Shown here: positions 1 to 64,000 of the stretch, piece after piece | Layout of the letters: each line of letters begins with the position of its first letter | Position numbering within the stretch: the stretch's first letter is position 1 | DNA from: Thermodesulfovibrio sp. 3907-1M | GTDB lineage: Bacteria > Nitrospirota > Thermodesulfovibrionia > Thermodesulfovibrionales > Thermodesulfovibrionaceae | Assembly (NCBI RefSeq): GCF_040450955.1 | Contig: NZ_CP144373.1 | Span: 1,096,486-1,160,485 of the forward strand | Length of the DNA stretch: 64,000 nucleotides | Direction of reading: 5' to 3' | Program-made: the position numbers and the translations under genes | Notes under the pieces: model-generated | Database searches by the model: none | Told to the model about the DNA's origin: nothing | Seen by the model: the letters and a program-made list of their open reading frames with translations, nothing else

Positions 1-1054
1 TGGCACCTTCTATTACTTTTATCTCCTTTGCAGTATTAAGTGTCATGTCTCTTCCATCTTTTGCCACACTGGCTGTTGTAACAGAAACTTCTGCTATCTG
101 TGATGCATTCTTTGCTATGTCAACCACTGTCTGGCTCATCTCCTCAGCAGCAGATGCAATCTGACTTGCACGCTCTGTCTGGGATTTGAGATTTCTGGAT
201 ATCTCTTCTGTTGTTGCTGAAAGCTGTTCACTTGATGAAGCAAGGGAGCTTGAGATCGTCTTTGACTCTGCAATAAGGGCTTTAATGCTTGCTATTGCTT
301 CATGAAGACTTTGAGAGATCATTCCAAGCTCATCTTTGCTTTCTACTTTTATATCCACCGATAAATCACCCTGTGCAACTCTCTCAAGCACTCCTTTAAG
401 CTCTGTAACAGGTTTTTTAACTGAACGGGAGATAAACAGAGCAAAAGCAACTCCTATCAATACCGAGGCAGCTGTGAAAATAACAATGATAAGGATTTCC
501 CTTACTATAATTGAATTTATTTCTGCAATTCCTGCATCAAGCTTTTTATTGTGAAAACTTACTTCCTCGTCAAGAGCTTTTTCAAGCCGAGCAAGCTTTG
601 GTGAAACTTCACGATTAAATAATTCTATTGCTTCCTTATTTTTACCTGCAACTGCGAGTTCTATTACCTTATTGTTTGCCTGAGCTGCATCTTTTACTGC
701 ATCTTCAATGTTTTTTAAATGCTGTTCACCTTCTTTTGTATGGGTTTTTTTTCTTATTGCTTCTAATTTTTCTCTGTATTTAGCTCTGTTTTCATCAATG
801 GCTTTTTTAAGCTCCTGCTTTGCCTTTGAATCTTCAGTAAGCATCATGTCTTTTACATCATCAACCACTCCAATAATAGCTCTTCTTACACTAACGGCAT
901 CGTTTAATTTGCCTATTCTTTCATCAATGTCTGTAATATCACTTTTAATAGAGGATAACTGTAAAAGTGTTATAAAACCTGACAAAATTAAAAAAAGGAT
1001 AACAACTCCAAATCCCACCCCAAGCTTTTTACCAATTGTAAGATTCTTAAACAC
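1..1054 (-). CDS. Methyl-accepting chemotaxis protein, 3' part cut by window edge
   Basis: Membrane chemoreceptor; 351 codons are present. I start it at GTG 1054, which has a strong purine-rich site (AGGGGGGGA) just upstream. Residues about 7-32 form TM1. Next comes a helical, charged periplasmic region of about 150 residues, four-helix-bundle-like, then TM2 at about 185-210, followed by a HAMP region (VKKPVTELKGVLERVAQGDL) and the first signalling helix with SSEQLSATTEEIS and ASAAEEMSQTV. The hairpin tip that binds CheA/CheW lies beyond base 1, so the end is missing because of the window and not because of decay. It is a full-architecture receptor, unlike the 4125-5549 receptor. A TTGAAA/TATAAT promoter sits at 1132-1160. 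Confidence 0.9.
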   Translation of the reverse strand, partial: MFKNLTIGKKLGVGFGVVILFLILSGFITLLQLSSIKSDITDIDERIGKLNDAVSVRRAIIGVVDDVKDMMLTEDSKAKQELKKAIDENRAKYREKLEAIRKKTHTKEGEQHLKNIEDAVKDAAQANNKVIELAVAGKNKEAIELFNREVSPKLARLEKALDEEVSFHNKKLDAGIAEINSIIVREILIIVIFTAASVLIGVAFALFISRSVKKPVTELKGVLERVAQGDLSVDIKVESKDELGMISQSLHEAIASIKALIAESKTISSSLASSSEQLSATTEEISRNLKSQTERASQIASAAEEMSQTVVDIAKNASQIAEVSVTTASVAKDGRDMTLNTAKEIKVIEGA

Positions 1055-1131
1055 TGCTTAATCCCCCCCTTTTTGTTTTACTACTCGAGCCTGCAAGGCA
1101 GGCGAGAAATACCTATTTTTTCTACTTTTTC

Positions 1132-1160
1132 ATTATAAAGTAATCTCATTTATTTTTCAA
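1132..1160 (-). promoter_or_regulatory. Promoter of the truncated chemoreceptor gene
   Basis: On the minus strand TTGAAA (1160-1155), a 17-base spacer and TATAAT (1137-1132) form a near-consensus sigma-70 promoter. The predicted 5' UTR is about 70 bases. It contains a GCCTGC/GCAGGC hairpin at 1089-1103. Confidence 0.6.
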
Positions 1161-1170
1161 TAAAAAAGTA

Positions 1171-1510
1171 GGAGATTCTTCGCTTCGCTCAGAATGATAA
1201 ACTGAAGACACAAAACAGAGGAGATTCCTCGCTTGCGCTCGGAATGACAAATTGAAAGGTCATTCCGAGGGGGCTCAATGCCCCGAGGAATCTCTGAGTC
1301 TTTCAATACAAAAAAAAGCGGAGGAGATTCCTCGCTTCGCTCGGAATGACAAAGGAAAAGGTCGGAATGACAAAGGAAAAAGTCGGAATGACAAAGAAAA
1401 AAGGTCGGAATGACAAAGGAAAAAGCTCGGAATGACAAAGTATGGGCAGGCTCGGAATGACAAAGGAAAAAGTCAGAATGACAGGGAAAAGGGCTCGGGA
1501 TGACAGAAAG
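1171..1510. repeat. Intergenic repeat locus 1 with tandem array
   Basis: This fills most of the 537-base gap between the chemoreceptor and selC. It holds several degenerate copies of GAGATTCCTCGCTTCGCTC-GGAATGAC in both orientations. From 1341 on there are eight tandem units of the TCGGAATGACAAAGGAAAA type, starting at 1341, 1362, 1383, 1405, 1427, 1452, 1473 and 1496 (period 21-25). The block 1263-1359 recurs inverted at 40581-40677. All six frames give only low-complexity reading frames, so I see no gene here. Confidence 0.85.
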
Positions 1511-1553
1511 TAAACGTTCATGAGAGTAATTCTAATGGTATTTTTAGAAGGTT

Positions 1554-1582
1554 TTGAAAAATTTTTTAAAATCCTGTAAAAT
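1554..1582 (+). promoter_or_regulatory. selC promoter
   Basis: TTGAAA (1554-1559), a 17-base spacer and TAAAAT (1577-1582) lie 9 bases before the mature tRNA 5' end at 1592. This is the expected spacing for a tRNA promoter. Confidence 0.65.
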
Positions 1583-1591
1583 TCTATAACT

Positions 1592-1689
1592 GGGAGTGTA
1601 TGGGGTTCTGGTGTCCCTCCTGGACTTCAAATCCAGTGTTGCCTGCGAGGAGCAGGCAGGGTGGGTTCGATTCCCACACACTCCCGCCA
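1592..1689 (+). tRNA. selC: tRNA-Sec (anticodon UCA)
   Basis: Selenocysteine tRNA, which decodes in-frame UGA with SelB. The acceptor stem has 8 bp (GGGAGUGU 1592-1599 with ACACUCCC 1678-1685). The anticodon stem-loop 1620-1636 carries UCA at 1627-1629. The long variable arm has a 6-bp stem (GCCTGC 1641-1646 with GCAGGC 1652-1657). The T arm is GUGGG-UUCGAUU-CCCAC (1661-1677). Discriminator G and an encoded CCA end at 1689. The 8+5 acceptor/T-stem geometry and the UCA anticodon are specific to bacterial tRNA-Sec. The D stem was not resolved in detail. No obvious selenoprotein gene with an internal UGA was seen in this window. Confidence 0.95.
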
Positions 1690-1714
1690 GCTTTTATAAG
1701 GGAGGACCACAGAA

Positions 1715-2059
1715 ATGAAGATAACTCATTATTCCTTTGGAAAAATTGTGATTAATGGAAATGAATACACTCAGGACATTATTGTTTTTCATGATTCTGT
1801 TTTCCCATCATGGTGGAGAAAACAGGGACATTCACTTTGCATGGAAGACCTCGGAGAAGTATTTAAAAAAGATGTTAAAATTCTTATTGTTGGAACAGGA
1901 GCTTATGAAAGAATGCAGGTGCCCCAAAGCTTGATAGAAGAGCTCAAACAAAGAGGAATTGAAACCTTTGTTTACGGAACAGAAAAAGCTGTAGCAGTAT
2001 TTAATCAACTTTTAGCTGAAGGAAAAGCTATAGCAGGTGCTTTTCATCTAACCTGTTAG
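1715..2059 (+). CDS. Mth938-like domain protein (DUF498 family)
   Basis: A 114-residue protein covering the whole Mth938-like fold, the family that includes mitochondrial NDUFAF3. The family has no settled biochemical role in bacteria. The visible family signature is a central Rossmann-like segment (VKILIVGTGAYERMQVPQ, about 50-67) followed by LKQRGIETFVYGTEKAV. The start ATG has a clear Shine-Dalgarno (GGGAGG) about 9 bases upstream. It lies 25 bases after selC and could be on the same transcript. It heads a short run with a 60-residue hypothetical gene and fhs, which gives no clear functional hint. Confidence 0.85.
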   Translation: MKITHYSFGKIVINGNEYTQDIIVFHDSVFPSWWRKQGHSLCMEDLGEVFKKDVKILIVGTGAYERMQVPQSLIEELKQRGIETFVYGTEKAVAVFNQLLAEGKAIAGAFHLTC

Positions 2060-2071
2060 AAAGGAGAAAAG

Positions 2072-2254
2072 ATGGAGGATAAAAAACAGCCTTTGAAGGA
2101 AAGAATTGCAATTGTAAAAATGCTTCCGAGAGATATAAAAGAAAAACTCACTATTGAGGAAATGAATGCTCTGCTTTATGATGAAGTTTTACCAAATTCA
2201 TTAATTGAGAAACTTAAAGATTATCTTGCAGATATAGATAATCCTTCAGAATAA
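2072..2254 (+). CDS. Hypothetical 60-residue protein
   Basis: I do not recognise the family. It is a small charged protein, predicted helical, with no Cys, His or membrane segment. It starts with an ATG 8 bases after GAAAGGAG, only 12 bases after the preceding stop, and ends 28 bases before fhs. Good ribosome site, tight operon spacing and codon use like its neighbours support a real gene. It could be a small partner of the Mth938-like protein or of Fhs, but nothing in the sequence shows this. Confidence 0.6.
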   Translation: MEDKKQPLKERIAIVKMLPRDIKEKLTIEEMNALLYDEVLPNSLIEKLKDYLADIDNPSE

Positions 2255-2282
2255 AACCCAAAAAATTAATTCAGGAGAGTTT

Positions 2283-4043
2283 ATGCCTGCCAAGGTTGCA
2301 GACTGGTTAATTGCTCAGCAAGCTGAAAAGCAAATGAAAACAATATTTCAGCTTGCTGATGAAGTAGGTATTGAAAAAGATGAATTAATTCCATTTGGTT
2401 ATTACATGGCAAAAGTTGATTATCAAAAACTTTACTCAAGAATTAAAAATAATCATGATGGTAAATATATTGTTGTGACAGCAATAACTCCTACGCCCTT
2501 TGGAGAAGGAAAATCAACAACAACTATTGGATTAACCCAGGGGTTCGGTAAAAGAGGCAAAAAAGTAAGCTGTGCTATAAGACAGCCTTCAGCAGGTCCA
2601 TTAATGAACATAAAGGGAAGCGCTGCAGGTGGAGGGCTTTCCCAGTGCATTCCAAGAACAGAATTTTCCTTAGGCTTTACAGGAGATATAAATGCGGTTA
2701 TGAATGCTCATAATCTTGCAATGGTAGCTCTGACTGCAAGAATGCTCCATGAATCCAACTATTCAGATGAAATTCTCAATAAAAAAGGGTTAAAAAGGCT
2801 TGATATTGATCCAAAAAGAGTGCAGATTGGATGGGTTATTGACTTCTGCGCTCAGGCATTGAGGAAAATCGTAATTGGAATCGGTGGGAAAAAAGACGGA
2901 ATACCAATGGAATCACGGTTTGATATAGCCACTTCTTCAGAATTGATGGCTATTCTATCACTGGTAAAAGATTTGAAGGATTTAAGAGAGCGAATTGGCA
3001 GAATTGTGGTAGCCTATTCAAAATCAGGGAATCCTGTAACCACTGAAGATCTTGAAGTTGCTGGAGCTATGACAGCTTTTATGCTTCCTACAATAAATCC
3101 CAATTTAATTCAGACAATGGAAGGACAGCCGGTGTTTGTTCATGCCGCACCCTTTGCTAATATAGCAATAGGACAATCTTCAATTATTGCTGACTGGATA
3201 GGAGTCAAACTCAGTGAATATCACATTACAGAAAGCGGATTTGGTGCAGATATTGGCTTTGAAAAATTCTGGAACATAAAATGCAGAATCTCAGGATTAA
3301 AACCTGATGCAGCTGTTATCGTAGCCACTTTAAGGGCATTAAAATATCATGGAGCAGATAGAGATGCTCCAAAGATTGTTTCAGGAAATCCTCTACCAGA
3401 GAAGTATTTTGAAAAAAATCTTAAATGGCTTGAAAAGGGGCTTGAAAATCTGTTTCATCATATCAATATTGTTAAAAAAGCAGGTTTGAATCCTGTTGTT
3501 TGTTTAAATAAATTCTATGGAGATGATGATGATGAACTGGAATTTGTTAAAAAAGCCTGTGAAGAAATAAGGATTCCAGCGGCAATTTCAGAGCATTATG
3601 AAAAAGGAGGTGCTGGAGCTCTGGAGCTTGTTGATATGGTTATTGATGCATGCAGGAGTAAATCACAGTTTAAATTTCTTTATGATAGCAGTCTTCCTCA
3701 TATTTCAAGGATAGAATTAATTGCAAGACAGATATATGGAGCGGATTCTATTGAATTCTCACCAGAGGCTTTAGACAAACTTAAAAATATCAACTCCAAT
3801 CCTGAATTCTCACAGTTTTCCATCTGTATGGCAAAAACTCATCTGAGCCTTTCAGACAATCCAGAATTAAGAGGTGTTCCAAGAGGATGGCAGTTATTTG
3901 TAAGAGATGTCTTAATCTTTAAAGGAGCAAAACTTATTGTTCCTGTAGCAGGGCAGATAAATCTGATGCCTGGAACCGCCTCAAATCCAAATTTCAGAAG
4001 AATAGACATTGACCTAAAAACAGGTAAAATAAGCGGGATATAG
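2283..4043 (+). CDS. fhs: Formate-tetrahydrofolate ligase
   Basis: Cytosolic enzyme that makes 10-formyl-THF from formate, THF and ATP, the entry step of the methyl branch of one-carbon or Wood-Ljungdahl metabolism. At 586 residues it is within the family range. The P-loop-like TPFGEGKST is at 71-79, followed by the conserved IRQPSAGPLMNIKGSAAGGG stretch. Other family segments include GADIGFEKFWNIKCR and the C-terminal GQINLMPGTASNPN. The start ATG follows TTCAGGAGAGTTT. It is the last gene of the run starting after selC. No folD or other one-carbon genes are adjacent. Confidence 0.96.
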   Translation: MPAKVADWLIAQQAEKQMKTIFQLADEVGIEKDELIPFGYYMAKVDYQKLYSRIKNNHDGKYIVVTAITPTPFGEGKSTTTIGLTQGFGKRGKKVSCAIRQPSAGPLMNIKGSAAGGGLSQCIPRTEFSLGFTGDINAVMNAHNLAMVALTARMLHESNYSDEILNKKGLKRLDIDPKRVQIGWVIDFCAQALRKIVIGIGGKKDGIPMESRFDIATSSELMAILSLVKDLKDLRERIGRIVVAYSKSGNPVTTEDLEVAGAMTAFMLPTINPNLIQTMEGQPVFVHAAPFANIAIGQSSIIADWIGVKLSEYHITESGFGADIGFEKFWNIKCRISGLKPDAAVIVATLRALKYHGADRDAPKIVSGNPLPEKYFEKNLKWLEKGLENLFHHINIVKKAGLNPVVCLNKFYGDDDDELEFVKKACEEIRIPAAISEHYEKGGAGALELVDMVIDACRSKSQFKFLYDSSLPHISRIELIARQIYGADSIEFSPEALDKLKNINSNPEFSQFSICMAKTHLSLSDNPELRGVPRGWQLFVRDVLIFKGAKLIVPVAGQINLMPGTASNPNFRRIDIDLKTGKISGI

Positions 4044-4057
4044 GTGATAATAAGATA

Positions 4058-4087
4058 TTGACAATTGAAGCATTTTTCTTACATACT
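4058..4087 (+). promoter_or_regulatory. Putative promoter of receptor gene 4125
   Basis: TTGACA (4058-4063), an 18-base spacer and CATACT (4082-4087), with a perfect -35 and a weaker -10. The gene follows after a typical leader with AGGAGG. No sigma-28 or sigma-54 flagellar-type motif was seen. Confidence 0.45.
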
Positions 4088-4124
4088 TTATAAGTTTTAA
4101 TTTTTCCAAACAGGAGGAAAGTAT

Positions 4125-5549
4125 ATGCCTGAAGCATCTAAATCAAAACTTAAACAGCCAAAAGGTCTTTATAGAAAATTTCTTATTGTATTCAATCTGT
4201 CCATTGTTCTTTCAACCATTATTCTTGTTTCTGGACTTATAATTACCGGATACGAAATTTATGGGGAAGAATTTATTATGAAAAAAATGGGAATTATAAA
4301 TAGTCTATTAAAATTTGCCCCTGTTATGGGAGTATTTGCCTTGGCATTGATAGGGATATCAACAGCCAATGTTTTATGGTTTAGAAAACAGATTATATCT
4401 CCCCTTTCAACGATTGAAGATGCGGTGGAAGCTATAAGAAAAGGAAATTTTGAAAAAAGAATAAAATTGAAAACAGGTGATGAATTTGAAAAAATTGCAG
4501 ATGCTTTTAATCAAATGATGGATAAACTTTCTACATTAATTCAGACAGAAGAACAAAGAAAAGAGATGCAGAACAATATTATAAAGTTCTTACAGATAAT
4601 GACTCAGGCAGCGGAAGGAGACCTCACGCAGAAAGCAGAAGTCACACCAGATGTTTTTGGTTCTCTGGCAGATGCCTTTAATCTTATGACAGATGGATTG
4701 AGTGAACTTGTAAGAGAAGTTAAAAACACAGCAGAGGATGTAGGACAGAAAAGTAACATTCTAAATGAAATAATTCAAAAATTACAGACAGGCGCAGAAA
4801 TACAAAAACAGGAGATTGAAAAAATAGTATCCCTTATTGAAGATGCTTCAGACATTGCTTTACAGACAAGAGATAAAACCTCTGCTGCAACAGATGTTTC
4901 AAAAGAAGCCATTGATGCAATCCTGAAGGGTAATGAAATTGTTACAGAGACAATTAACAGCATGCAACTAATCAGGACAGCTGTTCAGGGAATAAATAGA
5001 AGAATGAAGCTTTTTTCGGAAAAATTAATGGAGATAGGAACAATTTCAACAATAATTAGTGATATTGCAAACAGAACAAATCTTCTTGCTCTAAATGCTT
5101 CAATTGAAGCTGCAAGAGCGGGTGAGGAGGGTAAAGGATTTGTCGTTATTGCTGAAGAAATAAGAACTTTATCTGAAAAGACAGCTAAATCTTCAAAAAA
5201 CATTGCAGACATTATTACAGCAATTCAGGAAGAAGCTACAGCAGTTACAAAAAATCTTGAAGAGGAAACAAACTATGTTGAAATGGGAACAGACATGGTA
5301 AATCAAACAACAGAAATATTTGAAAAGATTGATTCAATCATAAAGAGAATAAGACAAGTTATAGATGACATTAATGAATACACTATGAAACAAAAAGAAA
5401 TAACAGATAAGCAGGTAAGTTCAGCTCAAAAAGTGAAAGAAGTGACTGAAAATGTTTATGAAATAAGCCATGAGCTTACTGACATATCTCGTTCTCTATC
5501 AGATACTTCAAAAGAATTCGTTAATGTAACTGAAAAATTTAGAGTTTAA
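4125..5549 (+). CDS. Chemoreceptor with minimal periplasmic loop and tandem HAMP
   Basis: A 474-residue inner-membrane signalling protein. TM1 is about 18-42 and TM2 about 63-86, leaving only about 20 residues outside the membrane, too few for a ligand domain. A HAMP follows at about 87-140, then a second HAMP-like unit at about 150-200 ([20 protein letters not shown]). The MCP signalling domain at about 205-474 has the conserved tip [20 protein letters not shown] (314-333). RBS AGGAGG precedes the ATG. It is convergent with, and overlaps by 4 bases, the cheA hybrid gene, so it most likely feeds that kinase. It may receive input from the Cache-HAMP protein at 9844-10974. Confidence 0.92.
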
Positions 5550-7786
5550 AGCGATTCTGAATAAATAAGGCGATTAAGAATCTGCTCCTGTATGGCTTTT
5601 TCATCAAAAGGCTTTACAATATATCCATCTGCTCCCAGTGCAATGGCTTTTTCTTCATGTTTTTTTGTTCCTCTTGAAGTAAGAACTATTATTGGTAAAT
5701 TTTTAAATTTTGGATTTTTTCTTACTCTGCTGATAAGTTCATAGCCGTGCATTACAGGCATTTCAAGGTCAGTTACTACGAGGTCAATTTTTTTTCTTTC
5801 CAGTAAATTTAAAGCTTCAGCCCCGTCTTTTGCAGTGTACACTTTCAGTTTTTTATCCTCAAGAATACTTTGTAAGCTCTTTCTCACACTTATAGAGTCA
5901 TCCACAATCAGGACAGAACCTTTGTATGTAAAAGGCTCTGTAATTTTCTCAGGCAATGGGGTTGTAAATATAAACTCTTCTTCAAATAGCTTCAAGGGAT
6001 CAATTACATATCTTGGAGAGCCTTTGCCAGATATAAAATAGCCAAGATATTGAGTTAATCCCTCAAGAAATTTTCCAAAACTATGAACTGTTGCTTCCTC
6101 GTGTCCCAGAATTTCTTCAACAATAAGTCCTTTTCTTATTCCTGAAAAATTAAAAACAACTATAAACCCTTTTTCAATTTTTTTACCGTTGACAGAGAAA
6201 AAAACTTCTGAAAATACTTTCAGAGGAATAATTCTATTTTTATGATTAATCTTTCTTTCTATGATTGCCTGCGGAAAGTCCTCCAGTGTTAAAATTTCTT
6301 CAATATAGTTGATGGGTAGAGCAAAATCCAAATTGTGGGAAGTAAATACTAAAAGATTGCTTATAGTTAATGATTGCGGGATTTTTATTACAAAATTCGT
6401 TTCTTTATCAAGCTTTGAAGAGACTTCTATTGTGCCTTTAAGTTTTGAGATTGCTGTCTTAACAATATTAAGTCCTATGCCCCTTCCACTCTGGAAATCT
6501 AACTCTTCTGCAGTGGAAAAACCTGGAGCAAATATGTAAGATAGAATTTCTTCTTTTGAAACAAAGGGAGCATATTCAGGAGTAATAAATTTTTTCTGAA
6601 CAGCTATTCTTTTCACTTTATCAATATCTATTCCTCTACCGTCATCTTTGATATTTATTACAATATATTTCCCTTCTTTTTGTACATTAATTTGTATGTG
6701 ACCTGTCTGCTCTTTTCCTTTTCTTATTCTTTCTTGAGGATACTCAATTCCATGTTGTACAGCATTGCGAAGAATATGAAGGATTGGCTCATACAGTAAA
6801 TCAAAAATTGGCTTGTCAATTTTTGTTTCCGCTCCTTTAATCTCTATTTCAATAATTTTTCCGTGAGCCTTTGCTATGTCTTTCACGGCTTCAGAAAGCC
6901 TGTGCAAAAGCTTTCCAATTGGTATCATTCTTATCTCAATCAGGCTGTCTTTTAAATAGTTGATTTCTTTGTTAAGAGATTTGAAGTGATATGAAAGATT
7001 TTCAGAAAAACTAAACAATGAATTTATACCCTCTGTTATATCATTTGTTATCTCCTGAATTTTTCTTAAAAAAATATGGTATTCATCATAACGGTCAAAT
7101 TCAAGATCGCTGAAGTCAGCAAAAAAACTGTCTATAACTTTTTCATCTTTATTTTGAGTGGATAAGTAGTATCTGTCTGAAAAATCAGTTATTTCCTTTA
7201 GAAGTCTTTTTCCGCTGTTGTGTATTTCTTCTACAATGTTTAATAGTTCTTTTTCTTTGTCCATTATCGTATTTTTCTGGACAAGAGTTTCTCCTAAAGA
7301 AGTAAGAATATGGTCAATTACTTCAAGTCCAACTCTGACAGTATTACTAACAGGAACGGTTTTAAAAACTGCAGGCTCGCATTCTTCAACAAATGCTTGT
7401 TTTTTATGGAGAATATTTTCAATTGATTTTATAAATTTCTCATCAAGCTCGCTTTTTTCCTCGCCTGTCTCGTGTATTTCATTTATAAATCCCACTATTG
7501 CATCAATAGCTTTTTTAATGTGGTAAATAAGAGAATTTTCATAGTTTATCTCTTCATTCAGGAGAGCTTCAAAAAGGTCTTCAAGGCGATGTGATAGTGT
7601 GGCAATTTTATTGAATTTAACGATTGAAGCAGAACCTTTTAGAGTGTGAGTTGCTCTGAAGAGGCTTTCTATGGTTTCTCTGTTGTATCCTTTAGTTTCA
7701 AGCTCCTCTATACCTTCAATTAAGGTATTTACATGTTCTTCTGCTTCCAGTAAAAAATATTTTATAAGCTCAGATTTATCTATCAT
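5546..7786 (-). CDS. CheA-type histidine kinase fused to a receiver domain
   Basis: Chemosensory kinase hybrid, 746 residues. An Hpt domain at the N-terminus has phospho-acceptor His47 in [10 protein letters not shown] long helical region without a recognisable P2 domain spans about 130-285. The HATPase has N-box Asn341 (LRNAVQHG), G1 DDGRGI (381-386) and G2 GRGIGL (434-439). A CheW-like domain spans about 465-605 and a receiver about 624-740, with D629/D630, phospho-acceptor D673 and K725. The lack of P2 and the C-terminal receiver resemble ChpA/PilL and cyanobacterial Hik36-type kinases, not flagellar CheA. It is the last gene of the minus-strand operon 11529-5546, preceded by cheW after a short gap. 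Confidence 0.93.
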
Positions 7787-7801
7787 CTTTTCTGAGTTTT
7801 G

Positions 7802-8251
7802 TCATTTTTCCTGTTTCCCTATAGTGGTTTCACCAGGAAAACCACTCTTTAAATTTTCCTCGGGTTTTTGATAACTCACTTTAAGTTGTTCAAATAATTT
7901 TTCAGGCTCAATAAAATCTTCAATAGGTATATCGGAGTCAAAACTAACAAAAAAGGGCGTAATATCCGATAAAATTCCTATTTTTTCACCTTTTACTTCA
8001 ATAACGAGCAGTTTATTATCAGAATAGTTTAATCTTTCAATATTGTAAATCTTTGCCAGATCCACAGCAGGAATTATTTTGCCTCTTACAGGTAAAGCTC
8101 CAACAATGTAATCAGGAGCTCCTGGAATAGGGAATATTCGCGTAATATCCAGAATCTGAACAACGCTTTCTTTCGGGACAAGAAACTCTCTTTCCCCTAC
8201 GCCTAAGACACAATAGGATTTTTCTGTTTTTTCTTTTATTTCTTCAGACAT
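7802..8251 (-). CDS. cheW: CheW-like coupling protein
   Basis: A 149-residue CheW/P5 domain protein that couples receptors to CheA. Family pattern visible: VPKESVVQILDITRIFPIPGAPDYIVGALPVRGKIIPAVDL split over about 22-63, with the typical G-x-x-x-R-G-x-x-x-P-x-x-D. Its start overlaps the upstream receiver gene by 16 bases, which suggests translational coupling. The C-terminal 30 residues are a low-conservation tail. Confidence 0.9.
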   Translation of the reverse strand: MSEEIKEKTEKSYCVLGVGEREFLVPKESVVQILDITRIFPIPGAPDYIVGALPVRGKIIPAVDLAKIYNIERLNYSDNKLLVIEVKGEKIGILSDITPFFVSFDSDIPIEDFIEPEKLFEQLKVSYQKPEENLKSGFPGETTIGKQEK

Positions 8252-8601
8252 CTCTTTATAGCCACCAAAAGATCAATTGGTTCAAAGGGTTTTGTAATGT
8301 ATTCATCAGCTCCCTGCTGCTTTCCCCAGAATTTATCAGCTTCTTCTTTTTTAGAGCTAACAATGATTACAGGTATATCTTTTGTTTTTTCATTTTTCTT
8401 TATCTCTCTACAAATTTGAAAGCCATTTTTTTTAGGCATGACCACATCTAAAATAACCAGATCAAAATTTTCTTTTTTTATCAATTCTTCAGCTTCCTCA
8501 CCATCTTTCGCAAAAAAAAGCTCATATTCACCTTCTTTAAGAATGGACTCAATATATTTTGCATCTGTAACCGAATCTTCTGCAACAAGAATTCTATGCA
8601 T
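8236..8601 (-). CDS. Single-domain response regulator (CheY/PilH-like)
   Basis: A 121-residue stand-alone receiver domain. The acidic pocket is E8/D9, phospho-acceptor D52 is in VILDVVMPKKNG, the conserved Thr/Ser position is VSS and the conserved Lys is in YITKPF. It has no output domain, so it probably interacts with a motor or acts as a phosphate sink. It is positioned between the REC-DUF4388 gene and cheW in the same operon. Confidence 0.92.
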   Translation of the reverse strand: MHRILVAEDSVTDAKYIESILKEGEYELFFAKDGEEAEELIKKENFDLVILDVVMPKKNGFQICREIKKNEKTKDIPVIIVSSKKEEADKFWGKQQGADEYITKPFEPIDLLVAIKRCLKK

Positions 8602-8635
8602 TTTAAGCTTCCCTTAAATTTATATTATATCATTT

Positions 8636-9832
8636 TCATTTTTCTTTAAAAAGCTCTAATGGATTATAGCCTGTCTTATTCAGTAACCTCATGTCTGACA
8701 AATCTTTCTTTTCAAAAATAAAGTTTACATTTTGAAGATTCTTTAAAGAATTCAATGCTTCAATGGTAATGTCCCTGATCTCTTCTTGAGAAAGTTCATT
8801 TAATAGTTTATCACCAATTTTTTGTTTCTGAAGGTTTGAGATTCCATAGATAATCTTTCCACCCATAAATAGAAATTCGTATGCTACTGCATTACTGTAA
8901 GCAGAAAAGATACCATTTAAACCATTAGAATTAATTAGAGCAAAAATTTCCTGAATTTTAAAGAGATTTAAATTGCCAGAGAGAATCACAGAAGAATCTT
9001 TTATCAAACCGTATTTTTTTAATACTCCTTCAACAGAGCTTTCAAATCGTTCATAAAAGCTATTAAATTTGTTCTCTATTAATTTTTCCAGAATGGTTAA
9101 ATCCAAAGCAGGCTTAACTTCTTCAATTTCTGTTTTTGGAGGCTCTTTCAATAAATCCTGGGCAGGTTTAACTTCTTGTGCTCCAAAGCTTTCCTCTTTT
9201 TCCAGCACCTCCAGTTCTGGGAGTTCAACTTCTGCTGGCTCAAACAAATCCTGTGTTTTTTGCATTGGTTCAGGCTTTTCAAATATTTCTTCCTTTAATT
9301 CAATTTCTTTTGTTAAATCAATCTCCTTCTCTTCAATGGAGAATACTTCTTCTGTTTCAGGTAATACAATAGGCTCTGTTTCTTGCAGTTCCTTTATTTC
9401 TGCTTCCGGTGTTTCATAAGTAAAAACAGGAATTTCTTCAGTGATCTCTTTAACTTCCATCGCTTTACTTAAGACTTGATTGATTTTGTCTACCAGGTCC
9501 TCAGATTTAAAAGGTTTTATAAAATAATCCAGAATTCCATATTTTTCAATAAATGTCTGTCCCACTGTCTCACCTTTCCCAGTGATCAGAATAATGGGAA
9601 TATCTTTAAGAGTTTCATTCTCCCTTATGAGTTTGCAAACCTGAGAACCTGTCATCTTGGGCATTATAAAGTCAACTAAAATTAGATCAGGCTTGATATC
9701 TTCAGCAAGTCTTAATCCTTCTTCTCCATCACTCGCTGTATAGACTTCATATCCAGCTTCCTGCAAAGAAACCTCTGCAAGTTTTCTTACAAGAGGGCTA
9801 TCATCCATTACTAATATTTTTTCTCCTGCCAT
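8636..9832 (-). CDS. Response regulator with acidic linker and DUF4388/PATAN-like domain
   Basis: 398 residues. The N-terminal receiver (about 5-118) has D10/D11, phospho-acceptor D54 (LILVDFIMPKM) and Lys in YFIKPF. Residues about 125-240 are a very Glu/Pro-rich linker. The C-terminal part from about 282 begins with a DUF4388-like pattern, SGNLNLFKIQEIFALINSNG, then a G-x-I-x-x-G-I strand. DUF4388/PATAN-type domains occur in cyanobacterial PatA-type response regulators linked to type IV pili. The architecture is therefore PatA-like, and a role in controlling surface motility is inferred. Confidence 0.82.
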   Translation of the reverse strand: MAGEKILVMDDSPLVRKLAEVSLQEAGYEVYTASDGEEGLRLAEDIKPDLILVDFIMPKMTGSQVCKLIRENETLKDIPIILITGKGETVGQTFIEKYGILDYFIKPFKSEDLVDKINQVLSKAMEVKEITEEIPVFTYETPEAEIKELQETEPIVLPETEEVFSIEEKEIDLTKEIELKEEIFEKPEPMQKTQDLFEPAEVELPELEVLEKEESFGAQEVKPAQDLLKEPPKTEIEEVKPALDLTILEKLIENKFNSFYERFESSVEGVLKKYGLIKDSSVILSGNLNLFKIQEIFALINSNGLNGIFSAYSNAVAYEFLFMGGKIIYGISNLQKQKIGDKLLNELSQEEIRDITIEALNSLKNLQNVNFIFEKKDLSDMRLLNKTGYNPLELFKEK

Positions 9833-9843
9833 TTTTTTACTCC

Positions 9844-10974
9844 TTATTCAAGAAGTTTTTTCATTGTTATACGCATTCTTTCCACAGCCCTTGCCAGTGT
9901 AGCTATCTCTCCACGAGCATCTTTAATCTCTACTTTTTGAGATGTTTTACCCATAGATATTTCATCTGTAACCTTTGTAAGTGCAACTATAGGATTTATT
10001 ACATATTTATTCATGCCATATCCAATTAAAAGAGCTATTACTATGAGCATTACAATATAAACTAAAACATTTATACCAAGAATTGTAAAAACTTTAACTG
10101 GGCTGAGAATTCTTTCTTTCACAAGATATATAAAACCTATGATTTTACCAGAGAAATCCTTAAGAGGGCTATAAGCAACAATATATTCTTTACCTGCATA
10201 AGAAACCACTTCAGTATAGTATCTGCCTTTTGATTGAGCTGCCCTTTTTAAAGAAGCCTCAGAGATAAACAGTTTCGGATCTGGCTGAGTAAAATAAAGA
10301 CAAACCCATTGACCAAAAGTATGTTTTACATCTTTTAAGCCAGGCCAGCCAGTGAGCAAATCCTTGTAAATAGCAACTCCTGTATCAGCATTTATGGCTT
10401 TTTTAATCTGATCAATCTCCGTCTTCAATCCACCGCCAAAATCAACGCTTCCTACAAATTCACCTTTGTAAAAAATTGGTTCAACTCCTCTTAACCCAAC
10501 TCCTCCTAAACCAATCTCAATGCCCCTTGTACCTTTATGAATTGTTTGTACCTGCACTACAGTTTTACGCTCCTTTGAGATATCATCACCAAAATGACTA
10601 AGATCATGAAGTCGCACAAGAGAAACTGCAGGAGGTATGTGAAAGTGAAATTGAGCAAGACCAAAGTTTTCTTTTAGAGAATTAAAAGCAGGCAGGAATT
10701 TGTCTATTAAGCGGTTTCTGTCTTTTTTATTAACAGCTTCCTGAACATCTGACATCTGGGCCACTAAGTTAGCCATCTGTTGATAATGAATCGTTGCAGT
10801 TTCAAGTAAAAGCTGAGCAGTGTTAATTGATGCTTCAATGTTTCTGTTTTCTTCATCTTTTAAAAGATTTACCTGCATGATATAGTTGAAAACAACTAAT
10901 ATGCTCATTCCAGCAATTAAAGTTGCTAAAAGAGGAAGAGCTATTCCTGTTCTTAATCCAAATTCTATTTTCAT
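9844..10974 (-). CDS. Double-Cache sensor with terminal HAMP and no output domain
   Basis: A 376-residue inner-membrane protein. TM1 is about 9-31. A large extracytoplasmic region (about 32-295) has dCache_3-like features (FHIPPAVSLVRLHDLSHFGD and the glycine-rich GIEIGLGGVGLRGVEPIF). TM2 is about 297-321 and a HAMP about 322-376. The protein stops right after HAMP helix 2, with no MCP, kinase, cyclase or other output module. The stop codon is followed by a normal 11-base gap to the next gene, so this does not look like a frameshift. Within the chemosensory operon it probably senses a ligand and passes the signal through HAMP contacts with another protein. Confidence 0.85.
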   Translation of the reverse strand: MKIEFGLRTGIALPLLATLIAGMSILVVFNYIMQVNLLKDEENRNIEASINTAQLLLETATIHYQQMANLVAQMSDVQEAVNKKDRNRLIDKFLPAFNSLKENFGLAQFHFHIPPAVSLVRLHDLSHFGDDISKERKTVVQVQTIHKGTRGIEIGLGGVGLRGVEPIFYKGEFVGSVDFGGGLKTEIDQIKKAINADTGVAIYKDLLTGWPGLKDVKHTFGQWVCLYFTQPDPKLFISEASLKRAAQSKGRYYTEVVSYAGKEYIVAYSPLKDFSGKIIGFIYLVKERILSPVKVFTILGINVLVYIVMLIVIALLIGYGMNKYVINPIVALTKVTDEISMGKTSQKVEIKDARGEIATLARAVERMRITMKKLLE

Positions 10975-11529
10975 TTATAAACCTCCTAAAATTTTATTTA
11001 CCTCGTTTAAAAACTCTCTTTTTGATTGAGGGTCTTCTATCTCTTCCTTTAACATATCAATTAAATTGAGAAAATCCTCTTTTGATGGTGGCTGGGAAGG
11101 AACCCATTTTTCATTGATATATTTTTCTGTAATTTTTCCTCCAATGGGACCAATTTGCCTGATTAATGCAGTTTTTATGTCATCTTTTATTTTTTGAAAC
11201 TCTGAAGCCTGAACAAAAGAAGAATCTGAGGAAATTACAAATTTGTCCAACTTTTGCAAATTTTTTATTATATCTTCTGTTGAAGGAATATCATTGCTTG
11301 TTATATCAATTGAAATTTGAGGAATAAAATTATATGAAACTGGCTGTCTGAAAGATATTTCATCCAAACATCGTCTACCCTTTTGAAAGCCAAAGGATAT
11401 ATGATAGATTTCTCCATTTTTAAGGTAAAACTTGAGCAGATTTTTTTCTGATGAAAAATTTACAGTAAGCAGTCCTGTGCTTTTTATTTTAAATAAATTC
11501 TCAATAATATCTGCAAGATTTTTTTTCAT
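10975..11529 (-). CDS. DUF4388-type protein, first gene of chemosensory operon
   Basis: 184 residues. The N-terminal half has a DUF4388/PATAN-like layout: LADIIENLFKIKSTGLLTV, a strand, then FYLKNGEIYHISFG. The C-terminal half has the conserved IGPIGGKI motif found C-terminal to DUF4388 in other signalling proteins (DUF8082-like, from memory), then a helical tail. It is a soluble protein with no enzymatic motif, probably an adaptor. Its stop abuts the next start at 10974. The ATG lies 8 bases after the predicted -10 box and has no clear Shine-Dalgarno. Confidence 0.7.
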   Translation of the reverse strand: MKKNLADIIENLFKIKSTGLLTVNFSSEKNLLKFYLKNGEIYHISFGFQKGRRCLDEISFRQPVSYNFIPQISIDITSNDIPSTEDIIKNLQKLDKFVISSDSSFVQASEFQKIKDDIKTALIRQIGPIGGKITEKYINEKWVPSQPPSKEDFLNLIDMLKEEIEDPQSKREFLNEVNKILGGL

Positions 11530-11537
11530 AAAGCTCT

Positions 11538-11566
11538 ATAAAAGAATAGCAAATTACTCCTGTCAA
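11538..11566 (-). promoter_or_regulatory. Promoter of chemosensory operon
   Basis: On the minus strand TTGACA (11566-11561), a 17-base spacer and TTTTAT (11543-11538). The ATG at 11529 begins 8 bases after the -10 box, so the message would have almost no leader. Confidence 0.55.
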
Positions 11567-11600
11567 TATCAAGACCTGGGATAATTAATAGATAGAATCT

Positions 11601-12950
11601 TCACTCCTTACTGTTCATCATCTGGATGAAATCAGTAAAGAACTTTCCTTTGATAAAATCAGGGTGGTCAAGAATTTTTAGAAATAGAGGTATGTTGGTT
11701 TGTATACCTCTTATCAGTGTTTCCTGAAGAGCTCTCTTCATTCTGTCTATTGCTTCCTGTCTGTTTGCTCCTTTGGTGATGATTTTTGCTACCAGTGAAT
11801 CATAGTAAGGAGGTACTTTGCATCCCTGATACAGGAAGCTGTCAACTCTTATGCCCGGACCACCTGGAAGATGTATGAATTCTACTATGCCTGGAGAGGG
11901 AATGAATTTTTCAGGGTCTTCTGCATTAATTCTACATTCTATAGCATGTCCACGAAATTTAATTTGAGACTGTTTAAAAGACAAAGGATATCCTTTGGCA
12001 AGCCTGATCTGTTCTTTAATAATGTCAATATCAGTAATTTCCTCTGTTACTGGATGTTCTACCTGAACTCTGGTATTTATCTCAATAAAGTAAGGATTTA
12101 ATTCATCATCAACAATAAACTCAAAAGTGCCTATATTTCTGAATTTCAACGCTTTAGCAGCTTTTACAGCATATTCACCTATTTTTTTTCTTAGTTTTTC
12201 ATTCAAAACAGCAGAAGGAGCTTCTTCAAGCAATTTCTGGTGTCTGCGCTGTATTGTACAGTCCCTTTCGCCAAGATGAATGATATTACCTTGTTTATCA
12301 GCAAGTATTTGTACTTCTATGTGCCTTACTTTCGGGAAATACTTTTCAATATAAAGTTCACCGTTTCCAAACGCTGCGAGGGCTTCTCTCTGAGCCATGA
12401 AAAAAGCCTGTTCAATGTCTTTTTCATCATTTACTATTCTCATTCCTCTTCCACCACCACCTGCAGAAGCTTTAAATATTACAGGAAGTCCTATTCTTTT
12501 GATTACCTTCATACAGGATTCTTCATCCTTCACCGGTCCGTCACTTCCAGGAACTACAGGAACACCTTTTCTTTTGAGTATCTGCCTTGCCTTTGCTTTG
12601 TCTCCTCCAATTTTGATGTTTTCAGGAGTAGGACCAATAAACACTATCCCAGAGTTCACGCAAGCCTCTGCAAATTGGGCATTTTCAGATAAAAATCCAT
12701 AACCAGGATGAATTGCTTCAGCATCTGTTATGTCTGCTGCAGAAAGAATTGAAGTAATATTTAAATAACTCTGAGCAGGATTTGCAGGACCTATGCATAT
12801 TGCTTCATCTGCAAGTTTCACATGTAAAGATTCCTTATCAGCTTCGGAGTAAACTGCAACGCTTTTTATACCAAGTTCTCTACAGGCACGGATAATTCTT
12901 ACAGCTATCTCTCCTCTATTTGCAATGAGAATTTTTTTGAATAACTCCAT
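11601..12950 (-). CDS. accC: Biotin carboxylase subunit of acetyl-CoA carboxylase
   Basis: Carboxylates the biotin on AccB using ATP and bicarbonate, the first half-reaction of fatty-acid synthesis. 449 residues, the normal length. ATP-grasp motifs: Lys160 before the glycine-rich loop AGGGGRGM (163-170), and EINTRVQVEHP (290-300) with the catalytic Arg and metal-binding Glu. It sits directly downstream of accB with a 2-base gap. The transferase subunits accA/accD are not in the window. It is the last gene of the long operon from 19926. Confidence 0.97.
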   Translation of the reverse strand: MELFKKILIANRGEIAVRIIRACRELGIKSVAVYSEADKESLHVKLADEAICIGPANPAQSYLNITSILSAADITDAEAIHPGYGFLSENAQFAEACVNSGIVFIGPTPENIKIGGDKAKARQILKRKGVPVVPGSDGPVKDEESCMKVIKRIGLPVIFKASAGGGGRGMRIVNDEKDIEQAFFMAQREALAAFGNGELYIEKYFPKVRHIEVQILADKQGNIIHLGERDCTIQRRHQKLLEEAPSAVLNEKLRKKIGEYAVKAAKALKFRNIGTFEFIVDDELNPYFIEINTRVQVEHPVTEEITDIDIIKEQIRLAKGYPLSFKQSQIKFRGHAIECRINAEDPEKFIPSPGIVEFIHLPGGPGIRVDSFLYQGCKVPPYYDSLVAKIITKGANRQEAIDRMKRALQETLIRGIQTNIPLFLKILDHPDFIKGKFFTDFIQMMNSKE

Positions 12951-12952
12951 TA

Positions 12953-13399
12953 CTAAGTTACCTCAATTAAAAATAGTGGTTCTCCATACTCAACAGGCTG
13001 TCCGTTTTCAACGAGTATTTTTTTCACAACTCCTGAAACATCACTTTCAATTTCATTCATAATTTTCATTGCCTCTATTATGCACAGGACTTGCCCCTTT
13101 TGCACCTTTGAGCCAACTTCAACAAAAGGTGGAGCGTCAGGAGAAGAAGCTCTATAAAATGTTCCAACAAGTGGAGAGGTAATTGTGTGAAGAACTTCCT
13201 CTTCTTTTAAAACTTCTGCATGATAGGAAGGTTGTAAGGATTCTGCTGATTGTTTGGTGGGTTTTGCAATTTCTACAGGAGCATAGACATATCCCCTTTT
13301 AATTCTGATTTTAAAACCTTCCTTTTCAATATTTAACTCTGTTACATCAGTGTCCTTTAAAAAGGATATAATTTCTTTTATTTCTTCAAGTTCCATCAT
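12953..13399 (-). CDS. accB: Biotin carboxyl carrier protein
   Basis: 148 residues. The C-terminal biotinyl domain carries the biotinylation motif EAMKIMN at 109-115, with biotinyl-Lys112. The linker is short. The N-terminal helix region is of the usual BCCP type. It is adjacent to accC and immediately follows efp (stop/start abutting), the common efp-accB-accC arrangement. Confidence 0.97.
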
Positions 13400-13963
13400 T
13401 CACTCCTTTATCTTTTCAATATATTCTCCTGTTCTTGTATCAATCTTTAATAAATCACCTGTCTGAATATGGAAAGGAACTTTTACTGTAAGACCCGTTT
13501 CAAGACGGGCAGGTTTTGTTCCTCCAGAAGCTGTATCACCCTTAAAGGCTGGTTCAGTCTCAACAACTCTTAATTCAACAAACATTGGTGGCTCAATTAC
13601 AAGAGGCTCACCTTTGTAGTAAATCACATCAACAATCATCTCTTCTTTTATATAATCCAGCGCATCTCCAATTCTGTTTGCTGGTATGGTAATCTGTTCA
13701 TAGGTTTCCATATCCATAAAAACATAGGAGTCTCCGTGAGAGTAAAGATACTGCATCTGTTTTTCTTCAAGCTCTGGTTTTTCAAATTTTTCTCCAGCAG
13801 GGAAGTTTTCTTCAAGAACCCTTCCTGTTTTAAGATTTTTTATTTTAGTCCTTACAATTGGTGCTCTTTGTTGCATTTTTACGTGTTGAAAATCAATTAT
13901 TTCATATGGTTCTCCTTTGTATTCAATCTTTAAGCCCTTTTTAAACTCTGATGTTGAAATCAT
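13400..13963 (-). CDS. efp: Translation elongation factor P
   Basis: Relieves ribosome stalling at proline stretches. 187 residues with three OB-like domains. The KOW-like N-terminus (FKKGLKIEYKGEPYEIIDFQ split around residue 15) is followed by the modification loop at QQRAPIVR. Domain II is EEKQMQYLYSHGDSYVFMD and the C-terminal GDLLKIDTRTGEYIEK signature is present. The modification residue is an arginine, or a nearby residue of the loop, instead of the Lys modified by EpmA. The enzyme is not in the window. Operon position is between a M24 peptidase and accB. Confidence 0.96.
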   Translation of the reverse strand: MISTSEFKKGLKIEYKGEPYEIIDFQHVKMQQRAPIVRTKIKNLKTGRVLEENFPAGEKFEKPELEEKQMQYLYSHGDSYVFMDMETYEQITIPANRIGDALDYIKEEMIVDVIYYKGEPLVIEPPMFVELRVVETEPAFKGDTASGGTKPARLETGLTVKVPFHIQTGDLLKIDTRTGEYIEKIKE

Positions 13964-13974
13964 TCCTCTACCTC

Positions 13975-15027
13975 CTATAAAATTTCTAAATCTCTTGAAA
14001 GTGAAGTCAAAATTTCCACTGAATTTTCTCTTACAGCAACCATATCTTCTATTCTTACTCCACCGAAGCCTTCAATATAAATTCCAGGCTCCACAGTAAA
14101 AACCATGCCAGGCTCAATTATCTCTTCAGATTGATAATTTATCTTTGGAAATTCATGAACATCAAGTCCAACTCCATGACCTGTGGCGTGCCCGAAGTTT
14201 TCTTCATAACCTGATTGTTTTATCAGATTTCTTGCTGCCTGGTCAATATCTTTTGCAAGCACCCCTGCTTTACATGCCACGATTGCTTCCTGTTTAGCCT
14301 TATTTACTATCTCATAAATCTCTTTCTTTTTATTGTCCGCCTTTCCTATTATAAATGTTCTAGTCATATCAGAAAAATAACCTTCATATTCTGCACCCCA
14401 ATCAATTATAACAAAATCACCATAATTGAGTTGTTTGTCAGAGTTTCGCCAGTGAGGCATTGAAGAGTTAGCTCCCGATGCTACGATTGCAGGAAAAGGT
14501 AAAGTATCGCTCTGTTTTTTTATCTCATTTTCAAGAGCTCTTGCTATTGTTTTTTCTGTAATGCCCTGTCTGAGAAGATGTTTAATCCGTAAAAAAGCTT
14601 CTTCAGCTATTTTAACTGCTACTTTTATATTTTCAATCTCTTCTTCATCCTTAACTGCTCTAATATGCTCAACAACATAATACTCGGGAACCAGGTCAAT
14701 TTTGCCACTGAGTTTTAAAAAAGTTTCCACACTGCAGGTGACTTCAAAAGAAACTTTTTTTATGTTCAAGTCATTCATAAATTTTATTAAAGCATTGATC
14801 CAGGAATCTTTAAAAAAAACAATTTCACCAAAAGCTTCCTTTTTTGCCTGTTGCACATAACGGAAATCAACAAAAAGAAAAAGCCCCTTATGAGTTAAAA
14901 GAACAACGGCAAAGGAGCCTTTAAAGCCCGTTAAATATCTGATATTTTTAAGATTCGTTATTAAAAATGCTGGAGAAGTAATTTTATCAAGAACTTTTTT
15001 AAATCTCTTTTCATATTTATTTGCCAA
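13975..15027 (-). CDS. M24 metallopeptidase (Xaa-Pro aminopeptidase type)
   Basis: 350-residue cytosolic peptidase that probably removes N-terminal residues before proline. A creatinase-like N-terminal domain (1-120) is followed by the pita-bread catalytic domain. Metal ligands are visible as IIDWGAEYEGYFSDMTRT (both Asp), GHATGHGVGLDVHE (His), FTVEPGIY (Glu) and GVRIEDM (Glu). It overlaps coaBC by 11 bases and precedes efp, a pairing seen in many bacteria. Confidence 0.92.
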   Translation of the reverse strand: MANKYEKRFKKVLDKITSPAFLITNLKNIRYLTGFKGSFAVVLLTHKGLFLFVDFRYVQQAKKEAFGEIVFFKDSWINALIKFMNDLNIKKVSFEVTCSVETFLKLSGKIDLVPEYYVVEHIRAVKDEEEIENIKVAVKIAEEAFLRIKHLLRQGITEKTIARALENEIKKQSDTLPFPAIVASGANSSMPHWRNSDKQLNYGDFVIIDWGAEYEGYFSDMTRTFIIGKADNKKKEIYEIVNKAKQEAIVACKAGVLAKDIDQAARNLIKQSGYEENFGHATGHGVGLDVHEFPKINYQSEEIIEPGMVFTVEPGIYIEGFGGVRIEDMVAVRENSVEILTSLSRDLEIL

Positions 15028-16216
15028 CTTTTAACTCCTTGATTTTAGAAAGAATCAGGCTGGCTATTTCTTCTTTTGGTAGTAATTCAGTTTTTTCTTC
15101 AAAAAATTTATTTCCCTTTTTGTATAGCATTATTATCTGGTTAGTATCGGACTGCATTCCTGTATTTTTTTGTATAATGTCATTCAGAACAATCATATCA
15201 AGAGATTTTTCCCTGAGCTTCCTCTTTGCTCTTTCTGTATTGAGTCCTGCTTCAGCAGAAAAGCCTACAGTAAAGGGCTTTTTCTTGAGCTTTGAAACTT
15301 CTTTAAGGATATCAGGACATAGCTTGAGGGATATGGAATTTATTGAGTTTTTATCAATTTTTGTATTGTAGAATTTCTCAGGCTCAAAGTCAATTGGTGC
15401 TGCTGCCATTAAAAGAATTGTGGCAGAATCTATACTTTCCATGACTTTTTCAAGCATTTCCTCAGTTGTTTCAACCCTGAAAAATTTATCCACCTCTGGA
15501 GGTTCAATATTTGAAGGACCACTTATAAGGGTTACTTTTGCACCTCTTCTTTTTGCAATTTTTGCCAGGGCATAACCCATCTTACCTGATGATCTGTTCG
15601 TTATAAATCTTATGGCATCAATGTATCCCCGTGTAGGTCCTGCTGTTACAAGAACATGCTGTCCTTTTAAATCCTTTTCAGTTAAAGCTGAAACTACTGC
15701 TTCAAAAATCTTTTCAGCACCTACAAGCCTTCCTATCCCTTCTTCACCACAGGCAAGACAACCTTCTTCAGGTCCTACAAATTCAACTCCTATGTTTTTT
15801 AAGTAATCTATGCTTTTTTGAACCTGTGAAGCCTTATACATTCTCCAGTTCATGGCAGGAGCTATGATTACCGGACCACGAAAGGCAAGAAGAGTTGTTG
15901 TAAGAAGATCATCAGCAATTCCACAGGCATATTTATTGATTAAATTTGCAGTGGCTGGCACGATTAAAAAGAGATCGCATTTTTTTGCAAGCTCAATATG
16001 AGAGAGAGGTTCCTGAAACATATCAATCAAAACCTTGTTGCCACAGGATATTTCAATACTTAGAGGTGTAACAAAATAAGTTGCTTTTTCAGTCATAACA
16101 GGAAAGATCTCAGCACCAGATTCTTTTAAAAGTTTGATTATCTCTAATACTTTATAAGCTGCAATGCTTCCTGTTATGCCTATCAGAATTTTTCTATTTT
16201 TTAAAAAATCCTTCAC
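15017..16216 (-). CDS. coaBC: Bifunctional phosphopantothenoylcysteine decarboxylase/synthetase
   Basis: Two consecutive steps of CoA synthesis in one 399-residue protein. The N-terminal flavoprotein CoaC has GSIAAYK, PAMNWRMY and the active-site Cys loop GCLACGEEGIGR. The C-terminal CoaB has AGPTRGYIDAIRFITNRSSG and the late motif LDMIVLND. Operon position is between rpoZ and the M24 peptidase; linkage to gmk and rpoZ is very common. Confidence 0.96.
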   Translation of the reverse strand: MKDFLKNRKILIGITGSIAAYKVLEIIKLLKESGAEIFPVMTEKATYFVTPLSIEISCGNKVLIDMFQEPLSHIELAKKCDLFLIVPATANLINKYACGIADDLLTTTLLAFRGPVIIAPAMNWRMYKASQVQKSIDYLKNIGVEFVGPEEGCLACGEEGIGRLVGAEKIFEAVVSALTEKDLKGQHVLVTAGPTRGYIDAIRFITNRSSGKMGYALAKIAKRRGAKVTLISGPSNIEPPEVDKFFRVETTEEMLEKVMESIDSATILLMAAAPIDFEPEKFYNTKIDKNSINSISLKLCPDILKEVSKLKKKPFTVGFSAEAGLNTERAKRKLREKSLDMIVLNDIIQKNTGMQSDTNQIIMLYKKGNKFFEEKTELLPKEEIASLILSKIKELKVGK

Positions 16217-16222
16217 TGTTAA

Positions 16223-16639
16223 TTATTCTTGTTCATCAGAATGCTGTTCTGGTTGTTCTGAAAACAATTCTTCAAGCAATTTTTCAGCAGATTCCTTACC
16301 GTGTAAGTAAACTTTAAGATCTTTTTCAAGTTCGCTGAGGTCAGGAATTGCTCTTCTTTTATCTTCAAGAAGTTTTTTAACATCAACCTGGTCAATCTTT
16401 TCTTTTGCTTTCAGCGCTTCTTCACCTGTAATATAATCTATTTTGTTTGATAAAACCTCAAGAATTGCTGTGGTCGTAACTTTTTTTGCCTTTTTTTCTA
16501 ATTTTGATGTGGCACCGAGAGAAAGTTCAGCAGCTCTTTGAGCTGCTATAAGCACAAGACGATATCTTGAATCAATTTTAGTTCTGTCAATTTCTATTGG
16601 TAGAGAGATAATATCAAGGGTTTGTTCTTTTCTTTCCAT
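16223..16639 (-). CDS. rpoZ: RNA polymerase omega subunit with long C-terminal extension
   Basis: 138 residues, against roughly 70-90 in many bacteria. The N-terminal conserved part is KIDSRYRLVLIAAQRAAEL, followed by helices. The C-terminal half (about 75-138) is charged and ends in a Glu/Gln-rich tail. Placement between gmk and coaBC is the classical omega neighbourhood and supports the call. Confidence 0.88.
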   Translation of the reverse strand: MERKEQTLDIISLPIEIDRTKIDSRYRLVLIAAQRAAELSLGATSKLEKKAKKVTTTAILEVLSNKIDYITGEEALKAKEKIDQVDVKKLLEDKRRAIPDLSELEKDLKVYLHGKESAEKLLEELFSEQPEQHSDEQE

Positions 16640-16652
16640 TTTATTTTCCTCC

Positions 16653-17270
16653 TTATTTTTTGAAGATTTTTTCTATTTCATCATGTTTTATTCTTTTTGT
16701 TTTAAGTCTTTCAGCACAGACTATGCAAAGCAGGTCATTTAATGCTTCTTCAATATTATCATTTATTACAATGTAGTCATAAAATTTATACTGTGAGATT
16801 TCCTCTTCTGCTTTGCTCAATCTCTTTTTTATTGTATCCTTATCTTCATTTCTCTGTAAAAGTCTTCTCTCAAGTTCTTCCATAGAAGGTGGAAGAATAA
16901 AAATCAAAATACTCTCAGGATAAAGTTTTTTTATGCTTTTTGCTCCCTGCGCGTCAATATCAAGCAGTATGTCGTATCCCTGTTTCATTAGTTGAGATAT
17001 AACATTTTTTGATGTTCCATAAAAATTTCCATAAACCTCTGCCCATTCAATAAACTCTTCATTGGATATCATTTTTTCAAAGGTTTCTTTATCCACAAAA
17101 AAATAATCAACTCCGTCTGTCTCTCCAGGTCTTGGCTTTCTTGTTGTATGAGAAATGCTCATTTTTAAATCAGTCAGTGCTTTGAGCAGTCTATCGCACA
17201 ATGTTGTTTTACCAGTGCCTGAAGGAGCAGAAATAACAAAAATATTTCCTCTTTTATAAAGTTCCATCAT
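16653..17270 (-). CDS. gmk: Guanylate kinase
   Basis: Phosphorylates GMP to GDP. 205 residues. P-loop [10 protein letters not shown] begins at residue 14, followed by the GMP-binding [20 protein letters not shown] and [11 protein letters not shown]. It starts inside the 3' end of the RemA-like gene (17-base overlap), indicating coupling. Confidence 0.97.
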
Positions 17271-17514
17271 TCACCATGTTTGCTTCATTAATCCTTTGTA
17301 AGATTGTTTCAACCTGTAAAGCACTAAGTATTATATGGTCACTATCCGTAATTATAATTGAACGGGTTTTTCTTCCTTCAGTTACATCAATAAGTTTTCC
17401 TCTTTTTTTTGCTTCCTCTTTCATTCTTTTCATGGGCGAAGAGCCAGGATTCACTACAGCAACAATCCTTGATAGAGACACTATATTGCCAAAACCGATG
17501 TTTATGAAACTCAT
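17254..17514 (-). CDS. RemA-like protein (DUF370)
   Basis: 86 residues, full-length DUF370. The diagnostic [17 protein letters not shown] and [19 protein letters not shown] are present. In Bacillus RemA is a DNA-binding activator of biofilm matrix genes. In other phyla the gene sits, as here, between yicC and gmk, and its target is unknown. It overlaps yicC by 4 bases. Confidence 0.92.
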
Positions 17515-18362
17515 TGGATATTCTGAATCTGTTCTTTAAGTCTTTCAATCTTTGTTTTTATCTCAATCGCAAGGGTTTTGATCTGAAAATCCTCTGTTTT
17601 CGCCAGCACTGTATTTATTTCTCTGTTCATTTCCTGAAGTAAAAAATCAAGTTTTTTCCCCACACTGCCACCTTTCATGATGTTTTCCTTAAACTGAATA
17701 ATATGACTCTTAAGTCTATCAACTTCCTCCTTAATGTCTGTCTTCTGAGCATATAAAATAATCTGCTCTAAGATCCTTTTTTCATCAAGGTTGTTTTCAG
17801 TTATCAACTGTTTTACTCTATTTTTTAAAGAGTTAATATAGTTATTATAACTTAAATCAACAAAACTCTCTAAAGTTGCTATGTCTTTTTCAAGATTATC
17901 AGTAATTTCTGTTAAAGTTTGCTGAATTATCTGTCCTTCTTTTTTTCTCATCTCATGAAGTAATTCAAGAGCCTCTGATACGGCAAGCATAAGAGTATTT
18001 ACATCAGGCTGTTCTTCCTCATATATGAAGAGTTCTCTGAAGTTTGAAAACATTGAAATATCAATGGAGCCGAGAATACTTAACTCTTTTTTTAAATCAA
18101 TAAATGCTTCATAAAGCTGCTTTGCAAGATTTTTATTGAGATAAACCCTGCCTGTTTTTTCTTTCTGATTTATCGTTACAGTAAGATCTATTTTGCCTCT
18201 TTGAAAATTTTTTCTTATAAGATTTCTGATTTCAATCTCATGTTTTGAGAGTATTGCAGGCAGTTTTAAATTTATCTCAAGAAATCTGTGATTTAGAGAT
18301 TTTGCCTCAACTCTGAATGTTCCTTTTTCAGAAAATCCATAACCTGTAAGGCTTTCTATCAA
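17511..18362 (-). CDS. YicC/YloC-family endoribonuclease
   Basis: 283 residues. The N-terminal YicC signature includes SLTGYG and the [17 protein letters not shown] stretch. The C-terminal DUF1732 part ends with [22 protein letters not shown]. coli YicC is an endoribonuclease with a hexameric clamp-like structure. Neighbours (DUF370, gmk) are the conserved genomic context of the family. Confidence 0.93.
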
Positions 18363-18363
18363 T

Positions 18364-18621
18364 CTAATTCTCCTTTATTTTAATAACTTTATGTCTTGAA
18401 GTTTTACCCTTTATTATTTCAACCTTTGATTTTGGAACATTCAATATCTCAGAAAGTATTTCAACAAGCTCTTTATTTGCCAATCCATCGTGGGGTTGAG
18501 ATTTAAGTTTAAGTTTTAATACATCTCCTTCAATTCCTTCTATACCAGCAGTTCTGGCTCCTGTTTTCACTATTACTTTTAATGTATAACCATCTTTACC
18601 TTTTGATAACGGTATTTCCAT
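18364..18621 (-). CDS. DUF167/YggU-family protein
   Basis: Small conserved protein of unknown function. I prefer ATG 18621 (85 residues, MEIPLSKGKDGYTLKV) over the upstream TTG at 18660, which would add 13 residues unlike the family. Family core: VKTGARTAGIEGI, LKLKLKSQPHDGLANKELVE and VEIIKGKTSRHKVIKI. It overlaps the end of the PAP2 gene by about 26 bases and lies 1 base before yicC. Confidence 0.85.
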   Translation of the reverse strand: MEIPLSKGKDGYTLKVIVKTGARTAGIEGIEGDVLKLKLKSQPHDGLANKELVEILSEILNVPKSKVEIIKGKTSRHKVIKIKEN

Positions 18622-19480
18622 TTTTTGATAACCAAAAATTATAGTATAAATTACCTGCAAGCAAAGTTACAACTGTGAGGAAAACTCCTCCTAAAACATC
18701 TGTAAAGTAGTGATATCTGCAGTAGATTGTGGAGAGTATCAAAAACATCACAGGAATAAAACTCAGCAGAAATAGCTTTTTTGAATATTTTAACATTAAA
18801 AATAATACAACCAGTGACACAGCCACATGTCCGCTTGGAAAGGCATCTCTTTTTATTCCTTCAAGGTAGTTCAGAAAATCTTTAATTTTATGAGCCAGAA
18901 ATAATCCATTTAATTCATTTTGAAACATATAAGGAATGCTATATCTTGGACCAACTGCTGGAAATAGCATATATCCAATGTAGGAAAGATAATAACATAA
19001 AAGCACAAGAAAGAGGGTTCTATAAAATTCCTGTTTATTTCCATTCTTAATGAGATAAATACCAATCATAAAAGGCATAATATAATAAAAACAGTAGGAA
19101 AGCTGCATTAATTCGGTTAATACAGGATTTGCTATTCTATCAAAATACAGATAGGGATAGAATCCTAAGATTGAATAATCAAGTTTGAGCAATGCTATAT
19201 CAATGTCTTTTGGATTTATGTAAGCAATAAGCTCGCCAATTGTATCAAAGGCTATTAAAACAGAAAAAACGGGCAATCCAATATTTTTTATAAAAGAGAT
19301 AAAGACATTTTCTGGAACTTTACAAAGAAAAATCTGGAATACAACTATGGAGGCATAAAGTATAAAAAAATTTAAAGAAGGCAGTCTGTCTAAAAAAATG
19401 AGTAAGATCAGGCAAAGAAGTGTAAAAAAAACAATGTTTAGTTGAAATGCCGGCTGGAGCCTGAACAATCTCTTTATCAT
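18596..19480 (-). CDS. PAP2-superfamily membrane phosphatase
   Basis: 294 residues with about six membrane segments. The acid-phosphatase motifs face the periplasm: GPRYSIPY-type segment near 172, the central FPSGHVAVSL (SGH motif) and the C-terminal CRYHYFTDVLGG (SR/Y-x-x-x-H-x-x-x-D motif). The inositolphosphotransferase/PAP2-like type acts on a lipid phosphate or lipid-linked headgroup; the substrate cannot be told. It abuts the NYN gene. Confidence 0.85.
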   Translation of the reverse strand: MIKRLFRLQPAFQLNIVFFTLLCLILLIFLDRLPSLNFFILYASIVVFQIFLCKVPENVFISFIKNIGLPVFSVLIAFDTIGELIAYINPKDIDIALLKLDYSILGFYPYLYFDRIANPVLTELMQLSYCFYYIMPFMIGIYLIKNGNKQEFYRTLFLVLLCYYLSYIGYMLFPAVGPRYSIPYMFQNELNGLFLAHKIKDFLNYLEGIKRDAFPSGHVAVSLVVLFLMLKYSKKLFLLSFIPVMFLILSTIYCRYHYFTDVLGGVFLTVVTLLAGNLYYNFWLSKNGNTVIKR

Positions 19481-19926
19481 TAGAGTTTTGATATTGCCCT
19501 TAGTATTGCCTTTTGCTTTTTTGATAAACTCATACCTTTTTTCTGCTCAAAATAAAACTCTTCACCATTAAGAATATCAAAAAAAACTGAAGAATCAACG
19601 GCAACGCAGTTTTCCTTCCATGCTGTCCTTTCTATTTCTTTATCAGAGGTTATCACAATCCAGAAAAACTTTTCAGTGCTAAGTATTCTTTTTATTATAT
19701 CATCAGCCTTTTCATTAGCTCCAGAGTAAATTATTCTCAGTCCTCCACGATACTGCACAGTTTCTTTTCCAGGTCCTTCTTTGTATCCGTCAAAGACAAC
19801 AGTAATGTCATGTCCTTTTTTGTTACGATATTTGATAAGCTTTTCTATTAGTTCCTGCCTTGCTTTTTTTAAATCTTTATGAAAAATTCCGATAAGATTA
19901 TATCCGTCAATTAAAAGTTTACTCAT
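19480..19926 (-). CDS. NYN-domain (YacP-like) RNase-family protein
   Basis: 148 residues. The PIN-like NYN fold is recognisable from LLIDGYNLIG near the start, VVFDGYKEG and the central DDIIKRI and ITSDKEIERTA acidic motifs. Bacillus Rae1/YacP, a family member, cleaves mRNA on the ribosome. Its ATG at 19926 overlaps the remains of an MNT/HEPN gene. It is the first intact gene of the operon running to accC. Confidence 0.88.
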   Translation of the reverse strand: MSKLLIDGYNLIGIFHKDLKKARQELIEKLIKYRNKKGHDITVVFDGYKEGPGKETVQYRGGLRIIYSGANEKADDIIKRILSTEKFFWIVITSDKEIERTAWKENCVAVDSSVFFDILNGEEFYFEQKKGMSLSKKQKAILRAISKL

Positions 19927-20205
19927 CTGTCATTAATCTTTCTAAAAGCTTCTCTGCCATAATTAAAAATTCATAAGCCTTGTTTAAAGAATCATCAGCC
20001 CTTTCCTTATCAACAATCTCAAAATCTCCATAGTCCACATCTGTTCTTCTACCAAGAAGGGTTTTAAAATATTCAACATATTTACTGTGTTAAAATCTCC
20101 CCTTACCCTTGAGCCAAAAGCCACAACAGCTTTAAGCCTGTAAGAAAATGTACTCTTTAATGTTTCTGTAACTCTTTTCAGTGAGCTTTTTTCGTATTCA
20201 AGCAT
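19919..20205 (-). pseudogene. Decayed MNT/HEPN toxin-antitoxin relic
   Basis: Two out-of-frame remnants are joined. From ATG 20205 the first 38 codons match a polymerase-beta-like nucleotidyltransferase start and stop being similar right after GSRVRGDF (G31-F38); the catalytic SD-x-D part is absent. A second frame, open from 20089 to a TAA at 19921-19919, encodes 56 codons resembling the C-terminus of a UPF0332/HEPN protein (RRTDVDYGDFEIVDKE, then an amphipathic helix). Minimal MNT and HEPN genes are normally adjacent. The simplest reading is a deletion fusing the front of one to the back of the other, plus a frame change. The first frame continues as 35 unrelated residues. Confidence 0.7.
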
Positions 20206-20225
20206 GATTGAATTATAACACTTTT

Positions 20226-20927
20226 TTATTTACCAAATCTCAATCTCCACACCATGATTGCTGCTTCTCTGACAATCTTTTTACTCATCTTTGAGGAACC
20301 ACTGTTTCTCTCATAAAAAATTATGGGGATTTCGGCAATTTTAAATCCCAGTTTATAGGCTCTATAAACCATCTCTATCTGAAAGGCATAGCCATTTGAT
20401 TTTATACTGTCAAGGTTTATAGCTTCAAGCACTCTCCTCTGGTAACAGCGATATCCGCTTGTTACATCGGTGAGAAATCTGAGTCCCAGTATTGTTGTAG
20501 CATACTTATTGGCAAATTTTGAAAGTAGCAACCTCCGAAAATCCCATCCAACAACACTTATTGTGCCACGAGTGTATCTTGAGCCAATTACAAGGTCATA
20601 TCCTTCATTGCATTTTTCTATGAATTTTGGAATATCATTAGGGTCATGAGATAGGTCTGCATCCATTTCAAATATACAGTCATAATGCCTGTTTAAAGCC
20701 CACTTAAAGCCTGTTACATAGGCTGTTCCAAGCCCGAGTTTTGTAGGTCTCTGTATTAAGTTCACTCTTTTAGACTCCTTCATCCACTTTTTTATTTTTT
20801 CCGCTGTATTATCATTAGATGCATCGTCAATAAAAAGAAGGTCCACTTCATGCTCAAGCAGTCTTGGAATTATTTTTTCTACATTTTCCGCTTCATTGTA
20901 CGTTGGCAGAATTACAAGGATATGCAT
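20226..20927 (-). CDS. Polyprenol monophosphomannose synthase-like glycosyltransferase
   Basis: 233-residue GT2 enzyme of the DPM1 type, which transfers a sugar from a nucleotide donor to polyprenyl phosphate. Signatures: ILPTYNEAENVEKII (7-21), FIDDASNDNT, the metal-binding DADLSHDPNDIP and IGSRYTRGT. It has no C-terminal membrane domain, so it belongs to the short form. It overlaps the flippase gene by 16 bases, which suggests it serves the same glycan or glycolipid pathway. Confidence 0.88.
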   Translation of the reverse strand: MHILVILPTYNEAENVEKIIPRLLEHEVDLLFIDDASNDNTAEKIKKWMKESKRVNLIQRPTKLGLGTAYVTGFKWALNRHYDCIFEMDADLSHDPNDIPKFIEKCNEGYDLVIGSRYTRGTISVVGWDFRRLLLSKFANKYATTILGLRFLTDVTSGYRCYQRRVLEAINLDSIKSNGYAFQIEMVYRAYKLGFKIAEIPIIFYERNSGSSKMSKKIVREAAIMVWRLRFGK

Positions 20928-22096
20928 TTTAACTCCTTTTTAAAACTCAAAAAATATAATAAAACAAAAAAGGCATTTATGCAAAAAATGTAGGCTAAAT
21001 AATCAGAAATGCTTCTCAAGGGAAAAATAAGAAATCCTGCGTAAAATAGAAAAAGATGCGCATAAATCATGCAAAAATATCGCTCTAAGGCTACTGCCAT
21101 ACTGATAAAAACTATGTTAAAAAGAAGAGGCAGTAAAGCAAGAAGGTAAAGGGGGAGAAATTTTAAAGCTGATTCAAACTTCGCTCCAAAAAGCAGTAAA
21201 AATAAGGGTTTGCCAATTAAAAGACAGGCTATTTGAGCCATTACTTCAGATAGAACTACTATTGCTAACAGATGAAATACCAGTTTTCTAAAAGATGCTG
21301 AATCTTTTGCCTCTACAAATTTCGGGAAATAAACACTAAGGATTGTTAAAATAAACCATACAAGCACTTTTCCAACAATTGATACTGCCGAGTAAATTCC
21401 TGCAGCATGCTCATCAAGTATTCTTTTTATAAATATGTTATCTGCATAAACAAAAAAACCAATAGGAGAAGCATAAAGAGCTACAGTTAACATTTTCTTT
21501 ATATTTAGTTGTGCTCTTTTGGCTTTAAAATTTCCATTGATTATAAGAAGAATTATTAATACAGCAAATGCTCCAATAGCTGTAGAAAAAAGGACTCCAC
21601 CCACTTTTAATCCTGCATAAATTGCTACTAATGCTGCAATCAATCTAACTGTTAGCTCTATTGCTGTAGAAAAGGCAAAGAGAGGGAATTTACCAGTTGC
21701 CTGAAGAAAGCTTCTTTCCACAGCGACCAAAGACATTCCAAGCCATGCCAGTGCAACTATAAAGAAGTAGTAGTATTCAGTTACATGTAAAAATTCTCTA
21801 AGATAAGATGATAAAGCACAGACTGTAAGAGCAAATACTGCCCCAATCATGAGTCCCGTTAATCTTAAGGAGCTTAAAAAATTAAATCTACTTTGATAGT
21901 TTTCAATTATAGTTTTAATGCTTACAGTTCCAAGAAGCACTGTAATATTTCCCACTGTTAACATAAAAGAATACAAAACCATAAACTCTCCGTAAACAGC
22001 GGGACCAAGACTTTGGCTTACAGCAGAATGAAAAACATATCCAAGAATATTCACATAAACAAAGGCAAGCGTGACAGAAGATATGTCTTTAAACAT
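20912..22096 (-). CDS. Polysaccharide flippase (MOP/Wzx-like)
   Basis: 394 residues, nearly all hydrophobic, with an estimated 11-12 membrane helices. It resembles the oligosaccharide flippase family (SVTLAFVYVNILGYVFHSAV at about 5-24; SQSLGPAVYGEF). It probably exports a lipid-linked glycan made with the adjacent DPM1-like transferase. At under 400 residues it is a little shorter than typical Wzx proteins (about 420-480). Confidence 0.8.
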   Translation of the reverse strand: MFKDISSVTLAFVYVNILGYVFHSAVSQSLGPAVYGEFMVLYSFMLTVGNITVLLGTVSIKTIIENYQSRFNFLSSLRLTGLMIGAVFALTVCALSSYLREFLHVTEYYYFFIVALAWLGMSLVAVERSFLQATGKFPLFAFSTAIELTVRLIAALVAIYAGLKVGGVLFSTAIGAFAVLIILLIINGNFKAKRAQLNIKKMLTVALYASPIGFFVYADNIFIKRILDEHAAGIYSAVSIVGKVLVWFILTILSVYFPKFVEAKDSASFRKLVFHLLAIVVLSEVMAQIACLLIGKPLFLLLFGAKFESALKFLPLYLLALLPLLFNIVFISMAVALERYFCMIYAHLFLFYAGFLIFPLRSISDYLAYIFCINAFFVLLYFLSFKKELKCISL

Positions 22097-22120
22097 AAAT
22101 TAATAATGAATTTTTAACTT

Positions 22121-22846
22121 TCAAGGTTTCTTCAGAATACAATAAATACTTTTTCTAAAAAATACTTCATACATTACTATGAAGCATTCTGAACCAAAAA
22201 TCAGGCTTAAAATAGGCGCAAATGGAATAAGAAGAAAATACTCCACTGGTCTAAAGTGACCAATTTTTACTACTTTAAACCCTGATATCTCAGCAAGAGC
22301 TTTTAAACTTTTCTTTGTCCAGGGTCTTACATGGGTTGGATCAGAGAAAAAATTGAATCTACCTGGTAAAAAAACTGAAGTGTAATTTTCAGTAACACAG
22401 TAGAAATACCCTTCCTTTTTTAAAACTCTATTAGTTTCAAGGAAAAATTGCTGAGGATTTTGTAAATGCTCTAATACAAATGTAGAAATAACTGTATCAA
22501 AATATTCATCTTCAAAGGGAAGTTTTTGCTCTTCTATATCAACTTCATAAAATTTAACAAAAGAAGGCAGATTCTTGTTTTTTTCTAAATCCACTCCGTA
22601 AAGCTCAGCATCAGAGTTCATATATTCTCTTATAAATTTTAAGGTTTCTGCCTCACCACATCCAATATCTAAAATTTTCTTTGCAGATTTAATATTAGGA
22701 ATTAGCTTCAGATTAACGATTCTGACTTTTATTCCATGATAAAACTTTTGAATTCTGTTGAATTTTATTTTGCTTTTAAGAAAGCTTTCAACTACTCTGT
22801 GTTCACTTACAATATGATCCTGATACCCTTTGTGCTTTTTATTCAT
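22121..22846 (-). CDS. Class I SAM-dependent methyltransferase
   Basis: I choose ATG 22846 (241 residues, MNKKHKGYQD). The longer frame to 22951 adds 35 hydrophobic residues that look like translated intergenic DNA and would run into the Nudix promoter. SAM motif I ILDIGCGEAET, acidic motif YGVDLE and motif IV-like FDTVISTFVLEHLQNP are present. The C-terminus has a hydrophobic segment (FLLIPFAPILSLIF) followed by basic residues. Context suggests a glycan or lipid modifier; substrate unknown. Confidence 0.82.
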   Translation of the reverse strand: MNKKHKGYQDHIVSEHRVVESFLKSKIKFNRIQKFYHGIKVRIVNLKLIPNIKSAKKILDIGCGEAETLKFIREYMNSDAELYGVDLEKNKNLPSFVKFYEVDIEEQKLPFEDEYFDTVISTFVLEHLQNPQQFFLETNRVLKKEGYFYCVTENYTSVFLPGRFNFFSDPTHVRPWTKKSLKALAEISGFKVVKIGHFRPVEYFLLIPFAPILSLIFGSECFIVMYEVFFRKSIYCILKKP

Positions 22847-22932
22847 TTGTGTAGCAATATAGCAAATTCCATCAAATATTTGCAAATTTATTAAAAAATT
22901 GAGAGACAATATTGTAACCACATAAAAATTTA

Positions 22933-22961
22933 TTGAAAAATATGCAAACAATGAGTAAAAT
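22933..22961 (+). promoter_or_regulatory. Promoter of Nudix gene
   Basis: TTGAAA (22933-22938), a 17-base spacer and TAAAAT (22956-22961). Transcription would begin near 22968, only about 3 bases before ATG 22971 or about 21 before the in-frame ATG 22989. Confidence 0.55.
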
Positions 22962-22970
22962 ATTTAAGCT

Positions 22971-23579
22971 ATGATAAAAATAGGCGTAATGGAAGAGCTT
23001 CTTGAAATCGTTGATAAGGATGGTAGGATTATATCAATAGCTCCAAGAAGTCTTATTCACGGTAATCCATCCATGCTTCATAAAGTTGTTCATGTTCTGG
23101 TTTTTAATTCAAAGGGTGAGTTACTTCTTCAAAAAAGAGCATCTCATAAAGATGTTGCACCGGGTAAGTGGGATACTTCTGTTGGTGGCCACATAAAGCC
23201 TGGAGAAGATATTTTAACTGCAGCAAAAAGAGAAATGCTTGAAGAGCTTGGAGTTGTTCCTGAAAATCTTAGGTTTCTTTACACATATATTCATTCAAAC
23301 GAATATGAGAGTGAGCTTGTTTATACTTACTGGACAGTTCATGAAGGACCTTTTGATTTCAATAAAAATGAAGTTGAAGAGGTTGCCTTCTGGAGTATAG
23401 AAAACATACAGAAATCCTTATTTTTTGATTTTTTCAGTGATAATTTCAAACAAGAGTTTTTAAGATATCTTTCAATTTATGCGTTTATACCTTTCAGTTT
23501 TGCTTACTCTCTGCATGAATTAAATGGGTCTCCATATTTATCAGGAGACCCGAATTTCTTAAAGAATTTCTATCGCTGA
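22971..23579 (+). CDS. Nudix hydrolase (YfcD/IPP-isomerase-like)
   Basis: 202 residues. A complete Nudix box [18 protein letters not shown] begins the REx2EExG-type motif, followed by LEELGV. The N-terminal [21 protein letters not shown] is typical of YfcD-like proteins related to IPP isomerase. The substrate is unknown. The start may be ATG 22971 (near-leaderless) or ATG 22989. The last about 25 residues run through a hairpin at 23526-23551 and overlap ndk by 21 bases. They are probably a non-conserved tail. Confidence 0.85.
23526..23551 (-). terminator. Candidate terminator of ndk operon inside the Nudix 3' end
   Basis: Perfect 8-bp inverted repeat GGGTCTCC (23526-23533) and GGAGACCC (23544-23551), 8 bases beyond the ndk stop on the minus strand. 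It is followed on that strand by ATTTAATT, only a weak T-run. Confidence 0.4.
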
Positions 23580-23972
23580 GAAAAAATACGGAATTTCATA
23601 GGCTGCAGACTGAGGTGAATCAGAACCATGCACAGCATTTCTTTCAATGTTTTCAGCAAAATCTCTTCTTATTGTGCCTTCCTCTGCCTGAGCCGGATTT
23701 GTTGCTCCCATAATTTTTCTTGCCCTTGCTATTGCATCCTCACCCTCTAACACCATTACAACAATGGGACCTTCAGACATGAAGTCAGTAAGGGAATCAT
23801 AAAATGGCCTGTCCTTGTGAACAATATAAAAGCCCTTTGCCTCATCCTTTGTCATCTTGATTTTTTTCAGGGCAGCAACCCTCAGCCCCTGCTTTTCAAA
23901 TCTTGAAATTATCTCTCCAATGAGATTTTTCTTAACAGCATCTGGCTTAATTATGACAAGAGTTTTTTCCAT
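23559..23972 (-). CDS. ndk: Nucleoside-diphosphate kinase
   Basis: Balances NTP pools through a phospho-His intermediate. 137 residues, normal length. IIKPDAVKK near the N-terminus and the active-site NAVHGSDS with His115. It overlaps the malate dehydrogenase stop by one base and ends the etfB-etfA-fabD-mdh-ndk operon. Confidence 0.97.
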
Positions 23973-24910
23973 TATATCTTTCCCTCCTCTTTGAGAATTC
24001 TTATCATGCTTCTTACTTCCTCTGTGGAGTTTGCAAAAGCTGTTCTTTCTTCCTCTGTAAGTTCAAGCTCAACTATTTTTTCCAATCCCTGTTTACCAAG
24101 CACAACAGGAACTCCATTAAATACATCCTTTGCACCATATTCACCATCAAGATAAACTGAGCATGGCAAAACTCTTTTTTCATCAAGAATTATCGCCTTT
24201 ACCATCTCAAAGGTTGATTGAGCTGGAGCATAGTAGGCAGAGCCTGTTTTAAGAAGAGATACAATCTCAGCTCCACCTTCACGGGTTCTATGCACAAGGG
24301 CTTCAATTCTGTCCTGTGAAAGCCATTTTGAAAGAGGAATACCCTTTACAGTTGTAAATCTTACAAGCGGAACCATGTAAAGACCGTGTCCACCAAGAAC
24401 AAGGGTTTCTATATCTTGTGGAGAGACTCCGAGTTCCATTGAGATGAATGTTTTAAACCTTGAGGAGTCAAGAATTCCTCCCATGCCAATAACCCTCTGT
24501 CTTTGCACACCTGAAATTGCAAGGGTTACATAAGCCATTACATCCATTGGATTTGTAACCACTATGTATATTGCCTGAGGACAGATTGGTGCAAGTTTAT
24601 TTACAATTCCTCCAACAATTTCAGCGTTTGCCATGAGAAGGTCTTTTCTTCTCATCCCGGGTTTTCTTGCCAGTCCTGCTGTTATTACAACTATATCAGA
24701 GTCTGCAAGTTCATTAAGATTGTTTGTTCCTGTAATAGATGCCTTTATACCCAATACAGCAGTATTCTGGAGAATATCAAGAGCTTTGCCCTGAGGCATT
24801 CCTTCAACGATGTCATAGAGCACCACATCGCATAATCCACTGTTTACAGCAAATAAAGCAACAGTTGCACCTACATTTCCTGCTCCAACAACTCCGAGTT
24901 TTTTTCTCAT
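23972..24910 (-). CDS. mdh: Malate dehydrogenase (NAD-dependent, LDH-like)
   Basis: Interconverts malate and oxaloacetate. 312 residues. The Rossmann motif GAGNVG is at 9-14 and Asp33 after beta-2 favours NAD. Arg82, Arg88 and Arg151 supply substrate-binding positions ([17 protein letters not shown]). Catalytic His175 is in [10 protein letters not shown]. Met86 before Arg87/Arg88 fits malate preference over lactate. It overlaps fabD by 4 bases. Confidence 0.93.
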
Positions 24911-25824
24911 TTTAACTCCTCCTTTTTAATGCTTGTTAAATCGTTCAAATTTTCTATGTTGTAAACTTTAACTGAAGGGTCAATTCTCTTTATGAGTCCG
25001 GAAAGAACTTTTCCAGGACCAATCTCTATGAATGTATCAACTGCCTTGGAAATCATGTATTTTACACAATCCTGCCATCTTACAGGACTGTATAACTGTT
25101 TTATTAAAGCATTCAGGATAGCTTCTGCATCCTGCACTGCCTCTGCATCCACATTGCTTACTATTGGAAATTTGGAATTTTTAAAATTGAAATTTTGCAA
25201 GTATTTTTCAAACTCCTGAGCCACCTCTCTCATAAGCATGCAATGAGATGGAATACTTACCTGAAGAGGAACAACCTTTTTTGCGCCCTTTTGTTTCGCA
25301 AGCTCAGAGGCTTTTTTGACTGCTTCAGCCTCTCCAGATATTACAATCTGTCCGGGACAGTTTAAATTTGCCAGATCAACATAAAAATCTGTAATGCTCT
25401 CACATATCTGTTTCAGCGTAATTGCGTCAAGCCCTAAAACAGCAGCCATTGCACCTTTGCCTTCTGGTTGAGCTTTTTGCATAAGCTCACCTCTTTTTCT
25501 TGTAATCTTCACAGCATCCTCAAAAGAGAAAACTCCTCCACAAACTGCTGCGGTGTATTCTCCAAGTGAATGTCCAGCCACAAAAACAGGTGATATTCCT
25601 GAAGCTAAAACCTCTCTCAGTAAGGCATAAGATACAGTAAGTATAGCTGGCTGAGTATTTTCTGTTTTATTTAAATCTGAGTCAGGTCCATCAAAACACA
25701 GCTTTGCAAGATCAAAACCAAGAACATCACTGGCTATTTCAAATAAATCCTTTGCAGTTTCAGATAAATCTTTACCCATGCCAACATATTGAGAACCCTG
25801 TCCGGGAAAAACAAAGGCTATCAT
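24907..25824 (-). CDS. fabD: Malonyl-CoA:ACP transacylase
   Basis: Loads malonyl groups on ACP in fatty-acid synthesis. 305 residues. PGQGSQYVGMG at 7-17, nucleophile Ser86 in GHSLGEY, catalytic His in SIPSHCMLM. It is separated from other fab genes and embedded between etfA and mdh with 4-base overlaps on both sides, an unusual setting. Confidence 0.95.
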   Translation of the reverse strand: MIAFVFPGQGSQYVGMGKDLSETAKDLFEIASDVLGFDLAKLCFDGPDSDLNKTENTQPAILTVSYALLREVLASGISPVFVAGHSLGEYTAAVCGGVFSFEDAVKITRKRGELMQKAQPEGKGAMAAVLGLDAITLKQICESITDFYVDLANLNCPGQIVISGEAEAVKKASELAKQKGAKKVVPLQVSIPSHCMLMREVAQEFEKYLQNFNFKNSKFPIVSNVDAEAVQDAEAILNALIKQLYSPVRWQDCVKYMISKAVDTFIEIGPGKVLSGLIKRIDPSVKVYNIENLNDLTSIKKEELK

Positions 25825-27002
25825 TCAGAAACTCCTTCCTTAAGTTTTTTTATCATTAAAGGCACTATCTCTTTTACATCACCAACAATTCCATAGGTTG
25901 CCACATTAAATATGGGTGCATTGGCGTCTTTGTTAATTGCAACAATTATATCGCTGGATTGCATTCCCACAAGATGCTGCACTGCACCTGAAATTCCGCA
26001 GGCTATGTAAAGCTTTGGGCATACTGTTTTCCCTGTCTGTCCTACTTGATGAGCATAGGGAATCCATCCTTCGTCAACTGCTGCACGGGAAGCTCCAACT
26101 GTGCCACCTAAAAGAGAGGCAAGTTCCCAGAGCATTTTGAAGCCTTCAGGACCGCCAATTCCTCTACCACCTGAAACAATGACCTTTGCATCCTGAAGAT
26201 TTACTTTGCAGAAAGATGTATCTTCAACCCTTTCAAGAACTTTAATCTTTCCTGTTGGCTCAAGAGGTTCAATCTTTATTATTTCACCTTTTTTATCTGG
26301 ATTGTATTCACCTCTTTTCATTACTCTGGGTCTTACTGTAGCAATCTGGGGCCTGCTCGTTGGGGAGACAATTGTTGCCATAATATTTCCTCCAAAGGCA
26401 GGACGAATCTGAAGAAGATTGCCTGTTTCTTTGTCAATTTCAAGTCCTGTGCAATCTGCTGTTAAACCAACCCTTAGTCTGGCAGCTACTCTTGGGATAA
26501 AAGAGCGACCTATAGCAGTAGCACCGGCAAGCAGTATCGCTGGTTTGTGCTGATTTATCAGCTTTACAAGAGTTTTAGCGTATAATTCATCATCTAAGAA
26601 AGCATACTGAGGAGCATCAACGTAATAAACCTTGTCAGCTCCCCAGCGAATAAGCTCTTCTGTTTCTGGAGACTCTCCAAAGAGGACTGCAGAAAGCTCT
26701 GTTTGGAGCTCATCGGCAAGTTTTCTTCCAATTCCAAGCAGTTCATAGGCTACAGAGGCAATTCTGCCCTGTGATTGCTCTGCAAATATCCATACTCCTT
26801 TAAAATCTTCCTGCCTTATTTCTTCTCTTTGCCTTTCGTCAATTATTGCAGATTCTGGACATGACTCAACACATGCACCGCAAAGTGTGCAGGATTCTGT
26901 TATAACTGCTTTAAAACTTCTCAATTCAATTGCTCCAAAAGGACATACATTAACACATGTTCCGCATCCTGTGCATTTTTCTATGTTAATTCTTATAAGC
27001 AT
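25821..27002 (-). CDS. etfA: Electron-transfer flavoprotein alpha subunit with N-terminal ferredoxin domain
   Basis: 393 residues. The N-terminal 60 residues hold two 4Fe-4S motifs (CTGCGTCVNVCPFGAI and CTLCGACVESCPESAI), then the EtfA N domain and the C-terminal FAD domain (VSGGRGIGGPEGF, GASRAAVDEGW, HQVGQTGKTV). FeS-fused EtfA proteins occur in anaerobes and may accept electrons from ferredoxin or hand them to quinone-linked partners. It overlaps etfB by 10 bases and the acyl-CoA dehydrogenase at 33190 may be a partner. Confidence 0.95.
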   Translation of the reverse strand: MLIRINIEKCTGCGTCVNVCPFGAIELRSFKAVITESCTLCGACVESCPESAIIDERQREEIRQEDFKGVWIFAEQSQGRIASVAYELLGIGRKLADELQTELSAVLFGESPETEELIRWGADKVYYVDAPQYAFLDDELYAKTLVKLINQHKPAILLAGATAIGRSFIPRVAARLRVGLTADCTGLEIDKETGNLLQIRPAFGGNIMATIVSPTSRPQIATVRPRVMKRGEYNPDKKGEIIKIEPLEPTGKIKVLERVEDTSFCKVNLQDAKVIVSGGRGIGGPEGFKMLWELASLLGGTVGASRAAVDEGWIPYAHQVGQTGKTVCPKLYIACGISGAVQHLVGMQSSDIIVAINKDANAPIFNVATYGIVGDVKEIVPLMIKKLKEGVSE

Positions 27003-27775
27003 CCCAACCTCCTTAGTTCTTTAACAAGCGTGTTAACCTGCTCCTCAGGTGTGCCTTCAAGAATTCTTCTTTCTCCTCTTGGTGGAGGTGCAAATATGTT
27101 TTTAACCATTGTGGGAGAACCTTTAAGTCCTATCCTGTCTTGTTCTGCTTCAATGTCATCAGCATTCCACCTTGGAATTGATGCCTTTTTGGCTGCCATT
27201 TTACCTCTTATTGAAGGTGGGCGGGGATTATTTAATTCTTTTACCACTGTTATCAATGCTGGCAGCTTTATCCATATCTTTTCATAACAGTCATCCATAA
27301 GTCTTTCAACAATCATTTCTGAAGAGCCAATTTTATCAATTTTTCTTACATATGCAACATGAGGAATCTCAAGAAACTCAGCCATTTCAGGTCCTACCTG
27401 AGCAGTATCACCATCAATTGCCTGTTTTCCACAGATTATTAAATCAAAGCCAATTTTTCTTGCAGCCCGTGAAAGGGTATAGGCAGTTGCCCATGTGTCT
27501 GCTCCTGCGAATCGCCTGTCTGTAAGTAAGACCGCATCATCCACGCCCATTGATATAGCTTCCCTTAACACCTCTTCAGCCTGAGGTGGACCCATTGTAA
27601 CAGCTGTAACTTTGCCCGATGTAGCCTCTTTAATCTGCAGGGCAGCTTCAATGGCGTGCAAATCATAGGGATTCATGATGCTTGGAACACCATCTCTTAT
27701 AAGAGTGTTTGTTTTTGGATCAATTTTTACTTCTGTAACATCCGGAACCTGCTTAATGCAGACAATAATTCTCAT
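26993..27775 (-). CDS. etfB: Electron-transfer flavoprotein beta subunit
   Basis: 260 residues from ATG 27775, chosen because GGAGGAG lies 5 bases upstream and MRIIVCIKQVPD is the family N-terminus. The longer frame to 27817 adds 14 unrelated residues. Family motifs: AVTMGPPQAEEVLREAISMG, the nucleotide loop CGKQAIDGDTAQVGP and the C-terminal adenine-binding region. First gene of the etf-fabD-mdh-ndk operon. Confidence 0.95.
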   Translation of the reverse strand: MRIIVCIKQVPDVTEVKIDPKTNTLIRDGVPSIMNPYDLHAIEAALQIKEATSGKVTAVTMGPPQAEEVLREAISMGVDDAVLLTDRRFAGADTWATAYTLSRAARKIGFDLIICGKQAIDGDTAQVGPEMAEFLEIPHVAYVRKIDKIGSSEMIVERLMDDCYEKIWIKLPALITVVKELNNPRPPSIRGKMAAKKASIPRWNADDIEAEQDRIGLKGSPTMVKNIFAPPPRGERRILEGTPEEQVNTLVKELRRLGCL

Positions 27776-27830
27776 TAGCTCCTCCAGCAAATTTTTTATA
27801 GAGAAAACTCTGCACAAGGCTTAAATTAAA

Positions 27831-27860
27831 ATTATACTTTACAATTAAAACCTCTTTCAA
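27831..27860 (-). promoter_or_regulatory. Promoter of etfB-etfA-fabD-mdh-ndk operon
   Basis: On the minus strand TTGAAA (27860-27855), an 18-base spacer and TATAAT (27836-27831), about 56 bases before etfB. It lies immediately downstream of the DUF996 gene, so the etf genes need not depend on that gene's transcript. Confidence 0.6.
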
Positions 27861-27862
27861 AT

Positions 27863-28414
27863 TTATGCCGTGTTTTTTTCTTCATGATGCTCTGGAAGAC
27901 TGAAAAAAGCTATTGCAAGCAGTATCCATCCTACCAAGATTGCAATCGCGCCCAAACCAAAGACTATAACTCCAACAGCACCCCAGAACATGAAAGCACC
28001 TGCAAGCCTGAAAAGATTTATCTGGGTATAATGATGTAAAAGATTAAAACATTGGCGATAGAAATACATACCCACAATGCTTAAGGCATAAACAATAAGG
28101 AATATAAAAATCAACATGAAACCTGAAAATGGTAAGTTCATGCCATGGTAAGAATTACCCATCATCAGTGGTATCATTGAAAACATTCCAAAAATAATTC
28201 CTGTGAGTATTCCTGCTGTGCTAACTAAAAAACCGGTTAAAAACTTGTTAAAGATGTTCTTATCTGAAAAAGCCTGAGCCAGTTTATTCATCGCAATAAA
28301 TAACAAAACAATACCTGCTATACTAAGTAGCCAGCCTATCCAGGGGACAAAACCAAAAATAATAAAAATAGACCCGAGACCTCCTAAAATTTTTTCATTA
28401 CCTGCCTGTGCCAT
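27863..28414 (-). CDS. DUF996-family membrane protein
   Basis: 183 residues with about five membrane helices. A glycine-rich first segment (ILGGLGSIFIIFGFVPWIG) and a soluble loop NKLAQAFSDKNIFNKF are typical of DUF996, a family with no known function. The start ATG has AGGAGG upstream and a TATAAT box on the minus strand at 28449-28444. It is probably a single-gene unit. Confidence 0.8.
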   Translation of the reverse strand: MAQAGNEKILGGLGSIFIIFGFVPWIGWLLSIAGIVLLFIAMNKLAQAFSDKNIFNKFLTGFLVSTAGILTGIIFGMFSMIPLMMGNSYHGMNLPFSGFMLIFIFLIVYALSIVGMYFYRQCFNLLHHYTQINLFRLAGAFMFWGAVGVIVFGLGAIAILVGWILLAIAFFSLPEHHEEKNTA

Positions 28415-28540
28415 TTTTTTCCTCCTAAATAAATTTTTTATACATTATACACGATTTTTTGTTTTATATAAGATTGTCAGGATTAAGCTGAATTGAGTAG
28501 GTTTAGCGTTTTTGGGGTACATCTCTTAATGAGTTAAAAG

Positions 28541-28790
28541 TGGAGGAGATTCCTAGCTTGCGCTCGGAATGACACCTCTTTTCTGTCATTGCGAGCCCGA
28601 CGGAGTCGGGCGTGGCAATCTCTATTACAAGGAGAAGATTCCTCACGGAGTTTACCCTGAGCGTAGCCGAAGGATTTGGAATGACACCTCGGGTTATTAT
28701 CCCGAAGCGAAGCCGAGGGATCTCTCTCCCAGTCCTTTTTTTGTCATTGCGAAGGGCTCAAAGCCAGAGACAATCTCTGCTGTTTAATTC
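28541..28790. repeat. Intergenic repeat locus 2
   Basis: This occupies most of the 430-base gap between the DUF996 gene and ubiB. It contains several modules of the same family as 1171-1510 (GAGATTCCTAGCTTGCGCTC, GGAATGACACC) and a hairpin GCCCGAC-gga-GTCGGGC near 28594-28610. Bases 28563-28622 recur inverted at 40519-40578 with one mismatch. No credible coding sequence is seen. Short open frames here are repeat artefacts. Confidence 0.85.
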
Positions 28791-28824
28791 AATTTCAGGA
28801 AAATCCTTTCAATGGCATCTGCTG

Positions 28825-28833
28825 TGTTATAAT
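28825..28833 (+). promoter_or_regulatory. Extended -10 promoter of ubiB-like gene
   Basis: TGTTATAAT, an extended -10 element (TGn-TATAAT), ends 11 bases before ATG 28845. No good -35 box and no Shine-Dalgarno are visible. Confidence 0.5.
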
Positions 28834-28844
28834 AGTTTCAATAA

Positions 28845-30542
28845 ATGGATTTTTTAAGAATTAAAAAAACCTATTATTCAGCAAAAAGGTTTCAGGAAAT
28901 AATCAATGTCTTTATAAAACATGGATTCGGTCAGATAGTTGATCAGATTCATCTCGGAAGATTCGTAGCTTTAAAGAAAAGAATAAAAAGTTTTGGAAGA
29001 TGGCCCTATTATAAAGCCCCTACTGTTGCTGAAAGATTGAGAATTGCCTTTGAGGAGCTTGGTCCTACTTTTATAAAACTTGGACAACTTCTTTCATCAC
29101 GACCAGACCTTATAAGCATTGCCTATGCAAAGGAATTTAAGAAACTTCAGGATAGGGTTCCTCCATTTGAAACAGAAAAAGTTTACGAAATCATTGAAAA
29201 AGAACTTGGAGTGAGCATTAAAAAAATTTTTGAAACTATTAATCCTGAGCCTCTTGGTTCTGCCTCAATTGCTCAGGTTCATGAAGCAGTGTTAAAAGAT
29301 GGTAAAGAGGTCATTGTAAAGGTGCGACGGCCGGGTATAAAACAACAGATTATGCTTGACCTTACAATACTTCACAGTCTTGCTAAACTTATTGAAAAAC
29401 ATGTTCCTGAAAGTAAAATTTTTGATCCTGTTGGAATTGTTGAACAGTTTTCGCGATCTATTACAAAAGAGCTTGATTTCAAAAGAGAAGCATCCAGTGC
29501 AATAGTTTTCAGGGAAAATTTTAAAGATGACCCAAAGGTTTATATTCCCTATGTCTTCAGAGAGTTGACCACTGAAAAAATTCTTGTTATGGAAAAAGTT
29601 AATGGAATCAGAATAGATGAGGTAGAATTACTTCAAGCAAAAGGATTTGACATTGAAACGCTTTTAAATACCTTAATTGAGATGTATTTTAAGCAGATTT
29701 TTGATTATGGCTTTTTCCACGGTGACCCACATCCTGGTAATATTCTTGTAATGGATAACTCCCGTATAGCGCTCGTTGATTTTGGGATAGTTGAAAGAAT
29801 TGATGAAGAATTCAAAGAAGCTTATGCAAATGTAGCACTGGCAATAATAAATCAGAACACTGACAGATTAATAACAGAGTATCTAAAACTTGGTATTATT
29901 CCTGAGGAGATTGATAAAGAAAAACTCAAAAAAGAACTCAAGGAAGATATAGAAGAAATACTTTTCCCAATTTATACTTACAGAATTGAGGAGATTAAAA
30001 TATCAGAACTTATTGAAGCAATCATGAAAGTAGCATTAAAGCACAGACTGAGATTTCTTCCTGAACTACTATTGATTGACAAAGTTTTAATAATGCTTGA
30101 AGGATTAACAAGACAGCTTTGTCCAAAAATATCTATTATTGAACTACTGAAGCCCTATGCAAAAAAAATCATATCTAAGAGACTGCATCCTGATTTCTAT
30201 CTGAACAAAACTCTTAAAGCATTGAATGAATTTAAAGAAGCTGCTCTGAATATCCCTTTTCAGCTTAAAACACTTCTCAAGAAGGCTGTTAAGGATGAGA
30301 TAACTGTTCGCATGTATCATGTTAATCTTCCTGAATTTATCAAAGATATTGATAAAGCAAGCAATAAGATTGCCTTTGCTCTTATTGTAAGTGCCATGAT
30401 ACTTAGTTCAGCAATAATGCACGCCGCTGAAGTAAAACCTTTAATATATGGAATCTCTCTTTTTGGGCTTATTACAGGAGTATTTGCCTTTTTTCTTGGT
30501 TTGTGGCTGATTATATCAATAATCAGATCGGGAAAGTTGTAA
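28845..30542 (+). CDS. UbiB/ABC1-family atypical kinase
   Basis: 565 residues. Kinase-like family motifs: FIKLGQLLSSRPDLI (KxGQ motif), GSASIAQVHEA (Ala-rich loop), HGDPHPGNILV and the DFG-like VDFGIVE. Two C-terminal membrane helices span about 505-565. UbiB proteins support ubiquinone synthesis in proteobacteria. In a menaquinone organism the role is likely quinone or isoprenoid-lipid homeostasis. The ATG has no Shine-Dalgarno and lies just after the -10 box. Confidence 0.92.
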   Translation: MDFLRIKKTYYSAKRFQEIINVFIKHGFGQIVDQIHLGRFVALKKRIKSFGRWPYYKAPTVAERLRIAFEELGPTFIKLGQLLSSRPDLISIAYAKEFKKLQDRVPPFETEKVYEIIEKELGVSIKKIFETINPEPLGSASIAQVHEAVLKDGKEVIVKVRRPGIKQQIMLDLTILHSLAKLIEKHVPESKIFDPVGIVEQFSRSITKELDFKREASSAIVFRENFKDDPKVYIPYVFRELTTEKILVMEKVNGIRIDEVELLQAKGFDIETLLNTLIEMYFKQIFDYGFFHGDPHPGNILVMDNSRIALVDFGIVERIDEEFKEAYANVALAIINQNTDRLITEYLKLGIIPEEIDKEKLKKELKEDIEEILFPIYTYRIEEIKISELIEAIMKVALKHRLRFLPELLLIDKVLIMLEGLTRQLCPKISIIELLKPYAKKIISKRLHPDFYLNKTLKALNEFKEAALNIPFQLKTLLKKAVKDEITVRMYHVNLPEFIKDIDKASNKIAFALIVSAMILSSAIMHAAEVKPLIYGISLFGLITGVFAFFLGLWLIISIIRSGKL

Positions 30543-30556
30543 TGCAGGAAGTTGTT

Positions 30557-30585
30557 TTGCTGTTAGAAGAATTTTTTGATATAAT
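30557..30585 (+). promoter_or_regulatory. Promoter of lytic transglycosylase gene
   Basis: TTGCTG (30557-30562), a 17-base spacer and TATAAT (30580-30585) preceded by TGA, an extended -10. The ATG at 30591 begins 5 bases after the box, so the transcript would begin at or next to the start codon. Confidence 0.55.
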
Positions 30586-30590
30586 TTAAC

Positions 30591-31262
30591 ATGTTTATAG
30601 TTCTGCAAATAGTGGCATTTTTAATATTTTTAACCTGTAATGCCTTTGCTGATAGAATTTGTGTTAAGATAATTGACGGTGAAAAGGTATACACAAATAT
30701 ATGTGAGAAAAAAATATCTTTGAAAAAATCATACAAACCTCAAAAATTCTCTTCATCAAACAATGTTTCATCAATATCAAAACAGGAGCTTGAAAAGATT
30801 GTTGAGGAAAGATCCATATTTTACGGAATAGACCCCAAGTTAATAAAAGAGATGATAAGGGAGGAAAGCGGTTGGAATCCTAATGCAGTTTCACCAAAGG
30901 GTGCAATGGGAGTAATGCAGCTTATGCCAGGCACAGCAGTTCTTATGGGAGTAAAAGATCCCTTTGATCCCGTGCAAAATATAGATGGTGGAATAAGATA
31001 TATGAAATATCTCCTTGAAAAATTTAATGGCAACTTTCAACTTGCACTTGCTGCTTATAATGCCGGACCTAGTCTTGTTGAGGCTCTTGGAAGAATTCCC
31101 AATATTGCAGAAACACAGAACTATGTAAGAAAAATCTCTTTGAGATACTCTGGAAGTTCTTCACACTATAAAATTAAAAAACCAATTAAAGCTGTTGTGC
31201 TTTCCGACGGAACTGTTATATACACAAACAGGGAGGATCTCTACATATGGACAACGCAATAG
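30591..31262 (+). CDS. Secreted lytic transglycosylase (SLT domain)
   Basis: 223 residues. Signal peptide about 1-20 (cleavage after NAFA). A short Cys-containing segment precedes the Slt catalytic domain (about 62-190), with catalytic Glu92 in REESGWNP and GAMGVMQLMPGTA, then LALAAYNAGP. It cleaves peptidoglycan glycan strands. The C-terminal VVLSDGTVIYTN strand is typical of this DUF4124-like family. It overlaps nadA by 16 bases. Confidence 0.92.
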   Translation: MFIVLQIVAFLIFLTCNAFADRICVKIIDGEKVYTNICEKKISLKKSYKPQKFSSSNNVSSISKQELEKIVEERSIFYGIDPKLIKEMIREESGWNPNAVSPKGAMGVMQLMPGTAVLMGVKDPFDPVQNIDGGIRYMKYLLEKFNGNFQLALAAYNAGPSLVEALGRIPNIAETQNYVRKISLRYSGSSSHYKIKKPIKAVVLSDGTVIYTNREDLYIWTTQ

Positions 31263-32158
31263 TAGAAGAAATAAAAAGGCTAAAAAAACAGAGGAATGCC
31301 ATAATTCTTGCCCATAATTATCAGCGGGAAGAGATACAGGATATTGCCGATTTTGTTGGAGATTCTCTTGAATTAAGCAGACAGGCAGCTCAGGTTCAAT
31401 GTGATGTTATTGTTTTCTGCGGAGTTCATTTTATGGCTGAAACTGCTGCAATACTTAATCCTGACAAAACAGTTCTGCTTCCTGAAATTGAGGCTGGATG
31501 TCCTATGGCAGATACGGTAAATGTCAAAGAACTCAAAGAATGGATAAGAAAATATCCTTCATCACCTGTTGTTTCCTATGTTAACACCACTGCTGAAGTT
31601 AAAGCATTAAGTTACGCATGCTGCACCTCTGCCAATGCTCCTCAGATTGTAAAAGCAGTTCCCTTTGACTCAATTATCTTTGTTCCTGATAAAAACCTGG
31701 CAGACTGGGTAAAGAAACAGGTTCCATATAAGGAAATTATTGCATGGAATGGATTCTGTCCAACTCATCAAATGATAAAAAAGGAAGATGTCATTCAGGC
31801 TAAAAAGGCTCATCAAGATGCTCTGGTAGTTGTTCATCCTGAATGTCGTCCTGAAGTTATTGAGCTTGCTGATCATGTTGCCTCTACGAGTGGAATGGTA
31901 AGGTTTGCAAAGGCATCTCAGGCTAAGGAATTTATAATTGGCACAGAAGTTGGACTTCTTTACAGACTGAAAAAAGAAAATCCTGATAAAAAATTTTATC
32001 CTCTTAAAAGCACAATGATATGCCCAAATATGAAACTCACAACCCTTGAGAGCGTTCTTGCAGCACTAAAAGAAAACAGGTATGTAATTAAAGTTCCTGA
32101 AGATATAAGAATAAAAGCCTATGAAGCAGTTCAGAGAATGTTCACTCTTATGTCTTGA
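31247..32158 (+). CDS. nadA: Quinolinate synthase
   Basis: Condenses iminoaspartate with DHAP to quinolinate in NAD synthesis. 303 residues, short NadA form. The three 4Fe-4S ligands lie in YACCTSANAP, WNGFCPTH and TMICPNMK. AHNYQREEIQDIAD and VHPECRPEV bind substrate. nadB and nadC are not adjacent. Confidence 0.96.
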   Translation: MDNAIVEEIKRLKKQRNAIILAHNYQREEIQDIADFVGDSLELSRQAAQVQCDVIVFCGVHFMAETAAILNPDKTVLLPEIEAGCPMADTVNVKELKEWIRKYPSSPVVSYVNTTAEVKALSYACCTSANAPQIVKAVPFDSIIFVPDKNLADWVKKQVPYKEIIAWNGFCPTHQMIKKEDVIQAKKAHQDALVVVHPECRPEVIELADHVASTSGMVRFAKASQAKEFIIGTEVGLLYRLKKENPDKKFYPLKSTMICPNMKLTTLESVLAALKENRYVIKVPEDIRIKAYEAVQRMFTLMS

Positions 32159-33210
32159 TGCTTAAAGAAATAATAATTGAGAAAATAAAAAAACATGGGC
32201 CAATTCCTTTTGATGAATTCATGGAAATGGCTCTTTATTATCCAGATGTCGGCTATTATACCAGGGCTGATATAAAAATTGGAAAAGAGGGAGACTTTTT
32301 TACAGCATCCCATCTTGGTTCAGTATTCGGCTTTTTATTGAGTAAAGACGTAGAAAACATTTATCAAAAACTTAATTGTCCTCAGGATTTTACAGTGACT
32401 GAATTAGGTCCTGGAATGGGATATCTTGCTAAGGACATTCTTGATGAAGTCTCTATTCCTCTGAAATACAATCTCGTAGAAATAAATCCGTCATTAAGAG
32501 ATTTACAGCAACAAAATCTTAAACAACACTTTGATAAAACTCACTGGGTTAACTCAATTGATGATTTAGACCCATTTACTGGAGTATTTATATGTAACGA
32601 AGTTTTCGATGCTTTACCTGTAAGAGTTTTTGAGATAGATGAATCAAAAGAGGTTATGGAGGTTTATGTAGATTTTAAAGATGATGAATTCATTGAAACT
32701 CTTTTGCCTTGCAGGAAAGATACTCTACAGTATATTAAAGAGTTTGCTCCAGGGGTTTTGAAAATAAAAGGATATCGCTCTGAAGTAAATTTAAAAATGA
32801 AATCTCTCATTGATGCTCTGAGTAAAAAACTGCAAAAAGGCTATCTCCTGATCTTTGATTACGGATACAACTCTCAGGAATACTATCATCCAGACAGGAA
32901 AGGAACATTGCTATGCTATCATAAGCATACAATTAACGAAAATCCCTATATAAACATCGGAAGGCAAGACATAACAGCTCATGTAAATTTTACTGCATTA
33001 AAAAAATGGGCAGAAGAGGCAGGATTTAATTGTGAAGGATATTTTTCCCAGAGTAAATATCTTATTTCCCTATGTAATGAAGCGGTTTTAAAGGAGATTT
33101 ATCAAAAAAATTTAATACAGCTTTTTAAAAGAGTTGTGCTCCCCCAGGGAATGGGGGAGTCACATAAAGTAATAATTTTATCAAAAAATTTAGATTCCCA
33201 TTTTCGTTAA
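32158..33210 (+). CDS. MidA-like SAM-dependent methyltransferase (DUF185)
   Basis: 350 residues. I start at ATG 32158, which overlaps the nadA stop as TGATG. Family features: GPIPFDEFMEMALYYPDVGYY split around residue 25, SAM motif VTELGPGMGYL, ICNEVFDALPV and the C-terminal LPQGMGESHKV. Human NDUFAF7, a relative, methylates an arginine in complex I. The bacterial target is unknown. The last 21 bases overlap the convergent acyl-CoA dehydrogenase gene. Confidence 0.9.
   Translation: MLKEIIIEKIKKHGPIPFDEFMEMALYYPDVGYYTRADIKIGKEGDFFTASHLGSVFGFLLSKDVENIYQKLNCPQDFTVTELGPGMGYLAKDILDEVSIPLKYNLVEINPSLRDLQQQNLKQHFDKTHWVNSIDDLDPFTGVFICNEVFDALPVRVFEIDESKEVMEVYVDFKDDEFIETLLPCRKDTLQYIKEFAPGVLKIKGYRSEVNLKMKSLIDALSKKLQKGYLLIFDYGYNSQEYYHPDRKGTLLCYHKHTINENPYINIGRQDITAHVNFTALKKWAEEAGFNCEGYFSQSKYLISLCNEAVLKEIYQKNLIQLFKRVVLPQGMGESHKVIILSKNLDSHFR
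33139..33159 (-). terminator. Candidate terminator for acyl-CoA dehydrogenase transcript, inside midA-like 3' end
   Basis: Perfect 7-bp stem CTCCCCC (33139-33145) and GGGGGAG (33153-33159), 30 bases after the acyl-CoA dehydrogenase stop. It lies within the conserved PQGMGES codons of the convergent gene. The following T-run is short (CTCTTTT). Confidence 0.35.
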
Positions 33211-34350
33211 CTCTTTTATGATTGCCTGTCCTATAACATTTCTCTGAATCTGATTTGTTCCTTCATATATCTGAAGAATTTTTGCATCGCGCATCATCTT
33301 TTCAACAGGATAGTCCTTCATATATCCTGAGCCACCCATAACCTGAACAGCATCAACTGTCACTTTCATAGCCACATCAGTTGCGAAAGTCTTTGCCATT
33401 GCAGAGGCTTTTGTAATATCCTTTGCTCCGCTGTCAATGTATCTTGCCACAGAGTAAACAAGAGCTCTTGCAGCTTCAATCTGAATTGCCATATCTGCCA
33501 GCATGTGCTGGACTGCCTGAAAACTTATAACAGGCTGACCGAACTGTATTCTCTGCTTAGCAAACTTTGCAGCTTCTTCAAAAGCACCCTGAGCAACACC
33601 AACTCCCTGTGCGCCCACACCAACTCGGCTCTGATCAAGTGTTTTCATAGCAACAATAAATCCCATACCTTCTCTACCGAGCATATTTTCTTTCGGGACT
33701 CTGCAATCCTCAAATATCAACTCTCTTGTTGCTGATGCTCTTATTCCCATTTTATTTTCTTTTTTCCCAAAGCTAAATCCCGGAGTTCCTTTTTCAACTA
33801 TAAATGCTGATGCACCTCTTGGACCTTTAGCTTTATCTGTAAGAGCAATAACTGTATAGATTTCTGCCTCTCCACCGTTAGTTATCCACTGTTTTCTACC
33901 ATTTAGAATGTAGTAATCTCCATCCCTTGTCGCAGTTGTCTGAATTCCTCCTGCATCGCTTCCAGCATTTGGTTCTGTCAGTGCAAAAGCAACAAGGCGC
34001 TTGCCATCTGCTATATCTGGTAAATATTTCTTCTTTTGTTCTTCAGTTCCAAAAAGAAGAATTGGATAAGTTCCAAGAGCATTTGCAGCATAGGTAGTTG
34101 AAACTCCAAGACAGACACGGGATAGTTCTTCCACTACAAGACAGAGCTCAAGAGCTCCTGTTCCCAATCCTCCGTATTCAGCTGGAATAAATACCCTGAA
34201 CATATCAGCCTGAGCTAAAATCTTCATAATCTCCCATGGAAATTCACCAGTTTCATCAAGCTCTGCTCTTACAGGTTTAACATGCTCCTCTGCAATTTGC
34301 CTTGCCAGGTCTTTTATCATTCTTTGTTCTTCAGTTAAAAAATAATCCAC
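33190..34350 (-). CDS. Acyl-CoA dehydrogenase
   Basis: 386-residue flavoenzyme of the short/medium-chain type that hands electrons to Etf. Motifs: FALTEPNAGSDAGG (FAD), QWITNGG, the MGIRASATRELIFEDCRVP region and the C-terminal QIYEGTNQIQRNVIGQ, whose Glu is the catalytic base in butyryl-CoA dehydrogenase. It has 12 bases to the upstream TldD/PmbA-like gene. Probable partner: the EtfAB of 25821-27775. Confidence 0.94.
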   Translation of the reverse strand: MDYFLTEEQRMIKDLARQIAEEHVKPVRAELDETGEFPWEIMKILAQADMFRVFIPAEYGGLGTGALELCLVVEELSRVCLGVSTTYAANALGTYPILLFGTEEQKKKYLPDIADGKRLVAFALTEPNAGSDAGGIQTTATRDGDYYILNGRKQWITNGGEAEIYTVIALTDKAKGPRGASAFIVEKGTPGFSFGKKENKMGIRASATRELIFEDCRVPKENMLGREGMGFIVAMKTLDQSRVGVGAQGVGVAQGAFEEAAKFAKQRIQFGQPVISFQAVQHMLADMAIQIEAARALVYSVARYIDSGAKDITKASAMAKTFATDVAMKVTVDAVQVMGGSGYMKDYPVEKMMRDAKILQIYEGTNQIQRNVIGQAIIKELTKMGI

Positions 34351-34362
34351 CGCTGACCTCCT

Positions 34363-35670
34363 TTAACCGGATATATCTGCACCCTCAACAAGGAGGGTTG
34401 GAGAACCGATGTTTCCAAAGAAATTCAAATCATCTCCTGCTGCTTTAATGTTTTTAAAAAGCTCCTGAACATTACCGGAATATACTGCTTCCTTTACAGG
34501 GTGTTTTAACTCTCCATTTTCTACGTAAATTCCAGAAATACCAACGGAAAAATCTCCACTAACAGGATTTGCTGTGTGCATGCCCATAACTTCTACAATA
34601 TAGATGCCTCTGTCAACCTGTTTTATTAAATTCTCTACACGAGTTCCTGCTGTTTCAATATAAAGATTCGTTGGACCTACTGATACTCCTCTTTCTGTTC
34701 TCACAGCATTGCCAGTAGATGTGGTTCCTGCACGCTGTGCTGTATATGTATTGTGCAAGAGTGATACTAAAACACCATTTTTCACAAGAAATTTTTCTGT
34801 AGTTGGAGAGCCTTCACCATCAAAGGGTGTAGAACCAAATCTTTCAGGAAGCAATCCGTTGTCAATAATATTAAGTTTTTCATTTATAACCATCTGTCCG
34901 AGTTTTTCTGTGAATAAAGACCTACCCATTTGATAGTTTTCTGCAGAAAGAGAATGACTTATAAGTTCAAGAAATTCGGAAGCAACAAAGGGATCTAAAA
35001 CTGCAAAACCATTAAAAGATTTAATTTTTTTTGGATTAAGAAGCATCAAAGCTTTTTCTCCTGCTTCCTTTGCAACTTCTTCAAACTTAATGTTTTTTAA
35101 AAATCTCTCTGCCCTGTAAGCCCAGCCCATCTGTGAGTCATGCTCCTCAGCAATGGCAATTATATGTGCTGTAACAGTGGTAAAAGGCTCATAAACAGAC
35201 AGTCCTTTTGAATTTATTATGCCCTTTTCCTCTATCGTAATATTTATCTCTGCGTTTCTGAGTTTTTTAATTCTTCTGTTAAAAAAAGCAGATTTTTGCA
35301 TATCTATCAGTATCTGAGGCAGGTTTTCTCTTATGGTTATTAATTCTTCGTCAAAGACTTTTATTTTCTTTATTTGTTGTGGTTCTGGAAGATTTAAGAA
35401 TTCGTCCGGTTCAGATATTCTGGCAATTTCAGTTGCCTGCTGCATTGCCTCTGGAATTTTATCCAATGTAGCGCAACTTGACATTCCAGCTTTTTTATCT
35501 TTTATTACTCTTATTGAGAAAAGCTCTTTTATGGCATTCTTTTTTTTATCAATATCTAAATCCTTGCCTTCCACTGAATAAATCTTTCTTCTTAAAAAAT
35601 AAACTTCCCAATCAGCATGAATGTGAGGAATTTTATTTAAAATTGCATTCAATATATGTTGCTGAAGCAT
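34363..35670 (-). CDS. TldD/PmbA-family metallopeptidase-like protein
   Basis: 435 residues from ATG 35670, which has GGGAG about 8 bases upstream. The longer frame adds 8 residues. Family signatures: GWAYRAERF region, LDPFVASEFLELISHSLSA, PFDGEGSPTTEK, the C-terminal VSGDFSVGISGIYVENGEL. TldD and TldE/PmbA usually form a heterodimer. This one is more PmbA-like and no second member is adjacent. It overlaps queD by 38 bases. Confidence 0.87.
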   Translation of the reverse strand: MLQQHILNAILNKIPHIHADWEVYFLRRKIYSVEGKDLDIDKKKNAIKELFSIRVIKDKKAGMSSCATLDKIPEAMQQATEIARISEPDEFLNLPEPQQIKKIKVFDEELITIRENLPQILIDMQKSAFFNRRIKKLRNAEINITIEEKGIINSKGLSVYEPFTTVTAHIIAIAEEHDSQMGWAYRAERFLKNIKFEEVAKEAGEKALMLLNPKKIKSFNGFAVLDPFVASEFLELISHSLSAENYQMGRSLFTEKLGQMVINEKLNIIDNGLLPERFGSTPFDGEGSPTTEKFLVKNGVLVSLLHNTYTAQRAGTTSTGNAVRTERGVSVGPTNLYIETAGTRVENLIKQVDRGIYIVEVMGMHTANPVSGDFSVGISGIYVENGELKHPVKEAVYSGNVQELFKNIKAAGDDLNFFGNIGSPTLLVEGADISG

Positions 35671-36013
35671 GATCGGACTCCCATACAGTAACACTGTAGA
35701 GTTTTACAGGAAGTGTGTTTAATTTGTCTTTCAAAGACATGTATATCCATCTTGCTATATTTTCACTTGAAGGATTTATCTCAGTAAATGGAGGAATCTG
35801 ATTTATAAAAGAATGGTCAAGCCTTGAGATTACCTCTTCAGTAACTCCTTTTAATTCTTTAAAATCAATGGCAATGCCGATTTCATTAAGATTTTCAGCA
35901 ATTACTTCTACTTCAACCTTCCAGTTGTGCCCGTGAATATTCTCACATTTTCCTTTATAGCCTCTTAACTGATGAGCAGCATCAAATTCTGTGATGATTT
36001 TTAGCTTATACAT
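35633..36013 (-). CDS. queD: 6-carboxytetrahydropterin synthase
   Basis: 126 residues, second step of queuosine/7-deazaguanine synthesis. Zinc ligands His14, His27 and His29 (AAHQL; ENIHGHN), catalytic Cys23. LDHSFIN and the C-terminal WESDHASATY are also present. Its start codon shares a base with the hpt stop. Confidence 0.95.
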   Translation of the reverse strand: MYKLKIITEFDAAHQLRGYKGKCENIHGHNWKVEVEVIAENLNEIGIAIDFKELKGVTEEVISRLDHSFINQIPPFTEINPSSENIARWIYMSLKDKLNTLPVKLYSVTVWESDHASATYIECNFK

Positions 36014-36537
36014 TATTTAACTGCTTTCTTAAATACTGTTATGTAAGGAAGATTTCTGAACATCTCTTGATAATCAAGCCCGTAACCCACAATGAATTTA
36101 TTGGGAACTTTAAAGCCAATGTAGTCCACAGCAACATCAACAACTCTTCTTTCTGTTTTATCAAGCAAAACGCATATTTTTAAGGAAGATGGATTCTTTG
36201 AAAGAATTTTTTCTCTTATGGTTTTTAAAGAAATTCCCGTATCAATAATATCATCAACAAGAAGTATATCTTTGCCCTGAATCTCCTCTCTTGGAAAATA
36301 ATGGATTTTTACTTCACCGGAGGATTTATCTTTAATATAACTTGATGCAATAATGAAATCCACCTTAAGAGGTGTTTGAATATATCTTATCAAATCTGAA
36401 AAAAACATGAATGAGCCTTTTAAAATACCTATTACAACCAAGTCTTTATTGGCATAGTCTAAGGATATTTTATAGGCGAGTTCCTTAACTTTTTTTTGAA
36501 TCTGCTCTTCTGTAATAAGCGGCGTTCCTATAAACAT
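36013..36537 (-). CDS. hpt: Hypoxanthine phosphoribosyltransferase
   Basis: Purine salvage enzyme, 174 residues. The PRPP-binding motif ILLVDDIIDTGISL is central, GILKGSFMFFSDL comes earlier, and the C-terminal FIVGYGLDYQEMFRNLPYI is complete. First gene of hpt-queD-tldD-acyl-CoA dehydrogenase. The ATG has no Shine-Dalgarno. Confidence 0.95.
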   Translation of the reverse strand: MFIGTPLITEEQIQKKVKELAYKISLDYANKDLVVIGILKGSFMFFSDLIRYIQTPLKVDFIIASSYIKDKSSGEVKIHYFPREEIQGKDILLVDDIIDTGISLKTIREKILSKNPSSLKICVLLDKTERRVVDVAVDYIGFKVPNKFIVGYGLDYQEMFRNLPYITVFKKAVK

Positions 36538-36545
36538 AGTTAGAC

Positions 36546-36554
36546 ATTATAACA
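36546..36554 (-). promoter_or_regulatory. Extended -10 promoter of hpt
   Basis: On the minus strand TGTTATAAT (36554-36546), a TGn-TATAAT element. The hpt ATG starts 8 bases later, leaving little or no untranslated leader. No convincing -35. Confidence 0.5.
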
Positions 36555-36591
36555 AAAAATAAAAGTTTTATTCTTCTTTTTTGTCACCTGT

Positions 36592-37203
36592 TTATTGAGA
36601 TAGGAACTTATCTCGTAAATACCTGAGAATCTCATCATATGCAGAGGGAACAACAATGAAGATTTCTATATCCTTTGGAAGTGAAAGTTTAATCCTGTCC
36701 TGATCTCTTAATATCAAAACTGCTGATTCTCCTTCCTGAAGTTTATCTGAAATTTTATTGCTTATTTCTTTTATTCGCCTCTCAGTTACTTGATTAAAAT
36801 AATCAAAAACTTTCTGGATCACAGCATTGGTTTTAACAACTCTCAGGCAATTCCCCCAATCAATAAACTCTCCAAATATTTCAGGATCTTCAATCCCTAT
36901 AACAGTAGCTCCTTCAGAAACTTTTTTCTCTATGAATGGATAAAGATAAGGATTTGTCTCTCTTATGACATCAACTGCTTCCTGTCCTTCAATGAATATT
37001 GTTTCCACAAATATCTTGGTAACAAAGCCTAATTTTTCAAGCTTTTCAACATGAAAACCTGCTTCCTGCCAGTATCTCTCAATTAAATTTTTAAGTTTTT
37101 CATCTTCCTCATCAACAACAAAAATATTGGGAACGCAAAAAAGTCTTTTTTTGCCTTTGAATTCATCTACGCTGAGTCTCTGTATTTTACCTAATTCAAC
37201 CAT
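36592..37203 (-). CDS. Conserved-looking protein of unknown function
   Basis: 203 residues. I do not recognise a family. No signal peptide or membrane segment. It is an alternating alpha/beta pattern, with strands such as RLFCVPNIFVVDEED, KIFVETIFIEG, ATVIGIEDPE, SAVLILRDQDRIKLSLP and IEIFIVVPSAYDEILRYL. There is one Cys near residue 23 and another in NCLRVV. It begins 2 bases after the trpD stop, so it is probably cotranscribed with trpEGD as the last gene. Nothing visible links it to tryptophan. Confidence 0.65.
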   Translation of the reverse strand: MVELGKIQRLSVDEFKGKKRLFCVPNIFVVDEEDEKLKNLIERYWQEAGFHVEKLEKLGFVTKIFVETIFIEGQEAVDVIRETNPYLYPFIEKKVSEGATVIGIEDPEIFGEFIDWGNCLRVVKTNAVIQKVFDYFNQVTERRIKEISNKISDKLQEGESAVLILRDQDRIKLSLPKDIEIFIVVPSAYDEILRYLRDKFLSQ

Positions 37204-37205
37204 GT

Positions 37206-38216
37206 TTAACTTGGATTAGAAAACTTTTTAAATTCCTCAAATTTTCTGTAAGCCCTGCCGCTGTAAATTGATTCTCTGGCTATCTCAACTCCTTCTTTAA
37301 AATCTGATGCCAGACTGCTCAGCTGAAGTGCTCCAGAAGCATTAATTAAAACCATATCCAGACATGTAGATTTTTCACCTTTAAGAATACTCAAAAATAT
37401 TTCTGCGCTTTGTTTTTTATTTCTAATCTTTATGTCCTGAAGGGATGCTCTTTTAAAGCCTGCATCTTCAGGAGAAATCATGGTTGATTTTACTTCTCCG
37501 TTTTTAGCTCTTACAATGTATGTCTTCTCTGTTACTGTTATCTCATCAAGCCCGTCATTGCTATGGACAACCATTACATCCTCGGAGCCAAGTTTTTGTA
37601 AAACCCTTGCAATTGTTTCCATGTATTGCCTTGAAAAAACACCTAAAAGCTGACGCTTAACCTGTGCAGGATTAAGCATCGGACCAAGAATATTAAACAT
37701 CGTCCTTATTTTAAGCTCTTTTCTTACCGGAGCAACTCTCTTCATTGCAGGATGATAAAGAGGAGCAAAAAGAACAGTAATTCCACACTCAAAAAGACAT
37801 CTCTCAGCAGTCTCAGGAGGCATATTAACTTTTACACCAAGCTCCTCAAGAACGTCAATGCTCCCACACTGGCTTGAAGCAGAGCGATTGCCATGCTTTG
37901 CAACAGGAATACCAGCTGCAGCAACAACAAAGCTTGTTACAGTAGAAACATTGAATGTTCCTGAATGGTCTCCACCTGTTCCAACAATATCAATAGCATT
38001 CTCAGGAGCTTTAATCTTTATTGCATATTCTCTAAAAAGCTTTACTGCTTCAAGAATTTCTTCTTCTGTCTCACCTTTTATAGAAAGCCCCATAAGAAAA
38101 GCTGCAATCTGAGCCTCTGATGCCTTACCTTCAATAATTTCAATAAAGCTTTCTCTTAAAAGTTCAGGCTCCAGATTTTCTTTTTTGCTTAATTTAACTA
38201 TTGCCTCAGATATCAT
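37206..38216 (-). CDS. trpD: Anthranilate phosphoribosyltransferase
   Basis: 336 residues. PRPP motif [35 protein letters not shown] (within 20 residues of conserved sequence), [10 protein letters not shown]. Second specific step of tryptophan synthesis. It overlaps trpG by 4 bases. Confidence 0.96.
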
Positions 38217-38776
38217 AGTGTTAAGAAGTTCTTTAATAAATCCTTTCCAACTTTTGTAAGAATACTTTCAGGATGAAACTGAACACCCTCAATTATGTAT
38301 TCTTTATGCCTTATACCCATAATTATACCATTTGAGGTCCATGCTGTGATAGCAAGACAGTCTGGTAAACTCTCCTTATCAATAATGAGTGAATGATATC
38401 TCGTTGCCTCAAATGGATTGGGAAGACCTTTAAAAATCGTTTTCCCATCATGATAAATGAGAGAGGTCTTACCATGCATTATCTCTGCAGAGCGAACTAT
38501 TTTTGCACCAAAGGCTGCACCAATTGCCTGATGACCAAGACATACTCCAAGAATTGGTATTTTACCTGCAAAATGCCTTATTACATCACATGAAACTCCA
38601 GCTTCTTTCGGAGTACAAGGACCTGGCGATATTATTATTTTTTCAGGATTAAGCTCTTCAATTTCTTCTATGGTGATCTGATCATTCCTGTAAACGACAA
38701 TATCTGGATTGATTTCTCCAATGTATTGATAAAGATTGTATGTAAATGAGTCATAGTTGTCAATTAAAAGAATCAT
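38213..38776 (-). CDS. trpG: Anthranilate synthase glutamine amidotransferase
   Basis: 187-residue class I amidotransferase. Nucleophile Cys79 in GVCLGHQ, catalytic His/Glu in VQFHPESI. It might also serve p-aminobenzoate synthase, as TrpG/PabA often does; adjacency to trpE points to tryptophan. Overlaps trpE by 4 bases. Confidence 0.95.
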
Positions 38777-40263
38777 TTCTGCTCCTTAAACTCCAAAAAA
38801 CTCACTGCTTTAAGCATGGCAGTTGCCTTATTAACTGTTTCAGTATACTCCTTTTCAGGAACTGAATCTGCCACGATACCAGCACCTGCCTGAACGAATA
38901 CTTTTTTATCCTTAATCACAAGCATTCTTATGCCTATGCACATATCCATATTTCCACTAAAACCAAAATAGCCAACTGCTCCAGCATAGGGACCTCTTCG
39001 GGTTGGCTCAAGCTCTTCAATAATCTGCATTGCTCTTATCTTCGGTGCTCCTGTTACGGTTCCTGCAGGGAAACAGGACATAAAAACATCAAAAATATCA
39101 AGCCCTCCTCTGAGCCTGCCTTCAACATTGCTCACAATATGCATAACATGACTGTATCTTTCAATTGTCATAAGCTCTGTAACCATAACACTGCCTATTT
39201 CTGCAACCCTGCCAACATCGTTTCTTCCAAGATCAACAAGCATAATATGTTCAGCCTTTTCTTTTTCATCACTGAGAAGCTCTTTTTCAAGAGATAGATC
39301 TTCCTCTTCAGTTCTTCCTCTCGGACGGGTTCCTGCAATGGGTCTTAAAGTAATCTTTTCATCTTCCACTCTTACAAGGATTTCAGGAGATGAGCCAACA
39401 AGATATCCTTCCTCTGTATCAATATAAAACATGTATGGTGAAGGATTTATTATTCGTAAAGCCCTGTAAATGTCAAAGGGATGAACCTCTGAACAGGTTT
39501 CAAATCTTTGAGAGATAACAACCTGAACAACATCACCTGAAAGAACATAATCTCTTGCTTTTTTTACAGCATTGATAAAATCTTCCTTTTTAAAGTTTGA
39601 AGTAAATCCGAGTAATGGTTCTTTAAACTGGTTTTCTGAAACATATAAATAGGACCTGAATCTTTCATCCTTATGATTTTTCAGCTCTCTTATTATTGTG
39701 TCTATTTTATCCTGAGCTTTTTCGTAAGCCTCTGAAGCAACTTCAGAATTAAGGAAAGCATTGTAGACGATTTTTATTGACTGTTTGAGATTATCAAAGA
39801 TTAAAAGGGTTTCTGGAATCATGAGAAATATATCAGGCATATCAAGATCGGAGCGAGCAAGGTCTGGAACTTTTTCAAAAAGTTTTACAGTATCATAAGA
39901 TATGTAGCCGACCATGCCTCCGAAAAATCTTGGAAGTGAGGGTTCTATGTATGCTTTAAATTTTCTGAAAAAATCTTTTAAAAAATCAAAGGGATTTACA
40001 TTCTCAAAGCGGGCTTGGTTTGAACCTTCCAGAGCTATGCTTCTTCCATTTGATTTTATTATAAAAGCAGGATCAAATCCAATAAAAGAATACCTTCCCC
40101 ATTTCTCACCTCCCACAACACTTTCAAGGAGGAAAGAGGGTTTTTTATTGAGTTTTAAAAAAGCACCCACGGGAGTATCAAGATCAGCAATTATCTCCCT
40201 GTAAATGGGAATAACATTGTAGTGTTCGGCTAAAGAAAGAAACTCCTCACGCCCGAGATTCAT
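38773..40263 (-). CDS. trpE: Anthranilate synthase component I
   Basis: 496 residues, chorismate to anthranilate with TrpG. The conserved C-terminal chorismate-binding domain shows [53 protein letters not shown] and [17 protein letters not shown]. The N-terminal allosteric domain has the LLES motif ([19 protein letters not shown]), which implies feedback by tryptophan. No tryptophan-rich leader peptide is visible upstream. Confidence 0.97.
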
Positions 40264-40351
40264 AGAGATAGTTTAAATAATCAACTTCAAAAAAGGCAAA
40301 CTAAGCAACCAATTTTGCTGATAAAATGATAAAACTACCGTTTCACTGGTC

Positions 40352-40678
40352 ATTGTGAGCAACCGTAGGATAAGTGACAGAATCACGGGTGTTTTTGCAT
40401 TAGGAAGAAAACTCCTCGCCTTCGGCTCGGAATTGTCACCCAATCTCTTAGAATGACAGAAAGAGAAGTTCTGGATGACAGTAAGAGAGGCTCGCAATGA
40501 CAGATTCGGATAGCGGATGAGATTGCCACGCCCGACTCCGTCGGGCTCGCAATGACAGAAAAAAGGTGTCATTCCGAGCTTTTTCCTTTGTCATTCAGAG
40601 CATTAGCGAGGAATCTCCTTCCGCTTTTTCTGTATTGAAAGATTCAGAGATTCCTCAGGGCATTGAGCACCTCGGAAA
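40352..40678. repeat. Intergenic repeat locus 3
   Basis: This lies in the 502-base gap between trpE and the GYD gene. It has modules of the same family as loci 1 and 2. Bases 40519-40578 are the inverted, 59/60 identical copy of 28563-28622. Bases 40581-40677 are an inverted, diverged copy of 1263-1359. No coding sequence is credible. The remaining 40679-40765 holds the GYD promoter. Confidence 0.85.
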
Positions 40679-40733
40679 GCGAAAAACAGCTTTTCCCATT
40701 CGCAATTTAGTTATAAAAAATTTGCAAAAAAAT

Positions 40734-40742
40734 TGGTATAAT
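40734..40742 (+). promoter_or_regulatory. Extended -10 promoter of GYD-KaiC-HTH operon
   Basis: TGGTATAAT (TGn-TATAAT) with no clear -35. Here a normal leader with AGGAGGT precedes ATG 40766, unlike the other extended -10 promoters in the window. Confidence 0.55.
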
Positions 40743-40765
40743 TTAAAAAAAGCAGGAGGTGTATT

Positions 40766-41053
40766 ATGCCTTACTATGTTATTTTAAGCACTCTTACAGA
40801 TGAAGGAAGGGAGACATTAAAGGAAAGACCTGAAAGAATTATTGAAGTCAACAAAGAGATTGAGAGGATGGGAGTAAAGATAGTTGCACAGTATGCTGTT
40901 CTTGGTCCTTATGATTTTGTAAACATCGTAGAAGCTCCGGATAACATCACTGTGATGAAGATGTCTGTTGAACTTGGTTCAAGAGGCACAGTTCAACTTA
41001 TGACAATGCCTGCTATTGCTGTGGAGGAGTTGATTCAAAATTTAAAAGCGTAA
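40766..41053 (+). CDS. GYD-domain protein
   Basis: 95 residues, entire protein is a GYD domain (ferredoxin-like dimeric fold). Markers: VILSTLTDEGRETLKERPER, then VLGPYDFVNIVEAPDN and the C-terminal TMPAIAVEEL. GYD proteins have no firm role. It is the first gene of a three-gene unit with a KaiC-like ATPase and a small HTH protein, spaced by 1 and 3 bases, so a shared function is likely. Confidence 0.88.
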   Translation: MPYYVILSTLTDEGRETLKERPERIIEVNKEIERMGVKIVAQYAVLGPYDFVNIVEAPDNITVMKMSVELGSRGTVQLMTMPAIAVEELIQNLKA

Positions 41054-41054
41054 G

Positions 41055-41948
41055 ATGAAAAAGGAGACTGAAATTACAGAAACATTAAAAGAACAGAAAG
41101 AATATCCTGAGCCTGTTAAAAAGGCTATATTTACTGCCAGACAGGCACTTGAAAAAGCTCCAGAAATACAAGGAGTCTCAACAGGAATTGAAGGGCTTGA
41201 TGAGCTTTTTTATATAGTTGCTTCAAAGGATGGCAGGCTTATTAATCAGCCTCTTGGAGGAATTCCAGCCTACTCTGTCTTTAATATCACAGGAGTTTCG
41301 GACACAGGAAAATCATTAATGGTTGAACAGTTTGCTGTAGAACAGGCAAGAAAGGGATATAAAGTAGCCTTTATAACCGTTGAGGCTCCTGCTAACTTTC
41401 TTGTTGCAGGGCTTAAACTCAGAGCACAGGCAATGGGTTATAATTTTGAGAAATTTGAAGACAACATAATTTTGATTGATGCTGCTTCCTATGGAAGCTT
41501 AAGAGAGAATATTCCAGAACTTCTTTCCACACTCGTCTATGTAATTCAGAACTATAAAGTTAAATTTACAGTAATTGATTCTGTTACAGGGCTTTTTGAA
41601 AACAAAGAAATGCTTGCAAGAGTTGTGGTAAGACAGATCTTCAATTTTCTAAAAAAATGGTATCAAACAGCACTTCTTGTATCACAAAAAAGAAGCGGAC
41701 ATGAAGAACTCACTGCAGAAGCTGCCGGAGGATATGCTGTGGGACACATTGTTGATGGAACAATGGTTTTGGCTAAAGAACTGGTTGATTCTGCATACAA
41801 AGTGAAACTTTATAAAAAAGAGATTGGTGATATCGTGAGACTTTTCAGAATTGATGGTTGCAGACTTTCAGGGCATGATACAAAAACGCATTTTCTTGAA
41901 ATAACAGAAACAGGACTTGTAAAAATCCTTGAACCTATTGGGAGGTAA
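41055..41948 (+). CDS. Single-domain KaiC-like RecA-superfamily ATPase
   Basis: 297 residues, one RecA/KaiC core, not the tandem KaiC of cyanobacteria. Walker A GVSDTGKS at 80-87 and Walker B FTVIDS with Asp175, with the KaiC-type segment FITVEAPANF after beta-2. The N-terminal about 40 residues are a charged extension. Single-domain KaiC-like proteins are abundant in archaea and often act with regulators. No DNA-binding domain is present here. It sits 1 base after the GYD stop. Confidence 0.88.
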   Translation: MKKETEITETLKEQKEYPEPVKKAIFTARQALEKAPEIQGVSTGIEGLDELFYIVASKDGRLINQPLGGIPAYSVFNITGVSDTGKSLMVEQFAVEQARKGYKVAFITVEAPANFLVAGLKLRAQAMGYNFEKFEDNIILIDAASYGSLRENIPELLSTLVYVIQNYKVKFTVIDSVTGLFENKEMLARVVVRQIFNFLKKWYQTALLVSQKRSGHEELTAEAAGGYAVGHIVDGTMVLAKELVDSAYKVKLYKKEIGDIVRLFRIDGCRLSGHDTKTHFLEITETGLVKILEPIGR

Positions 41949-41951
41949 AAA

Positions 41952-42347
41952 ATGGTTATTGAAGTTAAGCCTCAAAAAGATGAGTCTTCTGATGTTGAGC
42001 AGATTACACAAAAGGTTTTTTTCAAAACAATTGAGCTTCTTGGGGGAATTAGAAAACTTGCTGAATACAGAAGCCTTACATGGCTTCCTGCTTTAGCAAG
42101 AGCTTCTTATGCAGTAGTGCTTAAAGAAAAATTTTTAAAAACCGAAGAAGAGATAGCCAGCCTGGTGGGAATCACGAAAAATACAGTAAGAATGATACTT
42201 CGCGCAGACCCCGAGATAGCATTAAAGAAGATTAAAGAATTACAAGAAGCTTCAGTTGAAACTAAAAAGGAGCTTAAAGTTCATACTGCAGGAGCAATTG
42301 CCCGTCTTGCCTATAATGAAATAAAAGATACGACTTCAGGACAGTAA
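41952..42347 (+). CDS. Small HTH regulator-like protein paired with KaiC-like ATPase
   Basis: 131 residues. Central helix-turn-helix at about 64-84 (TEEEIASLVGITKNTVRMIL) and an upstream helical region that resembles archaeal probable regulatory-domain proteins, from memory. The C-terminus is helical (LKVHTAGAIARLAYNEI). It starts 3 bases after the KaiC-like stop. The last 37 bases overlap the convergent Rsm22-like gene. It could be the DNA-binding output of the ATPase. Confidence 0.72.
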   Translation: MVIEVKPQKDESSDVEQITQKVFFKTIELLGGIRKLAEYRSLTWLPALARASYAVVLKEKFLKTEEEIASLVGITKNTVRMILRADPEIALKKIKELQEASVETKKELKVHTAGAIARLAYNEIKDTTSGQ

Positions 42348-43477
42348 AGAATTTCTATTTTAGAATTTTTAGGAATACGAACTTTTTTCTCTGAGACTTC
42401 AATAAACTTATCAAAAGAAAAATAACATCCTTTTTTAATTTTAAGCCAGCAATCATCATCTGTATAGTCTCTTTTCAATCTCTCAATATCAACAAGTCTT
42501 CCATCCCAGCATCCCCACAGTCTGCTTTTTCCTTTTTCATTGAGAATGTGGGAAGTGTTTTTTATCACCATCTCATGTTCTGGAAAACTATCTTTTATGT
42601 TTATCCCATCTTTTCTTAAAACTACATAGCTAAATTTAAGATAGTTTACCTGCAATCCCACCGCGCTTAAAAATGAAAGATATTCCGGAGGAATCCATCT
42701 CCTTTCTTCATAACACCAGTTGTTTGCTCTAAGAGCAGAACAGGGAAGGTTATTCAGACAGGGGCTGTAAGGATAAAGTTTAAGCTCATCAATGAGACTA
42801 TCTCTGAGTTTATGAAGCCTCGTAGAGCTCCTTTTAGTTGCCGGTTCAATAATAATCAGGGTAAAATTTTCATTCCGATAAATAAAATACCTTATGAATT
42901 TTATAAACTCCTCCTGGCTTATTCTCTGTTTATCAAATATTTCTCCCATAGAATTTGAAAAAATTATTATGTCAGGTTTTAATTCTTTCAATTCAACATA
43001 TGTTTTTACATCCGATGCATCAGCCTTTAAAAATTCATAATTTACAGGCAAATTATATGGTTTAAATCTCTCAATCATTTCTCTTGCAAAATTTATAGCC
43101 TGCTCTTCAAATTCAACACCAACATATCTAATATAGCCTGCTGAAATTATTCCCTCCTCAAATAGCTTAAAGACTGGCAGAACTGCTGGACAAGGACCAC
43201 AACCAATGTCAACTATTTTTAAATCTTTTTTATGAGAAATTGAAGGATGTCTGAAAAGCTCTTTCAGAATGCCATATAGCTTTGACAAATTTACGGGAAC
43301 AAAATAGGCAAGATAACCTTTTAAAAAATCTTGATTTTTCATGTAATCTATGGGTCTTTTAAAATCTGAAAAAGTAAAAAGTTCAGAAGCTTTTAGAATC
43401 AAGTTTTTAAGTTGCTGTTTCGGAGGAATTTTTTCCTTGAAAATGTGTTTTAAAAGAAACTCAGACCAATTTTTCAC
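42311..43477 (-). CDS. Rsm22-like methyltransferase
   Basis: 388 residues. SAM-binding core LKIVDIGCGPCPAVLPVF and VGVEFEEQAI. A cysteine cluster (YSPCLNNLPCSALRANNWCY) near 240-262 matches the Rsm22-type pattern, which is thought to hold an FeS cluster or zinc. Rsm22 family proteins act in mitochondrial small-ribosomal-subunit assembly. The bacterial role is not settled. It lies downstream of hup with a terminator between, so it is probably transcribed separately. Confidence 0.78.
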   Translation of the reverse strand: MKNWSEFLLKHIFKEKIPPKQQLKNLILKASELFTFSDFKRPIDYMKNQDFLKGYLAYFVPVNLSKLYGILKELFRHPSISHKKDLKIVDIGCGPCPAVLPVFKLFEEGIISAGYIRYVGVEFEEQAINFAREMIERFKPYNLPVNYEFLKADASDVKTYVELKELKPDIIIFSNSMGEIFDKQRISQEEFIKFIRYFIYRNENFTLIIIEPATKRSSTRLHKLRDSLIDELKLYPYSPCLNNLPCSALRANNWCYEERRWIPPEYLSFLSAVGLQVNYLKFSYVVLRKDGINIKDSFPEHEMVIKNTSHILNEKGKSRLWGCWDGRLVDIERLKRDYTDDDCWLKIKKGCYFSFDKFIEVSEKKVRIPKNSKIEILYCPEVVSFISL

Positions 43478-43487
43478 TTTTAAAAAT

Positions 43488-43515
43488 ATTTAGGGAGGGA
43501 GATCCCCCCCTAAAT
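43488..43515 (-). terminator. Intrinsic terminator of hup
   Basis: Minus-strand hairpin with ATTTAGGG (43515-43508) pairing CCCTAAAT (43495-43488), extended by a G-run against C/T residues, then ATTTTT. It is 12 bases after the hup stop. Confidence 0.75.
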
Positions 43516-43526
43516 AAATTTGTAGA

Positions 43527-43799
43527 TTACTTTACTGCCTCTTTCAGGGCTTTTCCTGCTGTAAATTTGGGGACTTTTGTTGCAGGAATCTTAATCTCCT
43601 GTCCTGTTCTTGGATTTCTTCCCTTTCTTGCCTTTCTCTTTGAAACATAGAAGCTGCCAAATCCTACTAATGTAACTTTGTCACCCTTTTTTAGAGCTTC
43701 CTTAATAGCTTCAATTGTGGCATCCAGTGCCTTCGCTGCCTCAGCCTTTGTAAGCTCTGCCTTCCCTGCAATTTTGCTTACCAACTCTGCCTTTGTCAT
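43527..43799 (-). CDS. hup: HU-family histone-like DNA-binding protein
   Basis: 90 residues, standard length. The full signature is GFGSFYVSKRKARKGRNPRTG-like with the DNA-binding beta arm RNPRTGQEIKIPATKVPKF, and the family N-terminus MTKAELVSKIA. A strong promoter (43845-43873) and terminator make this a single-gene unit. Confidence 0.97.
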   Translation of the reverse strand: MTKAELVSKIAGKAELTKAEAAKALDATIEAIKEALKKGDKVTLVGFGSFYVSKRKARKGRNPRTGQEIKIPATKVPKFTAGKALKEAVK

Positions 43800-43844
43800 A
43801 CTTCATACCTCCTTTTTTATTGATAGATTAAGGATTTGATGTAA

Positions 43845-43873
43845 ACAATACCAAATTTTTCATATAATGTCAA
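43845..43873 (-). promoter_or_regulatory. Promoter of hup
   Basis: Minus-strand TTGACA (43873-43868), 17-base spacer and TATTGT (43850-43845), with TGG before the -10. This is the best sigma-70 match seen in the window. Confidence 0.8.
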
Positions 43874-43881
43874 GTATTTTT

Positions 43882-43887
43882 TATAAT
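43882..43887 (+). promoter_or_regulatory. -10 box of sbcD-like gene
   Basis: TATAAT ends 5 bases before ATG 43893, with no Shine-Dalgarno. It is divergent from the hup promoter; no convincing -35 was found. Confidence 0.4.
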
Positions 43888-43892
43888 AAAGA

Positions 43893-45026
43893 ATGAAGTT
43901 TAAATTTTTGCATGTTTCAGACCTTCATTTAGGCTTAAAAATCAAGGAAATAGACAGACTTAAATACTGTCAACAGGCTCTATTAAAAGCGTTTAAAATC
44001 ATTAAAGAAAAACAGCTTGATGCCATGATAGTGGCAGGAGATTTTTTTGAAAACGATAAAATTTACAGGGAAGACATAGAGTTTTTAAACGAAGTTTTTG
44101 AATTAATCTATCCAAAACCTGTTATTATTTCACCTGGAAATCATGACTTTTTAGCACCTGATTGTCCCTATGATGAGAAACTTCTTAATATACTCAGATT
44201 TAAAGGATGGCAGGAAAATGTAAAAGTGTTTAAAAAACCAGAATTTTCATTTTTCCCACTTGACAATGTCAATATTTATGGAAAGCCCTGTATTAACAGG
44301 CAGGCAAGAGCTTTTGATAAATCTATCAATATTAATCCAGCAAAAATTAATATAGCAGTTATTCACGCATCAAGAGTTAACTTTAACCCTGAAAGCAAAG
44401 AAGTCTGGCATCCCTTTGAAGACAGCGATATTTTAAAATCAGGCTTTGATTATATTGCTTTAGGACACTATCATAATTACTCAGAAATCTCTGATGACTC
44501 AGGAATAAAAGCAGCCTATTCAGGCAGTATGGTACCAGCTTCAATCTATGAGTATGGTAAAAGGGGTGGACTGATTGTTGAAATTGTAAAGGAGGGTGGT
44601 AAAACAAAAATTGAAACAGAATTCGTAGGGTTAAGTGATTTTTCAATCAAAAAAATTGAGATTTCAGCATCTCAAAATATGGAAAAAGTTAAAAATATTA
44701 TATCCAATGAGATCACAGAGAGTGACGCTCCTCAGGATACCCTTTTTATTGTGAAAATAAAAGGAATGGGCGATTTAAATATAAACTATTTGAAAGAGCT
44801 TTTTTCTGGACATAAAATTTTATTTGATATTTCTGAATTCACAAAATTTGATATTGAAAGATTAAGAGAAGTCTCACCACAAACGACAATTGGTATCTTT
44901 ATTAATGAAATGCTCAAAATGATAGAGCAGTCAGATGATGAGGAAAAACAAATTCTTGAAGATGCTTTAATATACGGACTTGATGCTTTTGCCGGTAAAC
45001 AGATAACACCAAAATTTTATGATTAA
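43893..45026 (+). CDS. SbcD/YhaO-like metallophosphoesterase
   Basis: 377 residues. The calcineurin-like nuclease core carries HVSDLHLG, VAGDFFEND, SPGNHDF and LGHYHNY. It probably forms an Mre11-like nuclease with the overlapping downstream ATPase gene (8-base overlap). The C-terminal about 150 residues are a capping/adaptor region. The start codon is nearly at the predicted transcription start, and no ribosome site is seen. Confidence 0.9.
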   Translation: MKFKFLHVSDLHLGLKIKEIDRLKYCQQALLKAFKIIKEKQLDAMIVAGDFFENDKIYREDIEFLNEVFELIYPKPVIISPGNHDFLAPDCPYDEKLLNILRFKGWQENVKVFKKPEFSFFPLDNVNIYGKPCINRQARAFDKSININPAKINIAVIHASRVNFNPESKEVWHPFEDSDILKSGFDYIALGHYHNYSEISDDSGIKAAYSGSMVPASIYEYGKRGGLIVEIVKEGGKTKIETEFVGLSDFSIKKIEISASQNMEKVKNIISNEITESDAPQDTLFIVKIKGMGDLNINYLKELFSGHKILFDISEFTKFDIERLREVSPQTTIGIFINEMLKMIEQSDDEEKQILEDALIYGLDAFAGKQITPKFYD

Positions 45027-47028
45027 GATAAAAAGAATACTCATAGAAAATGTAGGTATTTACAGGCAGAGGGAATTTATTTTTGAACACCCCTGCTGTC
45101 TGATTGTGGACAGAAATGAAGCTGGCAAATCCCTTCTTGCAAATTCTATACTTGAAGCCCTATATCCCCTAAAAAGCAGTCATCTTTTAAACAACGGCAA
45201 CATTACAATTGAGATTGAATCAGAGAATGATTTCTATCAGATTATTAGAGGCTCCAACGGATACAGAATATTAAAAAATGGAAATCCCTTAAAATTTGAA
45301 ACTAAAAATAAAGGAAGGATTGTAAAAAAATCGCCGGGAGAGATTATCTTCAATCTTTCACGGGAAGTTTTTATCAATACTTCTTTTTTAACTCAAAAGG
45401 CAGGAGTAAATACCAAGGAGCTTTATTCAATTACATCTTTTTTAGAGAGAGCTATTGATACCGGTTTTCAGGATACATCAGCATCGGTAGCTTTAGCGAA
45501 AATAAAAGAGGCACTACATGAAAGCATTCATGCGGGATCACTGTTTCCCTTTGCCACAAAGGGAAAGCTGGATACAGCAATAAAATCATGGAAAGAAAAA
45601 CTGGCTCAGTACCAGGAAAAAAAGTCACATTTAAAAAGTTTGACAGAATTGCAAGCGGATATTATTGAAAAATATGCTCAGACAATGCATGAACTGGAAA
45701 AAATCAATAATAAACTAACAAAGATTGAAAGTAATTATGCTACATGGAAAATCCAGAGAGATAATCTTTACAGGAGGGAGCTTGAAAAACTTGAAAGAAG
45801 AAACCAGGAATTAAAGGAGTTTGAAAAACTCGTTGATTTTTACAAGAATTTTGAAAATCTAAAATCTGAGGAGCAGCAATTTATAATTCTTTATGAAAAT
45901 GAAATTCAGACATTGCTACAGAGTTTAAAATCAAAACAGCAGAGGCAAAAGGAGATAAAAATTTTATCAAAAAAACTATACTTGCTCGTTCTCATAATAG
46001 CCTTATTAAGCATCATAGCAGGATTTATAAACAAAATATTTTACTCTGGAATTCTCCTTAGTATTCCTCTGCTTTTTTATCAACTTAAACTTTACAGTGA
46101 AAATAAAAAATTAACCAACGAAATAAAAGAGTTACAACTGAAAAATACCAGTCTTTCTGAACATGCGCAGCAGCTTATTTCCAAATTTTCTATAAATGAC
46201 GCATCGGAATTCTTCAGTATTTTTAAAAAAATGAACATGCACAAAGCAGAAATTAAAGAATTTATAGAAAACGCTAAAAAGACTGAAGACTACAAAAAAA
46301 ATCTTCTGTCAGAGGAGGAAATAAAGTTTTATGAATCAAGAATTCTCACCGATGGGGAAATAAATTATGAAGATATTGAAAAATATGAACAAAAAAAAGA
46401 TGAATTGCTTAGAACCAAAGAAGAGTTAAAGGACAAAATCCATCAACTCCAGAGGGATTATGAAAAAATTATTCAGCGCAGAAAAGAGATTGAAGAGTTA
46501 GATGAAAAGATAGAGGCTTCAGAAAAATACTTAAAAACCCTGGAGAGATTTAAAAAAGCCTTACAAAAGTCTTTTGAAGTAATTGAAACTATTACGGAGA
46601 AACATCATGAAGTCTGGGCTGAAAGATTAAATGTATCAGCTTCAGAGCTTTTAAGTAAAATAACAGGTAAAACAGTAAACATATCTTTTAGCAAAGACCT
46701 TTCCTTTAATATAAAAGTGCCAGAAATTGAATATGATTTATCGGAAAAAGAAATTGAAACTAAACTCAGCGGAGGAATGGTGGAACAGATATACCTTACT
46801 GTGAGACTCATTCTTGCTCAGGCTTTAAGTAAAAATATAAAAATTCCTTTAATACTGGATGAACCCTTTGCTCATTCAGATGATGAGAGATTTATCAGGG
46901 GTATGAAATACTTAATACAGGAAATTGCAAAATCAAATCAAGTAATTATACTGAGCTGTCATCAGAATAGATTAAACCTTCTTAAGGAATTAGAAGGTGA
47001 TTTTAAGCTTATTTCAGTAAATACCTAA
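45019..47028 (+). CDS. SbcC/YhaN-like ATPase with membrane hairpin
   Basis: 669 residues, an SMC/Rad50-type protein. Walker A VDRNEAGKSLL (Lys37), a long coiled coil from about 190 to 530, ABC signature LSGGMVEQ (583-590), Walker B LILDEPFAHS (611-620) and the H-loop SCHQNR. In the middle of the coiled coil are two hydrophobic segments, about 319-337 and 341-357, that look like a membrane hairpin. The YhaN family in Firmicutes is known to have such a region. No Zn-hook CxxC was seen. A role in DNA end processing near the membrane is inferred. Confidence 0.88.
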   Translation: MIKIKRILIENVGIYRQREFIFEHPCCLIVDRNEAGKSLLANSILEALYPLKSSHLLNNGNITIEIESENDFYQIIRGSNGYRILKNGNPLKFETKNKGRIVKKSPGEIIFNLSREVFINTSFLTQKAGVNTKELYSITSFLERAIDTGFQDTSASVALAKIKEALHESIHAGSLFPFATKGKLDTAIKSWKEKLAQYQEKKSHLKSLTELQADIIEKYAQTMHELEKINNKLTKIESNYATWKIQRDNLYRRELEKLERRNQELKEFEKLVDFYKNFENLKSEEQQFIILYENEIQTLLQSLKSKQQRQKEIKILSKKLYLLVLIIALLSIIAGFINKIFYSGILLSIPLLFYQLKLYSENKKLTNEIKELQLKNTSLSEHAQQLISKFSINDASEFFSIFKKMNMHKAEIKEFIENAKKTEDYKKNLLSEEEIKFYESRILTDGEINYEDIEKYEQKKDELLRTKEELKDKIHQLQRDYEKIIQRRKEIEELDEKIEASEKYLKTLERFKKALQKSFEVIETITEKHHEVWAERLNVSASELLSKITGKTVNISFSKDLSFNIKVPEIEYDLSEKEIETKLSGGMVEQIYLTVRLILAQALSKNIKIPLILDEPFAHSDDERFIRGMKYLIQEIAKSNQVIILSCHQNRLNLLKELEGDFKLISVNT

Positions 47029-47102
47029 GCCTGAAACTTTACTAAATCTTTAATTTTATGTTAATTTTTAAAGTTAATCCCTTTAGGAAAGGTGGTGAAA
47101 GT

Positions 47103-47372
47103 ATGGGAATTTCTCCAGAAAGAAAAAAAGAGATTATTGAAAGTTTTAAAATGCATCCAACTGATACAGGTTCACCAGAGGTGCAGATTGCCTTAATGAC
47201 TGAAAGAATTAATTATTTAACTGAACACTTTAAAATTCACAAGAAGGATCATCACTCAAGAAGAGGACTCATTAAATTGGTAGCTCAAAGAAGAAAACTT
47301 TTAAACTATCTCAAAAAAATTGACAGAGAAAGATATAACAGAGTCATTGAAAGGCTTAGCATCAGAAAATAA
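47103..47372 (+). CDS. rpsO: Ribosomal protein S15
   Basis: 89 residues from ATG 47103, the family N-terminus [23 protein letters not shown] lies just upstream. The longer frame (47058) adds 15 residues absent in S15. [22 protein letters not shown] and [11 protein letters not shown] motifs are complete. Followed by pnp after 19 bases, the widespread rpsO-pnp pair. Confidence 0.97.
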
Positions 47373-47391
47373 ATTAAAGATGAGGTAGAAT

Positions 47392-49485
47392 GTGGAAGTA
47401 GAAATTGAAGTTAAAGGGAAAAAACTTATTTTTGAAACGGGAATCTTTGCAAAACAAACAAATGGCTCAGTTTTAGTAAAATATGGTGATACATATGTAT
47501 TATGCACTGTAGTTGCTGAAAAAACTCCTAAGGAAGGGCTGGATTTTGTTCCGCTAACCATTGACTATCAGGAAAAAGCCTACTCTGCAGGCAAAATTCC
47601 AGGAGGTTTTTTTAAAAGAGAAGGTAAACCAACGGACAGAGAAATTCTGGTTTCCCGTCTGATTGACAGACCAATAAGGCCCCTTTTTCCTGAGGGATTT
47701 AATTATGAAACTCAGGGAATTGCCTCTGTTCTTTCCTATGGAGATGAAAACATTGCCGATATCTTAAGTATAATCGGAATTTCAGCAAGCCTTACCATCT
47801 CTGATATACCATTTAATGGACCTGTGGGGGCTGTAAGAGTTGGTCTGATTGGAGATGATTTCATTTTGAATCCTGACAATGAAGAATCTGAAAAGAGCAG
47901 CCTTAATCTTGTGGTCGCAGGCACAGAGGAAGCTGTTACCATGGTTGAAGGTGGGGCTCAAGAGTGCTCTGAAGACACGCTTGTAGAAGCTTTAAAGTTT
48001 GCTCACACTCACATTAAAGAAATAATAGCTATCCAGAAAAAACTTGCTCTTTTAGCAGGAAAACCAAAAAGAGAAATTAAAGTCCAGGAAGATGAAACTC
48101 TCAAAGAAGCTATTTTAAATATCATTTCAGGAAAAATTGAAAATGCCTTATTTATACAAAAAAAGCTTGAAAGACAGCAGGCACTTGAAGAACTACTTAA
48201 TGAATGCATACAAAATTTAAGCACAGAAGAAGTAGACTCCCTAAAAATTAGCAATGCCTTTGATAAAGTAGTGAAAAAATTTATTCGACAGACAGTTGTA
48301 AAAAAGGGATTGAGAGTGGATGGTAGAAAACCTGATGAAATAAGACCAATTACATGTCTGGTAGGAATACTGCCAAGAGTTCATGGTTCTGCTTTATTTA
48401 CAAGAGGAGAGACACAGGCACTCGTTGCAACAACTCTTGGGACTTCAGAAGATGAACAAAAGGTTGATTCTCTTGAAGGAGAAATATTCAAAACATTCAT
48501 GCTTCATTATAATTTTTTACCATTCAGTGTAGGAGAAGTTAAGCCCTTGCGAGCACCTGGAAGAAGAGAAATCGGTCATGGATATCTTGCAGAGAGAGCT
48601 ATACAGTATGTAATTCCTTCCAAAGATGAATTTCCATATACCATAAGAGTTGTATCAGATATTCTTGAATCCAATGGTTCATCATCAATGGCAACAGTAT
48701 GCGGAGCAAGTCTTTCTTTGATGGATGCAGGAGTTCCAATAAAAGCTCATGTAGCAGGGGTTGCCATGGGACTCATTAAAGAGGACGATGAAGTTGTAAT
48801 ACTTACTGATATACTCGGGATGGAAGACCATTATGGTGATATGGATTTTAAAGTAGCAGGAACTGAAAAAGGTATAACAGCCTTTCAGATGGACGTAAAA
48901 ATTTCTGGCATAGATTATGAAATATTTAAAAAAGCTTTAAAACAGGCAAAGCAGGCAAGATTATCTATCCTCAAAAAAATGTACGAAACCATCAGTCAGC
49001 CAAAGGAGCTTTCCTCATATGCTCCAAGAATATATAAAATACAGGTCAAACCCGAAAAAATTAGAGACATCATTGGCACAGGAGGAAGGGTAATTAAAAG
49101 CATTATAGAAGAAACAGGGGTAAAAATAGACATTGAAGATAAAGAGGGAATTATCAAAATTGCATCTTCACGAGAAGCTTCAGCTTTACGAGCTATTGAA
49201 ATCATTAAAGGAATTACGCAGGAGGCAGAACTGGGAAGAATTTACATGGGTAAAGTAACAAGAATAGCAGATTTTGGAGCTTTTGTTGAAATAATGCCAG
49301 GAGTGGAAGGATTACTTCATATATCTCAAATTGCTGATAAAAGAATTCACAAAGTTTCAGAAGTCTTAAAAGTGGGAGATCAGATTCCTGTAAAAGTAAT
49401 TGAGATTGATGAACTTGGAAGGGTTCGCCTGAGCAGAAAAGAAGCTTTAAGAGAGATTGAAGGCAGAAGCATAGCAAAAAAATAA
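47392..49485 (+). CDS. pnp: Polynucleotide phosphorylase
   Basis: 697 residues starting at GTG 47392. Two RNase PH domains (GGFFKREGKPTDREILVSRL and the second with GRREIGHGYLAERA), a KH domain (IRDIIGTGGRVIKSI) and an S1 domain (FGAFVEIMPGVEGLLHISQI). 3'-5' phosphorolytic exonuclease of the RNA degradosome. Confidence 0.97.
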   Translation: MEVEIEVKGKKLIFETGIFAKQTNGSVLVKYGDTYVLCTVVAEKTPKEGLDFVPLTIDYQEKAYSAGKIPGGFFKREGKPTDREILVSRLIDRPIRPLFPEGFNYETQGIASVLSYGDENIADILSIIGISASLTISDIPFNGPVGAVRVGLIGDDFILNPDNEESEKSSLNLVVAGTEEAVTMVEGGAQECSEDTLVEALKFAHTHIKEIIAIQKKLALLAGKPKREIKVQEDETLKEAILNIISGKIENALFIQKKLERQQALEELLNECIQNLSTEEVDSLKISNAFDKVVKKFIRQTVVKKGLRVDGRKPDEIRPITCLVGILPRVHGSALFTRGETQALVATTLGTSEDEQKVDSLEGEIFKTFMLHYNFLPFSVGEVKPLRAPGRREIGHGYLAERAIQYVIPSKDEFPYTIRVVSDILESNGSSSMATVCGASLSLMDAGVPIKAHVAGVAMGLIKEDDEVVILTDILGMEDHYGDMDFKVAGTEKGITAFQMDVKISGIDYEIFKKALKQAKQARLSILKKMYETISQPKELSSYAPRIYKIQVKPEKIRDIIGTGGRVIKSIIEETGVKIDIEDKEGIIKIASSREASALRAIEIIKGITQEAELGRIYMGKVTRIADFGAFVEIMPGVEGLLHISQIADKRIHKVSEVLKVGDQIPVKVIEIDELGRVRLSRKEALREIEGRSIAKK

Positions 49486-49490
49486 TCTTG

Positions 49491-50711
49491 ATGATTAAAA
49501 AGACCTATCTGTCATCCAACATCCCTGTATTAATGAATGAAATGAAAGGCTACAGATCTTTTGTGCTTGGAGTATGGATAAAACATGGCTCCAGGCATGA
49601 GCCTTCTTCAAAAAATGGATTATCCCATTTCATAGAGCATCTATTTTTTCAGGGAACTCCAAAGAGGGATGCTCACAGAATATCACTTGAGATTGATACT
49701 CTGGGAGGAGATATAAATGCCTTTACTTCAAGAGAGTTTACTTCAATTTATATAAAAGTTCTTGATACTTACATGCTTCAGGCAATAGAACTTATTGGGG
49801 ACATTTATTCAAATCCCCTTTTCCCTGAGCAAGAAATAGAAAAAGAACGTTCTGTTATTCTTGATGAAATCAGAACAATAAATGATACGCCAGATGAGCT
49901 TGTTCATGATCTTTTTATGGAAAACTCATTTCCTGATGGGCTTGGACAACCCATTATTGGCAGAGAGGAAGCAGTATTAACAATAACAAGAAAAGATATT
50001 GTTGACCGTTATAATGAGTTTTATGGAAACTCTATTATAAGCTGCGCAGGAAGTTTTGATGAAGAAAAATTAATTGAAAGCCTTGAAAAAAACATAAAAC
50101 CCAGGATTCCTAAAAAAGTCGTGATAAATAGTAACGCCCTTTTTTCTCCATCTCTTAAACTCCATGAAAAAGACTTAAATGAAATCCATTTATGTATGGG
50201 AACAGAGACTTTCCCTTTCAACAGTTCTCACAGGTATGCTCTAATTCTGCTTAACTGTATTATTGGTGGAAGCGTCAGCTCAAGATTGTTTCAGGAAATA
50301 AGAGAAAAAAGAGGCTGGGTTTATAATATTTATTCTTTTACTTCCTTTTATCACGATACAGGTTTATTTGGAGTTTATACTGCTTGTGAACCTAAAAAAA
50401 TAAACAAAATAGTGGAATCAATCTTTAAAATATTAAAAAAGATTCCTGAAAACTTGAAAAAGGAAGAATTTGAAAGGGCAAAAACTCAGACAATATCGCA
50501 AATTATTTTTTCTCAGGAATCTCCAAGCTCAGTAATGCACAATTTAGCCTATCAGGAATTATATCTTGGACAGTGTTATACTCTTCAGCAGCAGATAAGA
50601 CAGATTGAAGCAGTCTCATTTAATGAAGTGAAGGATATGGCATCAATTTTAAAAGAAAAGGATTTTTCAATAACTCTTCTTGGACCTGTTACTGAAAAAC
50701 TTGTTTTTTGA
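49491..50711 (+). CDS. M16-family zinc peptidase
   Basis: 406 residues from ATG 49491. The inverted zinc motif HFIEH is within GLSHFIEHLFF, with the distal Glu about 75 residues later. The second half has the R/Y-type substrate-binding signature in SSRLFQEIREKRGWVYNI. It follows pnp as in many bacteria (pnp-M16, sometimes called YmxG-like). A bidirectional terminator follows. Confidence 0.93.
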   Translation: MIKKTYLSSNIPVLMNEMKGYRSFVLGVWIKHGSRHEPSSKNGLSHFIEHLFFQGTPKRDAHRISLEIDTLGGDINAFTSREFTSIYIKVLDTYMLQAIELIGDIYSNPLFPEQEIEKERSVILDEIRTINDTPDELVHDLFMENSFPDGLGQPIIGREEAVLTITRKDIVDRYNEFYGNSIISCAGSFDEEKLIESLEKNIKPRIPKKVVINSNALFSPSLKLHEKDLNEIHLCMGTETFPFNSSHRYALILLNCIIGGSVSSRLFQEIREKRGWVYNIYSFTSFYHDTGLFGVYTACEPKKINKIVESIFKILKKIPENLKKEEFERAKTQTISQIIFSQESPSSVMHNLAYQELYLGQCYTLQQQIRQIEAVSFNEVKDMASILKEKDFSITLLGPVTEKLVF

Positions 50712-50726
50712 AAAATAAAAATTTAA

Positions 50727-50744
50727 GGGCGGCTTAAGCCGCCC
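50727..50744. terminator. Bidirectional intrinsic terminator
   Basis: Perfect 7-bp stem GGGCGGC-TTAA-GCCGCCC. T-rich tails occur on both strands (TTTCTC on plus; TTAAATTTTTATTTTT on minus). It lies between the convergent M16 peptidase gene and qmoC. Confidence 0.88.
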
Positions 50745-50749
50745 TTTCT

Positions 50750-51901
50750 CTATGCTGCTTCTTCCTGCTTGATTGCAGCTTCCTCTCTCAATGAGGCTTT
50801 TGCAAAAACCATTGCGGTTGCTCTATAAACCATGTGTGCCATCTTTGAATGAGGAGCATATGCAAAAAGAGCAAACACAAATACAAGATGAGCAATGTAT
50901 GAGGCATATCCAAGTGTTTCTACTTCAGCAAGTCTTAGAATTTCAGCAAGAAATCCTGTAACTCCAACTGCAGCAATTATGGTAATAAGTAGCCAGTCAA
51001 AGTAACTTCCAATTCCCTGTTTTGCCGAATTCTTACTTCTATTTACAATAACAAGGAACATTCCGATAATAAGCGCAATTCCACTTATATTTCCGATAAT
51101 CTTCACAATGTTTGTCTGTGGATATGGAGATTCCCATCTCAGTACCCATTCATAAAATGCAGCTATAGCAGTTGTTATAGCAAGTCCGATAAAGGCATAA
51201 AGAACAAGAATATGAGCTGTATATCTTCCTTTATTTACGCCGCAGAGCTGAAATTTCTTATGAAGAAGTATGTCTTTTATGGTTTCCCATATGCATCCAT
51301 ATATATCCTTGCGCTTAATCTCCGTTCCTTGTGCAAGGTCAAGCCAGTATCGCTTAACGCCATTGTAAAAGCAAATTATTGCAAAAGCTGCCAATGCCAT
51401 AAAGGGAACATCAATCCACGGAACTGCAGGTAGAAACGCCACATATGACATCTCTCCATTTTCACCCCTTGGAATCTCTACTCCACTGAAGTAACCCAAA
51501 ACTGCCATCTCACCAAGGAAGAACAGCAGCGGAATAAGAAAGATAAGCAATATGTATCTGGGATCTGCTACCCATCTGGCAAGGAATTTAGGCGGTGAAT
51601 AGTTCTGTATCATGAGCTTTCTCACAGCACCTAAAACTTCACCTGGCTTTGCTCCTCTTGGGCAGTAGGCTGTGCAATCACCACAATGATGACATAGCCA
51701 TATATCAGGATTCTGGAAAAGTTTTTCCTTAATTCCCCACTGAGCATAAAGCATTTCTTTTCTTGGAAAAGGTGCTTTATCAGGTGAGAGCTGGCATACA
51801 ACAGTACATGTGGAGCACTGATAACACTTTTTTAAAGATTCTCCACCAGCTTTTATAATCTCTTTTGCAAACTGTAAATCTGGTTTTACAGGTTTCTCCA
51901 T
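50750..51901 (-). CDS. qmoC: Quinone-modifying oxidoreductase subunit C
   Basis: Membrane subunit linking the quinone pool to the Qmo complex. 383 residues. The N-terminus has two 4Fe-4S motifs (C26, C29, C32, C36 and C70, C73, C76, C80). The C-terminal half has about six membrane helices resembling a NarI-type cytochrome b (heme b ligand histidines such as YTAHILVLY and YIAHLVFVF). Last gene of the cluster. Confidence 0.93.
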   Translation of the reverse strand: MEKPVKPDLQFAKEIIKAGGESLKKCYQCSTCTVVCQLSPDKAPFPRKEMLYAQWGIKEKLFQNPDIWLCHHCGDCTAYCPRGAKPGEVLGAVRKLMIQNYSPPKFLARWVADPRYILLIFLIPLLFFLGEMAVLGYFSGVEIPRGENGEMSYVAFLPAVPWIDVPFMALAAFAIICFYNGVKRYWLDLAQGTEIKRKDIYGCIWETIKDILLHKKFQLCGVNKGRYTAHILVLYAFIGLAITTAIAAFYEWVLRWESPYPQTNIVKIIGNISGIALIIGMFLVIVNRSKNSAKQGIGSYFDWLLITIIAAVGVTGFLAEILRLAEVETLGYASYIAHLVFVFALFAYAPHSKMAHMVYRATAMVFAKASLREEAAIKQEEAA

Positions 51902-51912
51902 ATCTTTCCTCC

Positions 51913-54147
51913 TTAGAAGCCCTTAAATGGATTAGGACCGATTTGTCTAATTTTCTCCATAAACTCATTTACTATATCAGGAATTCTCCAGTACTCATCA
52001 ATTGCTACCTCATACATCTGAACTCTGTCTGATTCAAGTTGAAGTCTGTCAAGGGTTTCCTGAACCTTACCAAGTCTGTATTTAGCAAGCTCACTGCCTT
52101 TTGCAAAATGACATTGATAGTTTTCACCAAATTTGCATCCAAGTAGCAGCATTCCATCAACACCTCTTGAGAGAGCATCAGCAATCCAGACAAGGTTCAT
52201 AGAACCAAGGCATCTCAATTGAATAAATCTCAATGCAGGATCAAGTTTAAGTCTGTGAAAAGCTGCTGTTTCTGTTGCAGGAAATGCATCATTTTCGCAG
52301 CAAAGCACTATAATACGAGGTCTTTCATCTTCGCTCGGTACAGAAACATTCTTCAACATTGAACCAATCATATCTACGCTGTAGTCCTTGAATGAAACAA
52401 TTCTTTCTGGACATGCACCCATACAGGTTCCACATCTACGACATCTGTTAGGTTTATAAAATGGGATACCCTTTTCGTCTTCATCAATTGCACCAAAGGG
52501 ACATTCTTCTGTGCATCGCTTGCATGCTGTACATTTTGAAAGATTTGGTTCAGGATAAGAAGTATCCCATGCTCTTGGATGAACAGCCATTCCCTTTGCA
52601 ACATGTTCAATGCACTGAATTGCCTTTAATGCTGCGCCACGAGCATCTTCCTGTGATTCAGTCATGTTCATTGGTTGACGCACCGGTCCAACCGCATATA
52701 TACCTGTTCTACGGGTTTCATACTGAAAGCATATAAAGTTAGAATCAACAAAGCCGAATCCACCTTCAAGGAAAGGAAGTTCAGGTCCCTGACGATATCC
52801 AAGGTTAAGAATAAATTCTGGTTTTTTGGTTGTCTCAATATATTTTGCCTTTGCTTCATCACCTTTTGCTGCAGCTTCTGCGAGACCAATAAGATAATCC
52901 TGTGGTTCTTTTGTTGTCGGAACCATACCAGTGGCAAGAACTACCATCTCTGCTTCTATCTCAACTTTTTCACCAAGTAAAGAGTCTTCCACAGTAACAA
53001 TCAATTTATCCCATTCTTCTTTGATTCCTGTAACTTCCCCTTTAGCAAGCATAACTCCAGGTGTGTTCTGAGCTTCTTTGTAATAGTATTCAAGCTTTCC
53101 TGGGGTGCGAATATCCTTGTAAATAACCATTGCAGTGGCATCAGGATTACCATCTGTAACATATCTTGCCTGTTTAAGTGTTGTAGCACAGCACATTCCT
53201 GAACAATAGGGAATATGCTCAGGATCTCTCTGCCCTGCACACTGAACAAAAAGAACAGACTTAACAACTCTGTGATCAGAAGGTCTCTTGATTACACCAT
53301 TGTTATTTTTTGCAATCTCTTCAAACTCAAAATTAGTAACCACATCCTTGAACTTGCCGTATCCATACTTCTTTGCAAGTTTTTTAGCATCATAGGGTTT
53401 CCATCCTGTTGCCTGAATTATTGCACCGATTTTAATAGTTTCAGTGGAGCCTTCTTTAGCAATGGTTACATCAAAATCACCGGGTTGTCCATCAATTCTC
53501 TCAATCTTTGATGATGTATAAACCTTTATTTTTGGGTTTGATGTAACTTCATTTATAAGTGGCTCAAGATTAACTTCTCCGAGAACTCCCTTTGTAAAAT
53601 CATCTGTTGGCACTCTTTTGTAAAGTTTTCTCGCAAAACCACCAAGCTCTGGCTCTTTTTCAACAACAACAACATCATATCCAGCACGAGCTGCCTCCAG
53701 AGCAGCTGTCATACCTGAGATTCCACCACCTACTACAAGAATTGATTTAGCAATTTCAATAATGTAGGGTTCGGGGATATCAGCTTTCTGAGCCTTTATT
53801 ACGCCCATTTTAATGTAGTCTTCTGCTGCAAGCTGTTTTTCAGATGCATCCTCAATACTCCATATGGCAAGCTCTCTTACAGGGACTCTTTCAACAAAGC
53901 AACCAGGAAAAGTAAATTCATAGGTTTTAACTCTTGGTGAACATCCTGCTATAACTATGCTATTTACTCCCTGCTCAGCAATGTCCTTTTTAATTAATTC
54001 AACACCTTGGCTGCTACATAAAACATCACTGACTGCTACCACTGGAACTCTTAATGCATTTTTTGCTATGTTCTGAATCTTTTCAACATCAACTGCTTCA
54101 CCTATACCACAGCCTTTGCAGATATATAGTCCAATTTTCTTTTCCAT
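51913..54147 (-). CDS. qmoB: Quinone-modifying oxidoreductase subunit B (HdrA/MvhD-like)
   Basis: 744-residue soluble subunit. An HdrA-like FAD domain (VVGGGISGMTAALEAARAG; VQCAGQRDPEH) is followed by two 4Fe-4S motifs (CTACKRCTEECPFGAI and CRRCGTCMGACPERI). A C-terminal MvhD/FrhD-like domain carries CCEND, RCLGSMN and LLGCKFGENYQCH. In desulfovibrios QmoB carries the same fusion. It is 3 bases from qmoA and 11 from qmoC. Confidence 0.95.
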   Translation of the reverse strand: MEKKIGLYICKGCGIGEAVDVEKIQNIAKNALRVPVVAVSDVLCSSQGVELIKKDIAEQGVNSIVIAGCSPRVKTYEFTFPGCFVERVPVRELAIWSIEDASEKQLAAEDYIKMGVIKAQKADIPEPYIIEIAKSILVVGGGISGMTAALEAARAGYDVVVVEKEPELGGFARKLYKRVPTDDFTKGVLGEVNLEPLINEVTSNPKIKVYTSSKIERIDGQPGDFDVTIAKEGSTETIKIGAIIQATGWKPYDAKKLAKKYGYGKFKDVVTNFEFEEIAKNNNGVIKRPSDHRVVKSVLFVQCAGQRDPEHIPYCSGMCCATTLKQARYVTDGNPDATAMVIYKDIRTPGKLEYYYKEAQNTPGVMLAKGEVTGIKEEWDKLIVTVEDSLLGEKVEIEAEMVVLATGMVPTTKEPQDYLIGLAEAAAKGDEAKAKYIETTKKPEFILNLGYRQGPELPFLEGGFGFVDSNFICFQYETRRTGIYAVGPVRQPMNMTESQEDARGAALKAIQCIEHVAKGMAVHPRAWDTSYPEPNLSKCTACKRCTEECPFGAIDEDEKGIPFYKPNRCRRCGTCMGACPERIVSFKDYSVDMIGSMLKNVSVPSEDERPRIIVLCCENDAFPATETAAFHRLKLDPALRFIQLRCLGSMNLVWIADALSRGVDGMLLLGCKFGENYQCHFAKGSELAKYRLGKVQETLDRLQLESDRVQMYEVAIDEYWRIPDIVNEFMEKIRQIGPNPFKGF

Positions 54148-54150
54148 AGA

Positions 54151-55398
54151 TTACCTCCTTACTCCAGTCTGAATTGCCTTGAGGGCTGCAGCTGTGGCAT
54201 CCTTTCCACAACCTGCTACATCCATTGGAGCTTTTGCACAACCCGCAGAATACACACCTTCAGAGTCAACTACAAATCCATCTATTGCGTACTTGAGCCC
54301 TGGAACTTTTATTTCAAAGCCCTCTGGCTGCATTCCTGTGGCGAGAACTACCATATCTACTTTCTTTCTAATTTTTTCTCCACTGAGCATATCTTCTGCA
54401 GTTACCACAACATCATCTGAATCCTTATCCTGCTGGACTTCAGCAACCTTGCCTTTGACAAGATTGACTCCTGTTTGTTCTTTAACCTGATTGAAAAACT
54501 TCTCATATCTGCCAGGAGTTCTTATATCAATGTAAAAGATTGTAACCTCAGCATCAGGATTCTGCTCTTTTATATACAGCGTGTGCTTTAATGAAGCAAG
54601 ACAGCAGATGTATGAGCAGAAGGGAAGATGATTTTCATCTCTGCTTCCTGCACACTGAACAAAAGCAACACTCTCAACAGGTTTTCCATCTGATGGTCTT
54701 AAAATCTGCCCCTGGGTTGGACCATTCTTAGAGGCAAGTCTTTCAAGCATCATATTTGTTATTACGTTTTTAACCTTTCCAAATCCGAGATTGTCTATCT
54801 TTGAAGCATCATAAGGCTTCCAGCCTGTTGCAACAATTATTGAGTTAACTTTAACCTCAACTGTTTCGGGTTGCATATTAAGGTCTATTGCATTGTATTT
54901 ACAGGCATCCACACATGGAGCTGGACAATCCTTTGGACAGCTTCCTCTGTCAACAACGTATCTTAGAGGAAAAGCCTGTTCAAATGGCAGATAAATAGCT
55001 TTAGTTTTGTTTAAGCCAAAGTTGAAATCATTATCTCTTTCCTGAGGACAGGCTTCTGCACAGGCATTGCAGGCTGTACAGTTTTCATTTACGTAACGAG
55101 GGTTCAACTTTATTGTTGCTGTATAATCTCCTGGTCCACCACTAATTGATGTAACCTCTGCCATGGTGTAGAATGTTACTGCTGGATTAACTTTTATACG
55201 CCTGAAATTAATCTCAAGACCACACATTGGTGGACAGATTTTTGGAAAGTATTTATTCAACTGGGCAACTCTTCCGCCGAGATAAGGATTTTTCTCAACA
55301 ATTATAACTTCTGCTCCTGTCTCGGCAGCCTCAATCCCTGCAGTTAAGCCACTGAATCCTCCACCAATTACCAAGATGCGGTTTGTTTCAGCACTCAT
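54151..55398 (-). CDS. qmoA: Quinone-modifying oxidoreductase subunit A (HdrA-like)
   Basis: 415 residues. N-terminal FAD motif VIGGGFSGLTAGIEAAETG and IIVEKNPYLGG. Cys-rich inserts NCTACNACAEACPQE and CPKDCPAPCVDACKYNAI, and VQCAGSRDENHLPFCSY. It is homologous to the flavin part of QmoB. First gene of qmoABC, separated from aprA by a hairpin. Confidence 0.95.
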   Translation of the reverse strand: MSAETNRILVIGGGFSGLTAGIEAAETGAEVIIVEKNPYLGGRVAQLNKYFPKICPPMCGLEINFRRIKVNPAVTFYTMAEVTSISGGPGDYTATIKLNPRYVNENCTACNACAEACPQERDNDFNFGLNKTKAIYLPFEQAFPLRYVVDRGSCPKDCPAPCVDACKYNAIDLNMQPETVEVKVNSIIVATGWKPYDASKIDNLGFGKVKNVITNMMLERLASKNGPTQGQILRPSDGKPVESVAFVQCAGSRDENHLPFCSYICCLASLKHTLYIKEQNPDAEVTIFYIDIRTPGRYEKFFNQVKEQTGVNLVKGKVAEVQQDKDSDDVVVTAEDMLSGEKIRKKVDMVVLATGMQPEGFEIKVPGLKYAIDGFVVDSEGVYSAGCAKAPMDVAGCGKDATAAALKAIQTGVRR

Positions 55399-55430
55399 CG
55401 GTAGCCTCCTTTAAATAAATTCTTAAACAC

Positions 55431-55470
55431 AAAAATTCGTAATACAGCTTTGACTGCATTACGAATTTTT
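55431..55470 (-). terminator. Hairpin between aprA and qmoA
   Basis: AAAAATTCGTAAT on both arms (perfect 13 bp) around a loop with an inner CAG/CTG pairing. On the minus strand a T-rich tail TTTTTGTGTTT follows, so it is an intrinsic terminator or attenuator of the apr transcript. It may allow partial readthrough into qmoABC. Confidence 0.75.
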
Positions 55471-55538
55471 ATAGTCATCTCTTTTCAATGTTTAAAATTA
55501 AAGGGAGGGGAAATACCCCTCCCGAACCTGACTCTGTA

Positions 55539-57527
55539 TTAGTCTGGGAATATCTGGACGTATGGGACTTTCTTAAGTGTAAATGTATCGGTAGCTGGAT
55601 CATAAACTGAGTTGACAAAGGCACGCCAGTTATTGTCATCAACAAAGTCAAAGTCTCCTCTGTAGTAGTAGCCAGGATATCTGGACTCTTCTCTGAAGAG
55701 AATGTGTCTTGCATGAGCTTCAAGTGAGAGTGTTCTATGTACATTCTCCCAGCAACGTAGAAGCTCATGGAGATTGGATGCTGCCAGTCTTGCTGCATCT
55801 TCTTTAAGAACCTGAAGTTTCCTGAGACCTTCTTCAATCATTGTCTTTGATGTCATGTACCATGTACCGACTCCACCAAAGTACTCGTCAGCAATCTTCT
55901 GGAGTCTTGCCTGATACATATCGGGTTTGATATAGTATGGATTGACCTTAGGATCTGTTGAATAAGTCTTATATTTCTCGTAAAGCTCAAATGGCAGATA
56001 CAGCTCTGCTGCCAGAGCATTTGGATCTTCTGCTATTGTTGGTGTGTATGCTGAATTATCAAGTATGAAGGCAATTGCTGCTTTTGCAGCAATTCTTCCC
56101 TCTGCGTGTGAACCTGAGGAGAATTTATGTCCTGATGCACCAACAATATCACCAGCCATGAAGAGGCCATTAACTGTGCTCATTCTGTTATAGCCCCAGA
56201 ACCACTCTGCTGGTGTACCGGGGATGTCACCAGGTCCGCTTACCCAGAAGCCTGCACAGCCAGCATGTGAGCCAAGGAGATAAGGCTCTGTTGGCATAAT
56301 CTCGGATGGAACTTTATCAGGCTCTACATTATAGGCTGCCCACAGTCCTGCCTGACCAATACACATGTCAAGAAAGTCTTCCCATGCTTCTGCTTCAAGG
56401 TGTTTGAGTCTCTTTGCATCCATCTGCTTTGCAAGTTCCTGCATTGCAGTGTGTGTATTCATAAGAATAGGTCCTCTACCCTGCTTCATAGCCTGCATCA
56501 TAAGATGGTTTCTGATGGCAGTTCCTAAAGCCTCAGCCCATTTTCCATATTTCTTTACAGCATCCTGAAATTCTGGAGTATCCTTGGCGCAGTAATCATT
56601 TCCAAGAGAATCGCTTGCTTTTGCTTTAAAGAAGAGGAACCATGCACCAACAGGACCATATCCATCTTTGAATCTTGCAGGAACAAATCTATTTTCCATC
56701 ATTGTCAATTCTGCACCAACAGTAATACCGAGATAATATCCAGAACCAGAATTCCATACTGGATACCAAGCTCTTCCCATTCCTTCTCTGGTTGATCTTG
56801 GTCTGAAGACATTAACTGCACCACCGCAGGCTGCAAGAATTGCCTTTGCTTTGAAGAGATAAATCTTATTTTCTCTTACACTGAAGCCTATTGCACCTGC
56901 TACTCTGTTAGGCTCTTTTGCATCCTTAAGGAGTTTAACTATAAATACTCTCTCATAAATATTCTGAGCCTGTCCAGTTGCCTTTCTATTGAACTCAAGA
57001 GCAGCCTTTGCAGCCTCTGCAACTATTACCTTATATGATTCACCATTGATCATGATCTGCCACTTTCCAGAACGGCATGGAACTCCACCATCTTTGAGCT
57101 TTGGTTTGCCCTGGTCTCTTGCCTGGAATCCATCAAGTGACCAACCATCATCGCTCTTTTTCCATATTGGAAGACCCCATTCCTCAAACATATGAACAGA
57201 ATCATCAACATGTCTTCCAAGGTCATAAACAAGGTCTTCTCTGATAATTCCCATCAGGTCTGCACGGACATATTTTACATAGTCAACAACCTTGTTTTCG
57301 CCAATGTAGGTATTAATGGCGCTGAGACCCATTGCAACAGCACCGGAACGATCCATTGCTGCTTTGTCAACGAGTGTTACCTTAATTCCCTTTGGCGTTG
57401 CCCATCTGCAACCTTCAAATGCAGCACCGCATGCAGCCATTCCACCACCAATGATTAGAAAATCAGTCTCAACCTCTACAACATCAGGTCTCTGACAGTA
57501 TGAAAATGTGCAAGTCTCTTTTTCCAT
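55539..57527 (-). CDS. aprA: Adenylylsulfate reductase alpha subunit
   Basis: 662 residues, flavoprotein subunit that reduces APS to sulfite and AMP. FAD motif IIGGGMAACGAAFEGCRW near 25. Family segments RSGAVAMGLSAINTYIG, SGSGYYLGITVGAELTMM, GDIVGASGHKFSSGSHAEGR and the C-terminal EESRYPGYYYRGDF all match dissimilatory AprA. A 24-base gap follows aprB. Confidence 0.98.
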   Translation of the reverse strand: MEKETCTFSYCQRPDVVEVETDFLIIGGGMAACGAAFEGCRWATPKGIKVTLVDKAAMDRSGAVAMGLSAINTYIGENKVVDYVKYVRADLMGIIREDLVYDLGRHVDDSVHMFEEWGLPIWKKSDDGWSLDGFQARDQGKPKLKDGGVPCRSGKWQIMINGESYKVIVAEAAKAALEFNRKATGQAQNIYERVFIVKLLKDAKEPNRVAGAIGFSVRENKIYLFKAKAILAACGGAVNVFRPRSTREGMGRAWYPVWNSGSGYYLGITVGAELTMMENRFVPARFKDGYGPVGAWFLFFKAKASDSLGNDYCAKDTPEFQDAVKKYGKWAEALGTAIRNHLMMQAMKQGRGPILMNTHTAMQELAKQMDAKRLKHLEAEAWEDFLDMCIGQAGLWAAYNVEPDKVPSEIMPTEPYLLGSHAGCAGFWVSGPGDIPGTPAEWFWGYNRMSTVNGLFMAGDIVGASGHKFSSGSHAEGRIAAKAAIAFILDNSAYTPTIAEDPNALAAELYLPFELYEKYKTYSTDPKVNPYYIKPDMYQARLQKIADEYFGGVGTWYMTSKTMIEEGLRKLQVLKEDAARLAASNLHELLRCWENVHRTLSLEAHARHILFREESRYPGYYYRGDFDFVDDNNWRAFVNSVYDPATDTFTLKKVPYVQIFPD

Positions 57528-57551
57528 GTTATCCCTCCTTACTTTATTTTT

Positions 57552-57980
57552 TTACTCTTTTCTGGCTTCATAATTAAAGTAGCCAGGCTGTTTAATCTTT
57601 GAATAATCAGGCTCAGGTAATCCTGCATAAATGTTGTCTGCATTCCAGTAACCTTCTGGTGTAAGTCTGATTGGGAATTTGAATCTCTTGATTGAGCCAT
57701 TTCTGAATTTAATTGTCCACATAATTGCATCCTGACCTCTCATTGGAATAACGCTTGCACCGAGAGGACAGAAGTCTGCGTAACCTCTTACCTCAATTGC
57801 CTGCTGAGGGCAAATTTTTACGCAGTTATAGCACTCCCAGCACTGGTCAGGCTCCTGATTGTAAGCCTTCATCTTTTCTCTGTCAAGCACCATAAGGTCG
57901 TTGGGACAGATGTACTGACATGCAGTTTTGTCCTGTGCTTTGCAGCCGTCACACTTTTCCTGAATTACAAAACTTGGCAT
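57552..57980 (-). CDS. aprB: Adenylylsulfate reductase beta subunit
   Basis: 142-residue ferredoxin-like subunit with two 4Fe-4S clusters: CDGCKAQDKTACQYICP and CWECYNCVKICPQQAI. The C-terminal tail (YSKIKQPGYFNYEARKE) wraps the alpha subunit in known structures. It passes electrons, probably from Qmo, to AprA. Confidence 0.97.
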   Translation of the reverse strand: MPSFVIQEKCDGCKAQDKTACQYICPNDLMVLDREKMKAYNQEPDQCWECYNCVKICPQQAIEVRGYADFCPLGASVIPMRGQDAIMWTIKFRNGSIKRFKFPIRLTPEGYWNADNIYAGLPEPDYSKIKQPGYFNYEARKE

Positions 57981-58006
57981 AGCTTAACCTCCTTTTTTGT
58001 TTTTTA

Positions 58007-58408
58007 TTATGCTGGTTTTTGCACTGGATTTTTTTGTAATTCCAGTACATCACTTATATCAATATCAGGGACTGGAAGCTCTCTGTCTTCCTTTGCGATT
58101 TCTTCTTTAATTGAATGAATCTCAGCAACAGCAGCCTCTATTACCTCTGGACCTAAAGATTTTTTCTCTACAATTTTCTTAAATACCAATCTTTTGAATG
58201 CAGCAGGAGTTTCCTCAATAAATCCTCTTGCATCAAATCTTGCCTTTGAGAACTGTTCAATAACTTTCTGACCAAGCTCATCAGAAACCTCAATTACAAG
58301 ACGCTTTAATGCTCCACCAAAAATTGGCTCAACCTTTTCCTCTAAGGGAGTTCCCTTTATAGCTGCCAATCTTTTTTCATCAATTATTACGCCAAAATAC
58401 TTAGCCAT
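58007..58408 (-). CDS. Hypothetical protein between sat and aprB
   Basis: 133 residues, function unknown. N-terminal two thirds suggest a compact alpha/beta domain (KYFGVIIDEKRLAAIKG, LKRLVIEVSDELG), then a charged helical tail (IEAAVAEIHSIKEEIAKED) and a Pro-rich end. No Cys, membrane segment or signal. It lies 15 bases downstream of sat and 26 upstream of aprB, each with a good ribosome site. Archaeoglobus fulgidus has an uncharacterised ORF at the same position between sat and aprB. I infer, but cannot show, that the two are homologous. Confidence 0.82.
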   Translation of the reverse strand: MAKYFGVIIDEKRLAAIKGTPLEEKVEPIFGGALKRLVIEVSDELGQKVIEQFSKARFDARGFIEETPAAFKRLVFKKIVEKKSLGPEVIEAAVAEIHSIKEEIAKEDRELPVPDIDISDVLELQKNPVQKPA

Positions 58409-58423
58409 TATTCACCTCCTCTT

Positions 58424-59809
58424 TTATTTTTTTAAGTGAGCTGGAAGTTCCATGTGAGGGAGATCAACCTCTAATCTCTCCTCTCTCTCTTTCAGATACT
58501 TCTCATTGTTAAATGGATATCCAAACTTCTGCCACCATTTTACAACAACTTTATAAACTTCTGGTCTGTAAATCTGTGGTGGTGGTGTTACGCCTTCGTT
58601 TATAAGTCCTCTTATAAAGCTTCCAGAGTATCTTGAATATATACCTTTATGATTACAATTACCAGAGTATGCAAACTCAAGGCATTTTGGACAATACCAG
58701 AACTCTGCAATATTCTGAGGCCTTATATAGAATCCGCCTTCCACTGCATATGGTGGAGCATCAAAACCAAAGCTCGGGATTCCCTTTGACCAGAGTATCT
58801 GAGTTGCATAAATATCATAGTACTCGCCAAGTGCTGCATGATCTCTTCCAAACATATGGAAGGAAATTCCCATGTTCTGTCTGATTACTGCATGGATGAG
58901 AGATTCAATGGGGTTTCCGTATCTCATATCCCAGAGTGTAAATGTTACAAGATGGCGCTCAGGCTTTATGTAACCAGCAAGATGAAGCATTTCGTGCCCT
59001 TCTACAATTGCTTCATCTGGGAAGTCTCCTATTCTCTTTGCACCAACTATAGCATTAACAACTATACCATGAGAAGGCTCTATATCACCTATATATGCTG
59101 CATTCTTCATTAATGCTTCATGACCCGTGTGAGGAACATTTCTTGTCTGATGAGCTATAACAGTGGTCCAGCCTCTTTTTTCAAACTCTTCTCTTGATCT
59201 CTTTGGTGGATACCAGAATCTGTCAAAAGGTGGTCTGATTTTTGGCTCATTTATTATTGTGTATTTTCCAGCAAGTATTATTGGATTCAATGAGCAGTAA
59301 ATGTTATATCCTGTATGCTTCTGATCAAATGGGGCTTTAACCACTTCCGGATTTTTCTCTGGTGTTCCAAAGGTTCTTACCGCAACGTCACCAGGCACGA
59401 TCTCATAAACTTCTTCAATCTCAAGAATTGCAAAAGGTTCACCCTTGAGTCTTAGAAGAAGCCAGTCACCTGCTCCAACTTTAAGTTTTTTGAAATCTTC
59501 TTCTGAGATGTCAAAGAGAATTGGATAGGGAAAAACCCATCCGCTCAAAAGCCTTCTTTTTTCAAGAACACTTTCAAGCTCAGCCTTTGTCATTGAGCCT
59601 TCAACAGGGCTGAAAAAGCCATAACATACTGACATTATTTCCCTGTAAACATTTCTTACAGGATTACCCTTAAAAAGGGTTGGCTTGATGTCATAAACTG
59701 CAGAGCATTTTTCCATTAATTTTCTTGCCATCTCAGGGTCACGAACAACCCTCTCAACAAGTTTTCCACCATGAGGTGGGGGCAGTGTTTTAATTCTTAC
59801 ATCTGGCAT
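58424..59809 (-). CDS. sat: Dissimilatory sulfate adenylyltransferase (ATP sulfurylase)
   Basis: 461 residues; sulfate plus ATP to APS plus PPi. Catalytic motif HQTRNVPHTGHE (QTRN and HxxH). FGRDHAALGEYYD; a zinc site CPKC...CNHK (FWYCPKCLEFAYSGNCNHK) typical of the thermophile/dissimilatory type. No APS kinase domain is attached. It follows adk by 12 bases. Confidence 0.98.
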   Translation of the reverse strand: MPDVRIKTLPPPHGGKLVERVVRDPEMARKLMEKCSAVYDIKPTLFKGNPVRNVYREIMSVCYGFFSPVEGSMTKAELESVLEKRRLLSGWVFPYPILFDISEEDFKKLKVGAGDWLLLRLKGEPFAILEIEEVYEIVPGDVAVRTFGTPEKNPEVVKAPFDQKHTGYNIYCSLNPIILAGKYTIINEPKIRPPFDRFWYPPKRSREEFEKRGWTTVIAHQTRNVPHTGHEALMKNAAYIGDIEPSHGIVVNAIVGAKRIGDFPDEAIVEGHEMLHLAGYIKPERHLVTFTLWDMRYGNPIESLIHAVIRQNMGISFHMFGRDHAALGEYYDIYATQILWSKGIPSFGFDAPPYAVEGGFYIRPQNIAEFWYCPKCLEFAYSGNCNHKGIYSRYSGSFIRGLINEGVTPPPQIYRPEVYKVVVKWWQKFGYPFNNEKYLKEREERLEVDLPHMELPAHLKK

Positions 59810-59821
59810 ACCTTTCCCTCC

Positions 59822-60472
59822 TTATTTAATTTTTTCTAATATTGCACAGATACTGTTAAATATTTCATCTATGCTACCTGTGCCTGAAACGCTTTTAAGA
59901 ATTCCTTTTTTTGAATAATAATCAATCAATGGTTCTGTTTGAGCCCTGTAAACTTCAAGCCTTTTTCTGATTGTTTCTTCTTTGTCGTCATCCCTCTGGA
60001 AAAGCTCACCTCCACATTTGTCACACTTACCTTCCACTTTTGAAGGAGAATAATAAATATTGTACATTTGACCGCAGACTTTACAAGTTCTTCTTCCTGT
60101 AAGTCTTTTCATAAGGTCATCAAAGGGAACATCAAGATTAAGTGCAAGGTCTAAAGGCATATTCATCTCAGAAAGCATTTTATCAAGAGCCTCAGCTTGA
60201 GCAACATTTCTTGGAAAACCATCAAGAATAAAACCTTTTTTACAGTCATCCTGAGACAGTCTTTCTTTGACCATTCCAAGAACAACGCTATCAGGAACCA
60301 GTTCTCCTCTGTCCATGTATGACTTTGCTTCTTTGCCAAGCGGAGTTCCTGCTGCAACTGCTGCTCTGAGGAGATCACCTGTAGAAATCTGAGGGATACC
60401 ATATTTTTCTACCAATCTTTTTGCCTGAGTTCCCTTGCCTGCTCCTGGAGCACCTAAGAATACTAATCTCAC
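59822..60472 (-). CDS. adk: Adenylate kinase, zinc-LID type
   Basis: 216 residues from GTG 60472, with AAGGAGGAAACA directly upstream. P-loop GAPGAGKGTQ. The LID domain has a Cys4 zinc site (CKVCGQ and CDKCGG) as in thermophiles and Gram-positives. It converts AMP plus ATP to 2 ADP and is the first gene of the sat-apr unit, so it is well placed to recycle AMP made by AprBA. Confidence 0.97.
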   Translation of the reverse strand: MRLVFLGAPGAGKGTQAKRLVEKYGIPQISTGDLLRAAVAAGTPLGKEAKSYMDRGELVPDSVVLGMVKERLSQDDCKKGFILDGFPRNVAQAEALDKMLSEMNMPLDLALNLDVPFDDLMKRLTGRRTCKVCGQMYNIYYSPSKVEGKCDKCGGELFQRDDDKEETIRKRLEVYRAQTEPLIDYYSKKGILKSVSGTGSIDEIFNSICAILEKIK

Positions 60473-60512
60473 TGTTTCCTCCTTTTAGGTTTAAAATTAA
60501 CTTTTGGTTTAT

Positions 60513-60541
60513 AATTTAACTTATTATTGATTAAAAAGCAA
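60513..60541 (-). promoter_or_regulatory. Putative promoter of adk-sat-apr operon
   Basis: Minus-strand TTGCTT (60541-60536), 17-base spacer and TAAATT (60518-60513), about 40 bases before the adk GTG. Moderate match. The only promoter-like sequence seen in the 101-base gap. Confidence 0.5.
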
Positions 60542-60573
60542 CTTAAATTTTATAATTTTGTAATAAGTTTTGC

Positions 60574-61173
60574 TTATAAATTTGTCGTTAGTTTTATCAA
60601 AAATTCTCTTAATTTGTCAAGTGCTTCTTTGCGATGACTTATCCTGTCCTTTTCATGAGGTAGCATCTGAGCAAATGTAGTTGAAAACCCTTCAGGTATA
60701 AATACAGGATCGTATCCAAAACCATAGCTTCCTCTTGGAGTTTCTGTAATTTTACCTCTCACATAACCCCAGAATAAATATTCCTTATGTCCTGGAAAAA
60801 CTAATGCAATGCAGCATACGAATCTTGCAGTTCTTCTATCTAAAGGAACTCCTTCTAAATCTTTCAAAAGCTTTTTTATATTGTCCTCATCAGTGGCATT
60901 ATCTCCTGCATATCTTGCTGACCTTACACCTGGAGCACCTTCCAATGCATCAACTTCCAGTCCTGAATCATCAGCCAGAGCAGGCAGTCCTGTTTGTTTA
61001 CATACATATCTTGCTTTTTTTAAGGCATTTTCTTGAAAAGTCTCACCATCTTCAACAACTTCTCCGAGATGGGGAAAATTATTGACAGAAAGCAGTTCAA
61101 TGCTGAGCCCTTCAAGAATCCTTTTTAACTCTTCTATCTTTTTTTTGTTTCTTGAAGCAATTACAATCTGCAT
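60574..61173 (-). CDS. rdgB: XTP/dITP pyrophosphatase
   Basis: 199 residues, removes non-canonical purine nucleotides. [16 protein letters not shown], the core [20 protein letters not shown] and the later [14 protein letters not shown] and HRKEAL motifs are complete. Divergent from the fMet tRNA with only 38 bases between. Confidence 0.96.
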
Positions 61174-61203
61174 TTGACAAATCCTGTTTCTTTAAGGTAT
61201 ATT
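61174..61203 (+). promoter_or_regulatory. Promoter of initiator tRNA
   Basis: TTGACA (61174-61179), 18-base spacer and TATATT (61198-61203), 8 bases before the tRNA 5' end. Its -35 box is adjacent to the rdgB start codon on the other strand. Confidence 0.7.
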
Positions 61204-61211
61204 GAATTTAT

Positions 61212-61285
<74 letters not shown>

Positions 61286-61286
61286 T

Positions 61287-62192
61287 TTAATCAAACAAAG
61301 CTTCAACAAATTCTTTAGGATTGAACTCCTTTAAATCATCAATTCCTTCGCCAATGCCGATTAATTTAACAGGAATGCCTATCTCTTTTTTTATTCCGAA
61401 AATAACTCCACCCTTTGCTGTTCCATCAAGCTTTGTAACAACCACACCTGTTAATCCTAAGGCTTCATTAAACAGACAAGCCTGTCTTATTGCATTCTGC
61501 CCTGTTGTAGCATCTAAAATCAGCAAAGTCTCATGGGGAGCTTCTGGAATTGATTTTTTTATAACTCTGTTGATTTTTTTTAACTCTTCCATTAATGGTT
61601 GCTTTGTGTGAAGTCTGCCTGCTGTATCTATAATTACTATATCCTTTTTTTTTGCTCTAGCATGCTCCACTGCATCAAAAACAACAGCAGCTGGATCAGC
61701 TCCACTCTTATGTTTGATAATATCAGCTCCTACCCTTTTTGCCCATATTTCAAGTTGTTCTATAGCTGCAGCTCTAAAGGTATCAGCAGCAGCAAAAACA
61801 ACAGATTTACCTTCACTTATAAATTTATAACCCAGTTTTCCAATGGTTGTAGTTTTTCCAACTCCATTTACTCCAACCACCAGAATTACTGCAGGTTTTG
61901 AGGATAAATTTAAATTTGTTGCATTTTCAAGAATTTTATAAAGCTCATCTTTGAGTATAGATTTAAAATCACTATAGTCCTTTAATGCGCCTTCTTTTAC
62001 TCTTTTTCTTAGAATAGATGTAATCTGTTCTGTTGCATGTATACCAAAATCAGAGGATATTAAAATCTCCTCTATTTCTTCTATTGTAGTTTCATCAATT
62101 TTTCTGCCTACTGGAACAACAGCTTCAATTTTTTCAACAATATGTTGTTTTGTCTTGCTTAACTTTTCCTTGAGCTTGTCAAATAAACCCAT
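61287..62192 (-). CDS. ftsY: Signal recognition particle receptor FtsY
   Basis: 301 residues; an N domain with a short amphipathic N-terminus and no long acidic A domain, then the GTPase G domain. GVNGVGKTTTIGKL (G1), DTAGRLHTKQPLMEEL (G3) and TKLDGTAKGG (G4). It docks ribosome-SRP complexes at the membrane. Its start overlaps the preceding gene's stop as TAATG. Confidence 0.96.
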   Translation of the reverse strand: MGLFDKLKEKLSKTKQHIVEKIEAVVPVGRKIDETTIEEIEEILISSDFGIHATEQITSILRKRVKEGALKDYSDFKSILKDELYKILENATNLNLSSKPAVILVVGVNGVGKTTTIGKLGYKFISEGKSVVFAAADTFRAAAIEQLEIWAKRVGADIIKHKSGADPAAVVFDAVEHARAKKKDIVIIDTAGRLHTKQPLMEELKKINRVIKKSIPEAPHETLLILDATTGQNAIRQACLFNEALGLTGVVVTKLDGTAKGGVIFGIKKEIGIPVKLIGIGEGIDDLKEFNPKEFVEALFD

Positions 62193-63937
62193 TAAGGTCT
62201 CCTGAACTCTACAAGGAGTTCATCTTTTTTCTTTGTAACACGATACTTAAGAGGCTTCTTAAGGGTTATATTGAGTATAACTTTATTTTCTTTTTCAGAT
62301 ATAGAAACCTCTCTTATAAAATCGGATTCAATTTTTATCGGTGCTTCTAACTTATTTTTAACAGGATAAACTTCTAATGCAACTGACATAGATTTTCCTT
62401 CTTTTTTTGTTTTTGGATAATATCCACCGTATTTATCCACATTTGGAATAAAAAGAGTCAAGGAAGAACTTTTTTTTGTTTCAACAAGAGAAATATTTTT
62501 AAGTTCTAAAACCTGCCCTTTGGTGACAATTCTTTTTTTAGTTTTTGCTTTTTTTGCTTCTCTTTTTTCAACTATTTTTTTCTTTGTTTTTTCTACTCTC
62601 TTTTCTTCAGCAATTTTAATTTCCTTTGAAGGAATCTCTTTTTCTTCTGTTGTTGCAAAAATATTAAATTTTTCTGCCCTGTCATACATAACTTCAACAG
62701 TAGCAACTCCATTAATAAATTCTGATGGAGGAACTCTATTTGGAGTAAGACTGCCTGAACCTGACGATTTTAATATAACTGTACTGCCATACAAGTTGTA
62801 ATTGGACATAACTTTGTCAAGATGATTATAGGCAATAATCTTTATTTTGAATCTCTGCCCTGCAATAATTGTCTCAGGTGAAATAATTTCAAATCTTTTT
62901 ACTTTCGGTGGAACAATTTTTACAACACCGCTTTCTCCTCTTATTGAATTATTATTGGCAACTTTAACTACTATTTTTATATCTTCAGGCATATCATAGC
63001 GAAGACTTATTTTTGCTTTGCCGTCTGAAAAGGCATAAGATGATAACTCAGAAGGAAAGATATAACCTTTGCCCTGTGCTTCTATTATTATTTTTTCCTT
63101 TTGTATAGCAAAGTCTTTAACAAAATTATTGAATCTATCAATAGCCAATATGGTTATATCAAAAGGTTCATCAACAACAGCGGTTTCAGGTGCATTAACA
63201 ATAAAAGAATTTACAGGACCATTTAAAACCGCTATTTTTTCACTTTTACCTGTGATTTTTTTATTCAATAAGTCTGCTTCAATGTGGAAATTTCCAATTT
63301 TTTCTGATAAAAGTTTCACTCTCACACTACAGCTTTCAGGTATATACTGAATTTCTTTTATCTGAGGAGAAACATCACCTTTAAAAAATAAGTTCAAATC
63401 CTTAGGTTCAAAATCCTTACAAACCACATTACCAAAACGATCTTTTCCTGAAATCCATACTTCAAAATCACTACCAGCTTTTACTGAAGCAGGAACTTTT
63501 ATACTAAGATCAGATATCTCTGCTGGCAGAATTTTTATCTTTTTTTCAATAATGGGGAAAGGACTATTAATTTCATAAAGGGAGATCACAACTTCTTCTG
63601 CTTTCTCATCCTTAAACTTAATAGTCAGACCTGACTGAGTTATTTCACTTGACTTAAACTGAGAAGGTGATACCATAGCTGAGCCTGTTACGGTTAATTT
63701 ATATTCTTTAAAGCTTTCAGCAGGCATGCTTACAGGATTACCAAAGGCATCAACTGCTATAATAAATATTTTATATTCATTGCCAGCTGTCAATACATCC
63801 GGGGTATCAAACTGAAAATGATCAAAAGTTCCTGGTTTAGCAATAATTTCTGCATGAGTTAATGATATACAGTAAAAAAATAACAAAAAAACAACAAAAT
63901 TCAACCAACAACTCATCCTTAAAATTTTATTACCCAT
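62192..63937 (-). CDS. Secreted four-repeat protein with C-terminal AMIN domain
   Basis: 581 residues from ATG 63937, chosen for GAGGAGG upstream. The frame open to 63985 adds 16 residues before the signal peptide. Signal peptide about 1-29 (MGNKILRMSCWLNFVV...SLTHA). Then four Ig/filamin-like repeats at about 40-130, 140-235, 245-340 and 347-442, each with A-G-x-x-F-x-I-x-I-x-A-x-D-x-F-G-N; spacing about 103 residues. A Lys-rich linker (443-475) precedes an AMIN-like domain (about 480-581). AMIN domains occur in cell-wall amidases and secretins and bind peptidoglycan. Function unknown. Confidence 0.82.
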   Translation of the reverse strand: MGNKILRMSCWLNFVVFLLFFYCISLTHAEIIAKPGTFDHFQFDTPDVLTAGNEYKIFIIAVDAFGNPVSMPAESFKEYKLTVTGSAMVSPSQFKSSEITQSGLTIKFKDEKAEEVVISLYEINSPFPIIEKKIKILPAEISDLSIKVPASVKAGSDFEVWISGKDRFGNVVCKDFEPKDLNLFFKGDVSPQIKEIQYIPESCSVRVKLLSEKIGNFHIEADLLNKKITGKSEKIAVLNGPVNSFIVNAPETAVVDEPFDITILAIDRFNNFVKDFAIQKEKIIIEAQGKGYIFPSELSSYAFSDGKAKISLRYDMPEDIKIVVKVANNNSIRGESGVVKIVPPKVKRFEIISPETIIAGQRFKIKIIAYNHLDKVMSNYNLYGSTVILKSSGSGSLTPNRVPPSEFINGVATVEVMYDRAEKFNIFATTEEKEIPSKEIKIAEEKRVEKTKKKIVEKREAKKAKTKKRIVTKGQVLELKNISLVETKKSSSLTLFIPNVDKYGGYYPKTKKEGKSMSVALEVYPVKNKLEAPIKIESDFIREVSISEKENKVILNITLKKPLKYRVTKKKDELLVEFRRP

Positions 63938-64000
63938 TTTACCCTCCTCTGTAATTTCTATTTTTACATTTTGCTTTATCAACAAATTTTATTGTATCCT

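Follow-up and report, generated by a model that had tools for sequence, protein, structure and literature searches.

HAMP domains are relays between a sensor and an output. Several described systems are close to the locus studied here. Af1503, an archaeal protein of Archaeoglobus fulgidus, is a membrane HAMP protein without a cytoplasmic output domain, and the portion of the source available to us names no partner for it (PMC3585426). In Pseudomonas azotoformans, an sCache_heme (DUF3365/Tll0287) HAMP protein is described, in the accessible portion of a recent preprint, as a dimer with two transmembrane (TM) helices, a periplasmic c-heme Cache domain and a cytoplasmic HAMP domain; the same portion assigns Tll0287 to the heme Caches and describes NO binding by a TM-HAMP Tll0287 member from this species (PMC12889525). 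In Campylobacter jejuni, the sensor and signalling parts of a receptor are carried by two proteins, CetA (TM hairpin-HAMP-MCP) and CetB, a PAS protein at the membrane face (PMC2628428). Finally, PixE and PixG of Synechocystis carry a PATAN-type domain beside a REC domain in a chemosensory system controlling type IV pili; PixE binds PilB1, and in cyanobacteria PATAN regulators target the motors of type IV pili (PMC7690835).

Organization of the che locus

The window, i.e. the whole stretch of 64,000 nucleotides that was analysed, comes from the complete 1.94-Mb genome of Thermodesulfovibrio sp. 3907-1M (NZ_CP144373.1, positions 1,096,486 to 1,160,485). It carries a che operon on the minus strand encoding, from 5' to 3', a stand-alone DUF4388 protein, a receptor without output domain (hereafter outputless), a REC-DUF4388 response regulator, CheY, CheW and a hybrid CheA (Table 1). 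There is no gap (0 bp) between the DUF4388 and receptor genes, and the ribosome site is strong. An earlier note on this DNA described the receptor and the methyl-accepting chemotaxis protein (MCP) as products of adjacent genes. Both genes do belong to the same cluster, but they are 4.3 kb apart and the MCP gene is on the opposite strand, tail to tail with cheA, the two stop codons overlapping at 5546-5549. The MCP gene is convergent with the che operon and lies outside it. In many members of the genus, a ThiE-like gene (about 200 aa; recognized by eye from the sequence) is found between accC and the DUF4388/receptor gene (e.g. L076:12582-13196); the window lacks it at 11530-11600.

Table 1. 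Features of the che locus (positions in the window)
Feature	Coordinates	Strand	Evidence
Stand-alone DUF4388 protein, 184 aa	10975..11529	-	Weak Pfam DUF4388 match; 19/20 relatives match; AlphaFold model; pairing with the receptor
Outputless receptor, TM1-periplasmic dCache_3-TM2-HAMP-stop, 376 aa	9844..10974	-	Pfam, NCBIfam, AlphaFold; orthologues in 15/15 other genomes of the genus
C-terminal HAMP domain of the receptor	9847..10020	-	Best-conserved segment of the receptor
Response regulator, REC + long acidic linker + DUF4388, 398 aa	8636..9832	-	Pfam
CheY-like protein, single receiver domain, 121 aa	8236..8601	-	Pfam
CheW-like protein, 149 aa	7802..8251	-	Pfam
CheA hybrid kinase, Hpt, dimerisation, ATPase, CheW, REC, 746 aa	5546..7786	-	Pfam; P2 not found
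MCP, TM hairpin + two HAMPs + full signalling domain, 474 aa	4125..5549	+	Pfam; convergent to the che operon

Some 20 residues separate the two TM helices of the MCP, which also has two HAMP stretches and an MCPsignal match (E = 1.3e-37), as the earlier note had read it. The absence of a P2 domain from the CheA hybrid is likewise borne out: Pfam finds Hpt, a weak dimerisation domain, HATPase, CheW and REC, and no match to P2. PilB/PilT-type ATPases are present in the genome. Under our own working definition, which is not that of the formal che-class profiles, the cluster is Tfp-like, having a CheA without P2 and with REC, a REC-PATAN/DUF4388 regulator (DUF4388 and PATAN domains being presumably related) and T4P-type motor ATPases; the surface-motility type of pathway proposed from the sequence thus fits this gene content. 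The cluster evolves fast in two genomes of the genus, G007 and G015, and in the first of these (L075:7915-10072) the CheY gene is missing and CheA is shortened (582 aa).

A receptor that stops at its HAMP domain

In Pfam, the receptor matches dCache_3 at residues 43-286 (E = 4e-24) and HAMP at residues 322-368 (E = 2.6e-7), and its AlphaFold model (pLDDT 80) terminates with the second HAMP helix (353-375). The claim that this Cache-TM-HAMP protein ends after its HAMP without any output domain stands, since no such domain was found past the HAMP in the 376 residues by Pfam or NCBIfam profiles or in the AlphaFold model. MCPsignal is absent, which sets the protein apart from methyl-accepting chemoreceptors; with an extracytoplasmic part, TM, HAMP and no output domain, it has the architecture of the outputless (Af1503-like) HAMP receptors. 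From the relay role of HAMP it follows that something must read an exposed HAMP end and, as the receptor stops there, that the reader would be a separate protein; on this point we agree with the earlier note.

Among the 11 HAMP genes of the genome, only this one ends after the HAMP. In eight further genomes of the order, the other sensor-TM-HAMP-stop genes, among the matches listed, all came from the same DUF4388-paired families. Four other short HAMP frames, taken as a baseline in these eight genomes, were rejected as outputless receptors: one encodes a kinase, one a GGDEF protein, one an MCP interrupted by masked bases and one a sensorless TM-hairpin HAMP protein.

The receptor and the MCP were both found in the 15 other genomes of the genus, hence in all 16 with that of the window. 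For the 15 aligned receptors, the mean pair identity was 0.55 in the sensor, 0.74 in the HAMP and 0.80 in its last 20 residues. In 5 of the 15 other genomes the receptor is shortened to 274-276 aa: about 100 residues of the outer sensor part are gone and the HAMP is kept. These shortened receptors form one clade (L077 in G004, L078 in G003, L079 in G009, L080 in G013 and L081 in G011).

Pairing of the receptor with a DUF4388 protein

The product of the gene upstream of the receptor gives a weak PF14332 hit with an E-value of 0.019, which does not reach the curated cut-off, and 19 of 20 relatives match (best 3e-5). Its AlphaFold model (pLDDT 87) comprises an N-terminal a/b DUF4388 domain and a C-terminal four-helix domain (residues 102-181) in which an 'IGPIG' motif contains an invariant GP. 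The four-helix domain has no separate Pfam match, and a Foldseek search of the model against the PDB gave no significant match.

We searched 395 Nitrospirota genomes for both genes. The DUF4388 protein was found in all 32 genomes with an outputless receptor and in 3 of the 363 without (Fisher test, 5e-44, genomes being counted regardless of relatedness); these three are G075 and G076, whose cluster MCP carries a Tll0287 sensor, and G361. The receptor searches retained 20 Tll0287-type genes (>235 bits, all open frames <340 aa) and dCache_3-type open frames all of 402 aa or less, the remaining hits exceeding 630 aa. They were independent of DUF4388, except that the dCache profile held four receptors first seen beside a DUF4388 gene. 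With the receptors of the genus genomes included, a same-strand DUF4388 gene is present in the locus for 38 of the 40 receptor genes, and within about 220 bp for 35 of them; the two reading frames share 4 bp in 10 of the 15 genus members holding both. The unpaired receptors are that of G015 (66% complete) and a second copy in G033. This second copy, an outputless Tll0287-HAMP protein (L092:3719-4603), lies near a formate-THF ligase gene. When relatedness was considered, with independent contrasts on the MCP tree, the receptor and DUF4388 changed together in 5.7 of 6 contrasts (P = 0.03).

The pair also exists away from che clusters, at 10-11 loci. These include L145 and L149-L154 (Nitrospirales-like genomes, family f25) as well as L157, L158 and L160, with either gene order; G088 has its pair at L143, together with a CheY gene, and its che cluster elsewhere, at L141. 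Distant DUF4388 relatives detected by the DUF4388 profile only again adjoin sensor-HAMP-stop genes (L156-L160), and in one other family of the phylum (L162-L164) HAMP-stop proteins with an Mcp40H-20 sensor (CxxCH) are encoded beside a very distant DUF4388 protein. The distant cases found by profile were left out of the pairing counts. In G218 (L156:868-7566), a second type of chemosensory operon encodes an outputless dCache_3-HAMP receptor and DUF4388 together with an MCP, CheW, receivers and an EAL protein, and this stretch showed no CheA. The evidence for pairing covers one phylum, Nitrospirota; a plasmid search brought up DUF3365 outputless-like proteins in other phyla and no DUF4388 relative.

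The DUF4388 gene is the only one seen to accompany the receptor in che clusters as well as away from them, and we propose its product as the output partner of the receptor. Two other explanations of the linkage were considered. According to the first, DUF4388 is an adaptor coupling the receptor to the MCP/CheA array, the MCP being an indirect output in the che-linked cases. The array cannot be the general output, since the cassette is also found where no che genes are near. Many lineages nevertheless hold the cassette within a che cluster, and G218 has it in another kind of chemosensory operon that includes MCP and CheW genes; this would suit such an adaptor, which we consider rather unlikely. 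According to the second, the DUF4388 protein serves in localisation or assembly, or else the receptor acts as a ligand sink or takes cytosolic signals. A DUF4388 model without match to a solved fold is compatible with such roles, but the HAMP, a signal relay, is the best-conserved part of the receptor while the sensor changes freely, which fits signalling better than a passive function. This second explanation appears very improbable.

Sensor exchange and phylogeny

The sensors of the HAMP-stop proteins vary (dCache_3, shortened Cache, c-heme Tll0287, Mcp40H-20), while the HAMP-stop end and the DUF4388 partner are constant. In the orthologous che clusters of sister families, the receptor slot holds a Tll0287-like (c-heme, CxxCH)-TM-HAMP-stop protein of about 294 aa. 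In these clusters the MCPs carry sensors of their own (4HB or Cache-like), and the presence of the receptor is thus not bound to that of a sensorless MCP.

A single branch of the DUF4388 tree (support 99/97) divides the copies paired with dCache receptors from those paired with Tll0287 receptors, all dCache-paired copies being on the same side, whether che-linked or alone. The CheA tree holds the genus together, as expected. The split of the DUF4388 tree indicates that the Thermodesulfovibrio che locus carries a cassette type other than that of the sister families. These sequence comparisons suggest that the receptor and DUF4388 genes move and evolve together. The distance correlations were mixed and we take them as weak evidence: within the genus, receptor and DUF4388 distances correlated at 0.82 after correction for CheA (0.83 without the fast-evolving G007; P < 0.001), and in the Tll0287 che clusters the correlation was gone after the same correction.

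Three cluster MCPs have a c-heme Tll0287 sensor of their own (G016, L084:8477-10417; G076, L130:7767-9671; G075, L131:7218-9128). We rejected these Tll0287-MCP proteins as evidence that would assign the outputless sensor to the MCP. In the domain tree, the MCP-fused Tll0287 domains form a clade separate from the outputless ones, so these proteins did not arise by fusion of the two halves.

Relation between the receptor and the MCP

The separation of these domains is one of several observations that bear on the interpretation of the earlier note, in which the receptor and the MCP are the halves of a split chemoreceptor: the Cache-HAMP subunit and the hairpin MCP would join their HAMPs in a mixed complex, the former sensing and the latter signalling to CheA. 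The two proteins have complementary domains within one cluster and occur together throughout the genus, and a hairpin MCP with a separate sensor has a precedent in CetA/CetB (PMC2628428). Yet in nine che clusters an outputless receptor coexists with an MCP equipped with a periplasmic sensor of its own, and each supposed half is kept without the other: the receptor/DUF4388 pair occurs at loci without che or MCP genes nearby, and G055 (100% complete) has a hairpin MCP and no outputless receptor.

The note proposed co-occurrence of the two genes as a check. Over the 43 rows of the MCP tree, a dCache-type receptor is present in the genome for 18 of the 19 hairpin rows against 1 of the 24 others, and G068 and G072 both combine a hairpin MCP with a dCache-HAMP gene. 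This overlap nevertheless comes almost entirely from one clade. Among independent contrasts, G068/G067 fits (the cluster MCP of G067, whose sCache_2-like sensor is broken by an assembly gap, was coded as non-hairpin) and G072/G055 does not. The presence of outputless receptors overall follows the hairpin state of the MCP in only 1 of 6 contrasts, and the dCache type taken alone agrees in 2 of 4. Distances are similarly divided: in the nine full-length genomes of the genus, the HAMP tracks the MCP (0.58, P = 0.0075, CheA-corrected; 0.64 for DUF4388), but for all 15 genus pairs the correlation between the full receptor and the MCP is negative after correction. A mixed receptor-MCP complex is therefore unlikely, and the earlier interpretation is partly supported: the receptor and the gene content of the pathway are as described, and the MCP does not appear to be the missing half.

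Proposed function and comparison with known systems

We consider it moderately probable that the receptor and the DUF4388 protein encoded upstream constitute a two-protein sensor cassette, in which DUF4388 would take the signal from the HAMP. More tentatively, and with somewhat less than even confidence, HAMP-terminated receptors with exchangeable sensors could be a general two-protein system with a dedicated DUF4388 plus helical-domain output, feeding various pathways. The receptor dimer would sense a periplasmic ligand by its Cache domain, which would change the state of the HAMP bundle. The HAMP end would then be read through direct contact by the separate cytosolic DUF4388 and helical-domain protein, and this protein would relay the signal to whichever pathway hosts the cassette. 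Here, the most likely route would lead from the receptor to DUF4388, then to REC-DUF4388 and to type IV pili, in parallel with the MCP-CheA input.

Receptors ending at the HAMP have had no obvious output so far, and a fixed partner gene makes signalling from a HAMP to a separate protein directly testable. The DUF4388 protein family gains a candidate role, and the Tll0287 versions link a likely nitric-oxide sensor to this family.

Like Af1503, the receptor of the window is a membrane HAMP protein lacking a cytoplasmic output domain, with the difference that a conserved partner gene is identified here, where the available portion of the Af1503 source names none (PMC3585426). The P. azotoformans protein has the architecture of the Tll0287 outputless receptors of the sister families; in contrast to it, the window receptor has a dCache_3 sensor and no heme motif, and the portion of the preprint available to us does not mention a DUF4388 partner (PMC12889525). 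The MCP of the window resembles CetA in its TM hairpin-HAMP-MCP organization, whereas CetB differs from the transmembrane Cache-HAMP receptor, whose linkage is to DUF4388 (PMC2628428). Lastly, with a domain presumably related to PATAN beside REC, the REC-DUF4388 regulator and its cluster resemble PixE and PixG and their chemosensory system (PMC7690835), but what pairs with the membrane receptor here is a stand-alone DUF4388 protein that has no REC and ends in a helical domain.
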